A DNA stretch of 64,000 nt, taken from the NCBI RefSeq assembly GCF_001507645.1, contig NZ_CP013909.1, forward strand, positions 4,092,001 to 4,156,000, in the 5' to 3' direction. Below the pieces are notes generated by a model. The model saw nothing but the letters and a program-made list of their open reading frames with translations, was not told where the DNA came from and did no database searches. This stretch comes from Hymenobacter sedentarius (GTDB lineage: Bacteria; Bacteroidota; Bacteroidia; Cytophagales; Hymenobacteraceae). The first letter of the stretch is position 1, and each line of letters opens with the position of its first letter. Position numbers and translations under genes: made by a program. This document shows, piece by piece, positions 1 to 64,000 of the stretch.

Positions 1-1978
1 AGATGCCGGCGTTCAGTTCGTTAGAAATATTAACGCTTACCGGCAGGGTTGACTGCCGGGATATGGTGGTTACCCGGCCACCAAAAAAAGGACGCTCTAC
101 CCGGTGCTTATTCCGGTCCATTATGCTCGTGAAATAGGCGGTCTCGCTCGCATCCTTTCCCCCAATCAGGTGCAGCACGTTTTTGCGCCAGGGCTCCGGG
201 CCCAGGGCTTCGTGGGTGCGCAGCTTGCCCAAGTAGTTGATTATCTGCTGGGGCGTAGTCACGGTGAGGCGGCCGGTGCGCAGCTTGGGTACAAAATCGT
301 TGGCCTGGAAATTGGCCGTAATCAGGTTATCAGACACCGCCCGCGAGCTGGTGGGCACCAGGTCCAGGCCCCGTTCGCCGGTGCCGCGGGCTGTCGTGCG
401 CGTATAAGTTTCGTTGCGGTTGCTGCCGCCAATCAGCGGCTCCGACGGCACAATGCCTTTGCCCAGCAGCAGCAGGTAACGGTTAGCATTGGCGGGGGCG
501 CCGGCGGCCAGCCAGAGGCCAAAGTGGCGCATGGCCAGCCACGACCGTTCGCCGTAGTGGAACTGGTCGTAGAGCTGCGCGGTGGTAATCAGCAGGGTAT
601 CGTAGCCCCCGCCGGCCGTGGAGGCGCGGTATTTGGCGTATTCTTTGGCCGCGTTGGCCACGCTGGTGCCGCCATCGGTAGCCGGGCCGTAGAGCTGGCG
701 GTGCGATACAATGGCGAAGTTGACCGTGGCTTGGTTGATAATCCGAAACCGCACCTTGGTAGCGGCCGGGGGCACAAACGGACGCTGCGCATCGGCCAGC
801 AGCAGCCGGCGCGACTGAGCCTGCGTGGCACTTGGAAACACAAACCGACGGCCCAGCGGCCCGAGGGTCTGGGCGGCAGTGGGCGCAATGCGCTGCACGT
901 TCCAAGGGTCCTGAATGTCGTAGCCCACCACCGAGGCCGGAATGCTGTCGACCTCAAACGTGGCCGGGCCGCCCAGCAGCGAATCGTTGGCGAAGGCCAG
1001 CTGCCGGCGGGGCCCCAGCCAGCGGTTGGCCTGGGGCGCCACCACCCGGATGAAGGCCCGGCGGAACTTATCAGCCGAGGTGCCCGTGCCCGCCGTGCTG
1101 CCCGAAAGCCGGACGGTGACCAGTCCATTTGGCCCAATTTCGGCGCGTTGGAGCGCGTACTTGCCGCCGGCGTGGGCGTAGCTGTTAAACACTAGTCGGG
1201 CCAGGGAGCGGTACGTATTCGTGGCGGTGTTGAGCACCAGCACTTCCACGTTGTGCGGCGCGTTGGTGGCCCCTACTATTCGCAACTCCAGGCTGGGCGC
1301 GGGGGCGGGGCCCGTGGCGGGCACGGCCCGCAGTACAGTGTCGGTGGAAGTGGTGGCCACCCCGTTGAGCTGGCTCGAGAAATAGCCTTCGCCGGCTTCT
1401 ACCCACGGCAGAAACGTCACGTCGCGCGGGGCGTCGCCAAAGGCTTCGGTTTCCAGCTTCAGGCTGCTGGCCAGGCGCCAGGCGTGCGGCGTGCCGCCGG
1501 CGGTCACCGGCTCGGCCATGCGCTTGGCTGCGGGGGCGGTGGGCCCGGGGTAGGTTAGGAAGTAAGCGGCGGTATCGGTGTAAAAGCTGTAGAGCTTGTG
1601 GGGCTGGTCGGAGGCGTTCTTGTACAGGTCGCGGTCGAGCTGGCCGTCGTTGCGCTGGCCGTAAAACTCCAGGTAGGTATTGGCATCGAACACGGTGCGG
1701 GCACCGCCTTGGTACACGGCCACTTCGCGGCCCCGGCGCCAGAGTTGCAGGCGGCTGGGGTCAATGTTGCTCAGGCCAGCCTGGGTCAGGTACTGGTAGC
1801 TCAGGCGGTGAATGCCGTCCTGCGTCACGCGCACCTTGTAGTACTGCTGGCTGGGCACTATCCATTCGTTGCCGTAGGGCCCCGACTGCGCCAGCGCCGC
1901 CGGCCCGCTCAGGGCCAACACCAGTAACCAAATCAACCACCCCAACCCCTTTTTTTTAGTAGTAGGTATGTTTTCCAT
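1..1978 (-). CDS. Putative type IX secretion sortase PorU2-like C25 peptidase, 3' end outside window
   Basis: About 659 N-terminal residues are visible and the gene runs off the left edge. The protein starts with a hydrophobic signal peptide (GWLIWLLVLALSGPAALAQ), followed by a YGNEWI segment and a long beta-rich prodomain-like region (YYKVRVTQDGIHRLSYQYL). This fits my memory of PorU2-type members of the gingipain (C25) family, proposed as accessory T9SS sortases that cut C-terminal signals at the cell surface. A C25-like start (VLHLIGG) appears near residue 635, but the catalytic His and Cys would lie beyond the window, so activity cannot be checked. The ATG at 1976-1978 is the first plausible start. 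It lies 79 bp downstream of the PorV-like gene on the same strand, suggesting co-transcription. PorU itself or another C25 surface protease is the alternative. Confidence 0.72.
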   Translation of the reverse strand, partial: MENIPTTKKKGLGWLIWLLVLALSGPAALAQSGPYGNEWIVPSQQYYKVRVTQDGIHRLSYQYLTQAGLSNIDPSRLQLWRRGREVAVYQGGARTVFDANTYLEFYGQRNDGQLDRDLYKNASDQPHKLYSFYTDTAAYFLTYPGPTAPAAKRMAEPVTAGGTPHAWRLASSLKLETEAFGDAPRDVTFLPWVEAGEGYFSSQLNGVATTSTDTVLRAVPATGPAPAPSLELRIVGATNAPHNVEVLVLNTATNTYRSLARLVFNSYAHAGGKYALQRAEIGPNGLVTVRLSGSTAGTGTSADKFRRAFIRVVAPQANRWLGPRRQLAFANDSLLGGPATFEVDSIPASVVGYDIQDPWNVQRIAPTAAQTLGPLGRRFVFPSATQAQSRRLLLADAQRPFVPPAATKVRFRIINQATVNFAIVSHRQLYGPATDGGTSVANAAKEYAKYRASTAGGGYDTLLITTAQLYDQFHYGERSWLAMRHFGLWLAAGAPANANRYLLLLGKGIVPSEPLIGGSNRNETYTRTTARGTGERGLDLVPTSSRAVSDNLITANFQANDFVPKLRTGRLTVTTPQQIINYLGKLRTHEALGPEPWRKNVLHLIGGKDASETAYFTSIMDRNKHRVERPFFGGRVTTISRQSTLPVSVNISNELNAGI

Positions 1979-2057
1979 TCTTAACTATATAGTCTTTTTT
2001 AGAGCGCATATCAACCAGCTTGGCACCCATGCGCAAGCAGGCCAGCTCGGGTAATTA

Positions 2058-3197
2058 TTATTTGAGGCCGTAGCCCAACGACACGATAAGCGAGTTGGTT
2101 TGTGAGGCGCTGCCGAGCTTTTCGACCGCCAGGCGCGACAACGCCAGGTCGATGCGTAAGCCGCTTACGGCCACCCCCGCGCCGAGGCTGTACTGGCCCT
2201 TCCAGCTGCTGCCATAGGTGCCGCCGGCATTGGCGGTGAAATCCTGAATCTTCTGGTAGTTGCCGGCCCCGCCGCGCAAAAACACCAGGTCTTTGTAGCC
2301 CAATTCCAGGCCGATGCGGGGGTCCACGCTCACGGCGCTGGTCGAGATGGGCGTGTTGCGCTGGCCGTCGGTGGTAGTTTCCAGGTCGACGGCTACCAGG
2401 GCCGAAAACTCCTTGGGGAGCGCAAAGCGGCGGCCCGCCCCGAGCACAAAGCGCGGCAGCGTGATTTCGGCGCTGTTCTTGGGCGTGGGGTCATTGCCAT
2501 TGGCAATGGTGCTGCTCACGCCCTTCTGGTATTCGTCGGCGTTGATGTTCCACTGGGTAAAGGTGGTGGTGATGTCGCGCGCCATCAGGCCCAGGTTCCA
2601 GCCCTTGTGGTTGTACTGCAGGCCGGCGTCGATGCCAAAGCCGTAGCCGTGGGCAAACTTGCCGATGTTGCGATAGATGATTTTGCCGTTGGCCCCCAGG
2701 CTCAGGCCTTCCACGTTGCCCAGCTTGCGGGCGTACGAGAGCAGCAGGGCGTAGTCGGCCACCGAGAAGAACTCAATCTTGCTGTAGTCGACGTAGCCGT
2801 ACTCGTTGATGAGGTTGCGGGTGTCGGCAATGTTGTCGACGCCAAGGCGCATCACGCTCGCGCCGATGGCACTTTTGTCGTCCAGGGGCATGGAAAACGC
2901 CGCATAATCGTTTTTCACCACGCCCGAAAACAGCTCGGAATGCATCAGCACGCCGTCGTACTTGTGGGTTTGGTTCACCAGGCCCGCGGGGTTCCAGTAG
3001 CCGGCGGTGGCATTATCGGCCAGGCTCACCTGCACTTTGCCCATGCCCAGTGCCCGGGCCCCCACCCCAATGTTCAGAAATTCATTGCTGTACTTGGGCG
3101 TTTTGGTGGATTGCGCGGCGGCCGGGACTGCCAGCGCGGCCGTAGCGCCCATAAAAAGCAGCCTACGGGCGGTAGAGGAAAGTTGGAGCATATGCAA
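2058..3197 (-). CDS. PorV/PorQ-family outer-membrane beta-barrel protein (type IX secretion)
   Basis: 379 residues with a signal peptide (LLFMGATAALAVPAAAQ), then the family hallmark near the N-terminus: FLNIGVGARALGMGKVQVS followed by NATAGYWNPAGL. The rest has the alternating pattern and Gly/aromatic content of a FadL-like 14-strand barrel and ends in an aromatic-rich final strand (SLIVSLGYGLK). PorV shuttles T9SS cargo to the PorU sortase at the outer membrane; PorQ is a paralogue. Position immediately upstream of a C25 sortase-like gene supports a T9SS role. I cannot separate PorV from PorQ or a third paralogue by eye. Either Met1 or Met3 may be the start. Confidence 0.8.
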   Translation of the reverse strand: MHMLQLSSTARRLLFMGATAALAVPAAAQSTKTPKYSNEFLNIGVGARALGMGKVQVSLADNATAGYWNPAGLVNQTHKYDGVLMHSELFSGVVKNDYAAFSMPLDDKSAIGASVMRLGVDNIADTRNLINEYGYVDYSKIEFFSVADYALLLSYARKLGNVEGLSLGANGKIIYRNIGKFAHGYGFGIDAGLQYNHKGWNLGLMARDITTTFTQWNINADEYQKGVSSTIANGNDPTPKNSAEITLPRFVLGAGRRFALPKEFSALVAVDLETTTDGQRNTPISTSAVSVDPRIGLELGYKDLVFLRGGAGNYQKIQDFTANAGGTYGSSWKGQYSLGAGVAVSGLRIDLALSRLAVEKLGSASQTNSLIVSLGYGLK

Positions 3198-3613
3198 GAC
3201 GGCGGGTTAGAATAGCGCCGACGGAACGCAAGTTACTTCATTATCGTGCGGCACTAAAGTGGCCCGCGCCCGCAAATACCGGGCCCCGCCCCAAACCGGC
3301 GGTGCCGGCCAGCATTCTGCTGGCGGCAGCCGGGCTTTGCGCGGGCCGTGGCCCGGACCGGGTTGGGCCAATAGCCTTCTGTTGCCGGGCCTCTTCTCGG
3401 ATGAAATCGACCGACCAAAGCGTGGCTCAATAAAATTTCAGAGGGCAATAAGAGATATTCAGCTTTCTCTATCTTAAAATTTTCTTGCTGATTATCAATT
3501 ATTAACGAAATTTATCCGCGATTATGCTGGAATTATTTATCCAGTACCTTGCGTTACAAAGTACCTACCATACATTTGTACTGTTTCTCACCCACTAGCT
3601 AATCGCAACGCCC
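3198..3613. other. Divergent intergenic region between porV-like gene and padR
   Basis: 416 bp without a convincing gene. The left half is GC-rich, while the right 150 bp is markedly AT-rich and carries the probable padR promoter. Short open frames here have no recognisable content. Confidence 0.6.
3549..3580 (+). promoter_or_regulatory. Bacteroidota-type promoter with overlapping inverted repeat (padR)
   Basis: TTG at 3549-3551, then 19 bp, then TACATTTG at 3571-3578. This matches the Bacteroidota -33 TTG / -7 TAnnTTTG pattern with ideal spacing. The inverted repeat TACAAA (3555-3560) / TTTGTA (3575-3580) lies across the promoter and could be the PadR operator, giving autorepression (inference). 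Confidence 0.55.
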
Positions 3614-3961
3614 ATGAAACTCGAGAACACCCAGGTTCAGATGCGCAAGGGAATCCTTGAATTCTGCATCCTGGAAATTATCGCCCGCGGCGAAGCCTAC
3701 GCCTCCGACATGCTGGAGGAGTTGACTTCGGCCCGCATGATAGTGGTGGAGGGCACGCTCTACCCGCTGCTCACCCGCCTTAAAAACGCTTCGCTGCTGG
3801 ACTATGTCTGGAAGGAAAGCACCAGCGGCCCACCCCGCAAATACTACACCCTCACGGACTCCGGCCGCCAGTTTCTGGCCGAGCTGCGCGACACCTGGGA
3901 GGAAATGGCCACCTCGGTGGGCATCATCCGGCACAGCGCTCCGCCGAAGCCCGTTGCTTGA
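3614..3961 (+). CDS. PadR-family transcriptional regulator
   Basis: 115 residues, the usual size of a short PadR protein without a large C-terminal domain. The winged-helix signature is clear: MRKGILEFCILEII, then SDMLEEL, VEGTLYPLLTRLKNASLLDY, and the wing WKESTSGPPRKYYTLTDSG. PadR proteins are dimeric repressors that often control a neighbouring membrane-stress gene. The next gene, 64 bp downstream on the same strand, encodes a PspC/GIN membrane protein, and PadR-PspC pairs are a familiar Bacteroidota arrangement. The inverted repeat across its promoter suggests autoregulation. The ligand is unknown. Confidence 0.92.
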   Translation: MKLENTQVQMRKGILEFCILEIIARGEAYASDMLEELTSARMIVVEGTLYPLLTRLKNASLLDYVWKESTSGPPRKYYTLTDSGRQFLAELRDTWEEMATSVGIIRHSAPPKPVA

Positions 3962-4025
3962 TTATCGCCTTCTTTTTCCTTCTTCACTCACCAAGATTTA
4001 AACGGCTTTTTTTCAGCCTTTTACC

Positions 4026-6695
4026 ATGAAAAAGAACATCAGTATTAACCTGCAAGGGATTATCTTTCACATCGAGGAAGACGGCTACGAAGTGCTGAGC
4101 CGCTACCTGGCTGAGGTGAAAGCGCACTTCGCCAACTACCGAGGCCACGAAGACATTGTGGCCGACATCGAAGGGCGGATTGCAGAGATTTTTTCGGCGC
4201 GCCTCTCCCCCATCAAGCAGGTCATCAGCCTGGACGACGTGGAGGCCATGACCGCCAAAATGGGCCGAGTGAGCGACTTTGCTCCCGACGCCGACGAGGA
4301 CGACGAAGCCACCGAAACCACCAGCAGCCCCCTGGGCGCCGGCGGCTACACCACCGGCAGCACGTATGGCCAGACCAGTGCCTACGGCACCGCTACCGCC
4401 GCACCGGCCGCTACCGAACCCAAGCGCCTGTACCGCGACATGGCCCACCGCAAAATCGCGGGGGTGTGCGCCGGCATTGCCCAGTACTTCCTCATCAACC
4501 CCCTGTGGGTGCGTCTGGGCTTCCTGGCCTTGCTGCTCTTCCGCCCGGTGGTGAGCACCATCAGCTTCGGCACCGTGCACATGAGCCACAACGACGGCTT
4601 GTCGGGCTTTGCCTTCCTGACCTACATCGTGCTGTGGATTGCGCTGCCCAAGCGCTACGATGCTCCCACCCCGACTGACACCATGGTGAACAGCGGCCCG
4701 CTGGCCGGCCGCCGGTTGTTTCGCGACACCAGCACCGCAAAAATTGCCGGCGTGGCCAGTGGCCTGGCCGCCTACTTCAACATTGACGTGACCCTGGTGC
4801 GGGTGATTCTCCTGGCCGGCCTGTTTGCGGGCGGCTTCACCTTCCTGCTCTATATCATCATGTGGATTGTCTTGCCCGAAGCCAAAACGGTTTCGGACAA
4901 GATGCGCATGCGCGGCGACGCCGTGACCCTGGAAGGCTACGACAGCAGCCTGCGCAACAATGCCCTGGCCGCCGACGACCCCGTAACCACTAACCGCCCC
5001 GTGGGGGCTTTCGTGGAAGACGCTGCCCGCAGCCTGCGCCCGTTGGTTGACTTTATTGGCTCGGCCATTCGCATTGTTGCCGGCGTGCTCCTCACCATTG
5101 GCGGCTTCTCGCTGCTGCTCGCGCTGGCCATCATGCTGGGTGCCGGCATTGGGCTGATTCCGAACTCCGAGAATATTGTGGCCGGCGACGTGCCCGCCCA
5201 CGTGCTGCTGAACGGCGTGCCCACCTGGGGCCTGCTGGCCGGCTTCTTTGCCGCCGCCATTCCGGCCCTGGCGCTGCTGCTCGCCGGCCTGAACCTGCTG
5301 CTGCGCCGCTCCCTGATGTCCCGTACCGTGAGCTTGTCGCTGCTGGGGCTGTGGCTGCTCAGCGTGGTGGGCGTCACGATGGCCATTGCCCAGCAAAGCC
5401 GCCAGTTTCAGTACGACGCCGAAGTAGAGCAGCTGGAGCGTTACCCCGCCATCAGCACCCCGGTCGTGATGCTGGACGCCCGCAACGTGGACCGCGAGTG
5501 GGAGCAGCACGTAGACGTGCGTCTCGCCGCCGCCGATAGCGGCCGCGCCGTGGAAGTACTCCGCACCTTGAGCGCCAAAGGCCCCAACGAAGAAACGGCC
5601 CGCCGCAACGCCCTCTCGTCCATCGACTACACGGTGCGCGCCAGCGGCGACTCCTCGCTGGTGTTCGACGACCATTTTTCCTTCCTGCCCGGTGCCAAGT
5701 ACCGCAAGCAGGAGCTGGCCCTCACCATCCGCCTGCCCCGCGACCGCACGTTCCGCATCAGCTCCCGCTTTGCCCACAACATGCTCAACGACGAGAACTT
5801 TGTGAACGACCGCCGGCCCAACGACCCCGAAAACTACCGCTACCGCCTGCGCGGCAACCGCCTGGAGTGCGTTGGCTGCACCGAAAAGGAATTGGGCCGC
5901 ACGGATAACGAGGATGATTCCGACATCAACATTGACTCCGATGATGACGACGACAATGACAACGACGGCGACTCCGACGCCAACAACAGCGGCACCACAC
6001 TCAACTACGGCGGCGCTCCCTCCTTCGACACCGACCTGAACAGCTACGGCAGCGGCCGCCGCACGTTCTCAGAAGCCGGCTTCACGCGAGTGGATGTGGC
6101 CGGCGGCTACCGGGTGGTGGTGCGCCACAGCAATGGCTTTAAAGTAGAAGCCGGCGGCGAAGAAGGCGTGCTCAACGACATGCGGGTGGAGCGCGACGGC
6201 AACACCATAAAAATCAAGCCCCGCACTAGCGTTTCCTTTTTTGGCCGCAACTGGAACCGGCGCGAACAAAAGGTGCTAATCCGCATCGACATGCCCAACG
6301 TGGAAAACCTGGAGCTGAACGGTGGCGTGGAGGCCGACCTCGGCGGCTTCGACCGGCAAGACCGGCTGCATGTGCAGCAGGCTGGCGCCAGCCACCTGCG
6401 CCTCAACGGCAACTACGGCACCCTGAAAATTGAGCAGGCCGGGGCCTGCCGCACCACCGCCACCGGCCGGGCCGATGTGCTCGACCTCGACGCCGCCGGT
6501 GCCTGCGAGCTGGCCGGTGCCAACCTGCAAACCCGCACCGCCACCGTGGACCTGGCCGGCGTGTGCAAAGCGCGCCTCAACGTGAGCGAAAGCCTGCGCG
6601 GCGACGCCGTGGGTGCCAGCGAAATTGCCTACAGCGGCAAGCCCAACAGCGTGAAAGTAGACGCCACCGGCCCCTCCAGCATCAAGCGACTGTAG
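4026..6695 (+). CDS. Tandem PspC-domain membrane protein with C-terminal GIN (DUF2807) domain
   Basis: 889 residues. Residues 1-90 form the conserved N-terminal region usually found before PspC in Bacteroidota (MKKNISINLQGIIFHIEEDG). Two PspC domains follow, starting near residue 132 (RLYRDMAHRKIAGVCAGIAQ) and residue 229 (RRLFRDTSTAKIAGVASGLA), each with a hydrophobic helix. Further membrane segments lie near residues 345-385, 395-425 and 430-455. After an extracytoplasmic stretch comes a strongly acidic linker (residues 628-655, mostly Asp/Asn/Ser). The last 210 residues are a repetitive beta-helix-like GIN domain (VDVAGGYRVVVRHSNGFKVEAGG). PspC proteins sense or relay envelope stress; GIN domains are putative surface or adhesin-like modules. 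Likely regulated by the upstream PadR. Confidence 0.88.
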   Translation: MKKNISINLQGIIFHIEEDGYEVLSRYLAEVKAHFANYRGHEDIVADIEGRIAEIFSARLSPIKQVISLDDVEAMTAKMGRVSDFAPDADEDDEATETTSSPLGAGGYTTGSTYGQTSAYGTATAAPAATEPKRLYRDMAHRKIAGVCAGIAQYFLINPLWVRLGFLALLLFRPVVSTISFGTVHMSHNDGLSGFAFLTYIVLWIALPKRYDAPTPTDTMVNSGPLAGRRLFRDTSTAKIAGVASGLAAYFNIDVTLVRVILLAGLFAGGFTFLLYIIMWIVLPEAKTVSDKMRMRGDAVTLEGYDSSLRNNALAADDPVTTNRPVGAFVEDAARSLRPLVDFIGSAIRIVAGVLLTIGGFSLLLALAIMLGAGIGLIPNSENIVAGDVPAHVLLNGVPTWGLLAGFFAAAIPALALLLAGLNLLLRRSLMSRTVSLSLLGLWLLSVVGVTMAIAQQSRQFQYDAEVEQLERYPAISTPVVMLDARNVDREWEQHVDVRLAAADSGRAVEVLRTLSAKGPNEETARRNALSSIDYTVRASGDSSLVFDDHFSFLPGAKYRKQELALTIRLPRDRTFRISSRFAHNMLNDENFVNDRRPNDPENYRYRLRGNRLECVGCTEKELGRTDNEDDSDINIDSDDDDDNDNDGDSDANNSGTTLNYGGAPSFDTDLNSYGSGRRTFSEAGFTRVDVAGGYRVVVRHSNGFKVEAGGEEGVLNDMRVERDGNTIKIKPRTSVSFFGRNWNRREQKVLIRIDMPNVENLELNGGVEADLGGFDRQDRLHVQQAGASHLRLNGNYGTLKIEQAGACRTTATGRADVLDLDAAGACELAGANLQTRTATVDLAGVCKARLNVSESLRGDAVGASEIAYSGKPNSVKVDATGPSSIKRL

Positions 6696-6711
6696 AGCGT
6701 GGCAACCCCCT

Positions 6712-6745
6712 GGCCGGCCAGCTGCTACCAGTGGGCTGGCTGGCC
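6712..6745. terminator. Possible bidirectional terminator hairpin
   Basis: GGCCGGCCAGC (6712-6722) pairs with GCTGGCTGGCC (6735-6745) with one mismatch. It lies between the convergent ends of the PspC/GIN gene and the CCA-adding enzyme gene. There is no strong U-tract, so this is tentative. Confidence 0.35.
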
Positions 6746-6838
6746 CAATCCGGGAGGCGCATCACTAATTTTCAGGTATTTAACCAGCCTTCACGCAACT
6801 TTCGCCGTATGATTACCTCTATATCCTGAATAAAGAAG

Positions 6839-8284
6839 TTAGGCTTGGTTTGGTGAGTGAATCACGCCTCCTTCCGGAGCCAGTCCCATGGTCGCCCCCT
6901 GCTGCAACAGGAAGGCCAGGGCTGGCTCCATTTCGTTTTTAATGGTGCCTTCCAGAATGGCTTCCATCACGGCTTCCTTCAGCTCGCCCACTTGCCGCGA
7001 AGGCTTCAGGCCAAAGGTTTCCATAATGATTTCGCCGGTGATAACCGGGCGGAAGCTGCGCAGGTGGTCCTTCTCTTCCACTTCCTTGAGCTTCTCCTCC
7101 ACCTGCCCGAAATTGCGCAGGTACCGCTCCTTGCGCGTGTGGTCCTTGCTGGTGATGTCGGCCCGGCACAGCAGCATCAGCCGGTCGATGTCCTCGCCGG
7201 CTTCGAACAGCAGGCGGCGCACAGCCGAGTCAGTCACGGTTTCCTTCACCAGCGCAATGGGGCGCAGGTGCAGCCGCACCAGCTTTTGCACCATGCGCAT
7301 CTCCTCGCCCTGGGGCAGCTTGAGCTCGGCGAAGATGCCCGGGACCCAGCGGGCGCCCTTGTCCTCGTGGCCGTGGAAGGTCCAGCCCACGCGCTGGTCG
7401 TAGCGCTTGGTGGCGGGCTTGGCGATGTCGTGGAGCACGGCGGCCCAGCGCAGCCAGAGGTCGCCGCCGGCCGCGGCCACGTTGTCCAGCACCTGAAGGG
7501 TGTGGTAGAAATTGTCTTTATGGGCGTGCGTGCCCACTTTTTCCACGCCGTGCAGCAGCGCCATCTTCGGAAAGATGAGCTGCAGCAGCCCGGTCTGGAA
7601 CAGCAGCTTGAAGCCGTAGCTCGGCGTGGGCGACTCGATAATCTTGTTCAGCTCCACCGTAATCCGCTCCTGCGACACAATCTTAATCCGGTCTTTATTC
7701 CGGATGATGGCGTCGAACGTATCCGGCTCAATATCGAAATTGAGCTGGCTGGCAAACCGAATGGCGCGCATCATGCGCAGTGGGTCGTCGGAAAACGTCA
7801 CGTCGGGCCCCAGCGGCGTGCGGATGGTTTTGCTAGCTAGGTCCTTCATGCCCTCGTAGCGGTCCACCAGCGCGCCAAAGTCCTCGGGGTTCAGGCTCAG
7901 ACCCATGGCGTTGATGGTGAAGTCGCGCCGGGCGAGGTCTTCTTCCAACGTGCCGGCTTCCACCTCGGGCTTGCGCGAGTCGGCGCGGTAGCTTTCCTTC
8001 CGGGCCCCTACAAATTCGATTTCGCCGGCCTCCTTGGTAGGCAGCATGGCCGTGCCGAAGTTCTTGAACACCGTGACCCGGCCGCGGCCCGGCAGCTTGG
8101 CGCCCACGGCCTGGGCCAGCGCAATGCCGTCGCCCACCGTCACCACGTCAATGTCCTTGCTTTCCCGGCCCAAGGCCAAGTCCCGCACGTAGCCCCCTAT
8201 AACATAAGCCGGCTGCTGGAGCTCAGCAACTGCTTCGGCAATGGTGCGAAAGATGGGCAATTCGGGCAGTTGGGGCGTCTTCAT
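6839..8284 (-). CDS. CCA tRNA nucleotidyltransferase with HD domain
   Basis: 481 residues, normal for a class II CCA-adding enzyme with an HD domain. The nucleotidyltransferase head shows the G-G-x-V-R-D motif (YVIGGYVRDLALGR), the metal-binding DID (SKDIDVV), and RRDFTINAM. The RNA-binding region includes DPLRMMRAIRFASQL. The HD phosphohydrolase domain follows (THAHKDNFYHTLQVLDN, then WAAVLHDIAKP). The enzyme adds or repairs the 3' CCA end of tRNA, and HD-bearing versions often also have phosphatase or phosphodiesterase activity. It is followed in the direction of transcription by a convergent gene, so it is probably a single-gene unit. Confidence 0.93.
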   Translation of the reverse strand: MKTPQLPELPIFRTIAEAVAELQQPAYVIGGYVRDLALGRESKDIDVVTVGDGIALAQAVGAKLPGRGRVTVFKNFGTAMLPTKEAGEIEFVGARKESYRADSRKPEVEAGTLEEDLARRDFTINAMGLSLNPEDFGALVDRYEGMKDLASKTIRTPLGPDVTFSDDPLRMMRAIRFASQLNFDIEPDTFDAIIRNKDRIKIVSQERITVELNKIIESPTPSYGFKLLFQTGLLQLIFPKMALLHGVEKVGTHAHKDNFYHTLQVLDNVAAAGGDLWLRWAAVLHDIAKPATKRYDQRVGWTFHGHEDKGARWVPGIFAELKLPQGEEMRMVQKLVRLHLRPIALVKETVTDSAVRRLLFEAGEDIDRLMLLCRADITSKDHTRKERYLRNFGQVEEKLKEVEEKDHLRSFRPVITGEIIMETFGLKPSRQVGELKEAVMEAILEGTIKNEMEPALAFLLQQGATMGLAPEGGVIHSPNQA

Positions 8285-8325
8285 GGCCGCAAAGTTCGGT
8301 GCTGTGCGTTGTACAGCAAGGCTGG

Positions 8326-8528
8326 TGTCATTGCGAGTGAAGCGCAGCGGAACGCGGCAATCCGTCCTCTCCCTGCGACCAACCTAGAGTTGTGATAAAC
8401 CTTTTTAAAGCAAAAAGCCCCGACTCTGCACAGAGCCAGGGCTTTTCACATTAGAAGGGCTGGTCGCTGAGACCAGGACGGATTGACGCTGCTTGATACC
8501 TGGAATGTCGTGCCTCCTCGCAATGACA
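8326..8528. repeat. Imperfect palindromic GTCATTGCGAG-type intergenic element
   Basis: The left end reads GTCATTGCGAG and continues to AATCCGTCCT near 8368. The right end reads AGGACGGATT (8475-8484) and finishes CTCGCAATGACA (8517-8528). The arms are inverted but interrupted, and the element encloses the Sua5 gene terminator. It resembles the MITE-like rubble seen between genes in this phylum. Confidence 0.6.
8412..8447 (-). terminator. Rho-independent terminator for the sua5-type gene
   Basis: AAAAGCCC (8413-8420) and GGGCTTTT (8439-8446) form a stem around an 18-nt loop that itself contains CTCTG/CAGAG. It lies just past the stop codon of the threonylcarbamoyl-AMP synthase gene and has a T-run on the minus strand. 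Confidence 0.7.
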
Positions 8529-8540
8529 GTATCAAAGATT

Positions 8541-9113
8541 CTACTCCCGCACCACTTCCAGCTTGCCACCCTCGCCCAGGCGCACCACCCGCGAAGGTGC
8601 CACGCGGGTTTCATCGTCCTGCCGCCAGTTCACTACATAGTCGACCCCGCGCAGGATTGTGGCATCGATTTCGGAATACACGGCCGGGGCCGGCTCCCCC
8701 GCCTTGTTGGCCGACGTGGACACCAGCCCGTGCCCCAGCCGCCGCACCACCTTGTGGCAAAATTCGTCTTTCGTGATGCGCAGTCCCACCGTGCCATCGG
8801 GGCCTACCAGCTCGGGCGCCACGGCGCGGCTGGCCGGCAGGATGTAGGTAGTGGGCCGGGTATCGGCCGCCAGCAGCTGCTCCAGTTCTTCCGGCACTTG
8901 GGCGGCGTAGCGCTGCAGCATGGCCATATCGGCCACCAGCACAATGCTGGGCTTTCCCTCGGGCCGGCCCTTCAGCTTGTAGAGCTGCTTCACGGCTGGG
9001 GGCGACTCGGCGTCGCAGCCCAGGCCCCACACGGTATCGGTGGGGTACAGAATGACCTGTTGGAGCAGCAGGGCATCGACGGCAGCATCTACTTCTTGCT
9101 GGAAATATTTCAT
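8541..9113 (-). CDS. L-threonylcarbamoyladenylate synthase (Sua5/YciO/YrdC family)
   Basis: 190 residues from the ATG at 9111-9113. It catalyses ATP, threonine and bicarbonate to threonylcarbamoyl-AMP, the first step of the t6A37 tRNA modification. The YrdC-fold signature is present: ILYPTDTVWGLGCDAES, the lysine-rich KLKGRPEGKPSIVLV, and VSTSANKAGEPAP. This is the short YrdC-type form, with no C-terminal Sua5 domain. I chose Met22 of the longer frame because its ATG overlaps the upstream gene's TGA (ATGA), the classic coupled start. A longer frame to 9176 would overlap mce by 67 bp. Confidence 0.92.
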   Translation of the reverse strand: MKYFQQEVDAAVDALLLQQVILYPTDTVWGLGCDAESPPAVKQLYKLKGRPEGKPSIVLVADMAMLQRYAAQVPEELEQLLAADTRPTTYILPASRAVAPELVGPDGTVGLRITKDEFCHKVVRRLGHGLVSTSANKAGEPAPAVYSEIDATILRGVDYVVNWRQDDETRVAPSRVVRLGEGGKLEVVRE

Positions 9114-9517
9114 GGGTGAATGGTTTGGCATAGTTCGACCAATACGCCGGCGGCGCTCTTCGGATGCACAAAGCAAACAAGCTTATTGTCGGCGCCGCGC
9201 TTGGGCTTTTCATTTAGCAGCACGAAGCCCTCCGTTTTCAGCCGCGCCATCTCGGCCCGGATGTCATCCACCTCGAAAGCGACGTGGTGAATGCCCTCCG
9301 GTTTCTTCGCCAGAAACTTCGTGATGGCACTATCCGGCGACGTGCCGGCCAGCAGTTCAATTTTGGAGCCGCCCACCTTAAAGAAAACCGTATCGACCGC
9401 CTCGCTGGCCACGTGTTCCATCTTATAAGGAGCCACGCCGAGCAGCGTGGTGTAGAGGTCGGTGGCAGCCTCCAGGTTGGTTACGGCAAAGCCGAGATGT
9501 TCGAGGTTGGTGAACAT
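9110..9517 (-). CDS. mce: Methylmalonyl-CoA epimerase (VOC superfamily)
   Basis: 135 residues, the typical length. It interconverts (R)- and (S)-methylmalonyl-CoA in propionyl-CoA/succinyl-CoA metabolism. It has the two VOC beta-alpha-beta modules: NLEHLGFAVTNLEAATDLYT with metal-ligand His7, and GIHHVAFEVDDIRAEMARL, then VLVELCQ with the C-terminal Glu ligand. KIELLAG is also characteristic. The stop codon overlaps the next gene's start (ATGA), so the tRNA-modification gene is translationally coupled to it. The divergent neighbour is iscS. Confidence 0.92.
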   Translation of the reverse strand: MFTNLEHLGFAVTNLEAATDLYTTLLGVAPYKMEHVASEAVDTVFFKVGGSKIELLAGTSPDSAITKFLAKKPEGIHHVAFEVDDIRAEMARLKTEGFVLLNEKPKRGADNKLVCFVHPKSAAGVLVELCQTIHP

Positions 9518-9637
9518 AGAAGAAAATGGAAACGAAAATGCGGAGGCAAAAGCCGCTGGCCATGGAAATAACGCAGTTTTACCGAGCTTTTTGCGCCACT
9601 GCCGAAAGTCCGCGCAATTCCTTATTTAGATTGTATC

Positions 9638-9645
9638 TACTTTTG
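9638..9645 (+). promoter_or_regulatory. Probable -7 element upstream of iscS
   Basis: TACTTTTG matches TAnnTTTG and lies 92 bp before the iscS start in the divergent mce/iscS gap. I do not see a well-spaced -33 TTG, so this is a partial match. Confidence 0.4.
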
Positions 9646-9736
9646 TAGGACCAAAGAAAACTGATTGCCTTGTAACCGTGTTCTACAAGGGTCCAGTTAT
9701 TCGCTGGCCTAACACTCTGCTTTACCGCTGCGCGCA

Positions 9737-10951
9737 ATGCTTAAGCTCCCTATTTACCTCGATAACAACGCCACCACGCCCCTCGACCCGCGGGTACTGG
9801 AGGCCATGATGCCTTACCTGACCGAAGTGTTCGGCAACGCGGCTTCGCGCAACCACCCCTTTGGTTGGGCTGCTGAAGAAGCCGTGGACTACTCGCGCGA
9901 ACAGATTGCCAAGCTCATCAACTGCGACCCCAAGGAGATTATCTTCACTTCGGGCGCTACCGAGTCGGACAACCTGGGCATTAAGGGCGTGTTTGAGATG
10001 TACAGCCAGAAAGGCAACCACGTCATCACCGCCACCACCGAGCACAAAGCCGTGCTCGACACCTGCAAGCACATCGAGAAGCTCGGCGGCCGCGTGACCT
10101 ACCTGCCCGTGAACGAGCAGGGCCTCATCAGCCTCGAAGAGCTTGAAGCCGCTATGACGCCGGAGACTGTCCTGGTCACCATCATGTACGGCAACAACGA
10201 GACGGGCACCATTCAGCCCATCCGCGAAATCGCCAAGATTGCCCACAAGCACGGCGCCCTGTTTATGACGGACGGCACCCAGGCAGTAGGTAAAATTCCG
10301 GTCGACGTGATGGCCGACGGCATCGATATCATGGCTTTCACGGCTCACAAGATGTACGGCCCCAAGGGCGTAGGCGCGCTGTACGTGCGTCGTAAGAACC
10401 CCCGGGTAAAAGTGACCGCCCAGATGGACGGTGGCGGCCACGAGCGCGGCATGCGTTCGGGCACGCTCAACGTACCCGGCATCGTGGGCCTGGGCAAGGC
10501 TTGTGAGTTGGCCATGCACGAAATGGTTGCCGACACCGCTCGCCTGAGCGCCATGCGCGACCGCCTCGAAAAGGAACTGACCACGCTGGAAGAAAGCTAC
10601 GTGAATGGTTCAATTGAGCACCGCCTCCCACACGTTACCAACATCAGCTTCAAGTACGTGGAAGGCGAAGGCCTGATGATGGGCGTGAAAGACTTGGCCG
10701 TATCTTCGGGTTCGGCCTGTACTTCGGCCTCCCTGGAGCCCAGCTACGTGCTCAAGGCCCTGGGCCTGAGCGACGACCTGGCCCACTCCTCGCTGCGCTT
10801 CGGCCTGAGCCGCTTCACCACCGACGAGCAAATCGACTACGCCATCAACCACGTAAAAGAGGCCGTAACTAAGCTCCGCGAGATGTCGCCCCTGTGGGAG
10901 ATGTTCAAGGAAGGTGTCGACTTGAGCAAAATCGAGTGGGCGGAACACTAG
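9737..10951 (+). CDS. iscS: Cysteine desulfurase IscS
   Basis: 404 residues, normal for group I cysteine desulfurases. It takes sulfur from cysteine and passes it as a persulfide to IscU. It starts with [22 protein letters not shown]-site features include [13 protein letters not shown], the HKAV motif with cofactor-stacking His, and the Schiff-base Lys205 in [12 protein letters not shown]. Catalytic Cys328 sits in the mobile loop [14 protein letters not shown], the group I form. It is the first gene of an iscS-iscU-unknown-iscA cluster in one direction. I see no IscR, HscA/B or ferredoxin gene next to it. Confidence 0.96.
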
Positions 10952-10958
10952 GTCATTT

Positions 10959-11019
10959 AACAATTAGCAATTAACATTTATCAGTTGTTCTTGGCTGAAG
11001 GTGTTAATTAGCAATTGTT
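10959..11019. repeat. AT-rich near-palindrome between iscS and iscU
   Basis: AACAATTAGCAATTAACA (10959-10976) is inverted at 11002-11019 with differences only in the central three bases. More TTAACAATTA-type words follow to about 11063. The hairpin could attenuate or stabilise the iscS-iscU transcript. Similar words recur before the histidine kinase near 60,355. Confidence 0.55.
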
Positions 11020-11075
11020 TCTGAACCGTTGAGTGTTAAATGATAATTGTTAACTGTTAATTGAAATAAAAAGCC

Positions 11076-11486
11076 ATGGCTTACTCCGATAAAGTAATTG
11101 ACCACTACAGCAACCCCCGCAACGTGGGCACGCTGGACAAAAGCAAAAAGAACGTAGGCACCGGCCTGGTGGGTGCTCCTGAGTGCGGCGACGTAATGCG
11201 CCTGCAAATTGAGGTAGACGAAGCCACTAATACCATCACCGACGCCAAGTTTAAGACCTTCGGCTGCGGCTCGGCCATTGCTTCTTCGTCGCTCGCTACG
11301 GAGTGGCTGAAAGGCAAATCCATCGACGAGGCCCTGGCCATCGACAACATGGAGATTGTGGAAGAGCTGGCCCTGCCGCCCGTAAAAATTCACTGCTCGG
11401 TACTGGCCGAGGATGCCATTAAGTCGGCTATCTCGGACTACCGTGTGAAAAACGGTCTGCCTGCACTGGAGCTCGCCCACCACTAG
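11076..11486 (+). CDS. iscU: Fe-S cluster scaffold protein IscU
   Basis: 136 residues. It is the scaffold on which [2Fe-2S] clusters are built from iron and IscS-derived sulfur. It opens with YSDKVIDHYSNPRNVG. All three cluster cysteines are present in their family contexts: GAPECGDVMRL, KTFGCGSAIASSS and KIHCSVLAEDAI. The chaperone-recognition LPPVK motif is also there. It lies 124 bp after iscS across an AT-rich inverted repeat. Confidence 0.97.
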   Translation: MAYSDKVIDHYSNPRNVGTLDKSKKNVGTGLVGAPECGDVMRLQIEVDEATNTITDAKFKTFGCGSAIASSSLATEWLKGKSIDEALAIDNMEIVEELALPPVKIHCSVLAEDAIKSAISDYRVKNGLPALELAHH

Positions 11487-11493
11487 TTTTAAG

Positions 11494-11566
11494 TGAGGAA
11501 TGAAGAATGCGGAGTAAAGAATTGGTCGGTTGGGCCAATTCTTTACTCCGCATTCTTCATTCCTCA
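11494..11566. repeat. Perfect 32-bp-arm hairpin after iscU
   Basis: The left arm (11494-11525) and right arm (11535-11566) are exact reverse complements around a 9-base loop. The arm core is GAGGAATGAAGAATGCGGAG. The right arm ends in T-rich sequence 11 bp before the next start codon. It could terminate iscU transcription or shield its 3' end. Confidence 0.8.
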
Positions 11567-11577
11567 TTTTTTATAGC

Positions 11578-11973
11578 ATGACCGACGAATTCGAAGTTGC
11601 CCGCCTACAGCGCGAAATTGAACAGCATCTGGGCATGGAGCCCGGTAACTTGCGGTTTGAGTTCCGGGAAGTAGACGGGCAAACGCGCCTTGACCTGATT
11701 ACCGTGAACCCACGGCACCACCAAAGTTTTCTGTTTCGCTACGAAACCGGGCGCGACGAGGTGGAATGCCTCCAAAAAATGCAGGACTACGTGCGCAATT
11801 TTCGCGACAACGAAAGCTCCTACACGCTCCAGTGGCGGGCTCGCGGCGACAAGGAGCTGCACACCTCCTACTTCCGGGCACACAATGCGTATGAAGCACT
11901 GGACAAGCTCTATTTCGGCCGCGACCTGAATACCATCACCGTATTCAGCGTGGTCTTGAACCCGAGTTCCTAA
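11578..11973 (+). CDS. Unknown protein encoded within the isc cluster
   Basis: 131 residues starting MTDEFEVARLQREIEQHLGM. I recognise no family. It is soluble, mixed alpha/beta, charged, and has one Cys (DEVECLQKMQDYV) but no paired metal motif. The C-terminus has AHNAYEALDKLYFGRDLNT, possibly a helix packing against a sheet. An open frame begins earlier at 11530, but that part is the right arm of the hairpin, so the ATG at 11578 is preferred. Position between iscU and an IscA-type gene suggests a role in Fe-S assembly, but this rests on context only. Confidence 0.7.
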   Translation: MTDEFEVARLQREIEQHLGMEPGNLRFEFREVDGQTRLDLITVNPRHHQSFLFRYETGRDEVECLQKMQDYVRNFRDNESSYTLQWRARGDKELHTSYFRAHNAYEALDKLYFGRDLNTITVFSVVLNPSS

Positions 11974-12097
11974 GCGCCTAAATCACTTCTTTGACGGGCC
12001 AGTGAACAAAGAAATGCGGGAGCTTGTTTATAATGTGTCTAAATTGCGCCTCCGTTTGACTTACCAGTGAGTTGAGCCTTGCGCTACTGCTACCGCC

Positions 12098-12424
12098 ATG
12101 ATTACCGTTTCTGATAAAGCCAAAGAGAAAGTGACGCGCCTGATTCAAGACGCGCACCTTGACGCTACCTATCGCCTGCGCGCCTCCGTGGCCGGTGGCG
12201 GCTGCTCGGGCCTGAGCTACAAGCTGGATTTCGACAACGAAGTGCGGCCCATGGATCAGGAGTTCGAAGACAAAGGCGTACGCGTGGTAGTGGACATGAA
12301 GAGCTTCCTCTACCTGGCCGGCACCGAGCTGGATTTCTCCGACGGCCTCAACGGCAAGGGCTTCCAGTTCAACAACCCCAACGCCTCGCGCGAGTGTGGC
12401 TGCGGCGAGAGTTTCTCGGTTTAA
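12098..12424 (+). CDS. IscA/SufA/ErpA-type Fe-S carrier protein (HesB family)
   Basis: 108 residues, the family's standard length. A-type carriers accept Fe-S clusters or iron and deliver them to target enzymes. The three conserved cysteines are present: GGGCSGLSYKLDF and RECGCGESFSV. ITVSDKAKEKVTRLI is a normal N-terminus. It lies 124 bp after the unknown isc-cluster gene and is followed by a strong terminator, so it closes the cluster. It cannot be assigned to IscA rather than ErpA or SufA by eye. Confidence 0.95.
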   Translation: MITVSDKAKEKVTRLIQDAHLDATYRLRASVAGGGCSGLSYKLDFDNEVRPMDQEFEDKGVRVVVDMKSFLYLAGTELDFSDGLNGKGFQFNNPNASRECGCGESFSV

Positions 12425-12449
12425 GCCTCGCGGCCTCCGCATAAGAGCT

Positions 12450-12514
12450 AGCTTACCTCAAAACAAAACGGCCCCGTGCATGATGCACGGGGCCGTTTTG
12501 TTTTGAGGTAAGCT
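12450..12514. terminator. Perfect 31-bp-stem bidirectional terminator
   Basis: Arms 12450-12480 and 12484-12514 are exact reverse complements with a 3-base loop. The core is AAACGGCCCCGTGCA flanked by A/T runs (CAAAACAAAA / TTTTGTTTTG), so it can work in both directions. It separates the isc cluster from the convergent T9SS cargo gene. Confidence 0.9.
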
Positions 12515-12517
12515 GGT

Positions 12518-14833
12518 CTATTCTTTAATGAATTTGCGCACCACCCGCCCTTGGGCAGTTTGCAGTTCGAGCAAATAGACGCCAGGCAGTAGTTTGCTTA
12601 CTTCCACAACAGCGGTGCCGGCTTCGGCAATGCCCCTCATCTGCACTTGCCCTACTTGGTTGAGTACGTGGTAAGGAGTGGTAGTGGTTGCCATGAAGCT
12701 AACCAGGCTCTTTGCTGGGTTGGGGTAAAGAACCACCTCAGTGCTGACGCCGGGCGAACTCACGGTAACAATTGGCGAAAATGCCACTTTGCCATCGTTA
12801 TCCACCTGCCGCAAGCGGTAATAGAGCACACCGACCGGGGCCTTTTCATCGTGGAAAGCGTAGGTGTTTGGTACCGTACTGTTACCATGAGCTTCCACCT
12901 TGCCAACCGTGACGAACTCACTGCCGGTAAGGCTGCGCTGCAACTCGAAGTAGGCGCTGTTCTTCTCACTAGCCGTAGCCCAGCGCACGGCAACGGCGTT
13001 TGCTTGGCGCCGGGCCGTGAAACTGGTGAGCTCCACCGGTAGTGGATTTATAGCAGTCCCGAGGTTGGTGTTACTGCTGGTGGAGCCAAGAGCAAAATCC
13101 GCAGGACTTGTCAGAACATCAAAAAACTTAGACGACACGGTGCCCGATACAAACGAGCCAAAGGGGGAACTAGGGGAACCGGTATCAGCAGTATTGGTGA
13201 GATTAATCCAGGAGTTAGAAGAAATGGAGGAACGGGACGCCACCACAAAACCTGGGTCAGTGGGGTCGTTTACCCCATCGTCGGGCCCGAAGGAGAGCGT
13301 GATTTTGCCACTGGTGTTGCTGTTAGCTTGGTTCGATGAGGTGAGCCGGTACCACCGCACCCGGGAAACGCGTTTGAGGGGCGTAAGATTTATAAGGCTA
13401 AATCCGGACATTGCCCCTCCGGGGCTCCCCTCCATCTGCTCGGCGGTGTAAGTGCTTTCGGCCGTTTGCGTAAGCCGGAACGTTAGCGGGCGGTAGGCAT
13501 TCCCTTTACCGATTGGCATCAGGAAATCGGTGTTTGTACTTACTACACCAATGACACGGGCTAACGGGCCGTTCACAAAGCTGTTATCATTGCCGCCACT
13601 TAGCAAGGCGGTGCTACTCAGCGTCAACAGGTTAGTTGCATCCGTGGTCACTTTGCCATTGGCAAGGGTGAGCTGATTTTTCAGGGTAATAGGCCGTTGA
13701 AGCACCACACCAGCTGGGTTGTCAATTGTCACTTGGGCAAAATCGCCGAGTGTAAGGGCTGCTGCCCCAGCGGTGCCACCAATTGTCTGCGCGGTGGTGC
13801 CATTGAACTGGACCACCGTAGCGCTAGCTGGACCGAATGTAAGGGTGCTGGTGCCGTTTACCAGCACATTGCCCTTGATGTTAACGCCGCCGGTCGCATT
13901 GATGGCAATAGTGCCTTTTGCAACAATTAGGTTGCCCGTAAAAGTCACAGGAAATGATATAGTTGCGGTATTCGTGTTGGCGATATTGTATTCGAACGAG
14001 CCATACGTACGGCCGCTGAATCCTGCCTGGGTGTACCCGGTTGGAGCAAATAAATAATAGCTAGCTGGCTCGAAGGTCGTAACGCTACTGGGCTGACCTA
14101 ACGCGAAGGGCGCCGAACCGGAATATTGCTCGTAACGTGAGCCATTGTGAAACACTACGGAATTTTGCAGAGCAGTTGAATTCCCAAAAGCATAACCAGA
14201 AAAGTTCTGCCCGCCGGTGAACACACTGCCGCTTACAAATTCGATGCTGTTGGTACCACTGCCCTGCAGATGATGCGCTGCATTAACGTTATTCACCCCC
14301 TCAAAAACCAATTTACCAGCAATCGTAGCCGTGGCACCAGCATTCAATAGCATTACGGCGCCTGCTGCGGCAACACCGATGTTTGTCACCGTCAGAGAGG
14401 AACCGGCGGCAATAATGAAATCAGCACCCGAAGCAATGTTGTTGATGTTCAGCGTACGGTCAGCATCGATACTGAACGTTGCGTTCACATTACTAATGAA
14501 CTGCAGTTGCCCAACGGTTTCGGGCGAGACAAAGTCTAATGTGACTTTGGCGGCCGGTGTCACAGCACCGTCAAACACTAATATATCTGTGGCTTGGGGC
14601 GCGCTACGGGCTGGTTGCCAATTCCCAGGCGTAGCCCATGAGCCATCAGCAGTGGCGCCAGTCCAGGTGTAAGTAGTAGTTGAGGTAGTTAAAGTAGCAT
14701 TGCTAATGCTTGAGCTGAATGGCGACTCTGTTTCAATTGGCGACGACCAAGCCAAAAGTGGAAATAGAATACCGAAGTACAGCACGACGCATCGGCCGGC
14801 CTGGCTAAATAAAGTGGTTGACGTACTCTGCAT
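12518..14833 (-). CDS. Secreted surface protein with T9SS type A sorting domain
   Basis: 771 residues. An N-terminal hydrophobic signal (VVLYFGILFPLLAW) is followed by a Thr/Ser-rich, repetitive beta-helix-like region with TYTWTGATADGSWATPGNW, typical of autotransporter- or adhesin-like surface proteins. Near residues 600-690 is a fibronectin-like module common in Bacteroidota (LPVELTSFTARRQANAVAVR; YFELQRSLTGSEF; YYRLRQVDNDGKV). The last 80 residues match the type A sorting signal: VVLYPNPAKSLVSF ... LLPGVYLLELQTAQGRVVRKF. It should be exported by the type IX machinery and anchored by a PorU-type sortase. The gene is less GC-rich than its neighbours. Confidence 0.85.
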   Translation of the reverse strand: MQSTSTTLFSQAGRCVVLYFGILFPLLAWSSPIETESPFSSSISNATLTTSTTTYTWTGATADGSWATPGNWQPARSAPQATDILVFDGAVTPAAKVTLDFVSPETVGQLQFISNVNATFSIDADRTLNINNIASGADFIIAAGSSLTVTNIGVAAAGAVMLLNAGATATIAGKLVFEGVNNVNAAHHLQGSGTNSIEFVSGSVFTGGQNFSGYAFGNSTALQNSVVFHNGSRYEQYSGSAPFALGQPSSVTTFEPASYYLFAPTGYTQAGFSGRTYGSFEYNIANTNTATISFPVTFTGNLIVAKGTIAINATGGVNIKGNVLVNGTSTLTFGPASATVVQFNGTTAQTIGGTAGAAALTLGDFAQVTIDNPAGVVLQRPITLKNQLTLANGKVTTDATNLLTLSSTALLSGGNDNSFVNGPLARVIGVVSTNTDFLMPIGKGNAYRPLTFRLTQTAESTYTAEQMEGSPGGAMSGFSLINLTPLKRVSRVRWYRLTSSNQANSNTSGKITLSFGPDDGVNDPTDPGFVVASRSSISSNSWINLTNTADTGSPSSPFGSFVSGTVSSKFFDVLTSPADFALGSTSSNTNLGTAINPLPVELTSFTARRQANAVAVRWATASEKNSAYFELQRSLTGSEFVTVGKVEAHGNSTVPNTYAFHDEKAPVGVLYYRLRQVDNDGKVAFSPIVTVSSPGVSTEVVLYPNPAKSLVSFMATTTTPYHVLNQVGQVQMRGIAEAGTAVVEVSKLLPGVYLLELQTAQGRVVRKFIKE

Positions 14834-15410
14834 AGAAAGCGTTTAATGTTTTTAAAAGGACACCGGCAGGCAAACACCTTGAATTACAACAGGCACTTGA
14901 GTCTTTTATTTGTGATAGTGCAATTATTATATGGTTATGAAAAGTTCCGAAGCAAGCCATATAGCGATACGACCATCCAGCACCGCACTGCTTGTTCACT
15001 GCAGCATTTTAATCAGTTTGCAGGTTACGAAGAGGCAATACCCGGAGGCTCCTAAGGAAAGTGAAAATTATTGAGCAACGATGCTATTTTAAAGAAGAAA
15101 ACCTCTTATTTCTCTGTCTTTTAACAACTAGAAAACCACTTGTCGCACTGGCCTGCAAGTGCGAGTACATGCTCCGATGCTGAGCTGCAACTGTGGCGTT
15201 TAGATCCGCAAGCAGAATCTGAACTTTCAGCCTAAAAAATATTCGGTCAGGACTGTAGGTATTCTTACGCCAGCTCAAGTCTCCGAAAAATTAGTGCCTG
15301 TCATTCCGCATCGGTAGCGGGGGCTGGGTGCTGCTACCAGCGGGCGAACCCTGCTGGGTGGATGGCCACAACCAGTTCGCTTAAACCGGGTAAGAATGAC
15401 AAGACTTAGG
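14834..15410. other. 577-bp intergenic region, AT-richer than neighbours
   Basis: No convincing gene. It probably contains the promoter of the T9SS cargo gene, but I found no clear -7/-33 pair on the minus strand. Near 15,300-15,400 a degraded GTCATTCC... / ...GAATGACA inverted pair suggests an old repeat element. Confidence 0.5.
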
Positions 15411-16703
15411 TCAGGAATGGCGTAAGATTAAAGGTTTTTGACCGCCCGCAGCCACTTTACTAAAGGCCGCATTGATGGCTATTGGCAGTTTCAGCCGGGG
15501 CAAGGCTGGGGCCGCTGCGGCGGGGACGGGACTGAGCGCCCGGATGATATCCTCGGTAAGGGCACACTGGCGGTGGTGCGAGTAGCGCCAGCGCTCGAGT
15601 TGGGCTAGCTCTACGCGGGCGCGGGTGGGCGCCGGCTCGTCGCTGCAGCGCCGCACGGCGCGGGCGCAGGCGGCCACGTCGCCGCGCAGGTACAGCAGGC
15701 CGGTTTTGCCGTGCTGCACCAGCTCTACGGTGCCGCCGGTGGCGGTGGCCACTACAGGCACGCCGGCGGCCATGGCTTCGAGGGTGACCATGCCGTAGGT
15801 TTCGTTTTCGGAGGCCAGCACGAACACATCAATGGCTTTATAAAAAACACTGGGGTTGGCGCGGAAGCCCCGGAAATGCACCCGGTCTTGCAGCCCCAAC
15901 CGGACCACTTGCTGCTTGAGCTGCTCATAGTAAGCTTCGCCCTCGTTGCGCGTAGATTCTCCCATGATGAGCAGGCTCGCGTCGTGGTTGAGTTGGGTGC
16001 GCAAGTGGTGCAACACCTCAATGACAAAGGCCTGCCCTTTGCCGGCGTCGAGGCGCCCTAGGATGCCCAGCAGGCGGCCGTGCTCGGGCAGGTCCAGTTC
16101 CTGGCGGGCCTGGGCCGTGGTGCGGGTGGGCGCGGCAAACTGCTCCAGCGGCAGCCCCAGCGGCACAATGTGCAGGCGTTGGGTTTCGAAGCGGGTGAGG
16201 CGGGCTACTTCCTGCGCCAGGCCCGGCAAAGGCGTCAGCCAGGCATCGACCAGACGAAAGCGCAGCGTGTGCACCAGGCTGCGCTTGGGTCGCCCCAATT
16301 GCATGTGCTGCTGGTATATCACCCGCAGCCGGCCACCCATTAAGGTTTTGACCAAGGTGGCGAGCGCGAGGTCCTTGTTCTGCGTCACGACCAGCACCTC
16401 AATGTGCAGGCGCTCAAGCTGCTCCTTTAGGGCCCAGGCGGTGAGCGGCAGCTTCAAGCCGCGGCGCACGGCCAATATTTCCATCGGCACAAACCATTCT
16501 TCGGACAACTTGGCCAAGGGCGTAGCGGGCGGCGCAAAAAAGGTGATGCGCCAGCCGCGCTCCTGCATCCAACCCGCAAATTTTAAGCTATTCAGTTCCA
16601 GCCCGCCCAAGCTTCCGGAGAGGCAGAGTACGGCCAGTTGCGGCGTGGCTTCGTGCTCGGCATGTTGGCCAAGTAAGCTTTCGAATTCCGTTTGGTATTT
16701 CAT
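15411..16703 (-). CDS. GT4-family glycosyltransferase
   Basis: 430 residues from Met at 16701-16703. It is GT-B fold with an N-terminal acceptor domain (LAVLCLSGSLGGLELNSLKF) and a C-terminal nucleotide-sugar domain. That domain shows LLGILGRLDAGKGQ, the ENETYGMVTLEAMAAGVPVV segment containing the E-x7-E donor motif, and VATATGGTVELV. It probably transfers a sugar from an NDP donor in cell-surface polysaccharide or glycolipid synthesis; the substrate is unknown. A longer frame reaches 16793, but that part lies in the terminator hairpin. The retained start has CTTTCCTATG, the same pre-start sequence as the histidine kinase gene at 18663. Confidence 0.85.
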   Translation of the reverse strand: MKYQTEFESLLGQHAEHEATPQLAVLCLSGSLGGLELNSLKFAGWMQERGWRITFFAPPATPLAKLSEEWFVPMEILAVRRGLKLPLTAWALKEQLERLHIEVLVVTQNKDLALATLVKTLMGGRLRVIYQQHMQLGRPKRSLVHTLRFRLVDAWLTPLPGLAQEVARLTRFETQRLHIVPLGLPLEQFAAPTRTTAQARQELDLPEHGRLLGILGRLDAGKGQAFVIEVLHHLRTQLNHDASLLIMGESTRNEGEAYYEQLKQQVVRLGLQDRVHFRGFRANPSVFYKAIDVFVLASENETYGMVTLEAMAAGVPVVATATGGTVELVQHGKTGLLYLRGDVAACARAVRRCSDEPAPTRARVELAQLERWRYSHHRQCALTEDIIRALSPVPAAAAPALPRLKLPIAINAAFSKVAAGGQKPLILRHS

Positions 16704-16775
16704 AGGAAAGGCAGGAGAGAACGAGTAGAGCGCGGGTGCCGGGCCGGTAGCACCCGGTAGAATTGGGCAAAGCAG

Positions 16776-16811
16776 CGCCCCATTGCGGCCCAAACGGGCC
16801 GCAATGGGGCG
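16776..16811. terminator. Perfect 16-bp-stem hairpin after the LytTR regulator
   Basis: CGCCCCATTGCGGCCC (16776-16791) and GGGCCGCAATGGGGCG (16796-16811) pair perfectly around an AAAC loop. It lies between the response-regulator stop and the glycosyltransferase start, so it probably ends the two-component operon. A U-tract is lacking. Confidence 0.6.
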
Positions 16812-16843
16812 TGGCAGGCACGCGGTAACAGTAGCTCAGGAAA

Positions 16844-17590
16844 TCAGCTCCAGCGGCTCAGGAACTGCAGAAACGCGTCTTTGTATTGGTCTCCCACCGG
16901 GATGGTAACCGCTCCAATCTGGACGGTGAGGCGCCGCACGGCCTCGATTTTGTCCAGGGCGACGATGAACGAGCGGTGGATGCGCATGAAGCGCCGGGCG
17001 GGCAGTTTCTCTTCCATCGCCTTGAGGCTCATGAGGGAGAGCAGGGCACGGGGGGTGCTTTTGAGGTGCACTTTGACGTAGTCCTTCAGGCCTTCGACGT
17101 AGAGAATGTCGCTCAGGGCCACGCGTACCAGTTGGTATTCGGCTTTGAGAAAGAGGTATTCTTCTTCCTCAGGGCCGGCCGTAGGGGCGCCGGTGGCGTG
17201 CTGGGCCGTGAGCTCGGCGTAGGCGCGGGCTTTGCCAGCGGCCCGCAGAAATTCCTCGTAGTTGAATGGCTTCACGAGGTAGTCGAGGGCGTCGACGCGG
17301 TAGCCGTCGAGGGCGTACTGGCTGTAGGCGGTGGTGAAGATGACACGCGGGCCGGTGGGGCCCAGCACGCGGGCCAGCTCCAGGCCGTTGAGCTCCTGCA
17401 TTTGGATGTCGAGAAACGCCAGCTCCACCACGCCGGGGTTTTCGTGCAGGTACTTCAGGGCTTCTACCGCGCTGCCAAACCGCCCAACCAGGTCTAAAAA
17501 CGGCGTTTTTTCGATAAACGACGCGACCAGGCCCAGGGCCAGCGGCTCGTCGTCGACGGCGATGCATTTGAGGGGCGGCAGGCTGCTCAT
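16844..17590 (-). CDS. LytTR-family response regulator
   Basis: 248 residues. The N-terminal receiver has the acidic pair AVDDEP, phospho-acceptor Asp61 (AFLDIQMQELNG), Thr/Ser switch region FTTAYSQYALDG and Lys in YLVKPF. The C-terminal LytTR DNA-binding domain (from about residue 145) shows YLFLKAEYQLVRVALSDIL, YVEGLKDYVKVHL and FMRIHRSFIVALDKI. Its start overlaps the stop of the upstream kinase gene (ATGA), so the two are translationally coupled and form a LytS/LytR-like pair. Targets are unknown; LytTR regulators usually bind direct repeats upstream of nearby genes. Confidence 0.94.
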   Translation of the reverse strand: MSSLPPLKCIAVDDEPLALGLVASFIEKTPFLDLVGRFGSAVEALKYLHENPGVVELAFLDIQMQELNGLELARVLGPTGPRVIFTTAYSQYALDGYRVDALDYLVKPFNYEEFLRAAGKARAYAELTAQHATGAPTAGPEEEEYLFLKAEYQLVRVALSDILYVEGLKDYVKVHLKSTPRALLSLMSLKAMEEKLPARRFMRIHRSFIVALDKIEAVRRLTVQIGAVTIPVGDQYKDAFLQFLSRWS

Positions 17591-18663
17591 GCGACGTGTA
17601 AGGTTAAGTGAACCCGAAACTCGTTGGTGGCCGTGTGGTCGTCGACCAGCAGGTTGAACTGGCCGGGATACAGCAAATCGAGGCGGCGGCGGGTGTTGGC
17701 CAGCCCAATTCCGTTGCTGCCCGACAAGTCGGTGGAGGGCAACGTGAGGCGGGTGTTGCGCACTTCCAGCTCCACTACGTCGGGCGCAGGCTGGCGCAGG
17801 GCAATGTAAATGGAGCTGGATTGCGTAGCGGCCACGCCGTGCTTGAAGGCATTTTCGAGGAACGGTAGCAGCAGCATGGGCGCCACGGGCACGTCGCGCA
17901 CGGGCTCGGGGCGCTCGAAGGTGACGGTCACCCGGTCGTCGAGCCGTAGCTGCATTAGCGTGATGTAGTCCTGCACGAAGGCAATTTCCTGGCTCAACAA
18001 CGTGAAGCCGCCGGCGGTGTCGTAGAGCACGTAGCGCATCATGCGCGAGAGCCGGTGAATGGCCGTACGGGCCTGCTCGCCGTCGAGCAGCGTGAGGGCG
18101 TAGATGTTGTTGAGGGTGTTGAAGAAGAAGTGCGGGTTGATCTGAGCCTTCAGCACCGACAGCTCGGAGCTAACCCGCTGCTGCTCCAGCATCTGGCGGA
18201 TTTGAGCGTCTTTCTGCCACTTCTGAACCACTGTGGTACTGGTGCTGATGCCCAGCACAAACATGGTGGTGAGCAGGCCCATCGTGTCGATGCGCGGGCC
18301 GTTGCGGCCCAGCCGGGGCCGGCCCGCGGCGGCCCGAAACGCCTTGTCCATCAGCTCGGGCAGGTTCAGGGCCGACTCCAGAAACTTGCTGAAAAACAGC
18401 ACCGCCACCGTGGTGGCCACCAGCGCCAGCACAAATAACTCGGTGCGCCCCTGAAACAGAAACCGGGGCACGCTCACCTTGGCAGTGAAGTAGAACGTGG
18501 CAATCCAGACGCAGAACATCAGCCCCTGCTTCAGCCAAAACTGCGGAGGCATGGTGAGCCGGCCCGTAAGGGGCTGAAACAACAAAAACGTGAGCCCGAA
18601 CAGCCCCCACACCAGCACGTGAATCAGCGGGGTGAGGAAACGTCGGGGAGTGAGAACGGCCAT
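17587..18663 (-). CDS. LytS-type sensor histidine kinase
   Basis: 358 residues from the ATG at 18661-18663. The N-terminal half has several hydrophobic segments (PLIHVLVWGLFGLTFLLF; FCVWIATFYFTA; FVLALVATTVAVLFF), then a linker helix and the His_kinase domain. The phospho-acceptor His178 is in LKAQINPHFFFNTLNNIYAL. The ATPase domain has MLLLPFLENAFKHGV (N-box) and GSNGIGLANTRRRLDLLY (G-box). A longer open frame reaches 18852, but its first 63 codons run through a palindromic repeat, so I reject that start. It is coupled to the LytTR gene by an ATGA overlap. Confidence 0.93.
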   Translation of the reverse strand: MAVLTPRRFLTPLIHVLVWGLFGLTFLLFQPLTGRLTMPPQFWLKQGLMFCVWIATFYFTAKVSVPRFLFQGRTELFVLALVATTVAVLFFSKFLESALNLPELMDKAFRAAAGRPRLGRNGPRIDTMGLLTTMFVLGISTSTTVVQKWQKDAQIRQMLEQQRVSSELSVLKAQINPHFFFNTLNNIYALTLLDGEQARTAIHRLSRMMRYVLYDTAGGFTLLSQEIAFVQDYITLMQLRLDDRVTVTFERPEPVRDVPVAPMLLLPFLENAFKHGVAATQSSSIYIALRQPAPDVVELEVRNTRLTLPSTDLSGSNGIGLANTRRRLDLLYPGQFNLLVDDHTATNEFRVHLTLHVA

Positions 18664-18780
18664 AGGAAAGCAAAGAATCGAAGCAAACATACCAAAGGCC
18701 CGAACCCAACGCCTGGCCAAACCGACCGCAAGCGGTAATCTATCGACCGCGGGTAAGGTTTTACCGTTCAGCCCAGCCCT

Positions 18781-18973
18781 CACACTCCCCTCCTTACCAA
18801 GGAGGGGACGCTCAACTGCCAAGTTGAGCTGGGGTGGTTGTGGGCGTTGCACGATGGAAGCATAATAGCAGAACGACTTGGGCTGGAGTCGTTCGGGTAT
18901 CGTGCAACGAATCCAACCACCCCCGTCCGAACCTGCGGCTGAACATCCCCTCCTTAGTAAGGAGGGGAGTGTG
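18781..18973. repeat. 193-bp composite inverted-repeat element (CTCCCCTCCTTA type)
   Basis: CACACTCCCCTCCTTACCAA at the left end is inverted at the right end as TTAGTAAGGAGGGGAGTGTG. Inside lie GGGGTGGTTG / CAACCACCCC and GTTGCACGAT / ATCGTGCAAC. Each end is also a small hairpin (CCCCTCCTTA / TAAGGAGGGG). It separates the divergent kinase and pullulanase genes and occupies much of their 347-bp gap. I see no gene inside it. Confidence 0.75.
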
Positions 18974-19010
18974 GGGCAAAGTCCAACACAGAAACCCCGA
19001 ACTTGCGGCC

Positions 19011-21002
19011 ATGATTCGTCAGTTCCTGCTGCTTGTGCTACTTTTTGCCGCTCCCACCGCTCCGGCCCAGTCCCTCCCCGACTACGCGAAGTACCCCACC
19101 TACAACGGCCCCGACCTGGGCCTGACCTGGCGAGCCGGCCAGGCCACCCTCCGCGTGTGGGCGCCGACCGCCGAGGCGCTGCACCTGCGCCTCTACACCG
19201 CGGGCACGGGCGGTGCCCCCACAGCCGACCATCTCATGCGCAAGGCCGAAGGCGGCACCTGGACCTGCACCCTGCCCGCCGGCACCACCGGCTTCTACTC
19301 GGTGCAGGCCACCATTAAGGGAAAGGCCATGGCCGAAGTGGCCGACCCGTACGCCCACGCCGTGGGCCTGAACGGGCAGCGCGGCGCCGTGCTCAACCCC
19401 GCCTCCGCGCAGCCCCCCGGCTGGTCCGACGACCTACGCCCGGCCCTGAAGCAGCCCACCGACATTGTGATTGGCGAAGTGCACGTGCGCGATTTGAGCA
19501 TGCACCCGCAGTCGGGCATCCGGGAGAAGGGCAAGTTTCTGGGCGTGGCCCAACTCGGCACCCGCGGCCCGAATGGCGTGACCACCGGCCTCGACCACCT
19601 CGTGGAGCTGGGCCTAACCCACGTGCACCTGCTGCCGACTAACGACTTTGCCTCCATCGACGAAGCCGCGCCCGCCAGTGCCAACCGCTACAACTGGGGC
19701 TATGACCCGCTGAACTACACCGTATCCGAAGGTACCTACGCCACCGATGCCGCCGACCCCGCCGTGCGCATCCGCGAGTTCAAGCAGCTGGTGGGGAACC
19801 TGCACAGCCAGGGCCTGCGCGTGGTACTCGACGTGGTGTACAACCACACGTCTAACGCTGCCCGCAGCGCCTTCGAGCAGCTGGTACCCGGCTACTACTA
19901 CCGCCACAACCCCGACGGCAGCCTGAGCAACGCCACCGCCTGCGGCAACGAAGTGGCCTCCGAGCGGCCCATGGTGCGCAAGCTTATCGTGGAATCGGTG
20001 GCGTACTGGGCCCGCGAATACCACGCCGACGGCTTCCGGTTCGACCTGATGGGCGTGCTCGACATTGAAACCATGCGCGCCTTACGCGTGGCCCTCGACC
20101 TGCAGGACCACAGCATTTTCGTGTACGGCGAAGGCTGGACCGCCGGCCCCTCGCCCCTGCCCGAAGCCCGCCGCGCCGTGAAAGCCAACATGCCCAAGCT
20201 ACCCCGCATCGCAGCCTTTGGCGACGAGCTGCGCGACGGCGTGAAGGGCCACTACGCCCGCCAAAACGAGCCGGGCTTTGCCAGCGGCCAGCCTGGGCTG
20301 GAGGAAAGCGTGAAGTTCGGCATCGTGGCCGCCACCCAGCACCCGCAGCTCAATTATGCCAAGGTGAACTACTCCAAAGCGCCCTGGGCATCGTCGCCGG
20401 CCCAGGCCATCAACTATGTGGCCTGCCACGACGACCGGGTGCTCTGGGACAAGCTCACCGTATCGAACCCCGGCGCCTCCGAAGCGGAGCTCATCAAGAT
20501 GGATTTGCTGAGCAACACCATTGTGTTTACCTCGCAGGGAGTGCCGTTTTTGCCAGTTGGCGATGAGTTTTTGCGCACCAAAGGCGGCTCACACAATTCT
20601 TATAATCAGCCGGATAGCGTCAATCAGCTCGACTGGGGCCGGAAGGCCAAGTACCAGGCGGTGTTTGAGTTCTACCGCCGCCTCATTGCCTTGCGCAGCG
20701 CTCACCCTGCCTTTCGCCTGCCCACCGCGGAGCTGATTCAGGAGCACCTGGAGTTTCTGCCCAACCTGCCCGCCGGCACCATTGCCTACCGCCTGAAAGA
20801 CCACGCCGGCGGCGATAAATGGCAGAATATTGTGGTGCTGTTTAATGGCAACCGCACGGCAGTAAACATGCCGATTCCGGATGGCAAATACACAGTGATT
20901 TTGCGCGGCGACCAGCTCAACGAGAAGGGCCTGGGCAAAGTGGAGCAGGCCGGCGCCGCGCTGCAGCTGCCCGCCAGCACGGCCATGATTCTGGTGCAAT
21001 AA
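19011..21002 (+). CDS. pulA: Type I pullulanase (GH13 alpha-1,6-debranching enzyme)
   Basis: 663 residues with signal peptide (LLLVLLFAAPTAPAQ). After a CBM48-like N-terminal domain (LTWRAGQATLRVWAPTAEAL) comes the GH13 barrel. It shows the type I pullulanase hallmark YNWGYDPLNY, then VVLDVVYNHT (region I), DGFRFDLMGVLD (region II, nucleophile Asp), FVYGEGW (region III, acid/base Glu) and NYVACHDD (region IV). It hydrolyses alpha-1,6 branches in pullulan, glycogen or limit dextrins, probably in the periplasm. An open frame starts upstream at 18834, but that extension runs through the repeat element; the ATG at 19011 gives a clean signal peptide. Confidence 0.93.
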   Translation: MIRQFLLLVLLFAAPTAPAQSLPDYAKYPTYNGPDLGLTWRAGQATLRVWAPTAEALHLRLYTAGTGGAPTADHLMRKAEGGTWTCTLPAGTTGFYSVQATIKGKAMAEVADPYAHAVGLNGQRGAVLNPASAQPPGWSDDLRPALKQPTDIVIGEVHVRDLSMHPQSGIREKGKFLGVAQLGTRGPNGVTTGLDHLVELGLTHVHLLPTNDFASIDEAAPASANRYNWGYDPLNYTVSEGTYATDAADPAVRIREFKQLVGNLHSQGLRVVLDVVYNHTSNAARSAFEQLVPGYYYRHNPDGSLSNATACGNEVASERPMVRKLIVESVAYWAREYHADGFRFDLMGVLDIETMRALRVALDLQDHSIFVYGEGWTAGPSPLPEARRAVKANMPKLPRIAAFGDELRDGVKGHYARQNEPGFASGQPGLEESVKFGIVAATQHPQLNYAKVNYSKAPWASSPAQAINYVACHDDRVLWDKLTVSNPGASEAELIKMDLLSNTIVFTSQGVPFLPVGDEFLRTKGGSHNSYNQPDSVNQLDWGRKAKYQAVFEFYRRLIALRSAHPAFRLPTAELIQEHLEFLPNLPAGTIAYRLKDHAGGDKWQNIVVLFNGNRTAVNMPIPDGKYTVILRGDQLNEKGLGKVEQAGAALQLPASTAMILVQ

Positions 21003-21279
21003 GGCTGCGACGCGTAGGAGCCGACAGCAGCCGGAGCAGCTGGTGTTGGCTGGAAGCGGCGGCCGGCACTCCCCGCTTCCATGTGGTGTTAGCGTCTGGA
21101 TTGTGTACCCGATTTGCGGCATAGCCTTGCCAACGAACCTTGCCCGAGATAAGCTCAAGGCAACGCGAAGCAGCTGAGCTACCCTCGGATTCGTAGCCAG
21201 GCTTTGGGAAAAGCCAGAAAAGCACATCAAAGAACTCACACCCTGCGTTATACCCAAAGCCTTATTATCCGCCTTCGCC

Positions 21280-22236
21280 ATGAAACATGTTGTCACCCTT
21301 ACGCTAAGCCCGGCCATCGACAAGAGCACGTCGGTGCCCCAGCTGGTGCCCGAGCAAAAGCTTCGCTGCGAACAGCCCAAAGTAGAGCCCGGCGGCGGCG
21401 GCATCAACGTGGCCCGGGCTCTGAAGCGGCTGGGGTTGGATTGCCAGGCCGTGTTTGTGGCCGGTGGCCCTCCCGGCGAAGTCCTGAAGCAGTTGGTGGC
21501 ACGCGAAGGCATCGAGCAGCACCCCGTGCCCACCGAGGCCTGGACCCGCGAAAACTTCACCGTAGTGGATGCGTCCAACAACCAGCAGTACCGCTTTGGC
21601 ATGCCCGGCACCGAGCTCATTGCCTCGGAGCAGGCGCAGGTGCTGGCCACCCTGGCCGGCCTTAGCCCGGTGCCCGATGTGCTGGTGGCCAGCGGCAGCC
21701 TGCCGCCCGGCGTGGCCCCCGAATTTATGGGCGAAATTGCCCGGTGGGCCAGCAGCGTCGGGGCCAAGCTAATCGTCGACACGTCGGGCGAGGCCCTGCG
21801 GTGCGCAGTGCACGAAGGCGTGTACCTGCTCAAGCCCAACCTGGGCGAGCTGGCCATGCTGGCCGGCACCGATGCGCTCGACAGCGAGTCGGCGGCCGCG
21901 GCGGCCCGGTCCATCGTGGAAGCCGGCAAGTGCGAAATCGTTGTGGTTTCGCTGGGCGCGGCGGGAGCCTGCTTCGTCACCCGCGAGGTAGAAGAGCACA
22001 TTGCGGCCCCGGCCGTTAAGAAACGTAGCACCGTGGGCGCCGGCGACAGCATGGTGGCGGGCATGGTGTACGCGCTGTGCCAGGGCCGCCCCGTGCGCGA
22101 GGCCGTGCGCATGGGCGTGGCCTGCGGCTCGGCCGCAACCATGAACTCCGGCACCGAGCTGTTTCACGCCCGCGATGCCGAGCGGCTGTACCAGTGGCTG
22201 CTCCAGACCATGCCGCTCCTCGCGCCCGTTCATTGA
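21280..22236 (+). CDS. PfkB-family sugar kinase, 1-phosphofructokinase / Pfk-2 type
   Basis: 318 residues of the ribokinase fold. It has LTLSPAIDKSTSVPQL at the N-terminus, the sugar-binding GGGGINVARALKRLG, VASGSLPPGV, and the catalytic-base and anion-hole motif VGAGDSMVAGMV. The pattern matches hexose-phosphate kinases of the FruK/PfkB/LacC group, giving fructose-1,6-bisphosphate or a related product; FruK and Pfk-2 cannot be separated by eye. No PTS genes are nearby, which slightly favours a 6-phosphofructokinase role. It follows pullulanase by 277 bp of GC-rich sequence in which I recognise nothing. Confidence 0.88.
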   Translation: MKHVVTLTLSPAIDKSTSVPQLVPEQKLRCEQPKVEPGGGGINVARALKRLGLDCQAVFVAGGPPGEVLKQLVAREGIEQHPVPTEAWTRENFTVVDASNNQQYRFGMPGTELIASEQAQVLATLAGLSPVPDVLVASGSLPPGVAPEFMGEIARWASSVGAKLIVDTSGEALRCAVHEGVYLLKPNLGELAMLAGTDALDSESAAAAARSIVEAGKCEIVVVSLGAAGACFVTREVEEHIAAPAVKKRSTVGAGDSMVAGMVYALCQGRPVREAVRMGVACGSAATMNSGTELFHARDAERLYQWLLQTMPLLAPVH

Positions 22237-22267
22237 GCTGAAACTAAGAGTTAACCAAATGAAAAAT

Positions 22268-22295
22268 AGCCTCATGCAGGATGCTGCATGAGGCT
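22268..22295. terminator. Rho-independent terminator after the PfkB gene
   Basis: AGCCTCATGCAG and CTGCATGAGGCT form a perfect 12-bp stem with loop GATG, 32 bp after the stop codon. An A-run precedes it, so it could also act toward the convergent metalloprotease gene. Confidence 0.75.
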
Positions 22296-22389
22296 CTTAG
22301 TGAAGCGGTTTGAATAAATTTGGCTGGAATTAAACGAGGCAAAATGGATGGTTTCTTTTCCGCTTTGCCTGGCGCAGCTCAACCTTTCC

Positions 22390-24903
22390 CTAGTCCATAA
22401 AATCCATGTTGGGCATGCCGATGGGGGCTCCGGGCGGCATGTTCACGGCTGGCGGAGTCGTGAATTTGCTCGGGTCGGCCTTGAAGCGGTCAATTTGCGA
22501 CAAGCCGAACAACAGGTTGGCTTTTTGTGTCGGATGGGCTCGTTTGGCTTGCGTTTGCATCCATTTCTGCAAGCCCTCCACTTCCAGCAGCGCCTGGCCG
22601 CGCACACTAGCGGCGGCGCGGTAATCGGCTGCCAGCTGCAGCAGGTATTTCAGGGTGAGGTTGTTCACTACGGTTTGTAGAGCCCCGGCGTAGCCGGTCT
22701 CAGGCCGAGCGCGCCAGGTGTGCGCCAGCAGCTGCTCCACTACCGGCCCAAAGCCGGGCTGCTTGCTGTCGCGGGCCTGGTACTCAATTAAGCGGGCGGC
22801 GCGCTCCGGATTCAGGATGGACGCAATGGTGGGGCCGGCCGCCACCTCGGCCGCAGCCAGCGGGTCAAACGTGGGCCCGGTAAAGCCCGAGAAGGTTTCC
22901 AGCGACCCCGGGTACCCCGAAGGGCGGGGCGGAACCTTAGCAATCAGCGCCTCCGGCAACTGCAAGGCGGCCGGGGTGATGGTGGCGAGCAGCGCATCCA
23001 GGGCCTGCTGCTGCACGGCGGGCTCCACCATCTTGGTGGGCGCCTGGCCGTCGTTTTTGAGGGCGTGGGTGAAATACTGCCCGCCGATGGATTTGGCCAC
23101 GGCTTCAATCTGGTAGCGCTGGAGCAGATAGATGGGCACCAGCACTTCCTCCAGGGTAGCCATGGGCGCGTTTGCCCGAATCGCTTTCTCCGAGAAGCCA
23201 TCGAGCACGTGCCGCCGCACGGCCATCAGCTTGGTGAGCTGGGCCACGGGGTCGGCGCCTTCGTCCCACTGGTTGGCGGCCGGGTGCACGTAGCCCCCAA
23301 TGTCGGGGATGAAGCGGAAGCCCTGCTGCAGGGTTTCCTTCATGATATTGTCGAGGGCCGTGTTTTCATCGGTGCCCTTGGCGAATGCGGAGTAGCCCCA
23401 CAGGATGGCGCGCTTGTCCCAGGAGCCTATGCCGGTGGCATAGGCGTCCGAGACATCAATGTGGCCGTCGGGCTGCAGGCTGAACCGCGGAAACGGGTAG
23501 TCCATCACCGACGCCCGCTCCTTGGTGCTGGCCGTGAAGTTGTGGTACAAGCCCAGGGTGTGGCCGATTTCGTGCGCCGACAGCTGCCGGATGCGCGCCA
23601 GGGCCAGTTGCTCCATTTGGTCGCTCACGGGTTTGCCGTCTTCGTAGGGCTGCAGCAGGCCTTCGGCAATGAGGTAGTCCTGGCGGTGGCGGTCGGCGCC
23701 GAGCGACACCACCCCTTTCAGGATTTCGCCGGTGCGCGGGTCCACGTAGGAGGCGCCATACGAGAAGGCCCGGGGGCTGCCGGAGCGGTTTATCCAGTTC
23801 ACCACGTTGTACCGGATGTCCATGGGGTCGGCCCCTTCCGGCAGCTCTTTCACCTGAAAGGCATTGATGTAGCCGGCGGCCTCAAACGCCTGGTTCCACC
23901 ACGAGCCGCCTTCAATCAGCGCCTTTTTAATGGCCACCGGGGCGCCCCGGTCCACGTAGTACACGATGGGCTTCACGGCCTCGCTTGTGGCAGCCGTCGG
24001 ATCCTTCTTCTCCAGCCGGTGGCGAACGGTAAAGCGCTGCGCCAGGGGCTGATTGATGGGTGCGGAAAAATCGACGAAGCTGAACTGATTGAAGCCCGAA
24101 CGAGGGTCGAATTTGCGGGCCCGAAACTTGTTGTCGGGCAGCTCAATAAAGGCCTGATGCATCTGCACCGTCACCGCGCTGGGGTCCGGCGCCAACGACT
24201 CGTCGTAGCCGCCACTGCTGGCCCCGCCAGTGAAGGTTATCATGGCCTCGAACTCGCTGTTCTTGGGGAAGTTGCGGGTGTTTTCCAGGTACACAGCCGA
24301 GCGGGATTCATCGAACCGGTAGCTCACCGACGGCCTGGCTCCGCCCGGGCTCATCAGGCCCGCGCCGGGGCCCTGAAACCCGCTGCTGCTCAGGCGCTCG
24401 CCGATTTTCTGGCTGTCGCGCACCAAAAACGGCGTCAGGTCCAGCAGCACTTTGCTGCCCTCCGTGGCCACCGGCACAAATCCCCAAATCACCGACTTGG
24501 CAAAGGCATTGTCGACGGCCCGCTGCTCATCGGCATTGCCCGACGAGGCCCGGTAATCGAGGTTGGGCTCAATCAGCAGCACCTTTCCCCCCACCTGCAC
24601 AAACCGGGCAATGGCCGACGAGCTTTGCCCCCGCTCAATGCCGTTGCCCACGCCGCTGGCCAACGACCCGAAGTACAAAAAGTCTTCGTTCAAGCGGCTG
24701 ACTTCCAGCAGCACCTTGCCCGTTTTCGGGTCATAGTAAAAGGGGAAGTAGCCATCGAATTTCTGCAGGCCTTTGGTCATGGAGGCCAGCGAGGCAGCCG
24801 GTTGGGACATCGCAGCGGCCTTGGCGGCAGGCTTGGCCGCCTGGCCATAGCAGTCCGCACGCGAGGCTAGTACGCCGACCAGTAAAAAGGTATAAATCTT
24901 CAT
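22390..24903 (-). CDS. Secreted zinc-dependent metalloprotease (DUF5117/DUF5118-type metzincin)
   Basis: 837 residues from the ATG at 24901-24903, with a signal peptide (IYTFLLVGVLASRADCYGQA). The N-terminal half matches the large Bacteroidota family with DUF5118/DUF5117 regions (KGLQKFDGYFPFYYDPKTGK; YFGSLASGVGNGIERGQ). The zinc site HExxHxxGxxH is intact near residue 443 (LSAHEIGHTLGLYHNF), with a Met-turn-like SVMDYPFPRF after it, placing it among metzincins. Substrate unknown; probably a periplasmic or surface peptidase. A longer frame reaches 25152, but its extra 83 codons lack signal-peptide character. No obvious tie to the adjacent xylan genes. Confidence 0.9.
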   Translation of the reverse strand: MKIYTFLLVGVLASRADCYGQAAKPAAKAAAMSQPAASLASMTKGLQKFDGYFPFYYDPKTGKVLLEVSRLNEDFLYFGSLASGVGNGIERGQSSSAIARFVQVGGKVLLIEPNLDYRASSGNADEQRAVDNAFAKSVIWGFVPVATEGSKVLLDLTPFLVRDSQKIGERLSSSGFQGPGAGLMSPGGARPSVSYRFDESRSAVYLENTRNFPKNSEFEAMITFTGGASSGGYDESLAPDPSAVTVQMHQAFIELPDNKFRARKFDPRSGFNQFSFVDFSAPINQPLAQRFTVRHRLEKKDPTAATSEAVKPIVYYVDRGAPVAIKKALIEGGSWWNQAFEAAGYINAFQVKELPEGADPMDIRYNVVNWINRSGSPRAFSYGASYVDPRTGEILKGVVSLGADRHRQDYLIAEGLLQPYEDGKPVSDQMEQLALARIRQLSAHEIGHTLGLYHNFTASTKERASVMDYPFPRFSLQPDGHIDVSDAYATGIGSWDKRAILWGYSAFAKGTDENTALDNIMKETLQQGFRFIPDIGGYVHPAANQWDEGADPVAQLTKLMAVRRHVLDGFSEKAIRANAPMATLEEVLVPIYLLQRYQIEAVAKSIGGQYFTHALKNDGQAPTKMVEPAVQQQALDALLATITPAALQLPEALIAKVPPRPSGYPGSLETFSGFTGPTFDPLAAAEVAAGPTIASILNPERAARLIEYQARDSKQPGFGPVVEQLLAHTWRARPETGYAGALQTVVNNLTLKYLLQLAADYRAAASVRGQALLEVEGLQKWMQTQAKRAHPTQKANLLFGLSQIDRFKADPSKFTTPPAVNMPPGAPIGMPNMDFMD

Positions 24904-25164
24904 ATTGCTTGGGCTTTGCTGAGAATTGAGCAAAGCAAGGTTACACCGATTTCTCGGATAAAAGCAACATGCCAACCCTATTATAGTGTGGTGCTTGCAA
25001 GGCCGGACGCCGCCGCTTCTCGGCATTTCACTATGTAGCCGCGCTGACAATCGCCTTATTTTGAAGCTGCGCCCTGCATTATGGGTTGGCAGTAGCGTTT
25101 TTGAAGTCCGCTGTTTTACCGGCCATCCGTTCAGTAATTGGGCAGGGCCCAATCCACGTAAAAG

Positions 25165-27819
25165 CTACCGGCGGCCCACACTGCCTTTGCCGGTGGCCGG
25201 CGCGGGTGCCGGGCTTTGGGGGCTTTCGGGTGGACCGAGGTAGCTGGCGGGCAGTTCGCCGCGGTGCATCACCAGCTTTTCCAGCACCACGCCGGGGTCT
25301 ATGCGCCAGAACTTGAGCACGTGCGGGCCTGCCCCCGCAATGTTGTGCTGCGAGGTTTTGATGATGATGTTATCGGCCACGGCCTGCTCCCAGGGGCGGT
25401 TGCCGTTGTCGGGCTTCAGGCCGGTGTGCAGGTTGATAATTTGCGGCGCTTCGTCGTCAATAGAAACAGCGTAGCGCAGGCCTTGGGTATTGGTGAAGTC
25501 AAGGGTTGGGGCGAAGTAGGCGCGCACGGTGACAGGCCTGCCTTGCTTCAGGGTTACTTGGTATTCGAGGTGAGGCGACTGGCCACCAGGCGCGGCCTGC
25601 GGCGCGGCCGTGACCGGAAAAGTAGTTACCGCACCCAGCGTCCGGCCCAGGTCCGGCAGACGCTGCCAGGTCACGGGGCCGGCACCCACCGCTTTCGTAA
25701 AATGCTCGGCTTCCATGGATACATAGCCGTCGTTCTCCACAAAGCCAGCTCCGGGCCCGCCCGAAACGGCTGGCTTAGCGGTGGTGGCCGGGGCCACTGG
25801 CGCCGCGGAAGCTGCGGCCGTGGCGGGTCCGGCCAGGGTTTGCACCTCGGGCATTTTGTCTACCGGGGGCTGCTGCCAGTTGGTGTAGCCTATGTGGGTC
25901 TGGTCCATCATGTGGTTCCACTTGCCACCGGCCACGGCGTGGTAGCGGCGCATGATTTCCGCGTCTTTTGCAAACAGCGCTTTGGCTTTTTCGGCCAGCT
26001 CGTTGGTGTTGGGCTGGCTTTTCTGAACGGCCTGGCGGTTCAGGGCTACAGTGTAATAGAGCTCGTTGAGGTTGGCGCAGGCCTGCACCGGGTGTAGCAC
26101 CAGCTCATAGTAAGCATCGCGGCTGCCAGCTGGTATTTTCTGGTTGATGGCCTCGGCGCGGGCCAGCAGCTGGTTGTAGTCGCTCACCACGGTGGCCCAC
26201 TCGCCGGAAGCCAGGCTGTAGGTTTCGGGGGTCAGCAGCTCGGGCTTGCGGCGGGCATTGTACTTGGCGTATTTGGCCAGGATGTCGCCTATTTCGGAAG
26301 CACGGGTTGGGCCAAACTGCTGGGCGGCCCAGCGCTGGGTGTAGGCCGCCACGCCGCTGGCGGGAATGCGCTCGGGGTTCCAGGCGTAGTCGAGGAAGAA
26401 GCTGATTGGCAGTTCCATGGGCTTGAGGTCGCCCACGTTCACAATCCAAATTTGGTCGGCGCCATAGGCTTTGGCCAGGTGCATCTGCTCCCAGATGCGG
26501 GGCAGCGGGTTGGTGTTTACCCACTTGTAGTTGCGCGGGCCGCCCACGTAGTCGAAGTGGTAGTAGATGCCGTAGCCGCCCTTGCGGGGCTTCTCGCCCG
26601 CCTTGGGCAGCTTGCGGATGTCGCCCCAGTTGTCGTCGCATAGCAGCAGGGTCACGTCGTCCGGCACGCGCATGCCCTTGTCGTAGTAGTCCTGCACCTC
26701 CTTGTAGAGGGCCCAGAGCTGGGGCGTTTGGGCGGCGGGCTTGTGGGTTTCTTGAGCCAGAATTTTGCGCTGGTCGGCCACTATTTTTTCGAGCAGGGCA
26801 ATGTTGCTGCCCTCGCTCATGGGCTCGTCGCCGTCGCCGCGCATGCCCACGGTCACGATGCTTTCGTGGGTGCCCATGTTCTTGATGCCCTGGCGCCAGA
26901 ACTCGCGCAAGGTGCTGTCGTTGGTTTGGTAGTTCCACGGGCCTTTGCCGTAGCGCTTCCACTCCTGCTGGGCGCGCAGCATGGGCTCGTGGTGCGAGGT
27001 GCCCATCACGATGCCGTATTCATCGGCAAGCACGGGGCTTTGCTTGTCGTCGTCGTTGAAGGCGTTGCCCCACATGGCGGGCCACAGGTAGTTGCCCTTG
27101 AGCCGCAAAATCAGCTCAAACACGTGGACATACATCTTGGAATTAATGCCGCCGAACTTCTCCTTGGCCCAACCCGAAAGCGCGGGCGCTTCGTCGTTGA
27201 GGAAAATACCGCGGTACTTCACCGCCGGCTCGCCCAAGGTGTACCGAGCCGGGCTCACGTACAGCGCGTTTTGCGGCTTCACGGGCACATCGGCCCACCA
27301 GTACCAGGGCGACACCCCTATCTGCTGCGACAAATCATAAATCCCGAAAATGGTGCCGCGCTTGTCACTGCCAGCAATCACCAACGCCCGCTCCACACCG
27401 GGCATGGGGTTCTCCACCACCTGCCGCACAAAGACTTCCCAGCGCCCGGCCACCGCCTTCACATCGAGCTTCTTTTGCTGCACCAGTTGGTCGATAAGCG
27501 GGCTTTTGCCGATAGTCCCGATGAGCACGACCTCTGCCCCGGCCGGCTTGGCCGTGCCAAAGCGCGGCTCAATTTTCGTCACGCGCTGCACGTCGGCCTG
27601 CAAGTCCTTGGCAGCGCGCAACACGCCGGGCCAGTCACTGGCGCTGGCGTAGATGGCGGCGCCTTTGCCGTTGGCGGCCAGCGTGAAGTCGCCTTTGCCT
27701 TTCGTAGCTGATACGGTTAAAGTACCCACGGGCAGCGTCTGGGCCAGCGCATTGCTGAAGGCAAACAGCACGGCCAAGGGGAGCAATAGCAGGTGAAATT
27801 TGAGGGATAGTGTCTTCAT
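25165..27819 (-). CDS. GH115 xylan alpha-glucuronidase
   Basis: 884 residues with signal peptide (LLLLPLAVLFAFSNALAQ). GH115 enzymes release 4-O-methyl-glucuronic acid from internal and terminal xylose residues of xylan. Family-typical segments are RGTIFGIYDLSQQIGVSPWY, VKYRGIFLNDEAPALSGWAK, FGGINSKMYVHVFELILRLK and NYLWPAMWGNAFNDDD. A C-terminal beta-sandwich starts near residue 700 (NDGYVSMEAEHFTKAVGAG), as in the family's C-terminal domain. The start at 27817-27819 (MKTLSLKF) is preferred over one five codons upstream because it fits the signal peptide. It is the last gene of the xylan locus. Confidence 0.93.
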   Translation of the reverse strand: MKTLSLKFHLLLLPLAVLFAFSNALAQTLPVGTLTVSATKGKGDFTLAANGKGAAIYASASDWPGVLRAAKDLQADVQRVTKIEPRFGTAKPAGAEVVLIGTIGKSPLIDQLVQQKKLDVKAVAGRWEVFVRQVVENPMPGVERALVIAGSDKRGTIFGIYDLSQQIGVSPWYWWADVPVKPQNALYVSPARYTLGEPAVKYRGIFLNDEAPALSGWAKEKFGGINSKMYVHVFELILRLKGNYLWPAMWGNAFNDDDKQSPVLADEYGIVMGTSHHEPMLRAQQEWKRYGKGPWNYQTNDSTLREFWRQGIKNMGTHESIVTVGMRGDGDEPMSEGSNIALLEKIVADQRKILAQETHKPAAQTPQLWALYKEVQDYYDKGMRVPDDVTLLLCDDNWGDIRKLPKAGEKPRKGGYGIYYHFDYVGGPRNYKWVNTNPLPRIWEQMHLAKAYGADQIWIVNVGDLKPMELPISFFLDYAWNPERIPASGVAAYTQRWAAQQFGPTRASEIGDILAKYAKYNARRKPELLTPETYSLASGEWATVVSDYNQLLARAEAINQKIPAGSRDAYYELVLHPVQACANLNELYYTVALNRQAVQKSQPNTNELAEKAKALFAKDAEIMRRYHAVAGGKWNHMMDQTHIGYTNWQQPPVDKMPEVQTLAGPATAAASAAPVAPATTAKPAVSGGPGAGFVENDGYVSMEAEHFTKAVGAGPVTWQRLPDLGRTLGAVTTFPVTAAPQAAPGGQSPHLEYQVTLKQGRPVTVRAYFAPTLDFTNTQGLRYAVSIDDEAPQIINLHTGLKPDNGNRPWEQAVADNIIIKTSQHNIAGAGPHVLKFWRIDPGVVLEKLVMHRGELPASYLGPPESPQSPAPAPATGKGSVGRR

Positions 27820-27855
27820 AAGATTCACCAACAATTAATGTAGTTAACAAAGGCT

Positions 27856-27950
27856 GTCATGCTGAGCGCAGCCGAAGCATCTCGCTCGCTTCGTTGTAAT
27901 CATCAGGGTTACTGCTGCACGCGAGATGCTTCGGCTGCGCTCAGCATGAC
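27856..27950. repeat. GTCATGCTGAG palindromic repeat between GH115 and GH10 genes
   Basis: A 30-base arm starting GTCATGCTGAGCGCAGCCGA (27856-27885) is exactly inverted at 27921-27950. Within each arm ATGCT-N12-AGCAT can fold back. It is the reference copy of a family with about ten members in this window. Confidence 0.9.
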
Positions 27951-27998
27951 GTTTTATATAATGGCCATAGAACATTGGATTCAAATAGCTTTTACTTG

Positions 27999-29102
27999 CT
28001 AAAACTTCACCACCTCGTAGAAGGCCTTCTTGGGCTTCTGATTCTGGTCGAAGAGCAGCGGGTAGTTTTTGCGGCCGGCCACGGGGTAGGTATCCAGCCA
28101 GGTGTATTTGTCGGAGATGTTCCAGAAGGTGACGCCGGTGATGACGTTCTTGTAGTCGCGGAACACCTTGAAAAACATCCTGTAATGGTCCGCCTGCTTC
28201 TGCTCCAGCTCGGGCGTGTAGGCGTCCGACTCGCCGGGCCGCTTTTCGCGGCGGTTCTTTTCCCAGGGGTAAATCGACACGTCCAGCTCGGTTATCTGGA
28301 TTTTCAAACCCAGGGACTTATACCGGTCTAGGGCCGCGCGCAGCTCCTTTTCGGTGGGCTCCTGCAGTGACCAGTGGCCCTGCAGGCCCACGCCATCAAT
28401 CGGCACCTTGGCGTCCTTCAGCTGCTTGAGCAGCTTGTAGATGCGCTCGCGCTTCTCGGGCCGCTCGGTGTTGTAGTCATTGTAAAACAGCTGGGCCTTG
28501 GGGTCGGCCGCGTGGGCATATTCGAAGGCTTTGGCAATGAAGTCCTCGCCGCAGATTTTGTACCACTCCGAGTTGCGCAAAAACTGCGTGCTGTCGTCGG
28601 CAATGGCTTCGTTGACCACGTCCCAGGCGTAGATTTTGCCTTTGTAGCGCTTTACCACGGTATCGATGTGGCTCTTGAGACGCTTGAGCAGCACCTTTTT
28701 GCTCACGGTGGTGCCGTCGGCGTTCTTGAACAGCCACTTCGGCGTCTGCTCGTGCCAGAGCAGGTTGTGCCCGCGCACGCGCAGCTTGCTGGTCTGGGCA
28801 AACTGCACGATTTCGTCGGCATCCTTCCAGAAGTAGCGGTTTTCCTCCGGGTGAATCGGACCCATTTTCATGGCATTCTCCGGCGTGATGCTGTTGAACT
28901 GCTGCTTAATCAGCTCGCCTTCCGCCCCTTTCAGGCCCTGGGGCGACACCGCCACGCCGATGGGGAAATAGTCTTTGTAATAGTCCTTTAGGCCTTTTTG
29001 GGGAGCGGGCGCCTGACTTGTAAGCAAGGCAGCGCCGCCTACTACTAGGCTGGCAGCAACTAACCTGTTAATAGCCTTTTGTGAAAAGTTATTTGACTTC
29101 AT
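27999..29102 (-). CDS. GH10 endo-1,4-beta-xylanase
   Basis: 367 residues. It cleaves internal xylan backbone bonds. The GH10 barrel begins KDYFPIGVAVSP and NSITPENAMKMGPIHPEENR. Acid/base Glu165 is in YAWDVVNEAIADD and nucleophile Glu272 in IQITELDVSIYPW. RGHNLLWHEQTPKW and VTFWNISDKYTWLD are further signatures. An N-terminal hydrophobic signal (LVAASLVVGGAALLTSQA) indicates export. A longer frame to 29228 begins inside the palindromic repeat, so I chose MKSNNFS at 29102. There is no carbohydrate-binding module. Confidence 0.95.
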   Translation of the reverse strand: MKSNNFSQKAINRLVAASLVVGGAALLTSQAPAPQKGLKDYYKDYFPIGVAVSPQGLKGAEGELIKQQFNSITPENAMKMGPIHPEENRYFWKDADEIVQFAQTSKLRVRGHNLLWHEQTPKWLFKNADGTTVSKKVLLKRLKSHIDTVVKRYKGKIYAWDVVNEAIADDSTQFLRNSEWYKICGEDFIAKAFEYAHAADPKAQLFYNDYNTERPEKRERIYKLLKQLKDAKVPIDGVGLQGHWSLQEPTEKELRAALDRYKSLGLKIQITELDVSIYPWEKNRREKRPGESDAYTPELEQKQADHYRMFFKVFRDYKNVITGVTFWNISDKYTWLDTYPVAGRKNYPLLFDQNQKPKKAFYEVVKF

Positions 29103-29116
29103 ATTATTGAAAAAGA

Positions 29117-29214
29117 ACGTCATGCTGAGCGGAGCCGAAGCATCTCTACCGCTTCGTTGGGTCCGTTGGATTAGTGTTGCAGTAGAGATGCTTCGGCTCC
29201 GCTCAGCATGACGT
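29117..29214. repeat. GTCATGCTGAG palindromic repeat between GH10 and GH51 genes
   Basis: 33-base arms (29117-29149 and 29182-29214), starting ACGTCATGCTGAGCGGAGCC, are exact inverted copies. The left arm lies 15 bp upstream of the GH10 start, so it would sit in that gene's leader. Confidence 0.9.
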
Positions 29215-29251
29215 GCTGTTGATTTCAACGTCCGGTTGGGCAGAAAGCGGT

Positions 29252-30814
29252 TTACTTCAGCTCCAGCATCACCACCGACTTCGGCGGCAGTTCCACGGCC
29301 AGCTTATCGCCGCGCTTTTTGGCGCCCGCGAAGCTGGCCAGCTTCACTGTATTGGGCTTGTCGAAGGTGTTGTAATCGTTGATTTTGCCAGAGGTCAGAA
29401 TGCGACCGGTCACGTTTTTCCAGCTCACACCCGCCAGCGCTGTTTCCAATTTGAGCATCTTATGCGGGTCCAGGTTCACTAGAGAGATGTGCACCGCGCC
29501 TTTAGCGTCTTTAGAGGCTGAAGCATTCAGCGCTGGGATTTTGTCGCTGCCCACAGCATAGTCGGGGCTGGTGAATTGCAGGGGCAGATATTGCGAGTCT
29601 TGGTGCACCTGGTAGAGGTCAAACACGTGGTAGGTAGGCGTGAGCAGCATCTTCTCCTTGTCGGTGAGGATGACGGCCTGCAGCACGTTCACGGCCTGGG
29701 CTAGGTTGGCGCCGCGCACCCGGTCGCAGTGGTTATTGAAGATGTTGAGCGTGGTGCCGGCCACTAGGGCGTCGCGCAAAGAGTTTTGCTGGTACAAGAA
29801 GCCCGGGTTGGTGCCGGGCTCCACGTCGGTCCACACGCCCCACTCGTCTACCAGCAGCGCCACCTTTTTATCCTTGTCGTACTTGTTCATGATGGCGGCG
29901 TGCTTGGTCACGACGGCCTCCATTTTCAGGCAGTTTTTCAGGGTGTTGAAGTACTGGGCTTCGTCGAAGTTTGTGGCCGAGCCTTTGCTGCCGCTCCAGC
30001 TGCCGGTGGGCAGCGTGTACTGATGCAGGGTGAGGCCCCACATCTGGTTGAGCGGGATGTTTTTCATGCACGTCTCCGTCCAGTTGGCGTCGTCGCCGTT
30101 GGCGCCGCTCACGATTTTCTTGAGCGGCGGCGAGGCCGGGTAGCTGTGGGCGAAGGTGGCGTAGCGCTTGTACACGTCGGTGTAGTACTGGGCCGTCATG
30201 TTGCCGCCGCAGCCCCAGCTCTCGTTGCCGATACCCCACCAGCTCACTTTATAAGGTTCGGAATGGCCGTTTTTGCGGCGCTCGAGCACCAGCGGGGTGT
30301 CGTCGTTGGAGTTGAGGTACTCCATCCAGCTGGCCATTTCCTGCACCGTGCCACTGCCCACGTTGGCGGCCAGATAAGGCTCGGTGCCGAGCAGGCTGCA
30401 CAGCTCCAGAAATTCGTGGGTACCGAAGCTGTTATCCTCCAAATTATTGCCCCACCACATGTTCAGCATTTTGGGGCGTTGGGCTGTAGGGCCTACGCCG
30501 TCGCGCCAGTGGTAGGTGTCGGCGAAGCAGCCGCCGGGCCAGCGCAGGTTGGGAACCTTGATTTTTCTGAGCGCCTCCACCACGTCCATCCGGATGCGGC
30601 CCTGCTTGGGCACGTCCAGCTTTTCATCGACCCAAAATCCGCCGTAGATGCAGCGGCCCAGGTGCTCGGCAAAATGCCCGTAGATGTGCTTGCTGATTTG
30701 CAGCTTGGGGTCGCCGGCCTGCACGACCATTTGAACGGTTTGGCCCGCGGCTCCGGTAGAAGCAACGAGGCTCAGGGTAGTGGCAAAAGCGGCCAGGCGC
30801 TTGGAGAAGGTCAT
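29252..30814 (-). CDS. GH51 alpha-L-arabinofuranosidase
   Basis: 520 residues with signal peptide (LAAFATTLSLVASTGAAGQ). It removes arabinofuranosyl side chains from arabinoxylan. Signatures include ISKHIYGHFAEHLGRCIYGG, NLRWPGGCFADTYHWRDGVG, acid/base Glu198 in WWGIGNESWGCGG and nucleophile Glu324 in LLVDEWGVW, followed by the C-terminal beta-sandwich. The start at 30812-30814 (MTFSKRL) is chosen for the signal peptide; a longer frame adds 17 codons. Flanked by repeat elements on both sides, so it may be its own transcription unit. Confidence 0.94.
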   Translation of the reverse strand: MTFSKRLAAFATTLSLVASTGAAGQTVQMVVQAGDPKLQISKHIYGHFAEHLGRCIYGGFWVDEKLDVPKQGRIRMDVVEALRKIKVPNLRWPGGCFADTYHWRDGVGPTAQRPKMLNMWWGNNLEDNSFGTHEFLELCSLLGTEPYLAANVGSGTVQEMASWMEYLNSNDDTPLVLERRKNGHSEPYKVSWWGIGNESWGCGGNMTAQYYTDVYKRYATFAHSYPASPPLKKIVSGANGDDANWTETCMKNIPLNQMWGLTLHQYTLPTGSWSGSKGSATNFDEAQYFNTLKNCLKMEAVVTKHAAIMNKYDKDKKVALLVDEWGVWTDVEPGTNPGFLYQQNSLRDALVAGTTLNIFNNHCDRVRGANLAQAVNVLQAVILTDKEKMLLTPTYHVFDLYQVHQDSQYLPLQFTSPDYAVGSDKIPALNASASKDAKGAVHISLVNLDPHKMLKLETALAGVSWKNVTGRILTSGKINDYNTFDKPNTVKLASFAGAKKRGDKLAVELPPKSVVMLELK

Positions 30815-30868
30815 AAAAAGTAGAAATGCACCATATGTGAACGAATGGCCCAAAAGAAGCCGCAAACG

Positions 30869-31069
30869 AACCAGCCGGCAAAGCGGCGTTCCGGCCTGCA
30901 GGCCAATGGCCTGCGTGAAGCCCAGCCCCGCTCACGAACGGACCTGTGCTTCGTGCCGGAACGCCGAAGCCGCCTACTGGCAGGCGAGCTCTTGCAGGCC
31001 TGTCGCAGTCGGCACCAACCTCCCCAGCCAGCCGCCTTGCTGTTCCCACCACCTGGCGGCCGGCTGGTT
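30869..31069. repeat. Nested inverted repeats in the xylA-GH51 intergenic region
   Basis: AACCAGCCGG (30869-30878) is inverted at 31060-31069, and inside it CGGCGTTCCGG (30884-30894) is inverted at 30956-30966. A CAGGCCAATGGCCTG hairpin sits at 30898-30912. The 455-bp gap 30815-31269 contains only this element and the GTCATGCTGAG element next to it. No gene was seen. Confidence 0.6.
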
Positions 31070-31085
31070 CAGTTTTTTGCAGATG

Positions 31086-31256
31086 AACGTCATGCTGAGC
31101 GAAGCCGAAGCATCTCGCGTGCGCCTTTTGTCATGCTGACGAAGGAAGCATCTTCTCACGTCCGAGCAATTTGTTCAGCCGTGAGAAGGTCCTTCGCGCT
31201 GCTCAGGATGACAGACGAAGGAGTCGAGATGCTTCGGCTTCGCCCAGCATGACGTT
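31086..31256. repeat. Double (nested) GTCATGCTGAG palindromic repeat downstream of xylA
   Basis: The outer arms are 31086-31117 (AACGTCATGCTGAGCGAAGC...) and 31225-31256. An inner related pair occupies 31129-31160 and 31180-31213 (TGTCATGCTGACGAAGG... / ...GCTCAGGATGACA). One member has apparently inserted into, or been copied within, another. Confidence 0.85.
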
Positions 31257-31269
31257 ACTTTTATAAGCC

Positions 31270-32601
31270 CTAGATGTACTGATTGATAATAGCTTCCAGC
31301 CACTCCTGTTTGCCGCTGCGGGGCGTGGGTTCGCCGCTCTTCATGGCGATGGTGCGCAGGTCTTCCAGGCTCAATTCGCCGCGCTCGTAGGCCGCGCCTT
31401 CGCCCGAATCAAACGAGGCGTAGCGCTCCTGGCGAAACTTGCGGTAGGGCGACTTTTCCAGGATGTCATTGGCCACCACCAGGGCGCGGGCGAAGGTGTC
31501 CATGCCCGAGATGTGGGCGATGAAAATATCCTCCAAATCGGTGGAATTGCGGCGGGTTTTGGCGTCGAAATTGATGCCACCGGGCTTTATACCGCCGTGC
31601 TCCAGGATGATGAGCATCGACTCGGTCAGTTCGTTGAGGTTGTTAGGAAACTGGTCGGTGTCCCAGCCGTTCTGGTAGTCGCCGCGGTTGGCGTCCATGC
31701 TGCCCAGCATGTTGGCGTCGGCCGCTACCTGTAGCTCGTGCTGGAAGGTGTGGCCGGCCAAGGTGGCGTGGTTCACTTCCAGGTTCAGCATGAAGTCGTT
31801 TTCCAGGCCGTGCTCCTTCAGGAAGCCGATGACGGTAGCGGCGTCGAAGTCGTACTGGTGCTTGGTGGGCTCGGCCGGCTTGGGCTCGATGAAGAACTTG
31901 CCTTTAAAGCCTTGTTTGCGGGCGTAGTCGCGGGCCATGGTCAGGAAGCGGCCCATGTGCGCCTGCTCGCGCTTCATGTCGGTGTTGAGCAGGGTCATGT
32001 AGCCCTCGCGGCCGCCCCAGAACACGTAGTTCTCGCCGTTGAGCGCAATAGTGGCGTCGATGGCATTCTTGACCTGCGTGGCCGCGTGGGCCACCACCTG
32101 GAAATCGGGATTCGTGCTGGCCCCGTTCATGTAGCGCGGGTTCGAAAACACGTTGGCCGTGCCCCAGAGCAGCTTCACGCCGGTCTCCTGCTGGTGCTGT
32201 TTCGCATAGTCGACGATGGTTTGCAGGTTGCGCTCGTACTCGGCCAGCGAGTCGCCTTCCTCCACCAAATCAATGTCGTGGAAGCAGTAGTAAGGCGTGC
32301 CGAGCTTGGTGAAAAACTCGAAGGCAGCGTCCATCTTGTCCTTGGCACGGCCGATGATTTCGTGGTGCGTATCCCAGGCAAATTGCTTGGTGCCGGGCCC
32401 GAACGGGTCGCCGCCCGTGCCGGTGAAGGTGTGCCAGTACGAGACGGCGAAGCGCAAGTGCTCCTTCATGGACTTGCCGCCCACCATGCGGTTTTCGTCG
32501 TACCACTTAAAGGCCAGCGGGTTGTCCGACTCGCGCCCTTCGAAGCGAATGGTGTCGATGCCCGTGAAAAATTCGGTTTTAGAAAGCGTGCTGCTTGACA
32601 T
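31270..32601 (-). CDS. xylA: Xylose isomerase
   Basis: 443 residues, the class II length. It converts D-xylose to D-xylulose. Signatures: [54 protein letters not shown] (metal-ligand Glu and the essential Lys), [15 protein letters not shown], and [20 protein letters not shown] (metal-binding Asp cluster). [10 protein letters not shown] carries the catalytic His region. Its start lies 23 bp inside the end of xylB, so the two are read as an overlapping pair. Cytosolic. Confidence 0.97.
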
Positions 32602-34102
32602 GGGAAGGAGTGGTTGGGTTAGGAATAAGTTGAGCTAAAGCGTGTTGCCAGCGGCCGTACGCGGCGTGGTATTGTTCGCGCAGCCGGTCGGTGGGCTCCA
32701 CGGTCAGGATGCGTTCGAGCCCAATGAAGGCTTCGGTGGGGCTGGCGTACACGCCGGCCCCGACGCCCGCGCCGCGCGCCGCGCCCTGGGCCGCGTCGGT
32801 GTTGTAGAGCTCCAGCTCCACGTTGCCGCTGTTCACGAAGGCTTCGCGGAACACCGGGCTCAGGAACATGTTGGCGTTGCCGGCGCGCACCTGGCGCACC
32901 TGCACCCCGGAGGCCCGCATGATGTCCATGCCGTAGTTCAGGGCGAACACGATGCCCTCCTGGGCGGCGCGCAGCACGTGCTTCTGGTGGTGAATGTTGA
33001 AGTTGAGCCCGCGCAGCGCGGCGTCGGCCGGGCGGTTTTCGAGGATGCGCTCCACGCCGTTGCCGAAGGGCAGGAATACGAGGCCCTCCGCTCCTACCGG
33101 CGCCTGGGCGGCCAGCTGGTTCATCTGGTCGTAGGGCAGCTCGCCCACGATTTTGCGCAGCCAGCTGTTGAGAATGCCCGTGCCGTTCAGGCACATGAGC
33201 ACGCCGTTGCGGGGCTGCGCAGCCGTGCTGTTTACGTGCACGAAAGAGTTCACGCGGGAGCGCGGGTCGGGCGTGTTGGTTTCGTTGATGCCATACACCA
33301 CGCCGCTCGTGCCGCCCGTGGCCGCTACCTCGCCGGGGTGCAGCACGTTGAGCGAGAAGGCATTGTTGGGCTGGTCGCCGGCCCGGTAGCTGATGGGCGT
33401 ACCGGCCGTGAGGCCCAGTTCCTGCGCCGCCTCGGGGCTTAAGTGGCCCTGCACCGAAAAGGTGTTCACCACCTCGGGCAGCAGGTCGGCGCTGATGCCG
33501 TAGTAGTCCAGCAAATCCTGGGCAATGGCCTGCTTCTTAAAATTCCAGAACACGCCTTCCGACAAGCCTGACACCGTGGTTTGCAGCCGCCCGCTCAGCT
33601 TGAAGGCAATGTAGTCGCCGGGCAGCTGAATTTTGTGAATCTGGGCGTAAATCTCGGGCTCGTTTTCCCGCACCCATTTCAGTTTAGAAGCCGTGAAGTT
33701 GCCGGGCGAATTCAAGAAGTTGCTCAGGCAATACTCTTCCCCCAGCTCCTCAAATGCCTTATCACCGTATTCCACGGCCCGGCTATCGCACCAGATGATG
33801 GCCGGGCGCAGCACCTTGCCGTCCTTGTCAATCAAGACCAGCCCGTGCATCTGGTACGTGATGCCGATGCCGGCCACCAGGTCCGTATCGAAGCCGTAGT
33901 CGGCCTTGAGTTGGGCGGTGGCGTTCACGACTTCCTGCCACCAGCGCTCGGGGCGCTGCTCGGCCCAGTTGGGCTGGGGCACGGTGATTTCCATCTCCTG
34001 CTTGGGCGAGATGGCCGCGGCCACGCACTTGCCGGTATGAATGTCGAGCAAGGAGGCTTTGATGGAAGAGCTACCGATGTCGTAGCCGAGGAGGTATTTC
34101 AT
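32579..34102 (-). CDS. xylB: Xylulokinase (FGGY family)
   Basis: 507 residues. It phosphorylates D-xylulose to xylulose-5-phosphate, feeding the pentose phosphate pathway. The N-terminal phosphate-binding loop [18 protein letters not shown], substrate region [20 protein letters not shown] with WCDSR, central Asp in [17 protein letters not shown], and [12 protein letters not shown] are normal for the family. It is transcribed before xylA and overlaps it by 23 bp. The FGGY fold is broad, but pairing with xylA makes the substrate clear. Confidence 0.95.
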
Positions 34103-34140
34103 AGTTGATACAGATTGATAGAAGTCGTCATGTTAAAGAA

Positions 34141-34243
34141 GACCGTCATGCTGAGCGCAGTCGAAGCATCTCGCGTGTTTCGTTGCAATGGCATTGATTA
34201 GTTGCGCGAGCGAGATGCTTCGACTGCGCTCAGCATGATGGTC
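34141..34243. repeat. GTCATGCTGAG palindromic repeat between xylB and GH3 genes
   Basis: The left arm 34141-34174 (GACCGTCATGCTGAGCGCAG...) is inverted at 34210-34243 with one mismatch. A stray GTCGTCATGTTAAAG before it looks like a degraded extra end. Confidence 0.9.
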
Positions 34244-34276
34244 TTTTAATCGTTTTTACAATGACGTTCTAGAATT

Positions 34277-36493
34277 TTACTTAATGGTAAGGACGGCCGA
34301 GGCGGCCGGACTGGCGCCCAACGTCACGCTGCGGGCGCTGGGCAGCGAGCCGCCCACCCACACCGTTACCGGGCCGCTGGCCGCTACCGACTGCCCTTTG
34401 TCGTTCACCAAAGCCAGCATATCGGGCGTGAGCGTGAAGTTGACGGTGGTGCTGGCGCCCGGTGCCAGCTTTACGCGCCGGAAGTTTTTCAGCGAATACA
34501 GCGGGGTCTGGGTGCCCTTTTTGGCGGCGTGCGTCACGTAAAGCTGCACCACTTCTTCGCCTTCCGTTTTGCCGGTGTTGGTGACGGTGGCCGTCACATC
34601 GACGGGCTTGTTTTTGGCCACGCGCCTGCTGGCCAGCTTCACCGAGGGATACGTGAATTTGGCGTAGCTCAGGCCGTAGCCGAAGGGGTACATCGGCTCG
34701 GCGGCCAGGTAGCGGTAGGTGCGGCCGGCCATGTGGTAGTCTTCGTAGGCGGGCAGCTGGTCCAGGGATTTGGGGAAAGTGATGGGCAGCTTGCCGGAGG
34801 GCGAGACTTTGCCAAACACCACGTCGGCGACGGCGTTGCCGCCTTCCTGGCCGGGGTACCAGGCCAGCACCACGGCGTCGGCCAGCTCGTGTACTTCGGC
34901 CAGGTTCATGGGGCTGCCGCCGGTGATGATGGCGATGAGGGGCTGCTTGTTGTTTTCGCGCAGCTTTTTCAGGAAGTCAATCTGGTTCTTGGGCAGGTTG
35001 TAATCGAGCCGGTCGCCGAAGGTGGGCGAGGCGATGGACTCGCCCTCCTCCCCTTCCAGCAGGCCGGTGATGCCCAACACCACGAAGGTGGCATCGACGG
35101 TGCGGGCCGTGGCGCTCACCCAGTCGATGGTATTGGCGTTGGGCCGGTCGAGCATGGCGCCCTGGCGGTACTGCATCTGACTGCCGGGCTGCACGCCGCC
35201 CACCAGGCCTTCCAGGATGGTTTTCATCTCCGGGTTCACGCCGTAGTAGTTGCCCAGCAGCGCGTCGAGGTTGGCGGCGTTGGGGCCGCACACAAAGTAC
35301 TTGGGCAAGTCGTTGCGCAGGGGGAGCACGCCGTTGTTTTTCAGCAGCACAATGGACTTCTGGGCTGCCTCGCGGGCCAGGGCGCGGTGCTCGGTACTAT
35401 TAATGACTTCGGGCCCAAGCTTGTCGTAGGGGCTGCTGCCCTTGGGGTCGAGCAAACCCAGCTTGAACTTGGTGCGCAGCAGCACGGCCAGAGAGCTGTC
35501 CATCTTGGCCTCGGTGGTGAGGCCTTTTTTCACGGCCTCGGGCAGGGATGGGTACACGCTGCCGCAGTTCAGGTTCACGCCGCGGTCCAGGGCCAGGGCG
35601 GCGGCTTCGGCGGGGGTTTTCACCACTTTGTGGCCCTGGTAGAAGTCGACAAGCGCCCAGCAGTCGCTCACGATGTGGCCCTTGAAGCCCCACTGCTTGC
35701 GCAGCACGTCCTGCAGCAGGTAGGTATTGGCGCAGCAGGGCTCGCCGTTGGTGGCATTGTAGGCGCACATCACGGCTTCCACTTTGGCATCGACTAGCTT
35801 ATGAAAGGCGGGCAGGTAGGTTTCCTGCAGGTCCTGGGGCGTGGCCACGGCGTTGAATTCGTGGCGCAGGCGCTCGGGGCCGCTGTGCACGGCGAAGTGC
35901 TTGGCGCAGGCAGCAGTCTTGAGGTGCTGGGGGTCGTCGCCCTGCAGGCCCTGCACGAAGGCCACCCCCATGCGGCCGGTGAGCGTGGGGTCTTCGCCGT
36001 AGGTTTCCTGGCCGCGGCCCCAGCGCGGGTCGCGGAAGATGTTGATGTTAGGCGTCCAGAACGTGAGGCCGCTGTACTGCTGGCGGTAGCCCTTGGCCAC
36101 GGCCGCGTTGTAGGAGGCGCGGGCTTCGTCGGAAATGGCGGTGGCCACGCGCTTGGCCAGGTCGTCGTCGAAGGTGGCGCCCAGCCCTATGGCCTGCGGA
36201 AACACCGTGGCCGCGCCGGCCCGGCCCACGCCGTGCAGGGCCTCGTTCCACCAGTTGTAGGCCGGGATACCCAGCCGCTCGATGGCCTTGCTGTTGTACA
36301 TCATCTGGTCGGCCTTCTCCTCCAGCGTGAGCTTCGAAATCAGGTCCTTGATGCGGGCATTGATGGGCTGCTTGGGGTCAAGAAATACCGCCGAAGCAGC
36401 CGTGGCCTGTGCGTGGACCGCCCCCTGCAACCCCAGAAATAGGGCGGCACTCAACAGGCTTTGGCGGCGCAGGCGGGCGAAGGGGCGTGACAT
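34277..36493 (-). CDS. GH3 beta-xylosidase / beta-glucosidase
   Basis: 738 residues with signal peptide (SLLSAALFLGLQGAVHAQA). The GH3 N-terminal barrel (LTLEEKADQMMYNSKAIERL; YNWWNEALHGVGRAG) carries nucleophile Asp277 in GHIVSDCWALVDFY. The five-stranded sandwich follows (KSIVLLKNNGVLPL). A C-terminal fibronectin type III-like domain starts near residue 620 (LASRRVAKNKPVDVTATVTN). YNWWNEALHG and NIFRDPRWGRGQETYGEDP favour the xylan 1,4-beta-xylosidase branch. It would release xylose from xylo-oligosaccharides in the periplasm. It lies 49 bp after the esterase gene, in one unit with it and the GH35-like gene. Confidence 0.92.
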   Translation of the reverse strand: MSRPFARLRRQSLLSAALFLGLQGAVHAQATAASAVFLDPKQPINARIKDLISKLTLEEKADQMMYNSKAIERLGIPAYNWWNEALHGVGRAGAATVFPQAIGLGATFDDDLAKRVATAISDEARASYNAAVAKGYRQQYSGLTFWTPNINIFRDPRWGRGQETYGEDPTLTGRMGVAFVQGLQGDDPQHLKTAACAKHFAVHSGPERLRHEFNAVATPQDLQETYLPAFHKLVDAKVEAVMCAYNATNGEPCCANTYLLQDVLRKQWGFKGHIVSDCWALVDFYQGHKVVKTPAEAAALALDRGVNLNCGSVYPSLPEAVKKGLTTEAKMDSSLAVLLRTKFKLGLLDPKGSSPYDKLGPEVINSTEHRALAREAAQKSIVLLKNNGVLPLRNDLPKYFVCGPNAANLDALLGNYYGVNPEMKTILEGLVGGVQPGSQMQYRQGAMLDRPNANTIDWVSATARTVDATFVVLGITGLLEGEEGESIASPTFGDRLDYNLPKNQIDFLKKLRENNKQPLIAIITGGSPMNLAEVHELADAVVLAWYPGQEGGNAVADVVFGKVSPSGKLPITFPKSLDQLPAYEDYHMAGRTYRYLAAEPMYPFGYGLSYAKFTYPSVKLASRRVAKNKPVDVTATVTNTGKTEGEEVVQLYVTHAAKKGTQTPLYSLKNFRRVKLAPGASTTVNFTLTPDMLALVNDKGQSVAASGPVTVWVGGSLPSARSVTLGASPAASAVLTIK

Positions 36494-36542
36494 GGGAATG
36501 GTGCGGCTAGAGGTGCTAAAATTGAGCTGAAGTTGGGCTGAA

Positions 36543-38561
36543 TCAGAGGCGGCTAGTGGCCAGGGGCACTTCGGGCTCGGTGGTGAAGGTGGAAGCCGGC
36601 AGGCCTTCTTTGTTGTAGAGGTTGGCGCCCTCGGGGTTGTCGGCCCAGGCGTAGCGCACGGCCACCGGGGCTGTCACCTGGTCGCTCCACACCACCACCT
36701 TGTTGCCCTCAATCTTGGCCTGCGCCCACACAAATTTCTTATCGGTCCCGGCCACAGCAAACCCCATCAGCGGCCCGCCGCCTTTGGCTACCAGGCCGCT
36801 GCCGGCACTAGCGAAGCTGAGTGTGACCTTGTTGCCGGCCACCTGCATGGATTGGTACAGGGGGCCCGAGGCCACCAAGTTTTTCTCTCCATAAGCCACC
36901 TTTTGAGCGGCCAGCGCCAGACGGTGGCCTGGTGTCTGCTTGTCGAGCGGGTGAATGTCGTTCCACTCGCCGGCGTCTAGAATCACGGCCATGCCGGTGT
37001 GGGGCACGGCCAGCCCGCGGCGCTGGATGTCGCGCATCACGGCCCAGCCGCTTTCCCCCGGCTCTTTTTTCGCCGCCATAAAATTGGGCAGCTGCGCGTA
37101 GATAAACGGCAAGTTGGGCTGCTGAAAGTGCTTGCGCCAGTCGGCAATCAGGGCCGTGAGCAGCGCCTGGTAATCGGCCGGGCGGCCGGCGTTCGACTCG
37201 CCCTGGTACCACAGAACGCCCTTGATGGCATACGGCCGCACCGGCGCAATCATGCCGTTAAACAAACTGCCGGGCGTGTATTGGAAGGTGGTCGTGCCCG
37301 GCGCCGGCGCCGCGGTGGCACCCAATTGGTACTGCCAGGGCCCGCGCAAATCCACCGTCTGGCCACCGGCCCGGAGTTCGTATTTTTTCTCAGGCGTGAA
37401 GCCGCCCTTGCCGCTGCTGTTTATCACGCGCACTACCAGCACGTTTTTACCGGGTTTTAGCACGCCCGCGGGCAGCTCGTACTTGCGGGGCGGGTACTGG
37501 TAACCGGTGGTGCCCACCAGCTTGCCGTTCAGGTACACCGAGTCGGCATCGACGATGGTGCCCAGCTCAATTCGGGCCGGCGGGCCCACCATGGCGGCCG
37601 GCGCGTCGAACTCCTTGCGGAACCACACCACCCCGTTCACCGGGCCCAGGCCCTGGTCAGCCCAATAGCCCGGCACCTGCATGGTTTTCCAGCCGGAGGC
37701 ATCAAACGTGGGCGCGTACCAGGGCGTTTGGCCGGGCGCTTCACCTTTATCGGCCTGGTAGAGCTGGCGGTACCAGGCCGCGGTGGCAGCTTGCTCCTTT
37801 TGCTTGATGCTGGCTACCAGCGTGCTGTCTTTGTACTTGGCGGCCTGCTGTTCGTAGGTTGGAAATTGCTTCAACGCGTCGCCACTCAGCCACGCTTCGG
37901 CGGGCGAGCCGCCGACGGCGTCCTTGATAATGCCTACCGGCACCTGGTACTTGGCGTTGATTTCCTTCGCAAAGAAGTAGGCGACGCCCGAAAACTGAAG
38001 CACCGTTTGGGGATTGGCCTCCATCCATTTGCCGCCCGTGAAGTCGGCGCGCGGCTTGTCGAACGCATAGGTCAGGGGCACGTCAAACTGCCGGATGCGC
38101 GGGTTAGTAGCTTGGGCAATTACCTCGGGGTACTTGTCGCGCAGGCGGCTCATGGGCGTTTCCATGTTCGACTGGCCCGAGCACAGCCACACGTCACCCA
38201 CCAGGATATTTTTGATGACCAGCTTATTGCTGGCCGCGATGGTCATCTCAAAAGGCCCGCCGGCCTTCAGGCGCGGCAGCTTGATGCTCCACTTGCCATC
38301 GGCGCCGGTGGTGGTGCGGTGGGTTTTGCTAAGGAAGGTCACGCTGACGGCTTCCTGGGGCGCGGCCCATCCCCACACGTTCACGTTGGCGTCGCGCTGC
38401 AGCACCATGCCGTCGCTCACCAAGCGCGGCAGGCGCACGGTGGCCACGGCACGGGCCGGCGCTAACAGCGCACTGCCCACTACTAAGGTGCACAGCAGGC
38501 CCCGCCAACCTGCGATGGAGGGCTGTGGCCGGAACGCACCAAGGGAAAGTATACAGGTCAT
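36543..38561 (-). CDS. SGNH-type sialate O-acetylesterase family protein, probable xylan acetylesterase
   Basis: 672 residues. A hydrophobic N-terminus (LLCTLVVGSALLAPARAVA) and a beta-sandwich head (LPRLVSDGMVLQRDANVNVW) precede the SASA domain. The nucleophile Ser131 is in DVWLCSGQSNMETPMS, and an insert resembling a galactose-binding jelly roll lies near residues 280-400 (WFRKEFDAPAAMVGPPARIE). Late motifs YQGESNAG and DAGEWNDIHPLDKQ supply the catalytic Asp/His. The family name comes from sialic acid esterases, but inside this locus deacetylation of xylan is far more likely (inference). Only 10 bp separate it from the GH35-like gene. Confidence 0.88.
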   Translation of the reverse strand: MTCILSLGAFRPQPSIAGWRGLLCTLVVGSALLAPARAVATVRLPRLVSDGMVLQRDANVNVWGWAAPQEAVSVTFLSKTHRTTTGADGKWSIKLPRLKAGGPFEMTIAASNKLVIKNILVGDVWLCSGQSNMETPMSRLRDKYPEVIAQATNPRIRQFDVPLTYAFDKPRADFTGGKWMEANPQTVLQFSGVAYFFAKEINAKYQVPVGIIKDAVGGSPAEAWLSGDALKQFPTYEQQAAKYKDSTLVASIKQKEQAATAAWYRQLYQADKGEAPGQTPWYAPTFDASGWKTMQVPGYWADQGLGPVNGVVWFRKEFDAPAAMVGPPARIELGTIVDADSVYLNGKLVGTTGYQYPPRKYELPAGVLKPGKNVLVVRVINSSGKGGFTPEKKYELRAGGQTVDLRGPWQYQLGATAAPAPGTTTFQYTPGSLFNGMIAPVRPYAIKGVLWYQGESNAGRPADYQALLTALIADWRKHFQQPNLPFIYAQLPNFMAAKKEPGESGWAVMRDIQRRGLAVPHTGMAVILDAGEWNDIHPLDKQTPGHRLALAAQKVAYGEKNLVASGPLYQSMQVAGNKVTLSFASAGSGLVAKGGGPLMGFAVAGTDKKFVWAQAKIEGNKVVVWSDQVTAPVAVRYAWADNPEGANLYNKEGLPASTFTTEPEVPLATSRL

Positions 38562-38571
38562 GGACCAGATT

Positions 38572-40197
38572 TTAGTAGGTGTAGAGTTTAACCCGCTGAA
38601 TGCTGTACTCGCCGCCGGACACGCGCACGTGGCGCCCCTGGTGGTTTTGGTCGCCGTTCATGCGGCGGACGGGCACCCATTTCTCGCCTTCAAAACTGCC
38701 TTCGTCCACGCTCACGTAGCCGGCGCGCTTGTCCTTGGCGGTGGGCTCCCAGGTGAGGACTAGGCCGGTGCCCACCACGTAAAACTCGTCGGGCGCCACC
38801 GCGATGACGAGGCCGCCACCCGGCGCCCACTCCGCTTTTTTCGCGCCCAGCGACCAGCCCAGGGTGTACTCGTGCTTGGCCGTGAAGCGGTAATTGCCAA
38901 GCGTGGCGGTGCGGGCGGCCGAGTCCTTCTGCAGCAGAAAGCCCCGCACCTGGCCAGTAGGCTGGTGCTTGCCCAACAAGAAGCTCACTTGCTGCAGCAG
39001 CTCGTAAGCCTTGCCAATTGGCGCCGCCTTCAGTGTGTCGCTGCCCTCGATGGCGAAGGGCGAAAACGAGAGGCAGTTATAGTTGCCAAACGCGAAAAAA
39101 GCTTTGGCATCCACGCCCTCTTCAAAGCGGTGCTCGGGGATGAACAACGGGTTGCCGCCACGGGTGTACAGGTTGCACCAGTGCTCAAAATTGGGGTTGT
39201 AGAAGTCGGGCGCCAGAATATCGATGGCCGGGGCTCCGGCTTGCCATACGTCCATCAGGTGGGGCAGCGGGCCGGCGCTGGGGTATTTGCCCGGCGCCAC
39301 GCCCGGCCGGTTCAAGGCGGCGTTCACGTACATGGGCAAGGGGTAAGCGGCTTTGCCGGCAACGGTTAGGGCGTTGGTAAACGTGGCGTAGTACCAGGCC
39401 ATGAAGATTTCATCGGTGGCCAGGCTTTTGCCGAACACCTCTTCCCAGGTGCCTTTGGTTTTGGCGCCCTGGCGCTGCCAGATGGCCGCAAACTCGGGCT
39501 TTAGGTTTTTGCGCTCGCGCTGCAGGTACGTGAGCAGCGGGGCAGGCACGGGCTGCTTGAAGGCGGCATTGGCGCGGTCGTCGTAGCTGCGGGCCGTGGG
39601 CAGCATGCCGATTTCGTTTTCTACCTGCACCGTTATCACGGTGTGCTGCTTGTCGTCGGTGGCTTTGAGGTGCTGCATGAGCTGCACGAACGCCTTGCGG
39701 TCGGCCTCCAGGTTGGCGGGGCTGAACGGGGTCATGATTTCCTGCGGTACGCCCTTGTCGTCTTCCACGCGGGGGAAGCGTTTCAGGTCGGTTTTTACCC
39801 AGGCCGGGGCGTAGCACGACATGCTGTTTTTCCAGGCACCGAACCAAAGCAGCACCAGCTTCATCTGATGCTTGCGGGCGTCGTGCAGCAGGTCGTCCAC
39901 CAGCGTGAAGTCGAACTTGCCTTCGGCGGGCTCCATCAGCTCCCAGTACACCGGCGCAATCACCGTGTTCAGGTGCATGGCCTTGAGTTTGGGCCACACG
40001 GGCTGCATGTACTTCGTGCTGGAGGCGGTGGAGTTACCCAGTTCGCCGCCCAGCACAAAGTAGGGCTTGCCATCTACCAGAAGTTGGGTGCTTGAGCCGG
40101 TTTTCACCAAGCGCGGTATGCCGCTGGCCGTTCCTTGGGCTTGCGCCGGGAAAGCCGCTGCTACGAGCAGGAAAAACAGGAGAGTTCTGTGTAACAA
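38572..40197 (-). CDS. GH35-like glycosidase with DUF5597-type C-terminal domain
   Basis: 541 residues with signal peptide (LLFFLLVAAAFPAQAQG). The barrel follows the GH35/GH42 clan pattern: LLVDGKPYFVLGGELGNS, LNTVIAPVYWELMEPAEGKFD, acid/base Glu195 in VQVENEIGML, and candidate nucleophile Glu355 in NPLFIPEHRFEEG. From about residue 410 the C-terminus matches the DUF5597 module, as in GH35 beta-galactosidase-like enzymes. Substrate could be beta-galactosyl decorations on xylan or another linkage. First gene of a GH35-esterase-GH3 unit. Confidence 0.82.
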   Translation of the reverse strand: MLHRTLLFFLLVAAAFPAQAQGTASGIPRLVKTGSSTQLLVDGKPYFVLGGELGNSTASSTKYMQPVWPKLKAMHLNTVIAPVYWELMEPAEGKFDFTLVDDLLHDARKHQMKLVLLWFGAWKNSMSCYAPAWVKTDLKRFPRVEDDKGVPQEIMTPFSPANLEADRKAFVQLMQHLKATDDKQHTVITVQVENEIGMLPTARSYDDRANAAFKQPVPAPLLTYLQRERKNLKPEFAAIWQRQGAKTKGTWEEVFGKSLATDEIFMAWYYATFTNALTVAGKAAYPLPMYVNAALNRPGVAPGKYPSAGPLPHLMDVWQAGAPAIDILAPDFYNPNFEHWCNLYTRGGNPLFIPEHRFEEGVDAKAFFAFGNYNCLSFSPFAIEGSDTLKAAPIGKAYELLQQVSFLLGKHQPTGQVRGFLLQKDSAARTATLGNYRFTAKHEYTLGWSLGAKKAEWAPGGGLVIAVAPDEFYVVGTGLVLTWEPTAKDKRAGYVSVDEGSFEGEKWVPVRRMNGDQNHQGRHVRVSGGEYSIQRVKLYTY

Positions 40198-40254
40198 AAG
40201 GTTCGGTTAGATATGGTGGAAATGGTGGCAGAAAGAAGGGCGACAGAATAAAAA

Positions 40255-40360
40255 AGAACGTCATGCTGAGCGCAGCCGAAGCATCTCTACCTCGGGAGTA
40301 ATCAATGCTAGCTCAACGAAGCGGTAGAGATGCTTCGACTGCGCTCAGCAGGACGTTCTT
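40255..40360. repeat. GTCATGCTGAG palindromic repeat between susD and the GH35-like gene
   Basis: Arms 40255-40292 (AAGAACGTCATGCTGAGCGC...) and 40323-40360 are inverted with two mismatches. It divides the import genes from the enzyme genes and lies in the leader of the GH35-like gene. Confidence 0.9.
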
Positions 40361-40389
40361 ATGGTCTCTTCCGGATTATCTAGCAATTA

Positions 40390-42129
40390 CTAGTACCCGG
40401 GGTTCTGCGTGATTTTGCCGCTGGTGCGGTCAATTTCCGTTTGCGGGATGGGCCGCAGCACATGGTAGGGCTGGATGTTGATGGCCGCGTTGGAACCGTA
40501 GATGCCGGTGGCGAGGCGCGTCAGCGGCGGGTTGTAGGCTTTCACACGGTCCAGGAGCTTCCCGGTGCGCTTGAGGTCGTACCAGCGCGTGAATTCGCCG
40601 GCCAGCTCGCGGGCCCGCTCGTCCAGGATAAAGTCGATGTTTACCTGGCTGGCCGTGATGTCCATCTGCGTGGTCTTGCCGGCAGCAGCGGCGCGCTCCC
40701 GCACTACGTTGAGGTATTTGGCGGCCTGCGCGGCATCGCCCAGGTAGAAATAGGCCTCGGCCGCAATCAGGTAGGTTTCGGCCAGGCGGTACACGATGTT
40801 GGGCCGGGTCGAGAACCCGTTGACCGACGCGCGGTTGCGCGAGTCAAACTTGTTGAGGGTGGGGAAGTATTCGGTGGTGTACTGGCTGGGCTGAATCACG
40901 CGGTAGGCCACTGGCTGGCGGTTGGCAATGCGGGCCAGCTCGGCGGCCGACAGCTCGCGGCCGGGGTACCAGACCGCCGTGTCGCCGATTACGGCCTTGG
41001 CGCTGCCGCTGTTGTTGCCCGGCGCGTTCACCCGGTACACCGTCGTGAACCACTTGCCGTAGCGCGTGTCGGTGGTGCGCAGCGACTTGCCCGATTCCTG
41101 TGGCGCGCCGCTGGCGTTGCGCAGGATGTAGGAGTCTTCCAGGTAGTGCGTCACCGAGTGGCGGGCGAAGGGGCGGCCGTTGTTGATGTCGCGCACCATG
41201 TTGGGCAGCAGGTCGTAGCGGCTGCGGAAGTTGAAGCCCGCCACGTTTTCGCCCCCAAAGGTGAAGCCGTCGACGCGGGAGAAGGTGGCGTCGCCGTTGA
41301 ACTGCGCGTTCATGATAACCTCTTTGCCGTTCTCGTTGCCTTCTTCAAATACCTTTGCGGGGTCGGCTTCCAGGCCCAGGCCGTAGCGGCTTTGGTTGTC
41401 GATGAGCTCCTTGGCGTACTTGGCGGCGTTGGCGTAGTCGCTGGCGTCCTTGGCCGAGGAGGTGGCGCGTGTCAGGTACACTTTGGCCAGCAGGTGCAGG
41501 GCCGTGGCGCGTGTCACGCGGCCGGGCTGGGCGGGCTTGTCGGCAATGGTGTTCATGGCGTCGGTGAGGTCGGCGATGATGGCCTTATACACGTCGGCCT
41601 GCGGGGCACGGGTGATGTCCTTGGTGGGCACATCCACGAAGCTCTGCATCAGGGGCACGTCGCCGAAGTGCTGCACCAGCACGAAGTAATATTGGGCCCG
41701 CAGCAGCTTGGTTTCGGCTATCAGCTGCTGAATGCGGGCGGCGCTCAGGCCCTGCACGGTGGGCGCGTACTTCAGCACGCCGTTGGCGGTGTTGATGTAC
41801 TGGTAGCTCAGGCTCCAGATAAAGGAAGTGGCGCCGGCATTGACCGGGGTCAGGTCCGAGGTGTTGTAATCGTTGAGGCCGCTGCTCGAGGTGATGCCGT
41901 TGGTCCACAGGTCGGTACCGGCTTCGGTGGTGAAAAAGCCGGAGTCGTTGCCGTAGAGCTGGCGCAGGCCCGAGTACACGCCCGTTACGCCGGCCTCTAC
42001 GCCCTGCGGCGTGGCCAGGAAGCCCGGCGTAAGGATGGACTGCGGGTTTTCGTCGAGAATGGTCTTGCTGCAGCTGCCAGCACCCAGTAGCACGGCAGTT
42101 CCTAACGTGACTAATACTATCTTTTTCAT
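40390..42129 (-). CDS. SusD/RagB-family nutrient-binding outer-membrane lipoprotein
   Basis: 579 residues from the ATG at 42127-42129. The lipoprotein signal has a lipobox ([10 protein letters not shown]), so it is anchored at the cell surface. The SusD fold is recognisable from [17 protein letters not shown], the TPR-like helices ([33 protein letters not shown]) and the C-terminal RagB motif [21 protein letters not shown] ... [20 protein letters not shown]. It captures xylo-oligosaccharides and closes over SusC (inference from locus). A longer frame to 42240 runs through an inverted repeat, so it is rejected. Confidence 0.94.
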
Positions 42130-42174
42130 ATGTGCGTAGCGCGATGCGCTGGAAAGTTGAGGTTGATGGGGAGA

Positions 42175-42256
42175 GTGACCGAGTAGCTGAGTGAAAGCGG
42201 GTTGCTTTGGCGTTGAGCTGGATTTGCTTCCCTCAATCACTCAGCTACTCAGTCGC
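42175..42256. repeat. Inverted repeat in the susC-susD intergenic region
   Basis: GTGACCGAGTAGCTGAGTGA (42175-42194) is inverted at 42237-42256 with one mismatch. It occupies most of the 144-bp gap between susC and susD. A hairpin here could tune the SusC:SusD ratio by attenuation or mRNA protection. Confidence 0.75.
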
Positions 42257-42273
42257 TAAGTCACGCAGTGAGA

Positions 42274-45200
42274 TTAAAAGCCCACGTTGATGCCGGCGAT
42301 GAAGGCCCGCGTAACGGGGTAGTTGACGCCCACGCCGGCCAGACCCGCGCTGGAGCTGTTGGGGTTGCCGCCCGTGAACTCGATGCCGCCGGGGTTGCCC
42401 GCGTTAAAGCGGCTGGAGTACGACAAGGCATCGGGGTCAATGGCTTTGTTGTCCTTGAAGTACTGCGCCTTGGCCCAGATGAGCGGGTTTTGCACCTGCA
42501 GGTAAATGCGGGCCGAGCTCATGAAGGCCTTGGTGGCCCAGGCCGAAGGGATGGTGTAGCCCAGGTCGATGCTGCGCACTTTCACGAACGTGCCGCTGAG
42601 GTAGGCCAAGGTCTGGCCGTAGGTGGGCCACTCGGTGGCGCGGGCGCTCTGGTCGGGCTGCGGGTAGTCGTTGGTGGGGTTGCTGGCCGTCCAGTAGTTC
42701 AGGTTTACCTGGTTGCGGCGGCCGGTGTTGGTGGCGAAGTAAGCCGGGCCAAACAACGTGGGGTCTACCACGGTGGCGCCCACGCGGGTCAGGGCCACCA
42801 CGTTCAGGTCGAAGCCTTTGAAGCGGAAGCGGTTGGTGAGGCCGGCCTCAAACTTGGGCTGGCGCGAGCCGATAATCTGGCGGTCGTTGGCGTTGATGAC
42901 GCCGTTTTTGTCCAGGTCTTCCACCTTGATTTGTCCGGGCTTCGAGCCGTACTTCTTGGCTTCATCGGCCTCCGAGGTCTGCCAGATGCCGATTTTCTTG
43001 TAGTCGTAGATTACGTAGAGCGGCTGGCCGATGAAACGCTGGTTGCCCACGTCGCTCCGCTCGTTGCCTTGGGCGTCTTTGCCCCGGGCCAGCGACAGCA
43101 CTTTCTCGCGGTTCACGGTGAAGTTCCAGTCGGTGCTCCACTCAAAGCCGCCCTCCTGTTTGGAGCGCACGTTGGCCGTGCTCAGCGACACCTCCAGGCC
43201 GCGGTTCTGGGTCTCGCCGGCGTTGCGCACAAACGAGCCGTAGCCGCTGGAGGTGGGCAGGGCATCGGGCAGCAGCAGGTCGCTGGTGCGCTGCTGGTAC
43301 ACCTCTACGCTACCCGACAGGCGGTTTTCCAGGAAGCCGAAGTCGAGGCCGAAGTTGGTGGTGGCGGTGTATTCCCAGCCCAGGTTGGGGTTCGGGATGC
43401 TGGACGGCACCACGCCCACGGCGCCGGTAGGCCCGAAGTTGTAATAGCCCGCGCCGATGCCCGACTGCAGCGAGCCAAGCGTTTGGTAGGGGTTGACGGC
43501 GGTGCTGCCCACGCGGCCGTAGCTGGCGCGCAGCTTCAGGGTGTTCACCCACGAGTAGTCTTTCAGGAAATCCTCGTTGGCAACGTTCCAGGCCACGGCG
43601 GCCGAGGGGAAGGATTTGTACTTGTTGCCGGGCGCCAGGCGCGACGAGCCGTCGGTGCGCAGGGTCAGCGTGGCCGAGTACTTGTTGGCGAAGGCGTAGT
43701 TGACGCGGCCCATAAAGGAAACGATGTCCCACTGCTGCTGCCCGCTGAAGGCGTTGGTGGGCGAGCCGGCGCCCAAGTTGTTGTCGAGCTGGTAGTTGGT
43801 GGGCAGGTTGCGCACGCCGGTGCCGAAGTTGTCGGTGCGGAACTCCTGGGCGCTGTACAAGCCCGTGAAGTTCAGGTCGTGCTGGCCAAAGGTGCGGTTA
43901 TACGTCAGGATGTTTTCAGCCAGCAGGTTGAAGGCCAGGCTGGTGGAGCGGCCGGCCGTGGCGGGGCCGCCGCCGTTCTGCGGCGTCAGCGAAGCGAAGA
44001 AGTTGCCGTTGTTTTCCGAGCGCACGTCCAGGCCCAGGTTGAGCCGGTAGTCCAGTCCTTTCAGGATGTTCACCTGCCCGTAGAGGCTGTTGAAGGTGCG
44101 CACCCGGCGGTTCTGGTCTTTGTGGGCGTCGGTGGTGTACAGCGTCAGCGGGTTCGACATCCCGGTGTCGGTGTTGGGGTAGAGAATCGGAATGCCGTTG
44201 GCGTCGTAGGGCGAGGCCAAGGGGCTGGTTGTGATGATGCTGTACAGGATGTTGATGTTGGGGTCATCGGCCCGGTTGAAGGTATTGAGCGTGTTGAGCC
44301 CGACTTTCACCCGGCCGCCAATTTTCTGGTCGAGGGTGCCGCGCAGCGAATAGCGCTGGAAGCGCTGCACCGGCACAATGCCGGTTTCGTCGTAGTAGCC
44401 CAGCGAGGCCGAGTACTGGGTCTGCTCGGTGCCGCCGCTCAGCCCCAGCACGTGGTTCTGAATGTGGCCGTTGCGGTACATCAGGCTTTGGTAATCGGTT
44501 GATTTGCCGGCGGCGTAGTTGGCCCGCTCGTCGGCCGTCAGGAACGACGTGGCCGTGTTGGGGTCGTAGCCCGGGTTCTGGGCGCGGTAGGCTTCGAGGC
44601 GGTAGTTGTAGTACTGCTGCCCGTTTTGCACGTCGTAGAGGCCGTAGGCTTTTTTCACGCCGTAGTAGCCGCTATAGGTGGCTTTGGGGGCGCCGGCTTT
44701 GCCGCGGCGGGTGGTGATGAGGATTACGCCGTTGGCGCCGCGCGCTCCGTAGATGGCCGTCGAGGAAGCGTCTTTCAGCACTTCCACCGACGTCAGGTCG
44801 TCGGGGTTCAGGTCGTTGAGGCTACCGTCGAAGGGCACGCCGTCCACCACCAGCAGCGGGTCGTTGCTGCCCGAAAACGAGCGGTTGCCCCGGATGCGAA
44901 TCACCGGCGCCTGGCCCGGCGTGGTGCTCGAGCTGGCGATGGTCACGCCCGCGGCGCGGCCTTGCAGGGCCTGGCCCACGTTGGCCACCGGCACGTCGCG
45001 CAGCTGCTCCTCGCTCACCGACGAGATGGCGCCCGTCACTTGGCTTTTCTTCTGCACGCCGTAGCCCACCACCTGCACCTCATTCAGCGTCTGGGCCTCA
45101 GGAGCCAGGCGAACATCCGTGGGGCCGGAAGCGCCGATGGGCACTTCTTTGCGCTCGAAACCAATGGAGCTGATAACGAGCGTGTTTTGGCCTTCCGGCA

Positions 45201-45441
45201 CGGTCAGGGTATACACCCCGTCCGCGTTGGTGGTGGCCCCGTTGGTGGTACCCTTCACCAGCACCGTTACGCCGGGCAGGGCTTCGCCTTTGTCCGACGT
45301 AATCTTGCCCGTCACCGTGCGCCCAACCTGGGCCCACGCACTGGTGGGCACCAGCCCCCCCGCCAGCAGGAAGCCGGCCCCCATGAGTTGCGCACAGAGC
45401 CGGACCTGGCACAGTGCGGATTTCAATAAATGTACTCGCAT
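42274..45441 (-). CDS. SusC/RagA-family TonB-dependent outer-membrane transporter
   Basis: 1055 residues from the ATG at 45439-45441. After a signal peptide (MGAGFLLAGGLVPTSAWAQ) comes a carboxypeptidase-regulatory-like domain (VTGKITSDKGEALPGVTVLV). Then comes the SusC plug (EVQVVGYGVQKKSQVTGAIS; LQGRAAGVTIASSSTTPGQA; IRIRGNRSF) with the family LLVVDGVPF and DASSTAIYGARGANGVI motifs. The rest is a 22-strand barrel ending in an aromatic strand (RAFIAGINVGF). It imports oligosaccharides with energy from TonB. A frame extends upstream to 45885 but overlaps the SDR gene and is not real. It follows that gene by 56 bp. Confidence 0.95.
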   Translation of the reverse strand: MRVHLLKSALCQVRLCAQLMGAGFLLAGGLVPTSAWAQVGRTVTGKITSDKGEALPGVTVLVKGTTNGATTNADGVYTLTVPEGQNTLVISSIGFERKEVPIGASGPTDVRLAPEAQTLNEVQVVGYGVQKKSQVTGAISSVSEEQLRDVPVANVGQALQGRAAGVTIASSSTTPGQAPVIRIRGNRSFSGSNDPLLVVDGVPFDGSLNDLNPDDLTSVEVLKDASSTAIYGARGANGVILITTRRGKAGAPKATYSGYYGVKKAYGLYDVQNGQQYYNYRLEAYRAQNPGYDPNTATSFLTADERANYAAGKSTDYQSLMYRNGHIQNHVLGLSGGTEQTQYSASLGYYDETGIVPVQRFQRYSLRGTLDQKIGGRVKVGLNTLNTFNRADDPNINILYSIITTSPLASPYDANGIPILYPNTDTGMSNPLTLYTTDAHKDQNRRVRTFNSLYGQVNILKGLDYRLNLGLDVRSENNGNFFASLTPQNGGGPATAGRSTSLAFNLLAENILTYNRTFGQHDLNFTGLYSAQEFRTDNFGTGVRNLPTNYQLDNNLGAGSPTNAFSGQQQWDIVSFMGRVNYAFANKYSATLTLRTDGSSRLAPGNKYKSFPSAAVAWNVANEDFLKDYSWVNTLKLRASYGRVGSTAVNPYQTLGSLQSGIGAGYYNFGPTGAVGVVPSSIPNPNLGWEYTATTNFGLDFGFLENRLSGSVEVYQQRTSDLLLPDALPTSSGYGSFVRNAGETQNRGLEVSLSTANVRSKQEGGFEWSTDWNFTVNREKVLSLARGKDAQGNERSDVGNQRFIGQPLYVIYDYKKIGIWQTSEADEAKKYGSKPGQIKVEDLDKNGVINANDRQIIGSRQPKFEAGLTNRFRFKGFDLNVVALTRVGATVVDPTLFGPAYFATNTGRRNQVNLNYWTASNPTNDYPQPDQSARATEWPTYGQTLAYLSGTFVKVRSIDLGYTIPSAWATKAFMSSARIYLQVQNPLIWAKAQYFKDNKAIDPDALSYSSRFNAGNPGGIEFTGGNPNSSSAGLAGVGVNYPVTRAFIAGINVGF

Positions 45442-45497
45442 GATATTCAGTGGGTTTTTTGTGGTTTGGTGAGAATGTTGTTTTATAAGGCAGGTAC

Positions 45498-46328
45498 TTA
45501 AAAGCCAATGGAATTGCCGCCGTCCACGGGTAGCGACACGCCCGTGATGTAGCGTGCGGCCGGCGAGGCCAGGAACACGGCCGCGTGGCCGATGTCGGCG
45601 GGCTGGCCGAAGGCGCCCATGGGCGTGCGCCGCATGGCCCGGTCGCGGCGCTCGGGGTCGGAGTTCATGGCCTTGCGGCTCATCTCGGTTTCGATGAAGC
45701 CCGGCGCAATGGCGTTCACGCGCACGCCCTGGCCCGAGAACTCCGAGGCCAGCACCTTCACCATGCCCTCCACCGCCGACTTGGATGCTGCATAAGCCAC
45801 CACGCGGTCGATGCCGTAGTAGGCAGCCATCGACGAAATCATGAGGATGACACCCTTCTTGCGGGCCACCATGCCCCGGGCGCACTCCCGGGTGAGGGCA
45901 AACACGGAGTGCAGGTTGGTGTGCAGAATGCGGCTGAATTCCTCGTCCGTGACTTCCAGCGCCGGCTTCTTCATGTTGATGCCGGCGTTGTTGACCAGAA
46001 TGTCCAGGGGGCCGTAGCTGGCTTCAACCTGCGCCACCAGCCCTTCGATGGAGGAGAGGTCGTTGATATCGTTGACGATGTATTGAGCCGACCGGCCCAG
46101 GCCCTCCGCGGCGTCGCGCAGCACTTCTTCGCGCCGGCCCGTGATGACCACCGTGGCCCCGGCCGCAGTCATGCAGCGCGCGATTTCGAGCCCAATGCCC
46201 GTGCCGCCGCCGGTGATGAGGGCCAGCTTGCCGTCCAGCGAAAACACGTTTTCGGGCTGGGGCTGGGCCACAGCTACCCCCACAGGTTCGGGCTGGCCGT
46301 TGGGAGCGAGATTAATAGAAATCGGCAT
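45498..46328 (-). CDS. SDR-family oxidoreductase, proposed fructuronate reductase
   Basis: 276 residues from MPISINL at 46328. Rossmann fold with cofactor loop ITGGGTGIGLEIARCM, VNNAGINMKKPALEV, catalytic Ser in ISSMAAYYG and the Tyr/Lys pair VAYAASKSAVEGM, then INAIAPGFIETEMSRK. By sequence it belongs with gluconate 5-dehydrogenase/KduD-type enzymes. Between alpha-glucuronidase, mannonate dehydratase and SusC genes, the expected missing step is D-fructuronate to D-mannonate, so I infer a UxuB-replacing SDR. A gluconate or 2-keto-3-deoxygluconate dehydrogenase cannot be excluded. Confidence 0.85.
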   Translation of the reverse strand: MPISINLAPNGQPEPVGVAVAQPQPENVFSLDGKLALITGGGTGIGLEIARCMTAAGATVVITGRREEVLRDAAEGLGRSAQYIVNDINDLSSIEGLVAQVEASYGPLDILVNNAGINMKKPALEVTDEEFSRILHTNLHSVFALTRECARGMVARKKGVILMISSMAAYYGIDRVVAYAASKSAVEGMVKVLASEFSGQGVRVNAIAPGFIETEMSRKAMNSDPERRDRAMRRTPMGAFGQPADIGHAAVFLASPAARYITGVSLPVDGGNSIGF

Positions 46329-46362
46329 AGTGTTGATTTCGATGAGATTGGCAGGGAAAGAA

Positions 46363-48489
46363 TTACTTGAGCTGATAGAGGTCCACCAGGCTTTTGACTT
46401 CGGCCAGCGTGCGGGTGGGCGGGGCAAAAGGCGCCGGAATGGGCTGGCGCGAATAGGTCTGGAAGTAGAGCACGCAGGCATCGCGCCACCACAGGGCTTC
46501 CTGCCGCTGGATTTGCAGGCGGGCCGTGACGTCGGCGTGCACGGCGGGGTCCACGGCGGGTTTCACGCTGGCCCAGCGCTGCTGCATCCAGGTCACGGAG
46601 TCGGCGCCGGTGTAGTAGCGGGTCACCAGCTCGTTCCAGAGGGTGCGGCCGGTGGGCAGCGGCTGCTTCCAGCCCACGTGATGGAACCAGAGCAGGTAGT
46701 TGAGCGGGCAGGTTTTGGGGTCGCCCCACTGCTTCTGCACGCCGGGGGAGTACAGCGCCAGGGCGTTGGAGCCGGTGGCGGTGCGGTTGAAGCCCAGCCC
46801 CAGGGAGTCGGCTTTGTGGTAGTACACGGCCGTCCAGTCGGGGCGGCCGGCCTTGGCCAGCCAGGGCTGGGGGCCGTAGTGAATGCTCTCGCCCATGATG
46901 TGGTGCAGGCCCAGCGGTGTGGTGTAGCGCACGTAGATGTCGCGCGACTTATCCATCATATCCACGATGGTGGCCACGGCTTTGGGCTCGCGGGTCAGGG
47001 TCATCTTGGCCCATTCGGTGGCAATGGCGGCCGAGGTCAGGTGGTAGTCCCAGGCCAGGCGGCCGAAGGCGTACCAGTTGGCCTGGCCCATGGGGTGGCC
47101 GGTCCAGTTGCGGTCGGAACCGATGTTGGCCACGCCCGCAATGCCGCTGATACGGTGCTGGTCGAGGCTGCCGTCCACCACCTTCGCCACCATGGAGCCG
47201 GGGCCCTTGGTTTGGGTATCCGAATCGAGGCACTCTTTGAAAAGCGGCGCCAGATACACCAGGTGCGTGGCAAAGCCCAGGTACTCCTGGGTAATCTGCA
47301 CTTCGAGCACCAGCGGCGTCTTGGGCATGGCCCCAAACAGCGGGTGGAACGGCTCGCGGGCCTGGAAGTCAATGGGCCCGTTCTTCACCTGCACCAGCAC
47401 TTTGGGCAAGAACTTGCCATCGAGCGGCTTAAACTCCTCGTAGGCTTCCTTAAATCGGTCGCCGTTGCTGTTGGCCTTGTACACAAAGGCGCGCCACATC
47501 ACGATGCCGTCGTGCTGGCCCAAGGCGTCGGCCAGCATGTTGGCGCCGTCGGCGTGGTTGCGGCCGTAGTCCTGCGGGCCGGGCTCGCCCTCGGAGTTGG
47601 CCTTCACCAGAAAGCCGCCGAAGTCGGGAATTACCTTATAAATCTCCTCGGTCTTGGCGGCCCACCACTGCTTCACTTGCGGGTCGAGCGGGTCGGAGGT
47701 TTTCAGGCCGCCTATCACCTTGGGCGCGGCCCAAAACACCGACAAGTATACCCGGATGCCATAGGGCCGAAACACGCCGGCCAGGGCCTTCACCTTCTGC
47801 AGGTACTCGGGCGTGAGGTAGCGCGCGCTGGCGTTCACGTTATTAATAGCCACGCCGTTTATGCCAATCGAGGCATTGGCGCGGGCATAGTCGGTATAGC
47901 GCGGGTCGAGGTTGTTGGGCAGCTCGTACCATTTCCAGATGGACGAGCCCGCGTAGCCCCGCTCCACCGTGCCGTTCGGGTTGTCCCAATGGTTGAGCAG
48001 GCGGTACTGAATGCGCGGACTGCTGGCCTGAGCCAGGTTAGAAACTGGCTGCCCGGTCTGTAGTTCCCGCAGCAGAGCAAACACACCGTAGAGTACGCCG
48101 GCTCCGCTCCTACCCGTCACCACCAGGTTGCGGCCTTGGGCTAAAATGCGGTAGCCGTCCTGGCTGTGCCCGGTTACGGAAACGTTTGCGGTCGGGCTTA
48201 CTATTAAAAGAATCCCGCGTTTTGTACTACCTGACTCCACCTTTGCCACCACCGGCACCGGCTGGCCCAATAGCCCTTGCAGGCCGCGCTGTAGTTCCTT
48301 CGCGGCTGTCTTAAGCACTATTGAGCTGCCATCGGCGGCAATGTACTGGGCTGCTTGCCGGTAGGCGTTGCGTTGGGCCACATCCGTAATCGGGTCGTAC
48401 TTGAGCCACAGCCGGTAGCCATCGTCGGCCAAGCCGCGGTGCGCGGCGGCAACGAATACCAACAGGAGCAATAAAGACCGGAGCGACAT
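46363..48489 (-). CDS. GH67 alpha-glucuronidase
   Basis: 708 residues with signal peptide (LRSLLLLLVFVAAAHRGLA). GH67 removes 4-O-methyl-glucuronic acid from the non-reducing terminal xylose of short xylo-oligosaccharides. Family segments: YRLLNHWDNPNGTVERGYAG, GINGVAINNVNASARYLTPE, VYLSVFWAAPKVIGGLKTSD, FLVKANSEGEPGPQDYGRNH and WYAFGRLAWDY. The catalytic acids should lie in the FLVKANSEGEPG region and near it. It lies 24 bp after uxuA and 34 bp before the SDR gene, clearly one operon. It complements the GH115 enzyme, which acts on longer chains. Confidence 0.95.
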   Translation of the reverse strand: MSLRSLLLLLVFVAAAHRGLADDGYRLWLKYDPITDVAQRNAYRQAAQYIAADGSSIVLKTAAKELQRGLQGLLGQPVPVVAKVESGSTKRGILLIVSPTANVSVTGHSQDGYRILAQGRNLVVTGRSGAGVLYGVFALLRELQTGQPVSNLAQASSPRIQYRLLNHWDNPNGTVERGYAGSSIWKWYELPNNLDPRYTDYARANASIGINGVAINNVNASARYLTPEYLQKVKALAGVFRPYGIRVYLSVFWAAPKVIGGLKTSDPLDPQVKQWWAAKTEEIYKVIPDFGGFLVKANSEGEPGPQDYGRNHADGANMLADALGQHDGIVMWRAFVYKANSNGDRFKEAYEEFKPLDGKFLPKVLVQVKNGPIDFQAREPFHPLFGAMPKTPLVLEVQITQEYLGFATHLVYLAPLFKECLDSDTQTKGPGSMVAKVVDGSLDQHRISGIAGVANIGSDRNWTGHPMGQANWYAFGRLAWDYHLTSAAIATEWAKMTLTREPKAVATIVDMMDKSRDIYVRYTTPLGLHHIMGESIHYGPQPWLAKAGRPDWTAVYYHKADSLGLGFNRTATGSNALALYSPGVQKQWGDPKTCPLNYLLWFHHVGWKQPLPTGRTLWNELVTRYYTGADSVTWMQQRWASVKPAVDPAVHADVTARLQIQRQEALWWRDACVLYFQTYSRQPIPAPFAPPTRTLAEVKSLVDLYQLK

Positions 48490-48513
48490 GTGGGTGGGAT
48501 TTGGGGGAGGAGG

Positions 48514-49752
48514 TTAGGAGTATTGCTGGGCTTCGGCGCGCACGCTGGGCGGCGCGTCCTCGGCTTCCAGACTGCGGCGGATGCCGTATTCCAGGCCGCG
48601 CAGCTCGGCTAGCCCGCGTAGGCGGCCGATGGCGGAGTAGCCGGGGTAGGTTTTCTTCTTGAGGTCGTCGAGCATCTGGTGGCCGTGGTCAGGGCGCATG
48701 GGGATGGCGCGGCCGCCGTGCTCGGCGCGGCGCAGCTCCTCCAGCACCAGCTCGCGCACCACGGCGTACATGTCCACGTCGCCCGCCAAGTGGTCAGCTT
48801 CGTGGAAGTTGCGCGGATTGTCTTCGCGCTTAGTAGTCCGCAGGTGGATGAAATGGATGCGGGGCCCGAAGCGGCGCGCAATGGCGGCGGGGTCGTTGTC
48901 GGGCCGCACGCCCAGGGAGCCGGTGCAGAACGTGAGGCCGTTGGCTGGCACGTCGCAGGCCGCCATCAGCTGGGCAATGTCGGCTTCGGTGCTCATCACG
49001 CGGGGCAGGCCCAGCAAGGGAAACGGCGGGTCGTCGGGGTGAATGCAGAGGCCGATGCCGAGTTCCTGAGCTACCGGAGCTACTTCTTGAATGAAGTAGT
49101 GCAGGTTTTCGCGCAAGGCCTGCGCATCGATAGCGGCGTACTCATCGAGCAAGCTTTGAAAGCCGGCCAGTTCAAACGCTTCTTCGGAGCCGGGCAGGCC
49201 CAGCAGCACGGTATTGGTGAGGCTGGCAATGGCCTCGGGGCTCATGGCGGCGAACTGCTGCCGAGCGGCTTCGGCCACGGCGGGTTCGTAATCGTTTGCG
49301 GCGCCGGGCCGCTTAAGAATAAAGAGGTCGAATACGGCGAAATCCTGCCACACAAACCGCAGGGCGCGCGAGCCGTCGGGCATTTCGTAGCTCAGGTCGG
49401 TGCGCGACCAGTCCAGCACCGGCATGAAGTTGTAGCACACGGTGCGAATGCCGCAGGCCGCCAAGTTGCGCAGCGACTCCTTGTAATTCTCTATGTACTG
49501 CTCGCGCGAGGGGCGGCCTTTCTTAATGTCTTCGTGCACCGGCAGGCTCTCCACCACTTCCCAGTGCAGGGGGGAGTGGGTGGCGTTGTCGGCTTCGATG
49601 AGTTGCTGGCGGGCCCGAATATCCGTAACGGGCCACTCCGCTCCTACTGGTATCTGGTGCAGCGCCGTAACCACGCCCGCGCACCCAGCCTGCCGAATAT
49701 CAAAAAGCGAAACCGGGTCGTGCGGACCGAACCAACGCATGGTGTGTAGCAT
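48514..49752 (-). CDS. uxuA: Mannonate dehydratase
   Basis: 412 residues. It dehydrates D-mannonate to 2-keto-3-deoxy-D-gluconate in glucuronate catabolism. The N-terminus is typical (MRWFGPHDPVSLFDIRQAGC, GVVTALHQIP). Other marks are CYNFMPVLDWSRTDL, LCIHPDDPPFPLLGLPR (metal-ligand His/Asp), HLRTTKREDNPRNFHEADHL and RPDHGHQML. Translation may start at Met1 or at Met5 (49740). First gene of the uxuA-GH67-SDR-susC-susD unit, divergent from the LacI-type regulator, so probably controlled by it. Confidence 0.95.
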   Translation of the reverse strand: MLHTMRWFGPHDPVSLFDIRQAGCAGVVTALHQIPVGAEWPVTDIRARQQLIEADNATHSPLHWEVVESLPVHEDIKKGRPSREQYIENYKESLRNLAACGIRTVCYNFMPVLDWSRTDLSYEMPDGSRALRFVWQDFAVFDLFILKRPGAANDYEPAVAEAARQQFAAMSPEAIASLTNTVLLGLPGSEEAFELAGFQSLLDEYAAIDAQALRENLHYFIQEVAPVAQELGIGLCIHPDDPPFPLLGLPRVMSTEADIAQLMAACDVPANGLTFCTGSLGVRPDNDPAAIARRFGPRIHFIHLRTTKREDNPRNFHEADHLAGDVDMYAVVRELVLEELRRAEHGGRAIPMRPDHGHQMLDDLKKKTYPGYSAIGRLRGLAELRGLEYGIRRSLEAEDAPPSVRAEAQQYS

Positions 49753-49922
49753 AAGACGCTTCTTCAGAATACAATTTATCCATACACTAATCCGGCGGGT
49801 AACGCTCGAGTCTCAAAAAGCTACCGGAAACCTATTTGCTGGACTACTTACCGAAAGTACATAATGATTACCTATAGTCAATACCCGAAAAACAGCTTAA
49901 ACAACTTGTTTTCAGGGAAAAA

Positions 49923-49956
49923 CTATCGGCAACGATTCCGGAATCGTTGCCGATAG
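49923..49956. promoter_or_regulatory. Perfect 34-bp palindrome, probable LacI-family operator
   Basis: The half-site CTATCGGCAACGATTCC is followed directly by its exact reverse complement, with a central C-G step typical of LacI-family operators. It lies 171 bp upstream of uxuA, 121 bp upstream of the regulator gene and 41 bp upstream of that gene's -7 element. A single protein bound here could control both directions. Confidence 0.75.
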
Positions 49957-49997
49957 CTATCTTGGCTGTGCGGTAGCAAAAAAAATATTTTGTGTCT

Positions 49998-50005
49998 TAC
50001 CTTTG
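49998..50005 (+). promoter_or_regulatory. Probable -7 element of the LacI-family regulator gene
   Basis: TACCTTTG matches TAnnTTTG, 72 bp before the start codon. No -33 TTG at ideal spacing was found. Confidence 0.45.
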
Positions 50006-50076
50006 AATAACAAGACAAAGCAGGAGCAACCGGCCGTATCTAAACTCGTCCTTTTCCACAAAAAGTACAAACTAAG

Positions 50077-51258
50077 ATGATAACCTGCGTCAAATGCAAA
50101 CAGAGTAGCTCGGTCTTGAAAGCCGGCTTCGTGCGGGGCCGTCAGCGCTTTTTGTGCAAGGCCTGCGACTACCACTTCACGGAGGAGAAGCCCGCCGGCC
50201 AGCTCACCGAGCGCCGCCGCCGCCAAACCACCATCGGCGACGTGGCCAAGGCCGTGGGCGTGGCCTCCTCCACGGTGTCGCGGGCCCTGAACGGGCACAC
50301 CGACATCAGCCCCACCACCCGCCAGGCCATTCTGGACGCGGCCCGGCAGCTGGACTACCACCCCAACCTGCTGGCCCAGAGCCTAAAAAGCCGCGAAACC
50401 CACACCCTCGGCGTTATCATTCCGGACATTGAGCGGCCGTTTTTTGCCACCGTAGTCAGCGGCATTCAGGACGTGGCCTCCGAGGCCGGCTACCGGGTAA
50501 TGATTTGCCAGTCAAAAGAATCGTACCAAACGGAGGTGAGCAACGTGCAGGCCCTGGTGGCCAGCCGGGTCGACGGCCTGCTCATTTGCCACTCGCGCGA
50601 AACCAGGAACTTCGACCACGTGAAGCCCGAGGCGTGCCGGGGCGTGCCCGTGGTGCACTTCGACCGCGTGAGCGACGAAGTAGACAGCGCCAAGGTGATT
50701 CTGGACGACTGGAACGGCGCCTTCAACGTCACCGAGCACCTCATTCAGCAGGGCGCGCGCCGCATCGCCATTCTGGCGGGGCCCGAGACGCTGCTCATCA
50801 GCCGCAACCGCCTGGCCGGCTACCAGCACGCCCTGAAGCGCTACAACCTCGACCTGCGCCCGGAGTATGAGGTGCACATCGAGTTCCAGACGGAAGAGGC
50901 CGTGGCCGCGCTCGACAACTGGCTGGCCCTACCCGAGCCCCCCGATGCCATTTTCGCCATCAACTACACCAACGCCTTCGACCTGCTGGTGGCCCTAAAA
51001 AAGCGCCACCTGCGCGTGCCCGACGACATTGCCGTGGTGGGCTTCGGCGACGAATTCATGGCCTCCATGATAGAGCCGGGCCTCACCACCGTCAACCTCC
51101 ACCCCTACCGCATCGGCCAGCAGGCCGCCCGGCTGTTCCTGGAGCAGGTGCGCGAAAAGGAGGATTTCCAGCCCCGCACCTTCGTCATCTCCGGCGATTT
51201 GGTTATTCGCGGCTCCTCATTGAAAGGTAAGGGCGACTCGTTTAGTCTGAGTATTTAA
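50077..51258 (+). CDS. LacI-family regulator with N-terminal InsA-like zinc ribbon
   Basis: 393 residues. Residues 1-35 form a C4 zinc ribbon (Cys4, Cys7, Cys27, Cys30) in the pattern CVKCKQSS ... RGRQRFLCKACDYHF, like the N-terminal ribbon of IS1/InsA-type transposases. A basic linker then leads to the LacI helix-turn-helix (TIGDVAKAVGVASSTVSRAL, residues 52-71). The periplasmic-binding-protein-like sensor follows (TLGVIIPDIERPFFATVVSG; VDGLLICHSRE; RIAILAGPET; PDDIAVVGFGDEFMASM). Ordinary LacI proteins are about 335-345 residues and begin at the HTH, so the ribbon is extra. It probably represses or activates the divergent glucuronoxylan genes. Confidence 0.92.
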   Translation: MITCVKCKQSSSVLKAGFVRGRQRFLCKACDYHFTEEKPAGQLTERRRRQTTIGDVAKAVGVASSTVSRALNGHTDISPTTRQAILDAARQLDYHPNLLAQSLKSRETHTLGVIIPDIERPFFATVVSGIQDVASEAGYRVMICQSKESYQTEVSNVQALVASRVDGLLICHSRETRNFDHVKPEACRGVPVVHFDRVSDEVDSAKVILDDWNGAFNVTEHLIQQGARRIAILAGPETLLISRNRLAGYQHALKRYNLDLRPEYEVHIEFQTEEAVAALDNWLALPEPPDAIFAINYTNAFDLLVALKKRHLRVPDDIAVVGFGDEFMASMIEPGLTTVNLHPYRIGQQAARLFLEQVREKEDFQPRTFVISGDLVIRGSSLKGKGDSFSLSI

Positions 51259-51291
51259 TACAGGCATTTTTTTAGTGCTTGGTAAATGGTC

Positions 51292-51376
51292 GTCATGCAG
51301 AGCGCAGCGAAGCATCTTATCACCGCGGAACGAATCGTTGAGCCGGGAGAAGATGCTTCGCTGCGCTCTGCATGAC
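51292..51376. repeat. GTCATGCAGAG-type palindromic repeat
   Basis: GTCATGCAGAGCGCAGCGAA... (51292-51318) is exactly inverted at 51350-51376. It is a variant subfamily (CAGAG and GCGAAGC instead of CTGAG and GCCGAAGC), also present at 61971-62055. With the terminator after it, it accounts for most of the 350-bp gap 51259-51608. Confidence 0.9.
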
Positions 51377-51470
51377 AGACGGTTGAGTTAATGCCCTAGG
51401 CAATAAGCTAGGTTAACAGTCTACCATTGCTGATTTGAAAAAATAGCCTTTCCATTTTGGAAAAATATCT

Positions 51471-51503
51471 CCCCGTTGAGCTAAATGCTCGGCGGGGATT
51501 TTT
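51471..51503 (+). terminator. Rho-independent terminator upstream of the 51.6-kb cluster
   Basis: CCCCGTTGAGC / GCTCGGCGGGG forms an 11-bp stem with two G-U pairs and a TAAAT loop, followed by ATTTTTC. It isolates the cluster from the LacI gene. Confidence 0.75.
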
Positions 51504-51608
51504 CATTTAATCAGCTCAATATCAATCGACAGACGGCAATTCCGAAAATTAATTATCGAAACGGCACTGGTATTGGCATAGGGTGGAAGTCACTAACCAC
51601 CCGCTGCC

Positions 51609-52286
51609 ATGGCCATTCTTGATAACCTCACCAAAGCCGCCAAGGGCTTTTTCATCGAAGAAGATGAACAGGCCTCCGCTGCAACTCCTGCACCAGTAGC
51701 CCCGGCGCTGGCCACACCGGCTACCACTGGAGCCGCCGGCCCGGCGCCGCTCGTCACCCAAGCCGAGCAGCGCCACCTCGACCACATCGCCAGCTTGCTG
51801 GTAGGCGACGGCAAAGACTTCGGCGCCTACACCAAGATGGTGAGCAGTATGGCCAGCAGCGGCCTCACGGGCCCGCTGCTCTACCAAACGGCCTTCAACG
51901 CCTTCTCCGCCCTCACCGGCGTGGACCGCCCCGCCCTACTGGCCTCGGCCGAGCAGCTCACCCACAGGCTGGCCGACGACCGGGCCCGGGTGCTGCAGCG
52001 CCACCGCGAAAAGCTGGGCGAAGCCACCTCGAAAGCCGCGCCCGGCCCCTTGGCACTGCTGCAACAGCGCGAATCTCAGCTGCAAGCCGATGTAGCCGCG
52101 CTCACCCAGCAGCTCACCGAAAAGAGCCAGCAGCTACGCGACATCCAGCAGCAGGCGCAGGCAGAAAAGCAGAAAACGCAGGCCGCACTGGCCTCCTACG
52201 AGCTGGCCAATGCCGCGGCCGCCGCTGAGCTGCAGGCACACCGCCAGGCCGCGCAAAACTTCCTCAGCGGTGAGGTGGCGAAATAG
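51609..52286 (+). CDS. Unknown coiled-coil protein, first gene of the 51.6-61.8 kb cluster
   Basis: 225 residues with no recognised family. After a short amphipathic start (MAILDNLTKAAKGFFIEEDE), residues 20-50 are Ala/Pro/Thr-rich and probably disordered. A helical middle follows (QRHLDHIASLLVGDGKDFGA). The last 75 residues are a strong coiled coil rich in Gln, Ala and Lys (QLQADVAALTQQLTEKSQQL onward). No signal peptide or membrane segment, so it is cytosolic and possibly peripheral to the membrane. Its stop codon lies in the left arm of a small inverted repeat. Position suggests it works with the next gene, a membrane protein with a long helical tail. Confidence 0.72.
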   Translation: MAILDNLTKAAKGFFIEEDEQASAATPAPVAPALATPATTGAAGPAPLVTQAEQRHLDHIASLLVGDGKDFGAYTKMVSSMASSGLTGPLLYQTAFNAFSALTGVDRPALLASAEQLTHRLADDRARVLQRHREKLGEATSKAAPGPLALLQQRESQLQADVAALTQQLTEKSQQLRDIQQQAQAEKQKTQAALASYELANAAAAAELQAHRQAAQNFLSGEVAK

Positions 52287-52379
52287 TGAGATGGTGAGTC
52301 GCCATGCGCTCACGCCTATTTCCGCCGCTTCGCCCCTTCGCACTCTTTAACGCATCACACCTCACCATTTCACTATTTC
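52280..52379. repeat. Inverted repeat between the first two cluster genes
   Basis: GAAATAGTGAGATGGTGAG (52280-52298) is inverted at 52361-52379 with one mismatch. It contains the stop codon of the upstream gene and ends 4 bp before the next ATG, so a hairpin could affect translation of that gene. Confidence 0.7.
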
Positions 52380-52383
52380 AGCG

Positions 52384-53379
52384 ATGAACACGCTACTAAC
52401 AACTTCCTCAGACACCGATACCGGCCTGCCCAAGTGGCAAAAGCCGGAAAAGATTGCCGGCCGCGTGGTGCTCCTCGGGCTGGCGGGCGCAGCCGTGTAC
52501 TACTGGGGCAAAATACTGCCCTTTCTCGTCGACGTCGTCTTCAACAGCGTGAAGCTGGGAATTGGGCTGGGCGTGCTGTTCGTGCTGTTTTTGCTGGTCA
52601 CGAACAAGCGCATTCACGCCGGGCTGTGGTATGCTGGGCAGCGCATTCTGCGCACGTTGGCCGGGATTTTCGTCAACACCGACCCCATCGGCATCATGCA
52701 GGACTACATCAAGAACACCGAGCAGGAAGCCCGCAAGATGGACGCCGAAGTAACCAACATTGAAGGTGCCCACGAGCTGGTGAAGCGCAAGCTGGCCGCC
52801 AACACCACCCAGATGAAGGAGTACCTGGCCTTGGCCAATTCCGCCACCCGCCAGGGCGAAAAGGACATGGCCGAGAGCTACGCCAGCCGCGCCGCGCAGC
52901 TGGAAGACTACAACAAGCGCCTGCAGCCCATGGCCACCACCACGGCCAACGTCTCGGTAGTGATGCGTCAGATTCTGAAAGCCGCCCTGCGCCAGATTGA
53001 CGGCAGCAAGTTCAAGGTCAACCTCTTGAAAGACGAGTACGAGCTAGTAAAACGCACCAGCTCGGGCATGCGCGCCGCCATGAACATCCTGCGCGGCGAC
53101 CCCGACAAGAAGTACTTCTTCGACCTGGCCACCGACCGCGTGGCCCAGGACATGGCCCAGCAGCTCGGCCAAATCAAGCAGGCCATGCGCTACTCGCAGG
53201 AGTTCGTGAAGGAGATGGACATCCAGAATGGCGTGATGAGCGAGAAGGGCCAGCGCCTGCTCACCAAGTACCAAAACGGCGATTTCAACGCCGTGCTCAA
53301 CGAAAAACCGCAAGCCCAACAATCCTTCGCCACCACCAAAAAAGCCTCCGATGATGCCTATTCTAGCCTGCTTGATTAG
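52384..53379 (+). CDS. Membrane protein with long helical PspA-like cytoplasmic tail
   Basis: 331 residues. Two N-terminal membrane helices (about residues 24-45, GRVVLLGLAGAAVYYWGKIL; 52-78, VKLGIGLGVLFVLFLLVTNK) are followed by about 240 residues that look entirely helical. The segment DYIKNTEQEARKMDAEVTNI ... ELVKRKLAANTTQMKEYLAL ... SYASRAAQLEDYNKRLQPM resembles the coiled-coil layout of PspA/IM30 proteins, but I cannot claim homology. No catalytic motif is visible. It lies 97 bp after the first cluster gene. A role in membrane integrity or as a scaffold for the transporter is inference. Confidence 0.7.
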   Translation: MNTLLTTSSDTDTGLPKWQKPEKIAGRVVLLGLAGAAVYYWGKILPFLVDVVFNSVKLGIGLGVLFVLFLLVTNKRIHAGLWYAGQRILRTLAGIFVNTDPIGIMQDYIKNTEQEARKMDAEVTNIEGAHELVKRKLAANTTQMKEYLALANSATRQGEKDMAESYASRAAQLEDYNKRLQPMATTTANVSVVMRQILKAALRQIDGSKFKVNLLKDEYELVKRTSSGMRAAMNILRGDPDKKYFFDLATDRVAQDMAQQLGQIKQAMRYSQEFVKEMDIQNGVMSEKGQRLLTKYQNGDFNAVLNEKPQAQQSFATTKKASDDAYSSLLD

Positions 53380-53454
53380 CTTTTTGCTGGCTGCCTGCCT
53401 GGTGAGCTTGCTGAGCCAACCGACTCTGGTGGCGCAACATCACCCCACACAAAA

Positions 53455-53600
53455 AGAACGTCATGCTGAGCGGAGCCGAAGCATCTCGCGTGCGGTAGTA
53501 ATCAATGCCGCTACAACGAAGCGGTAGAGATGCTTCGACAAGCTCAGCATGACTGTTCTGGGTCGCCCAAGCGAGATGCCTCGGCTACGCTCGGCATGAC
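53455..53600. repeat. Hybrid GTCATGCTGAG repeat plus extra half-element
   Basis: The left arm (from AGAACGTCATGCTGAGCGGA) and right arm (GAGATGCTTCGACAAGCTCA..., ending near 53553) come from different subfamilies and pair imperfectly. A second right half (GCGAGATGCCTCGGCTACGC) follows at 53571-53600. The element fills most of the 331-bp gap 53380-53710; nothing else is recognisable there. Confidence 0.85.
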
Positions 53601-53710
53601 CAACTGATAGGACCAACTGATAGGCCAGGAGCAGCCACCACCCCTACCAAAGCAACTCAAAACACTTGCGCCCGAAACGGGCGCCCCACTCCTCTTTTGC
53701 CTTTACTAAA

Positions 53711-55489
53711 ATGACAACACGTGGTAAAATCGTAATCGGCCTGCTCCTGGTAGCGGCCCTTTACTTCGGTATCAATAAGCTGGTTTCCAGCGGTGCCGTG
53801 TTCAAGAAAGCCGAAACGCAGTCGGTAATGCTCAACTCGATTGAGCTGCCGGCCGCCACGGGCGGCAGCCGGGCCACCATTGTGGTGCCGCTGGCGCCGC
53901 TGCCGGGCACGGCCCCGGCCGACAAGGGTACTCCCGTGGTGTGGGAGGTGATGGCCTGGAACAGCCAGATGGCCGGCATGCTGGCCAACGGCGGCCCGCG
54001 CAGCACCATGGGCTCCAGCATGGCCGCCAACGGCCTCGACCTGCAGATTGTGCGGCAGGACGACGTGAGCAAAATGCAGGCAGACCTCGTGAAAAACGCC
54101 CTCGACCTGCAAAACAAACCCGCCATGCCGGGCCTGATTGTGAGCATCATGGGTGACGGCCTGCCTGCTTTCTCGGCCGTGCAAACGCAGCTGCAGAAGG
54201 CCGGCACCAGCCTGCAAATCATCCCCTATTCGGTGGGCAAGAGCTTTGGCGAAGACAAGCTGATGGGCCCGAAAGAATGGCTAGACAGCCCGAAATCGGC
54301 CCTGGGTAAAACCATTGCCTGCTACCTGCGCGACGGCGACCAGAACATTGCCCTGAAATGGTGCGCCGACAACGGCCTGAAAGTGAACCCCGACGAAACC
54401 ACCTACGACCCCGAAGCAGTGAACTTCATGGCCGCCTCCGACTTCCTGGTAGCCGCTGAAAAGTACATCCTCGGCAAGCCGGAAGCCCGCACCAAAGTGG
54501 TGAACGGCAAGAACACCGGCGTGATAGTGGACGTGGTGGCCGACGCCGTAGCCACCTGGACGCCCGGCGACGTGAACATCGCCAAGCAGCGCGGCGGCCT
54601 CGTCAACATCGTGAGCACGAAGGACTACTCCAACCAGATGCCCAACATCATGGTGACCACCAAGCGCTGGTACGATGCCCACCCCAAGGAAGTGCTGGGC
54701 CTGATGACGGCCTTCGCCGTGGCCGGCGACCAGGTGAAAAGCCACCCCGAAGCCCTGGCCCGTGCCGCCGACATTTCGGCCACCGTGTACGGCGACCAGG
54801 ACAAGCCCGGCGCCTACTGGCTAAAGTATTACAAAAGCGTGAGCGAAGCCGACCGCAACGGCGACGTAGTGGAGCTGGGCGGCAGCAAAGCCTTCAACTT
54901 CAGCGACAACCTGAACCTGTTCGGCCTCGACGAAGGCGGCACCAACATCTACGCCGCCGTGTACAAAACCTTCGGCGACGTGCAAAGCAAGCTCTACCCC
55001 AAAGAGCTGCCCAGCTACGTGCCCCTGGCCGACATGCTGGACCTGACACCTCTCAAGAAGCTGCAGGCTCAATACAAAGGCAAAACCGTGGCCCCAGCCG
55101 AAACCCAGCAGTTTGCCGCCGACGACGAAATCCGCCAGAGCGTGAGCAAGCGGGCCTGGAACATCGCCTTCAACTCGGGCCAGAGCACCTTCACCCCCGC
55201 CGCCGAGCGCGACCTCAACCAGCTCTTCAACGACCTCGTGGTGGCCGGCCGCCTGAAAGTGGCCGTGCACGGCCACACCGACAACACCGGCGACCCCAGC
55301 CGCAACCAGCAGCTCTCCGAAGACCGCGCCATGGCCGTGCAGCACTGGCTGCAAGCCAAAAGCCGCAGTGCCTTCCCCGACGGCCGGGTGCAGGTGTACG
55401 CCCACGGCGCCACCGAGCCGGTAGCCAGCAACGCCACCCCCGACGGCAAAGCCAAAAACCGCCGCGTGGAAATCGTGCTGGGCAATTAA
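53711..55489 (+). CDS. Membrane-anchored substrate-binding protein fused to OmpA peptidoglycan-binding domain
   Basis: 592 residues from the ATG at 53711. An uncleaved-looking N-terminal helix (KIVIGLLLVAALYFGINKL) anchors the protein. Residues about 60-430 form a bilobal solute-binding domain of the nitrate/taurine/phosphate type: WEVMAWNSQMAGMLANGGPR, QIVRQDDVSKMQADLVKNAL, VNFMAASDFLVAAEKYILGK, NIVSTKDYSNQMPNIMVTTK. From about residue 480 there is an OmpA C-terminal domain (FNSGQSTFTPAAERDLNQLF; VHGHTDNTGDPSRNQQLSED; RRVEIVL) with the Asp and Arg that bind diaminopimelate. The next genes are an ABC permease and ATPase, so it should deliver a small anion or similar ligand while tied to the cell wall. 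The ligand is unknown. Confidence 0.88.
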   Translation: MTTRGKIVIGLLLVAALYFGINKLVSSGAVFKKAETQSVMLNSIELPAATGGSRATIVVPLAPLPGTAPADKGTPVVWEVMAWNSQMAGMLANGGPRSTMGSSMAANGLDLQIVRQDDVSKMQADLVKNALDLQNKPAMPGLIVSIMGDGLPAFSAVQTQLQKAGTSLQIIPYSVGKSFGEDKLMGPKEWLDSPKSALGKTIACYLRDGDQNIALKWCADNGLKVNPDETTYDPEAVNFMAASDFLVAAEKYILGKPEARTKVVNGKNTGVIVDVVADAVATWTPGDVNIAKQRGGLVNIVSTKDYSNQMPNIMVTTKRWYDAHPKEVLGLMTAFAVAGDQVKSHPEALARAADISATVYGDQDKPGAYWLKYYKSVSEADRNGDVVELGGSKAFNFSDNLNLFGLDEGGTNIYAAVYKTFGDVQSKLYPKELPSYVPLADMLDLTPLKKLQAQYKGKTVAPAETQQFAADDEIRQSVSKRAWNIAFNSGQSTFTPAAERDLNQLFNDLVVAGRLKVAVHGHTDNTGDPSRNQQLSEDRAMAVQHWLQAKSRSAFPDGRVQVYAHGATEPVASNATPDGKAKNRRVEIVLGN

Positions 55490-55510
55490 GCTCTATGCCC
55501 GAACCATAAA

Positions 55511-55627
55511 AGAACGTCATGCTGAGCGCAGCCGAAGCATCTCGCGTGAGGCAGTAATCAATACCGCCACAACGATTTAATTAGCAATACACGCGAGATG
55601 CTTCGGCTGCGCTCAGCATGACGTTCT
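55511..55627. repeat. GTCATGCTGAG palindromic repeat between OmpA-fusion and permease genes
   Basis: 37-base arms 55511-55547 (AGAACGTCATGCTGAGCGCA...) and 55591-55627 are exact inverted copies. The right arm ends 20 bp before the permease start. Confidence 0.92.
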
Positions 55628-55647
55628 GGTTTTTTCTCTCCCCAAAA

Positions 55648-56424
55648 ATGAAAACTCTATTCGCCCCCAACGCCCAGCCGCACCGCCTAGTGTTCACCAC
55701 CATGGTGGTAGCTCAAGTGGCTCTGCTGCTGTTAATATGGCTGTTCTACCCCATGCAGCTGTTCCCCAGCCTGGGCGAAGTGGTTCGCTCACTGGGCGAC
55801 CTCATCACCACGCAGGGCCTCATTCAGGAGCTGTGGGCCAGCATGACCACGGCCCTGCAAGCCCTGGCCGTGGCCACGTTGCTGGCACTGGGCATCTCCT
55901 ACCTCACGGCACTGCCCTTCTTCCGGCCCATTGCCTACGCGGCTAGCAAGATGCGCTATCTCACCCTCACGGGCCTCACGTTTTTCATGGCCCTGATGAT
56001 GAGCTCCGGCCACCAGGTGAAGCTCTCGGTGCTCATTTTCGGCGCCACGGTGTACCTGGTCACGGGCATGACGAGCGTGATTCTGACCACCACGCAGGAG
56101 GAAATGGACCACGCCCGCACCCTGGGCATGGGCGAGTGGCGTAGCTTCTGGGAAGTGGTGGTGCTGGGCAAGCTCGATGAGATGCTGGAAGTGGTGCGCC
56201 AGAACTTCGCCATCATCTGGACCATGATTACGCTGGTCGAAACGCTGTACCAGAGCGAGGGCGGAATTGGGCTGTTGCTCTACAAGCAAAACCGTTACTT
56301 GCACCTCGATGGCGTGCTGGCTATTCAGCTAGTGATTCTGGCGACCGGGGCGGTGCAGGACTACGTGTTTGTGCTGCTGCGACGGGTGTTTTTCCCTTAC
56401 TCGGCGCTAACTACCGCGAAGTAG
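55648..56424 (+). CDS. ABC transporter permease (nitrate/taurine/phosphonate-type)
   Basis: 258 residues from the ATG at 55648; an earlier frame start lies in the repeat and is rejected. It has about six membrane helices, starting VFTTMVVAQVALLLLIWLFY. The binding-protein-dependent permease (EAA) loop is seen in EEMDHARTLGMGEWRSFWEVV, which docks on the ATPase. The pattern fits the SsuC/TauC group. The partners are the substrate-binding/OmpA fusion before it and the ATPase gene at 57198, from which it is now separated by a RAYT insertion. Its TAG stop codon is supplied by the GTAG of the first REP. Confidence 0.88.
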   Translation: MKTLFAPNAQPHRLVFTTMVVAQVALLLLIWLFYPMQLFPSLGEVVRSLGDLITTQGLIQELWASMTTALQALAVATLLALGISYLTALPFFRPIAYAASKMRYLTLTGLTFFMALMMSSGHQVKLSVLIFGATVYLVTGMTSVILTTTQEEMDHARTLGMGEWRSFWEVVVLGKLDEMLEVVRQNFAIIWTMITLVETLYQSEGGIGLLLYKQNRYLHLDGVLAIQLVILATGAVQDYVFVLLRRVFFPYSALTTAK

Positions 56425-56502
56425 CGTGGACTCTGCGAGTCCGCGCCGGGGCGAACGACAGCCACCATCCTGCCAGGCGCGGACTCGCAGAGTCCACGCT
56501 AC
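56421..56502. repeat. REP pair (BIME-like) downstream of RAYT gene
   Basis: Two inverted 27-base units, 56421-56447 and 56476-56502. Each begins with GTAG and contains the hairpin GGACTCTGCGAGTCC (GTAGCGTGGACTCTGCGAGT...). GTAG plus hairpin is the classical REP layout recognised by REP-associated tyrosine transposases. Confidence 0.9.
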
Positions 56503-57098
56503 AGCGGGGCCTGATACGTGTATGGCCATTGCTCCCAGTCTTCTACCAGTCCCGCTTGCACCGGATTTTCCACCACATAAGCCAACACCCGCTCCAATTC
56601 TCCTTTGCGTACCACATGGTCGTAGCTCTCTGCCTGCCAGAAAGTGCCTATTCGCCCAAGTAGTTTGTTCGCCTGTGTTGCGGTATAGCTTTTCAGTCGC
56701 TGCAGCGTTTTCACAAGCGGTGGAGCTTCTTCTAGCACCCGCATCACCAGATGCACAGGGTTTGGCATCAGGCAGTAGCACCGCAGGTCGTAGCCCATGC
56801 CATCGAAATAGCGCAAGGACTCCGCTATCAAGGCCGCGACGGCGGGCTGCCGCAAATATGTAGGGCCGTACTCGCCTTTGTTTAGTTGGGCATCGAAGCG
56901 ACCAAAGTACCGTTTCTGCGCCGCATAAAGCTGCGCAGGTTCTACCTCAAAGCGTTGCCGGGCCAGCTCAATTTCGGCCTGTAGGTGCTCCACCACCGTG
57001 CGCGGCAGCGACCCCGCCAACCTAAAGGTGAGAAACACCACTTCACCCGGCGGCAACCGGTGCGGCAGGTTCCGCTCATAATGAATCAAGTCCGACAC
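56499..57098 (-). mobile_element. REP-associated tyrosine transposase (RAYT), HUH motif altered
   Basis: 199 residues of the IS200-like Y1 transposase fold, RAYT branch: VVFLTFRLAGSLPR near the start, DLRCYCLMPNPVHLVMRVLE in the middle, and the C-terminal WQAESYDHVVRKGELERVLA plus YVVENPVQAGLVEDW. The HUH motif, normally N-H-V-H, reads Asn-Pro-Val-His (Pro114, His116), a CAT-to-CCT type change that removes one metal-binding His. Tyr159 is the likely catalytic tyrosine. It is bracketed by REP pairs, lies opposite to the ABC transporter genes and splits them. It may be catalytically dead or impaired. RAYTs are single-copy domesticated relatives of transposases. Confidence 0.9.
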
Positions 57099-57107
57099 GC
57101 CCGCAAT

Positions 57108-57189
57108 GTAGCGTGGACTCTGCGAGTCCGCGCCCTACCGCGCAATCCCAACAACCCTTACATACGCGGACTCGCAGAGTCCACGCTAC
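57108..57189. repeat. REP pair (BIME-like) upstream of RAYT gene
   Basis: GTAGCGTGGACTCTGCGAGT... (57108-57134) is inverted at 57166-57189, the latter also ending with GTAG read on the minus strand. Same unit as at 56421-56502. It ends 9 bp before the ATPase start codon. Confidence 0.9.
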
Positions 57190-57197
57190 AATCCGCC

Positions 57198-58028
57198 ATG
57201 ACTGCTCACGCCTACTCCTACAAAGACCCCATCCTCACTCTGAATGGCGTCTCCATTTCCTTCAACGGGGAAAAAGTCCTGCGCGACATCAACGCCCAGG
57301 TCCTCGACGTGACGCGCCCCGGCATGAACCAAGGTCAGGTGGTGGGCTTCTACGGCCGCTCGGGCATCGGCAAGTCGGTGCTGTGCCGCATCATGGCCGG
57401 GCTGATTGCGCCCACCGCCGGCACCGTGGAAGTGGGCCAGGCCCAACAGCCCGTGACACCCGGCATGGTGGGCTTCGTGCAGCAGCGATACCCGCTGTTC
57501 GACCACCGCACGCTGCTCGACAACCTGCTGGTGGCCGCCGAGCGCAAGCACGCCCCCGAAGTGGCCCGCCAGCACGTCGAAATCTACCTGGAGCGGTTCT
57601 GCCTCGCGCCGCACCGCAAAAAGTACCCGGCCCACCTCTCGGGCGGGCAGCGTCAGCGGGCGGCCATCGCCCAACAGCTGCTCTGCTCCGACCACCTCAT
57701 CCTGCTCGATGAGCCTTTCTCCGGCCTCGACGTAGCGATGATTGACGAGGTGAAACGCATTATCGTCGAAGTGACGACCATGGACGAGCTAAACACCGTC
57801 ATCATCGTCTCGCACGACATCGTGACCACCACCGCCCTGGCCGACCGCCTCTGGCTTCTCGGCTACGAGCACGATGCGGCCGGGGCCCTCGTGCCGGGCG
57901 CCACCATCAGCCCCCAGCACCAATACAACCTGGCCGAAATGGGCCTCGCCTGGCACGAAAACGTCGAAGCCGAACCGGAATTCGCCCAGTTCGTGGAGCA
58001 CATCAAGAATGAGATTCGGGGGAGTTAA
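57198..58028 (+). CDS. ABC transporter ATP-binding protein
   Basis: 276 residues from the ATG at 57198; the longer frame to 56985 passes through the REP pair and is rejected. Complete nucleotide-binding domain: Walker A GFYGRSGIGKSVLCRIMAGL, Q-loop VGFVQQRYPLF, signature HLSGGQRQRAAIAQ, Walker B LILLDEPFSGLD and switch His in IIVSHDIVTTTALADRLWLL. It should energise the permease encoded at 55648-56424. The 9-bp gap to the REP pair means its ribosome-binding site is REP-derived or lies in those few bases. Its 3' end overlaps the convergent HEAT-like gene by 26 bp. Confidence 0.9.
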   Translation: MTAHAYSYKDPILTLNGVSISFNGEKVLRDINAQVLDVTRPGMNQGQVVGFYGRSGIGKSVLCRIMAGLIAPTAGTVEVGQAQQPVTPGMVGFVQQRYPLFDHRTLLDNLLVAAERKHAPEVARQHVEIYLERFCLAPHRKKYPAHLSGGQRQRAAIAQQLLCSDHLILLDEPFSGLDVAMIDEVKRIIVEVTTMDELNTVIIVSHDIVTTTALADRLWLLGYEHDAAGALVPGATISPQHQYNLAEMGLAWHENVEAEPEFAQFVEHIKNEIRGS

Positions 58029-58719
58029 TAATCCCACTTGATGTACTTGCTTTCAACGCCTGTTCAGCAGCAAATTTTAAACTGGTGTCCTTGATGAGTT
58101 GACACTCTAAAAGAAACTCATGTGTCAATGATTTCTTCCAGCCTCCACTAGCAGCCGCAACCCAGTACCTAAGCCCGGATTGGTCACCTGGATATCCACG
58201 GACGCCATCTATAAACTTCGGTTGTCTCGCTACGGCAATGATGCTTTGAATCGTTTCATCGTCAGGCACTAGTTTAAGTAAAGCAATTGCTCGCAACGCA
58301 CCGTCTATGAACATTGCATTTTGCGTTTTCAAAACTTCAGCCCAAACTTCCGCAAGGGGCTTCTCTAAAACAGATAAGCGTAAGACTGCATCGCCAAGCC
58401 CTAAATAAGTCATTGTCGCGTCAAAATCTTGGTGCGTTAATTCCCATAGAAAAGGCAATGCTGGCTGATATTTAACTACACCCAAAGCCGCAATTAAATG
58501 GTATCGAGCAGACCAGGTTCGTTTGTCTTTAACCTCCTTTTTTAAAGCATCTAATAGTGCTTCCCCTGATTCGGGCAAGCCTAATTTACGGAGTCGCTTT
58601 GCTCCTGACTCTCTTTTAAGAGCTATTGAGTTGTTTAATAATTCAACAGCTTCAGCAAGCTTCAAAGCAACATCAGACATACAGCAGAATGGATAATTGG
58701 CGTCATCAAAACTAGGCAT
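58003..58719 (-). CDS. Low-GC HEAT-repeat-like protein of unknown function
   Basis: Up to 238 residues, or 225 if translation starts at Met14 (MSDVALKL, 58680). It is all helical with a HEAT/PBS-like rhythm: LKRESGAKRLRKLGLPESGE, RYHLIAALGVVKYQPALPFL, DGALRAIALLKLVPDDETIQ. No signal peptide or catalytic motif is visible. By eye its GC content is far below that of its neighbours, codon use includes many A/T-ending codons, and it lies on the opposite strand inside the transporter/regulator cluster, overlapping the ATPase gene's end by 26 bp. It is probably a later insertion acquired by transfer. Function cannot be assigned. Confidence 0.75.
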   Translation of the reverse strand: MPSFDDANYPFCCMSDVALKLAEAVELLNNSIALKRESGAKRLRKLGLPESGEALLDALKKEVKDKRTWSARYHLIAALGVVKYQPALPFLWELTHQDFDATMTYLGLGDAVLRLSVLEKPLAEVWAEVLKTQNAMFIDGALRAIALLKLVPDDETIQSIIAVARQPKFIDGVRGYPGDQSGLRYWVAAASGGWKKSLTHEFLLECQLIKDTSLKFAAEQALKASTSSGIINSPESHS

Positions 58720-58814
58720 GACAATGGGTTGCTCTTAGTCACTCCAGTTTCCCTTGCTGCCTCATTAGAGTCAGGCGTTCTTTGAGCGCTCAATTCAACC
58801 TTCTAACGCAACCA

Positions 58815-60179
58815 ATGCCCACCGGTACCCTGCTCATCATCGACGACGAAGCGCGCTTGCGCCAGCTGCTGGCCCAGGTACTGGAGCTGGAAGGCTACAC
58901 TGTGCTGCAAGCACCCGACGCCCACCGCGGTCTGGAGCTGCTGCAGCAACACGCCGACGACGTGCTCCTGGTGATATCCGACGTGAAGCTGCCCGACGGC
59001 CACGGCGTGGACCTGCTGCCCCGCTACAAAGCCGCCGCCCCCGATGCCGAAGTGGTGCTGCTCACCGCCTTCGGCACCATCCCCGATGGCGTGAAGGCCA
59101 TGAAGCTCGGCGCGTTCGACTACCTCACCAAGGGCGATTTTGAGCAGCAGCTGGTGGTGGTGGTGGACCGCGCCGCCGAAAAAGCCCGCCTCCGCAAGCG
59201 CGTGGCCGAGCTGGAGCGCCGCGTGGGCCAGCAGTACCGCTTCGAGTCCATGATAGGCGACTCCGCGGAGCTGAAGCGGGTGCAGAAACTGGCCCAGCAA
59301 GTAGCGCCCACCGACTCTACGGTGCTGCTGGAAGGGCCCACCGGCAGCGGCAAGGAGCTCTTTGCCCAGGCCATTCACCAGGCCAGCGGGCGCAAGGGCA
59401 AGGCCTTCGTGGCCGTCAACTGCAGCGCCTTCCCCAAGGATTTACTCGAATCGGAGCTGTTTGGCTACAAGAAAGGTGCCTTCACCGGCGCTCTCACCGA
59501 CAAGAAAGGCCTGCTGGAAGAAGCCAACGGCGGCACCCTGTTTCTGGACGAAATCGGCGAGCTGGAGCTCAACGTGCAGGCCAAGTTCCTGCGGGTGCTC
59601 GAGATGCAGCAGTTCACCAAGCTCGGCGACACCAAGCCCACCAAGGTGAACGTGCGCTTGGTGGCCGCCACCAACCGCAACCTCAAGCAGGAAGCCGACG
59701 AAGGCCGCTTCCGCCCCGATTTGTACTACCGCCTCTCGGTGTTCGTCATCAACGTGCCGCCCCTCAAAGACCGGCCCGCCGACGTGCCGCCCCTGGCCCA
59801 CCACTTCCTGCAATACTTCGCCGCCAAGCTCAGCAAGCGCCTCCCCGGCCTCGAGCCCGAGTGCCTGGCGCTGCTGCAGCGCTACCCCTGGCCCGGCAAT
59901 GTGCGCGAGCTGAAAAACGTGCTGGAGCGCGCCGCCATCCTCTCCCCCGCCGGCGAGCCCCTGGCCGCCGACTTCCTGCCCGACGAATTCCACGCCCTGG
60001 GCCGCCCCGTGAAGCCCGGCGCCAATGCCGCCGACGAAAGCCTGCGCGCCATGGAAGCCCGCCACATAGCCAAGCTGATGAGCGAGCTGGAAGGCAATAA
60101 GCCCGACGTAGCCAAACGCCTGGGAATTGGGCTGACCACGCTCTACCGCAAGCTGCAGGAGTACGGGCTGGAGGCGTAG
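58815..60179 (+). CDS. Sigma54-dependent response regulator (NtrC family)
   Basis: 454 residues. Receiver (1-120) with acidic pair IIDDEA, phospho-acceptor Asp56 (LVISDVKLPDGHG) and LLTAFGTIPDGVKAMKLGAF. The AAA+ sigma54-interaction domain has Walker A LLEGPTGSGKELFAQAIHQ, the sigma54-contacting GAFTGA in YKKGAFTGALTDKKG, Walker B GGTLFLDEIGEL and sensor R-finger segments. C-terminal Fis-type HTH: AKLMSELEGNKPDVAKRLGI. A TTG-initiated frame begins at 58782, but ATG 58815 starts exactly at the receiver. It pairs with the histidine kinase after it and may activate the nearby transport cluster. Confidence 0.95.
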   Translation: MPTGTLLIIDDEARLRQLLAQVLELEGYTVLQAPDAHRGLELLQQHADDVLLVISDVKLPDGHGVDLLPRYKAAAPDAEVVLLTAFGTIPDGVKAMKLGAFDYLTKGDFEQQLVVVVDRAAEKARLRKRVAELERRVGQQYRFESMIGDSAELKRVQKLAQQVAPTDSTVLLEGPTGSGKELFAQAIHQASGRKGKAFVAVNCSAFPKDLLESELFGYKKGAFTGALTDKKGLLEEANGGTLFLDEIGELELNVQAKFLRVLEMQQFTKLGDTKPTKVNVRLVAATNRNLKQEADEGRFRPDLYYRLSVFVINVPPLKDRPADVPPLAHHFLQYFAAKLSKRLPGLEPECLALLQRYPWPGNVRELKNVLERAAILSPAGEPLAADFLPDEFHALGRPVKPGANAADESLRAMEARHIAKLMSELEGNKPDVAKRLGIGLTTLYRKLQEYGLEA

Positions 60180-60193
60180 TCAACTTCCCTGAA

Positions 60194-60308
60194 CGTCATG
60201 CTGAGCGCAGCCGAAGCATCTCGCGTGTGGTAGTAAATCAATCGTTAGTTGCGCTGACCTTCGGTTCAACGATGCGAGCGAGATGCTTCGGCTGCGCTCA
60301 GCATGACG
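60194..60308. repeat. GTCATGCTGAG palindromic repeat between response regulator and kinase genes
   Basis: 31-base arms 60194-60224 (CGTCATGCTGAGCGCAGCCG...) and 60278-60308 are exact inverted copies. The repeat has settled inside what looks like a two-gene regulatory operon. Confidence 0.92.
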
Positions 60309-60378
60309 GCCTTTTTAAGCACTGACACCGGACAACGAGCAACTGATAACTGCTCACTGTTAATTGTTAACTGAAACC

Positions 60379-61830
60379 ATGTCCCTCAAACTTAAAATCC
60401 GCCTCAGCGTCTTCCTGCTGCTGCTGTTGCTGCTGGGGCTGGGCGGGTATGCCTTCTTCACCATCAGCTACCTGGAGCACGGCGCCCACGGCATTGAGCA
60501 GGCCGATTTCAACGCGGCGCGGCTGGCGGTGCTGGCCTTTCTGGCGGCCGGCACGGTGGTGGGCATCACCATGATGGTGCGACTGCCGCGCATGGTGGTG
60601 CGCCCCCTGCACCGCCTGGCCGTGGACATGGAGCGGGTGGCCGGCCCCGGCCCCGCCACCCGCGTGGCCGTGGGCCGGCACGACGAAGTAGGCAGCGTGG
60701 CCGCCGCCGTCAACCGCGTGCTGAGCCAGGCCCAGGACCAGCGCCGCGCCACCCTAGCCGAACTCTTCACCGAGCGCAACCGCATGGACAGCCTGGTACG
60801 CAGCCTGGACGAAGGCCTGCTGCTGCTCGACGAGCAAAACACCATCGTGCTGGCCAACCCCGTGGCCTGCGACCTGCTGGGCCTCGCCCCCACCGACCTG
60901 CTCGGAAAATCGGCCGATGCCGTGGCGGCCACTAATGGCTTGCTGCGCGAGATGCTGGTGCCCCTGGCCGAAGCCAACCTGGCCGGCGACGCCGTGCCCG
61001 ACCCCGTGTTCACCTTTCCGCACAAAGGCGAGGCGCCCCACTACCAGCTCAGCATCAGCCCAATTTCGGCCTTCGACCGCACGAATGCCAAGACCGGCGG
61101 GCACATCTTCTGCCTCCGCAACGTGTCCGACTTCAAGAAGCTCGACGAAGTAAAGTCGGGCTTCCTGGCCACCATTTCGCACGAGCTCAAAACGCCCCTG
61201 GCCAGCATCAAGCTCAGCCTGATGCTGCTGCAGCACGAGCGCACCGACGCCGCCGAACGCCAGCGCCTGGCCACGGGCATCGGCGAAGAAACCCAGCGCC
61301 TGCTCAACATGGTGGGCCAGCTCATCGACGTGGCCCGCCTCGATGCCGGCGCCGGCATCAAACTCAACGCCCAGCCCATGAAGCTGGCCGAGGTCATCTG
61401 CTTCGCCACCCAAACCGTGCGCCCGCAGCTCAACGACAAGCAGCTGCAGCTCGACGTACACGTATCCGACGCCCTGCCCGACGTGCACGGCGACGTGGAA
61501 AAAACCACCTGGGTGCTCATCAACCTGCTTTCCAACGCCATCCGGTACTCGCCGGTGGCCGCGCCGCTCACCATCCGGGTGGTGCAGTGGGGCGAAATGG
61601 TGCGCGTGAGCGTGGAAGACCGCGGCCCGGGCATCCCCGCCGCCTACCACAAGCGCATCTTCGAACGGTTTGCAGGCGTGCCGGGCCAAACCGCGCAGAA
61701 GGCCGGCAGCTCGGGCCTGGGGCTCAGCATCTCCCGGGAGTTTATTGGCGCGCAGGGCGGCCAGCTGTGGGTAGAAAGCCAGCCAGAAATAGGCAGCCGC
61801 TTTCTATTCACCTTGCCTATAGCGGGATAG
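60379..61830 (+). CDS. Sensor histidine kinase with HAMP and PAS domains
   Basis: 483 residues from the ATG at 60379 (an earlier TTG frame is ignored). Two membrane helices (LSVFLLLLLLLGLGGYAFFT; LAVLAFLAAGTVVGITMMV) bracket a very short extracytoplasmic loop of about 20 residues. A HAMP domain follows (VVRPLHRLAVDMERVAGPGP), then a PAS domain near residues 145-250 (LDEGLLLLDEQNTIVLANPV). The HisKA has His268 in ATISHELKTPLASIKLSL, and the ATPase domain shows NLLSNAIRYSP, VEDRGPGIPAAY and GSSGLGLSISREF. The tiny loop suggests it senses membrane or intracellular state. Partner: the sigma54 regulator gene just upstream. Confidence 0.94.
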   Translation: MSLKLKIRLSVFLLLLLLLGLGGYAFFTISYLEHGAHGIEQADFNAARLAVLAFLAAGTVVGITMMVRLPRMVVRPLHRLAVDMERVAGPGPATRVAVGRHDEVGSVAAAVNRVLSQAQDQRRATLAELFTERNRMDSLVRSLDEGLLLLDEQNTIVLANPVACDLLGLAPTDLLGKSADAVAATNGLLREMLVPLAEANLAGDAVPDPVFTFPHKGEAPHYQLSISPISAFDRTNAKTGGHIFCLRNVSDFKKLDEVKSGFLATISHELKTPLASIKLSLMLLQHERTDAAERQRLATGIGEETQRLLNMVGQLIDVARLDAGAGIKLNAQPMKLAEVICFATQTVRPQLNDKQLQLDVHVSDALPDVHGDVEKTTWVLINLLSNAIRYSPVAAPLTIRVVQWGEMVRVSVEDRGPGIPAAYHKRIFERFAGVPGQTAQKAGSSGLGLSISREFIGAQGGQLWVESQPEIGSRFLFTLPIAG

Positions 61831-61902
61831 GTAAGTTGTTTTTAAATAAACGGGGCCGCTCAGGCGAATAAAAAGTAACGGTCATGCTGATACAGAAGAA
61901 CA

Positions 61903-62055
61903 GTCATGCTGAGCGCAGCCGAAGCATCTCTACCTCAGTGCTAACTCAATCGCCTTTCCATTAATCGCCTGTCATGCAGAGCGCAGCGAAGCATCTTCTC
62001 ACGTTCGAACGAGTCGTTCCGCGGCGATAAGATGCTTCGCTGCGCTCTGCATGAC
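61903..62055. repeat. Half GTCATGCTGAG element followed by a complete GTCATGCAGAG element
   Basis: 61903-61933 is a lone left arm (GTCATGCTGAGCGCAGCCGA...). 61971-61997 and 62029-62055 form a complete inverted pair of the GTCATGCAGAG subfamily. The 383-bp gap 61831-62213 otherwise has only AT-richer sequence before the next gene. Confidence 0.85.
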
Positions 62056-62213
62056 AACGAAGCGAGAGGCTGCGTTGACCGTAACAGGCGGTTTAATTTC
62101 AAAAAGCCATACTTTCCGGTTGTTTACAGGCTTTGCGCGTAAACCCGACTACCGCTGGTGCTTTCCCTCAGCAAATCAGCGCATTCCCCGAGATATTACC
62201 ATAAGTCAATACC

Positions 62214-62912
62214 ATGTCGAAATTCACCGTCGAGCGTTTATCCTTTACCTCCCTTACTGAGCTGCCCAACTCCTGGCAGAACGCGGATTACAAAGAGCTT
62301 CTGAAGAAGATGAACTATGATAATCCGGATGAAATAAAGGAAGCCGAATTAAAAGACATGTGCCTCATGTCCTTCACCGATATGGAGCCGCGCGAAGCCG
62401 CCGAAATCGTGTTGGGCTATTTATTTCCAGAGGAATTAAATGCCGGCCAAATTGAGAACCTGGGCCACCAGATGCTCACCGAAAAACTCTGGGAAGAAAA
62501 CCCCGAATTAGCGCTGCACAAAGGCTTTTACAAAGCCACTGAATTGCTGCACACGGCCTACAACGGCACTTTTCCGCGCACCCAGGCCGTGCAGTTCCAG
62601 GTAAAATGCACGGCTGAAAACCCTGAGGACCTGGCTATGCTCACGGATTCGCCGGCGGCTCCGCTCATGCGGCTCCTGGCGCCGGGCCTGTCCGATAAAG
62701 CCTTAATTAATCGGCTGTTCTCGACGCAATTGGAAGGACCGAAATTTGAGGAAGCCGAGTCCATGCTTTGGGAATTAAAGACGGTAAAAACCGAAGCCAA
62801 TTCGGTGACATTTGACGTGGTGAGCTCCGCCTACTGGCTCGAGGATTTCAAATACGCCGACACCTACGAGGCCACCACGCACGCCGATGCCGTGAGCGAA
62901 GAAGCGGAATAA
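62214..62912 (+). CDS. Unknown acidic soluble protein
   Basis: 232 residues, not recognised. It is soluble and acidic with no signal peptide. N-terminus MSKFTVERLSFTSLTELPNS; a helical part has DMCLMSFTDMEPREAAEIVL and PEELNAGQIENLGHQMLTEK; the second half is mixed and ends in an Asp/Glu-rich tail (THADAVSEEAE). Codon pattern is normal with moderate GC, and a strong terminator follows, so it is probably a real single-gene unit. I offer no function. Confidence 0.75.
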   Translation: MSKFTVERLSFTSLTELPNSWQNADYKELLKKMNYDNPDEIKEAELKDMCLMSFTDMEPREAAEIVLGYLFPEELNAGQIENLGHQMLTEKLWEENPELALHKGFYKATELLHTAYNGTFPRTQAVQFQVKCTAENPEDLAMLTDSPAAPLMRLLAPGLSDKALINRLFSTQLEGPKFEEAESMLWELKTVKTEANSVTFDVVSSAYWLEDFKYADTYEATTHADAVSEEAE

Positions 62913-62947
62913 CCCTTGCTAATAGCTGGGCGCAAGCCATCTCAAAA

Positions 62948-62988
62948 CAGAACGGCCCCGTGGTGTTTAGCACCGCGGGGCCGTTCTG
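62948..62988. terminator. Strong terminator hairpin after the 62.2-kb gene
   Basis: CAGAACGGCCCCGTGGTG and CACCGCGGGGCCGTTCTG form an 18-bp stem with one wobble pair around TTTAG. Its core resembles that of the terminator after the isc cluster (AACGGCCCCGTG). Confidence 0.8.
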
Positions 62989-63123
62989 CTGGCGGCCAAT
63001 CCCAAATGACTACAAAATAAATTGCTATAAAATGTTAGATATGTTCATTACGCCCATACCTTAGCCCAATAATGGCAAACGCCCTACTATTTGAAATTAC
63101 CCTTACCTAACCGCTTCTTGCTG

Positions 63124-64000
63124 ATGCTTGCTTACGCGTTTTCCGCTCTTGCCCGGAGGGGATGGTTTACCCCTGTGCTGGCAGGGGGACTGCTGGCCAC
63201 CATTGGGTTGCCGGCTGCGGCCCTGGCGGCCCCGGCACCTGTGCCGTACTTCTCGGAACCGGCCATCTCACCCAACCGCACCGAGCTAGCCTTTGTGTCG
63301 GGCGGCGACATTTGGACCAGTCCCGTGTCCGGCGGCGAGGCCCGCCTGCTGGTGGCCCACCTCGCCACCGAAAGCCGCCCGCTGTACTCCCCCGATGGCC
63401 GCTCCCTGGCCTTCGTCTCGACCCGCACCGGCAACGGCGACGTGTACGTGCTGGCCCTGGAAACCGGCGAGCTGCGCCGCGTCACCTTCGACGATGCCCC
63501 GGACCAGCTCGACAGCTGGTCGGCCGATGGGAAATGGCTGTACTTTTCCTCGACCAGCCGCGACATCGCGGGCATGAACGACATCTACCGGGTGCCGGCC
63601 ACCGGGGGCACGCCCACCGCCGTGAGCGCCGACCGCTACGCCAACGAATTCTTTGCCGCGCCCAGCCCCGACGGCAAAACCCTGGCCTTCAGCGCCCGGG
63701 GCATTGCCAGCAACCAGTGGTGGCGCCACGGCCACAGCCACCTCGACGAATCGGAAATCACCCTGCGCCGCGTGGGGGCCAACGGCGTACCCACCTACGA
63801 GGCCATTACGGCCGCGGGCAGCAAGGCCCTGTGGCCCATGTGGGGACAGGGCGGGCAGCGCCTATTCTACGTTTCGGACCAAAATGGCCAGGAAAACATC
63901 TGGGTGCTGGGCCTGAACGGCGACAAGGCGCCGGCCCGCGCCGTGACCTCATTTAAGGACGGGCGCGTGCTCTGGCCCAGCATTTCCTACGACGGCAAGC
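63124..64000 (+). CDS. Tricorn-like S41-family protease, N-terminal beta-propeller, cut by window end
   Basis: The first 292 residues are visible. A signal peptide (VLAGGLLATIGLPAAALAAP) is followed by WD40/PD40-like propeller blades: YFSEPAISPNRTELAFVSGG, RPLYSPDGRSLAFVSTRTGN, SWSADGKWLYFSSTSRD, AAPSPDGKTLAFSARG and WPMWGQGGQRLFYVSDQNGQ. This is how Bacteroidota tricorn-like peptidases begin; the PDZ and S41 catalytic domains would follow outside the window. A TolB-like protein or another PD40 peptidase remains possible because the catalytic part is not seen. Confidence 0.8.
   Translation, partial: MLAYAFSALARRGWFTPVLAGGLLATIGLPAAALAAPAPVPYFSEPAISPNRTELAFVSGGDIWTSPVSGGEARLLVAHLATESRPLYSPDGRSLAFVSTRTGNGDVYVLALETGELRRVTFDDAPDQLDSWSADGKWLYFSSTSRDIAGMNDIYRVPATGGTPTAVSADRYANEFFAAPSPDGKTLAFSARGIASNQWWRHGHSHLDESEITLRRVGANGVPTYEAITAAGSKALWPMWGQGGQRLFYVSDQNGQENIWVLGLNGDKAPARAVTSFKDGRVLWPSISYDGK

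Follow-up and report, generated by a model that had tools for sequence, protein, structure and literature searches.

A 34-bp palindrome beside a LacI-type regulator gene with a zinc ribbon in Hymenobacter: a probable double operator whose symmetry may be partly of mutational origin

The window analysed here is a 64,000-nucleotide stretch of the Hymenobacter sedentarius genome in which a regulator gene and a putative sugar acid operon diverge from a common intergenic region. The regulator gene (50077..51258, + strand) encodes a LacI-family protein with a helix-turn-helix domain at approximately residues 52-97, preceded by an N-terminal zinc ribbon (Cys 4, 7, 27 and 30); residues 4-36 match an IS1/IS1595-type zinc-binding domain (29.7 bits for a cut-off of 28). 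Proteins of this type are called ribbon-LacI in the following. The divergent target is uxuA, coding for a mannonate dehydratase (48514..49752, - strand), and the next gene of the putative operon codes for a GH67 alpha-glucuronidase (46363..48489, - strand). It is followed by an SDR oxidoreductase gene (45498..46481, - strand), for which D-mannonate oxidoreductase is one among many family matches; since the SDR domain starts near residue 80 of this ORF, the true start may be further downstream than the listed one. The regulator was aligned with its homologues in a set of 26 proteins, made up of 24 of the 43 named ribbon-LacI loci described below, the window protein and a Cyclobacterium LacI (L075). 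The recognition-helix region is near-invariant in this alignment, with the exception of position 64, and so are the four cysteines of the zinc ribbon. In the AlphaFold model of the regulator (mean pLDDT 85), which is silent on DNA contact, the ribbon consists of three strands carried on a disordered linker (residues 39-48).

The intergenic region contains a perfect palindrome of 34 bp (49923..49956), made up of CTATCGGCAACGATTCC and its exact reverse complement. The two 17-nt arms (49923-49939 and 49940-49956) are 100% complementary and no gap separates them. Palindromes with arms of at least 17 nt are expected 8e-6 times in the window from its base composition, and the next-longest gapless arm in the window measures 9 nt. 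A search of the 4.87-Mb single-contig genome for the inner 20 bp gave one occurrence even when up to three mismatches were allowed, and the 17-nt half-site has nine matches elsewhere in the genome at 2-3 mismatches, where the same pattern read backwards has ten. As the half-site matches are at control level, the palindrome is not a dispersed repeat, and this identity was rejected. The sequence-only reading had described a perfect 34-bp palindrome and had considered that many genomic copies would make it a repeat; the former description is borne out, and the genome search with the inner 20 bp recovered this single copy.

The conservation of the region was studied in the relatives of the regulator. 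A protein search in the named genomes retrieved 53 loci, 43 of which belong to Hymenobacter or Runella and match from the ribbon onwards; 42 of these have enough upstream DNA (L059, with 27 bp only, was excluded) and, together with the window, make up an alignment of 43 regions. The phylogenetic footprint obtained in this way, which had been put forward as a check on the palindrome, singles it out: the best-conserved 34-nt stretch of the 363-nt aligned piece is exactly the palindrome (mean majority share 0.855), it is ungapped in all 43 regions, and the runner-up elsewhere (0.778) lies inside the uxuA coding sequence. The consensus of the block, established by eye, is CTATCGGMAACGTTTCC followed by GGAAACGTTKCCGATAG. 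It can be read as two 22-bp LacI-type operators of the CTATCGGAAAC/GTTTCCGATAG type; their CG centres occupy positions 11/12 and 23/24, which puts them 12 bp from one another and gives an overlap of 10 bp. In the window, operator 1 (49923..49944, CG centre at 49933/49934) was placed using the pattern in 98 upstream regions and has its outer half-site toward uxuA, while operator 2 (49935..49956, CG centre at 49945/49946) follows the family pattern and has its outer half-site toward lacI. Counting against the two-operator reading, the window copy is degenerate as two operators: both CGs are kept and the joint palindrome is perfect, but each operator is asymmetric about its own centre, with 6 of 11 pairs complementary in either case.

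The spacing of the two centres was examined in a broader sample. An order-wide search (E <= 1e-25) detected ribbon-LacI in 79 of 390 genomes and in 11 of 129 genera, and provided 55 further upstream regions, 51 from Spirosomataceae (Runella's family) and four from the window's own family, for a total of 98. At the strict threshold, the 12-bp spacing accounts for 79 centre pairs in these regions, and 11 and 13 bp account for none; 20 rounds of shuffling produced four pairs over all spacings up to 60. With the looser threshold the counts are 93 pairs at 12 bp, two at 11 bp and one at 13 bp. The half-site pattern was derived from the same alignments, and spacing was no part of it; the rows are partly dependent, as L070 and L222 are probably one locus and close species inflate the shuffle tests. 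The 12-bp pair is present in 82 of the 98 loci and absent in 16, including both Runella rows of the alignment. Several of the loci without it, L206 and L216 among them, have one operator of 20-22 bp whose two sides consist of the same half-site (such a sequence is CTATCAGAAACGTTTGTGATA), which shows that the CG at positions 11/12, rather than the centre of the 34-bp block, is the LacI centre. At the level of sequence, the two-operator anatomy and the strict 12-bp spacing are thus established for this family. A favouring of 12 bp among strict core pairs was not found across the phylum, where 11, 4 and 14 of 395 genomes have such pairs at 12, 13 and 11 bp, respectively.

The distribution of the site follows that of the regulator. 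Among the matches listed, a degenerate 32-mer (up to three mismatches) is found in 63 of the 79 Hymenobacter genomes that have a ribbon-LacI orthologue and in none of the 41 that do not (Fisher p 2.6e-19 over 120 genomes), an orthologue being called present if its best match was stronger than 1e-150; the same 32-mer read backwards has no match in the 120 genomes. The 16 genomes that have the gene and miss the pattern include two close relatives of the window (G089 and G009), in which the 34-mers are present with four mismatches to the pattern. The top conservation of the palindrome and this co-occurrence, counted among the matches listed, make it very probably an operator of the neighbouring LacI-type regulator, as had been proposed from the window alone. 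The site also recurs elsewhere. In 16 of 16 examined loci, a second site precedes xylB, which encodes an FGGY kinase and has xylA adjacent to it, and at least one more genome (G119) has two matches to the 32-mer. The presence of this second site before xylB-xylA leads us to infer that the regulon unites glucuronate and xylose breakdown, as glucuronoxylan would require. The window's own xylB (32579-34102, - strand) has no such site. Two exact inverted-repeat elements with arms GAGCGCAGCGAAGCATCT were observed in the window (51300-51368 and 61979-62047), and a diverged relative of them lies near 34138-34240, directly upstream of xylB, at the place where relatives have the second operator.

The position of the site relative to the putative promoters was compared across the regions. 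Bacteroidota promoters are described as having -33 and -7 elements, the latter with the consensus TANNTTTGY (PMC12632263). A putative uxuA -7 box, TACTTTCG (49852..49859, - strand), was recognised in the alignment, and a putative -33 element, TTGAC (49877..49881, - strand), by its position and this promoter type, so that, downstream of the palindrome edge, the -33 box follows after 41 bp and the -7 box after 63 bp. On the strand of the divergent gene, a search for boxes of the form TAnnTT[TC][GA] found one starting at a distance of 62-63 bp from this edge in 41 of the 43 aligned regions, in 13 of the 16 xylB sites and in 23 of the 41 other double sites, with 6, 3 and 18 boxes, respectively, at other positions within 125 bp; 18 of the 41 other double sites have no box at 61-64. 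A single peptide motif served to recognise uxuA as the divergent gene, in 36 regions out of the 43 of the alignment and in 12 out of the 55 added to them; all of the former 36 have the 62-63-bp box. The distance is therefore near-constant on the target side, as far as predicted boxes go. The spacer between the operator and the uxuA -7 box (49860..49922, - strand) is A+T-rich every ~10.5 bp in the alignment; the A+T period of 10.5 bp over these ~60 bp was reached by 0 of 2000 position shuffles and 2-15 of 2000 block shuffles, and the periodicity of T alone is not significant (252 of 2000). For the predicted boxes, the promoter distance is accordingly fixed and helically phased at several targets. 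On the other side, a putative -7 box of the lacI-type gene, TACCTTTG (49998..50005, + strand), lies 41 bp from the palindrome edge. The equivalent distance is 40-41 bp in 24 of 43 regions and 33 or 25 bp in other groups, and since it varies in this way, it is the target side that carries the promoter argument. The proposal that the placement serves both divergent units agrees with these distances, near-constant to the putative uxuA promoter and shared in 24 of 43 regions to that of lacI. If the boxes are right, the site is centred near position -91 with respect to uxuA and xylB and near -70 with respect to the lacI gene. In a small-genome genus of Runella's family (L209, L213-L215, L218 and L221), ribbon-LacI adjoins uxuA and the operator is ~50 bp from the lacI start; these operators are single at the strict threshold, L215 being double at the looser one, and in L209, L213, L214 and L218 a -7-type box lies 65-66 bp from the operator on the uxuA side.

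Two modes of regulation may be considered for such a site. Because it lies at one distance upstream of the promoter at two unrelated genes, an activator would be a better fit than a promoter-covering repressor, and activation seems the more likely from these distances. Alternatively, the regulator could repress uxuA and xylBA from the same double operator upstream, for example through a DNA loop or by blocking an activator. Most characterised LacI proteins are repressors, which speaks for this alternative, although it appears the less probable of the two: the site ends upstream of both boxes, 63 bp before the -7 box and 41 bp before the -33 box, the 62-63 bp recur at two unrelated promoters, and a scan of the window found no second site near uxuA.

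The symmetry of the site was analysed about its joint centre and about those of the two operators. The complementarity test used 47 distinct sites, from 43 lacI-side and 16 xylB sites before the removal of duplicates. Complementarity exceeds the column expectation about the 34-bp centre only (684 of 799, reached in 0 of 2000 shuffles), a count in which the 16 xylB sites, found with a palindromic pattern, lean toward symmetry. No such excess is seen when the own centre of operator 1 (1215 of 2000) or operator 2 (1985 of 2000) is used, or under a shift of 12 bp (1020 of 2000). On the tree of the lacI genes, one parsimony reconstruction of the lacI-side sites yielded eight matching double changes at mirror positions on the same branch, where 3.5 of any kind were expected; the controls gave 1 and 0 about the operators' own centres, 3 for the 12-bp shift, and 1 and 1 when the mirror was slid by one base. 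As the recognition-helix region is near-invariant, changes in specificity do not seem to be what drives the arms. In addition, the symmetry overshoots the site by 5-8 bp in 4 of 43 lacI regions (L048 +8, L034 +7, L052 +6 and L045 +5), so that these palindromes span 44-50 bp, the 44-bp one having an internal mismatch. Permutations of the flanks never produced four regions with at least 5 bp (0 of 5000) and reached the single maximum of 8 in 118 of 5000, it being understood that L048 and L052 share the site and the flank type and may represent a single event; at the 16 xylB sites the overshoot never exceeds 2 bp. One genome, Hymenobacter sp. M29, has two ribbon-LacI copies (L040 and L048) with identical 34-mers, whose divergent-side flanks are an A-run in one case and a T-run in the other.

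These mirror changes and the overshoot indicate that the exactness of the palindrome is probably at least partly mutational, and the perfect symmetry probably owes no less to this than to additional protein contacts. The window copy is a good illustration, its joint palindrome being perfect although both operators have become asymmetric about their own centres. In the correction of quasi-palindromes by replication template switching, imperfect arms are made perfect through the change of several bases together and the symmetry spreads into the flanks (PMC7202029, PMC8794818). The sites studied here suggest that the exact identity of the arms is partly the product of such a correction, beyond what selection for protein contacts alone would maintain. 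The perfection of a palindrome may then reflect mutation in part, and should not be taken simply to measure protein contacts.

How the two operators would be occupied is a more difficult question. The data lead us to infer that LacI dimers bind the 34-bp site, yet the inner half-sites overlap in LacI structures, which makes the simultaneous filling of operators 12 bp apart hard to picture. One possibility is that they are two mutually exclusive operators that are used in turn and never hold two dimers together, either raising the local occupancy or switching between binding on the uxuA side and on the lacI side. The steric overlap of the inner half-sites, already argued for sites 13 bp apart (PMC4052901), and the fact that single operators suffice in some orthologues agree with this scenario. 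Nevertheless, alternate use alone does not require exactly 12 bp in two families and leaves the differing evolution of the inner and outer half-sites unexplained, and we regard it as unlikely, though well short of negligible.

A second possibility is the one raised by the sequence-only reading, namely one long operator in which a single dimer is centred on the 34-bp dyad and the zinc ribbons touch the outer arms. The covariation does track this dyad, the outer CTATCG/CGATAG is kept in both Runella rows despite a diverged inner part and no scored 12-bp pair, and in the model the disordered linker would make an outward reach of the ribbon conceivable. Yet the inner core, GTTTCCGGAAAC, does not have the usual AACGTT-type LacI centre, which is found at both outer CGs, and the single-operator orthologues are centred at the outer CG. 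The comparison with ribbonless proteins is also unfavorable to this scenario. The Cyclobacterium LacI L075 has no ribbon, shows 38% identity and lies beside a gene of SusC-like appearance; TGTAAACGTTATCGAAAACGTTTACA, with two centres 12 bp apart, is found upstream of it, and it is the only one with a double site among the nine distant LacI upstream regions scanned (L075-L079 and L081-L084). Among 20 plain-LacI control loci, hand-picked from the matches listed, a ribbonless Hymenobacter group (L233-L237) accounts for five with centres at 12 bp, and a scan for CG-centred palindromes found no 12-bp pair in the other 15. Long, overlapped sites are thus not restricted to proteins with a ribbon, and several ribbon-LacI genes, L206 and L216 among them, have a single operator of 20-22 bp. 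Since the 12-bp overlap exists in ribbonless relatives, the ribbon is not the reason for the length of the site and was rejected as the cause of the 34 bp; the extra ribbon contacts once proposed give way to two overlapping operators of standard size, and the extended operator appears improbable. The near-invariant cysteines and the flexible linker of the model do make a contact of the ribbon with the conserved outer CTAT/ATAG flank possible. In L233-L237, CG steps occur every 6 bp at ~160-320 bp upstream of the gene; at least four of these five loci seem to contain three operator centres at 12-bp intervals (AAAACGTTACCGGTAACGTTACCGGCATCGATTGCG in L234 and L236), which may form a longer array.

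Finally, a hairpin in RNA or DNA, such as a transcription terminator or another structured element, would also produce a compensatory pattern about the 34-bp centre, and TTTTT follows the palindrome on the uxuA strand while, at xylB, a co-directional gene ends 20-524 bp upstream of the site according to the listed ORFs, but it is very improbable given that conservation is among the highest at bases 17, 18, 20 and 21 of the would-be loop (44-47 of 47; 16 and 19 vary), that the site lies between divergent genes and upstream of both predicted promoters, that the Spirosomataceae copies are imperfect about the centre and that the site tracks the presence of the LacI gene.

On the whole, the palindrome is probably a double operator of the adjacent ribbon-LacI regulator that acts on the divergent promoters, with a symmetry partly maintained by template switching. 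As a double operator, it would most likely be occupied by LacI dimers as one complex, symmetric about the 34-bp centre, in which every dimer is anchored at its own outer half-site and CG step and the inner half-sites are in competition for one groove. The bound complex would influence the promoter on either side, activation from upstream being more likely than a block of RNA polymerase, and template-switch correction would help to maintain the identity of the arms. In its most specific form, in which one dyadic complex of two dimers shares or releases the inner half-sites, activates from a fixed distance and has its symmetry kept by template switching while the half-sites evolve in concert, the scenario is rather unlikely as a whole.

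Other double cores were observed outside this family of sites. In the window's genome, CGCAAACGTTGCCGGGAACGTTCCCG, with two LacI-like centres 12 bp apart, lies ~175 bp upstream of a SusC-like gene (L255 1501-1526; G000:C1:2225312-2225337); it is at chance level by count and was not counted, the loose double core having two further places in this genome at three mismatches and its reversed control also two. In a genome of the same class, the double core GGAACGTTTCCGGAAACGTTCC occurs twice in identical form at a distance of 9 kb (L260 and L268, at G721:C1:3298358 and 3307581).

Several known systems resemble parts of this arrangement. The predicted hexuronate regulators of Bacteroides (KdgR, UxaR, UxmR and UxuR) are likewise LacI-family proteins of a hexuronate pathway in Bacteroidota (PMC3878776), but the regulon proposed here joins uxuA-GH67 and xylBA, and the accessible part of that source mentions neither a ribbon nor a double operator for theirs; the subject of PMC12125979, as far as its accessible part goes, is an AraC-type XylR. 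In quasi-palindrome correction, as here, arms are perfected and symmetry runs into the flanks; it has been described for lacZ reporters and RNA genes in the parts of those reports available, whereas here it is proposed for a natural operator. A literature search that covered few subscription papers retrieved no paper dealing with ribbon-LacI, with LacI sites overlapping at 12 bp or with template switching in operators.

Regarding the promoter distance, the sites of class I activators, such as CRP at -61.5, -71.5 and -91.5, are also upstream, helically phased and at fixed distances from the promoter. In contrast to them, the present case involves a putative activator of the LacI type and a predicted Bacteroidota -33/-7 promoter.

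The closest parallel is found within the LacI family. Its standard operator is an even palindrome of 16-22 bp with a central CG (Ravcheev et al. 2014, PMC4052901), and the family alignment contains two 22-bp units of this kind next to a linked gene that co-occurs with them (63 of 79 against 0 of 41, among the matches listed). The same study reports overlapping LacI sites ~13 bp apart upstream of 110 operons, preferred in some groups, for which an artefact was deemed implausible and which are hard to reconcile with the structures; its type case is GntR at E. coli gntKU (PMC4052901). When the E. coli gntK sites were read from the sequence with the GntR consensus, they were indeed 13 bp apart. 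As in those sites, two even CG-centred operators overlap here in the half-site zone, and the overlap is conserved within an orthologous group (82 of 98 loci). Unlike them, the centres are 12 bp apart in these 82 loci (79 pairs against none at 13 bp at the strict threshold, 93 against one at the looser one) and the two operators together form an unbroken palindrome of 34 bp, which evolves around the joint centre; the spacing makes this site a variant of the overlapping LacI sites rather than a member of the class. Compared with the GntR sites of E. coli, it also belongs to a different phylum, has a ribbon-bearing regulator and a second conserved target, and lies at a near-constant distance from the promoter. 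It thus offers a clean, conserved 12-bp case, with natural single-site and ribbonless relatives and two target promoters at one distance, in which occupancy, geometry and the sign of regulation become directly testable.
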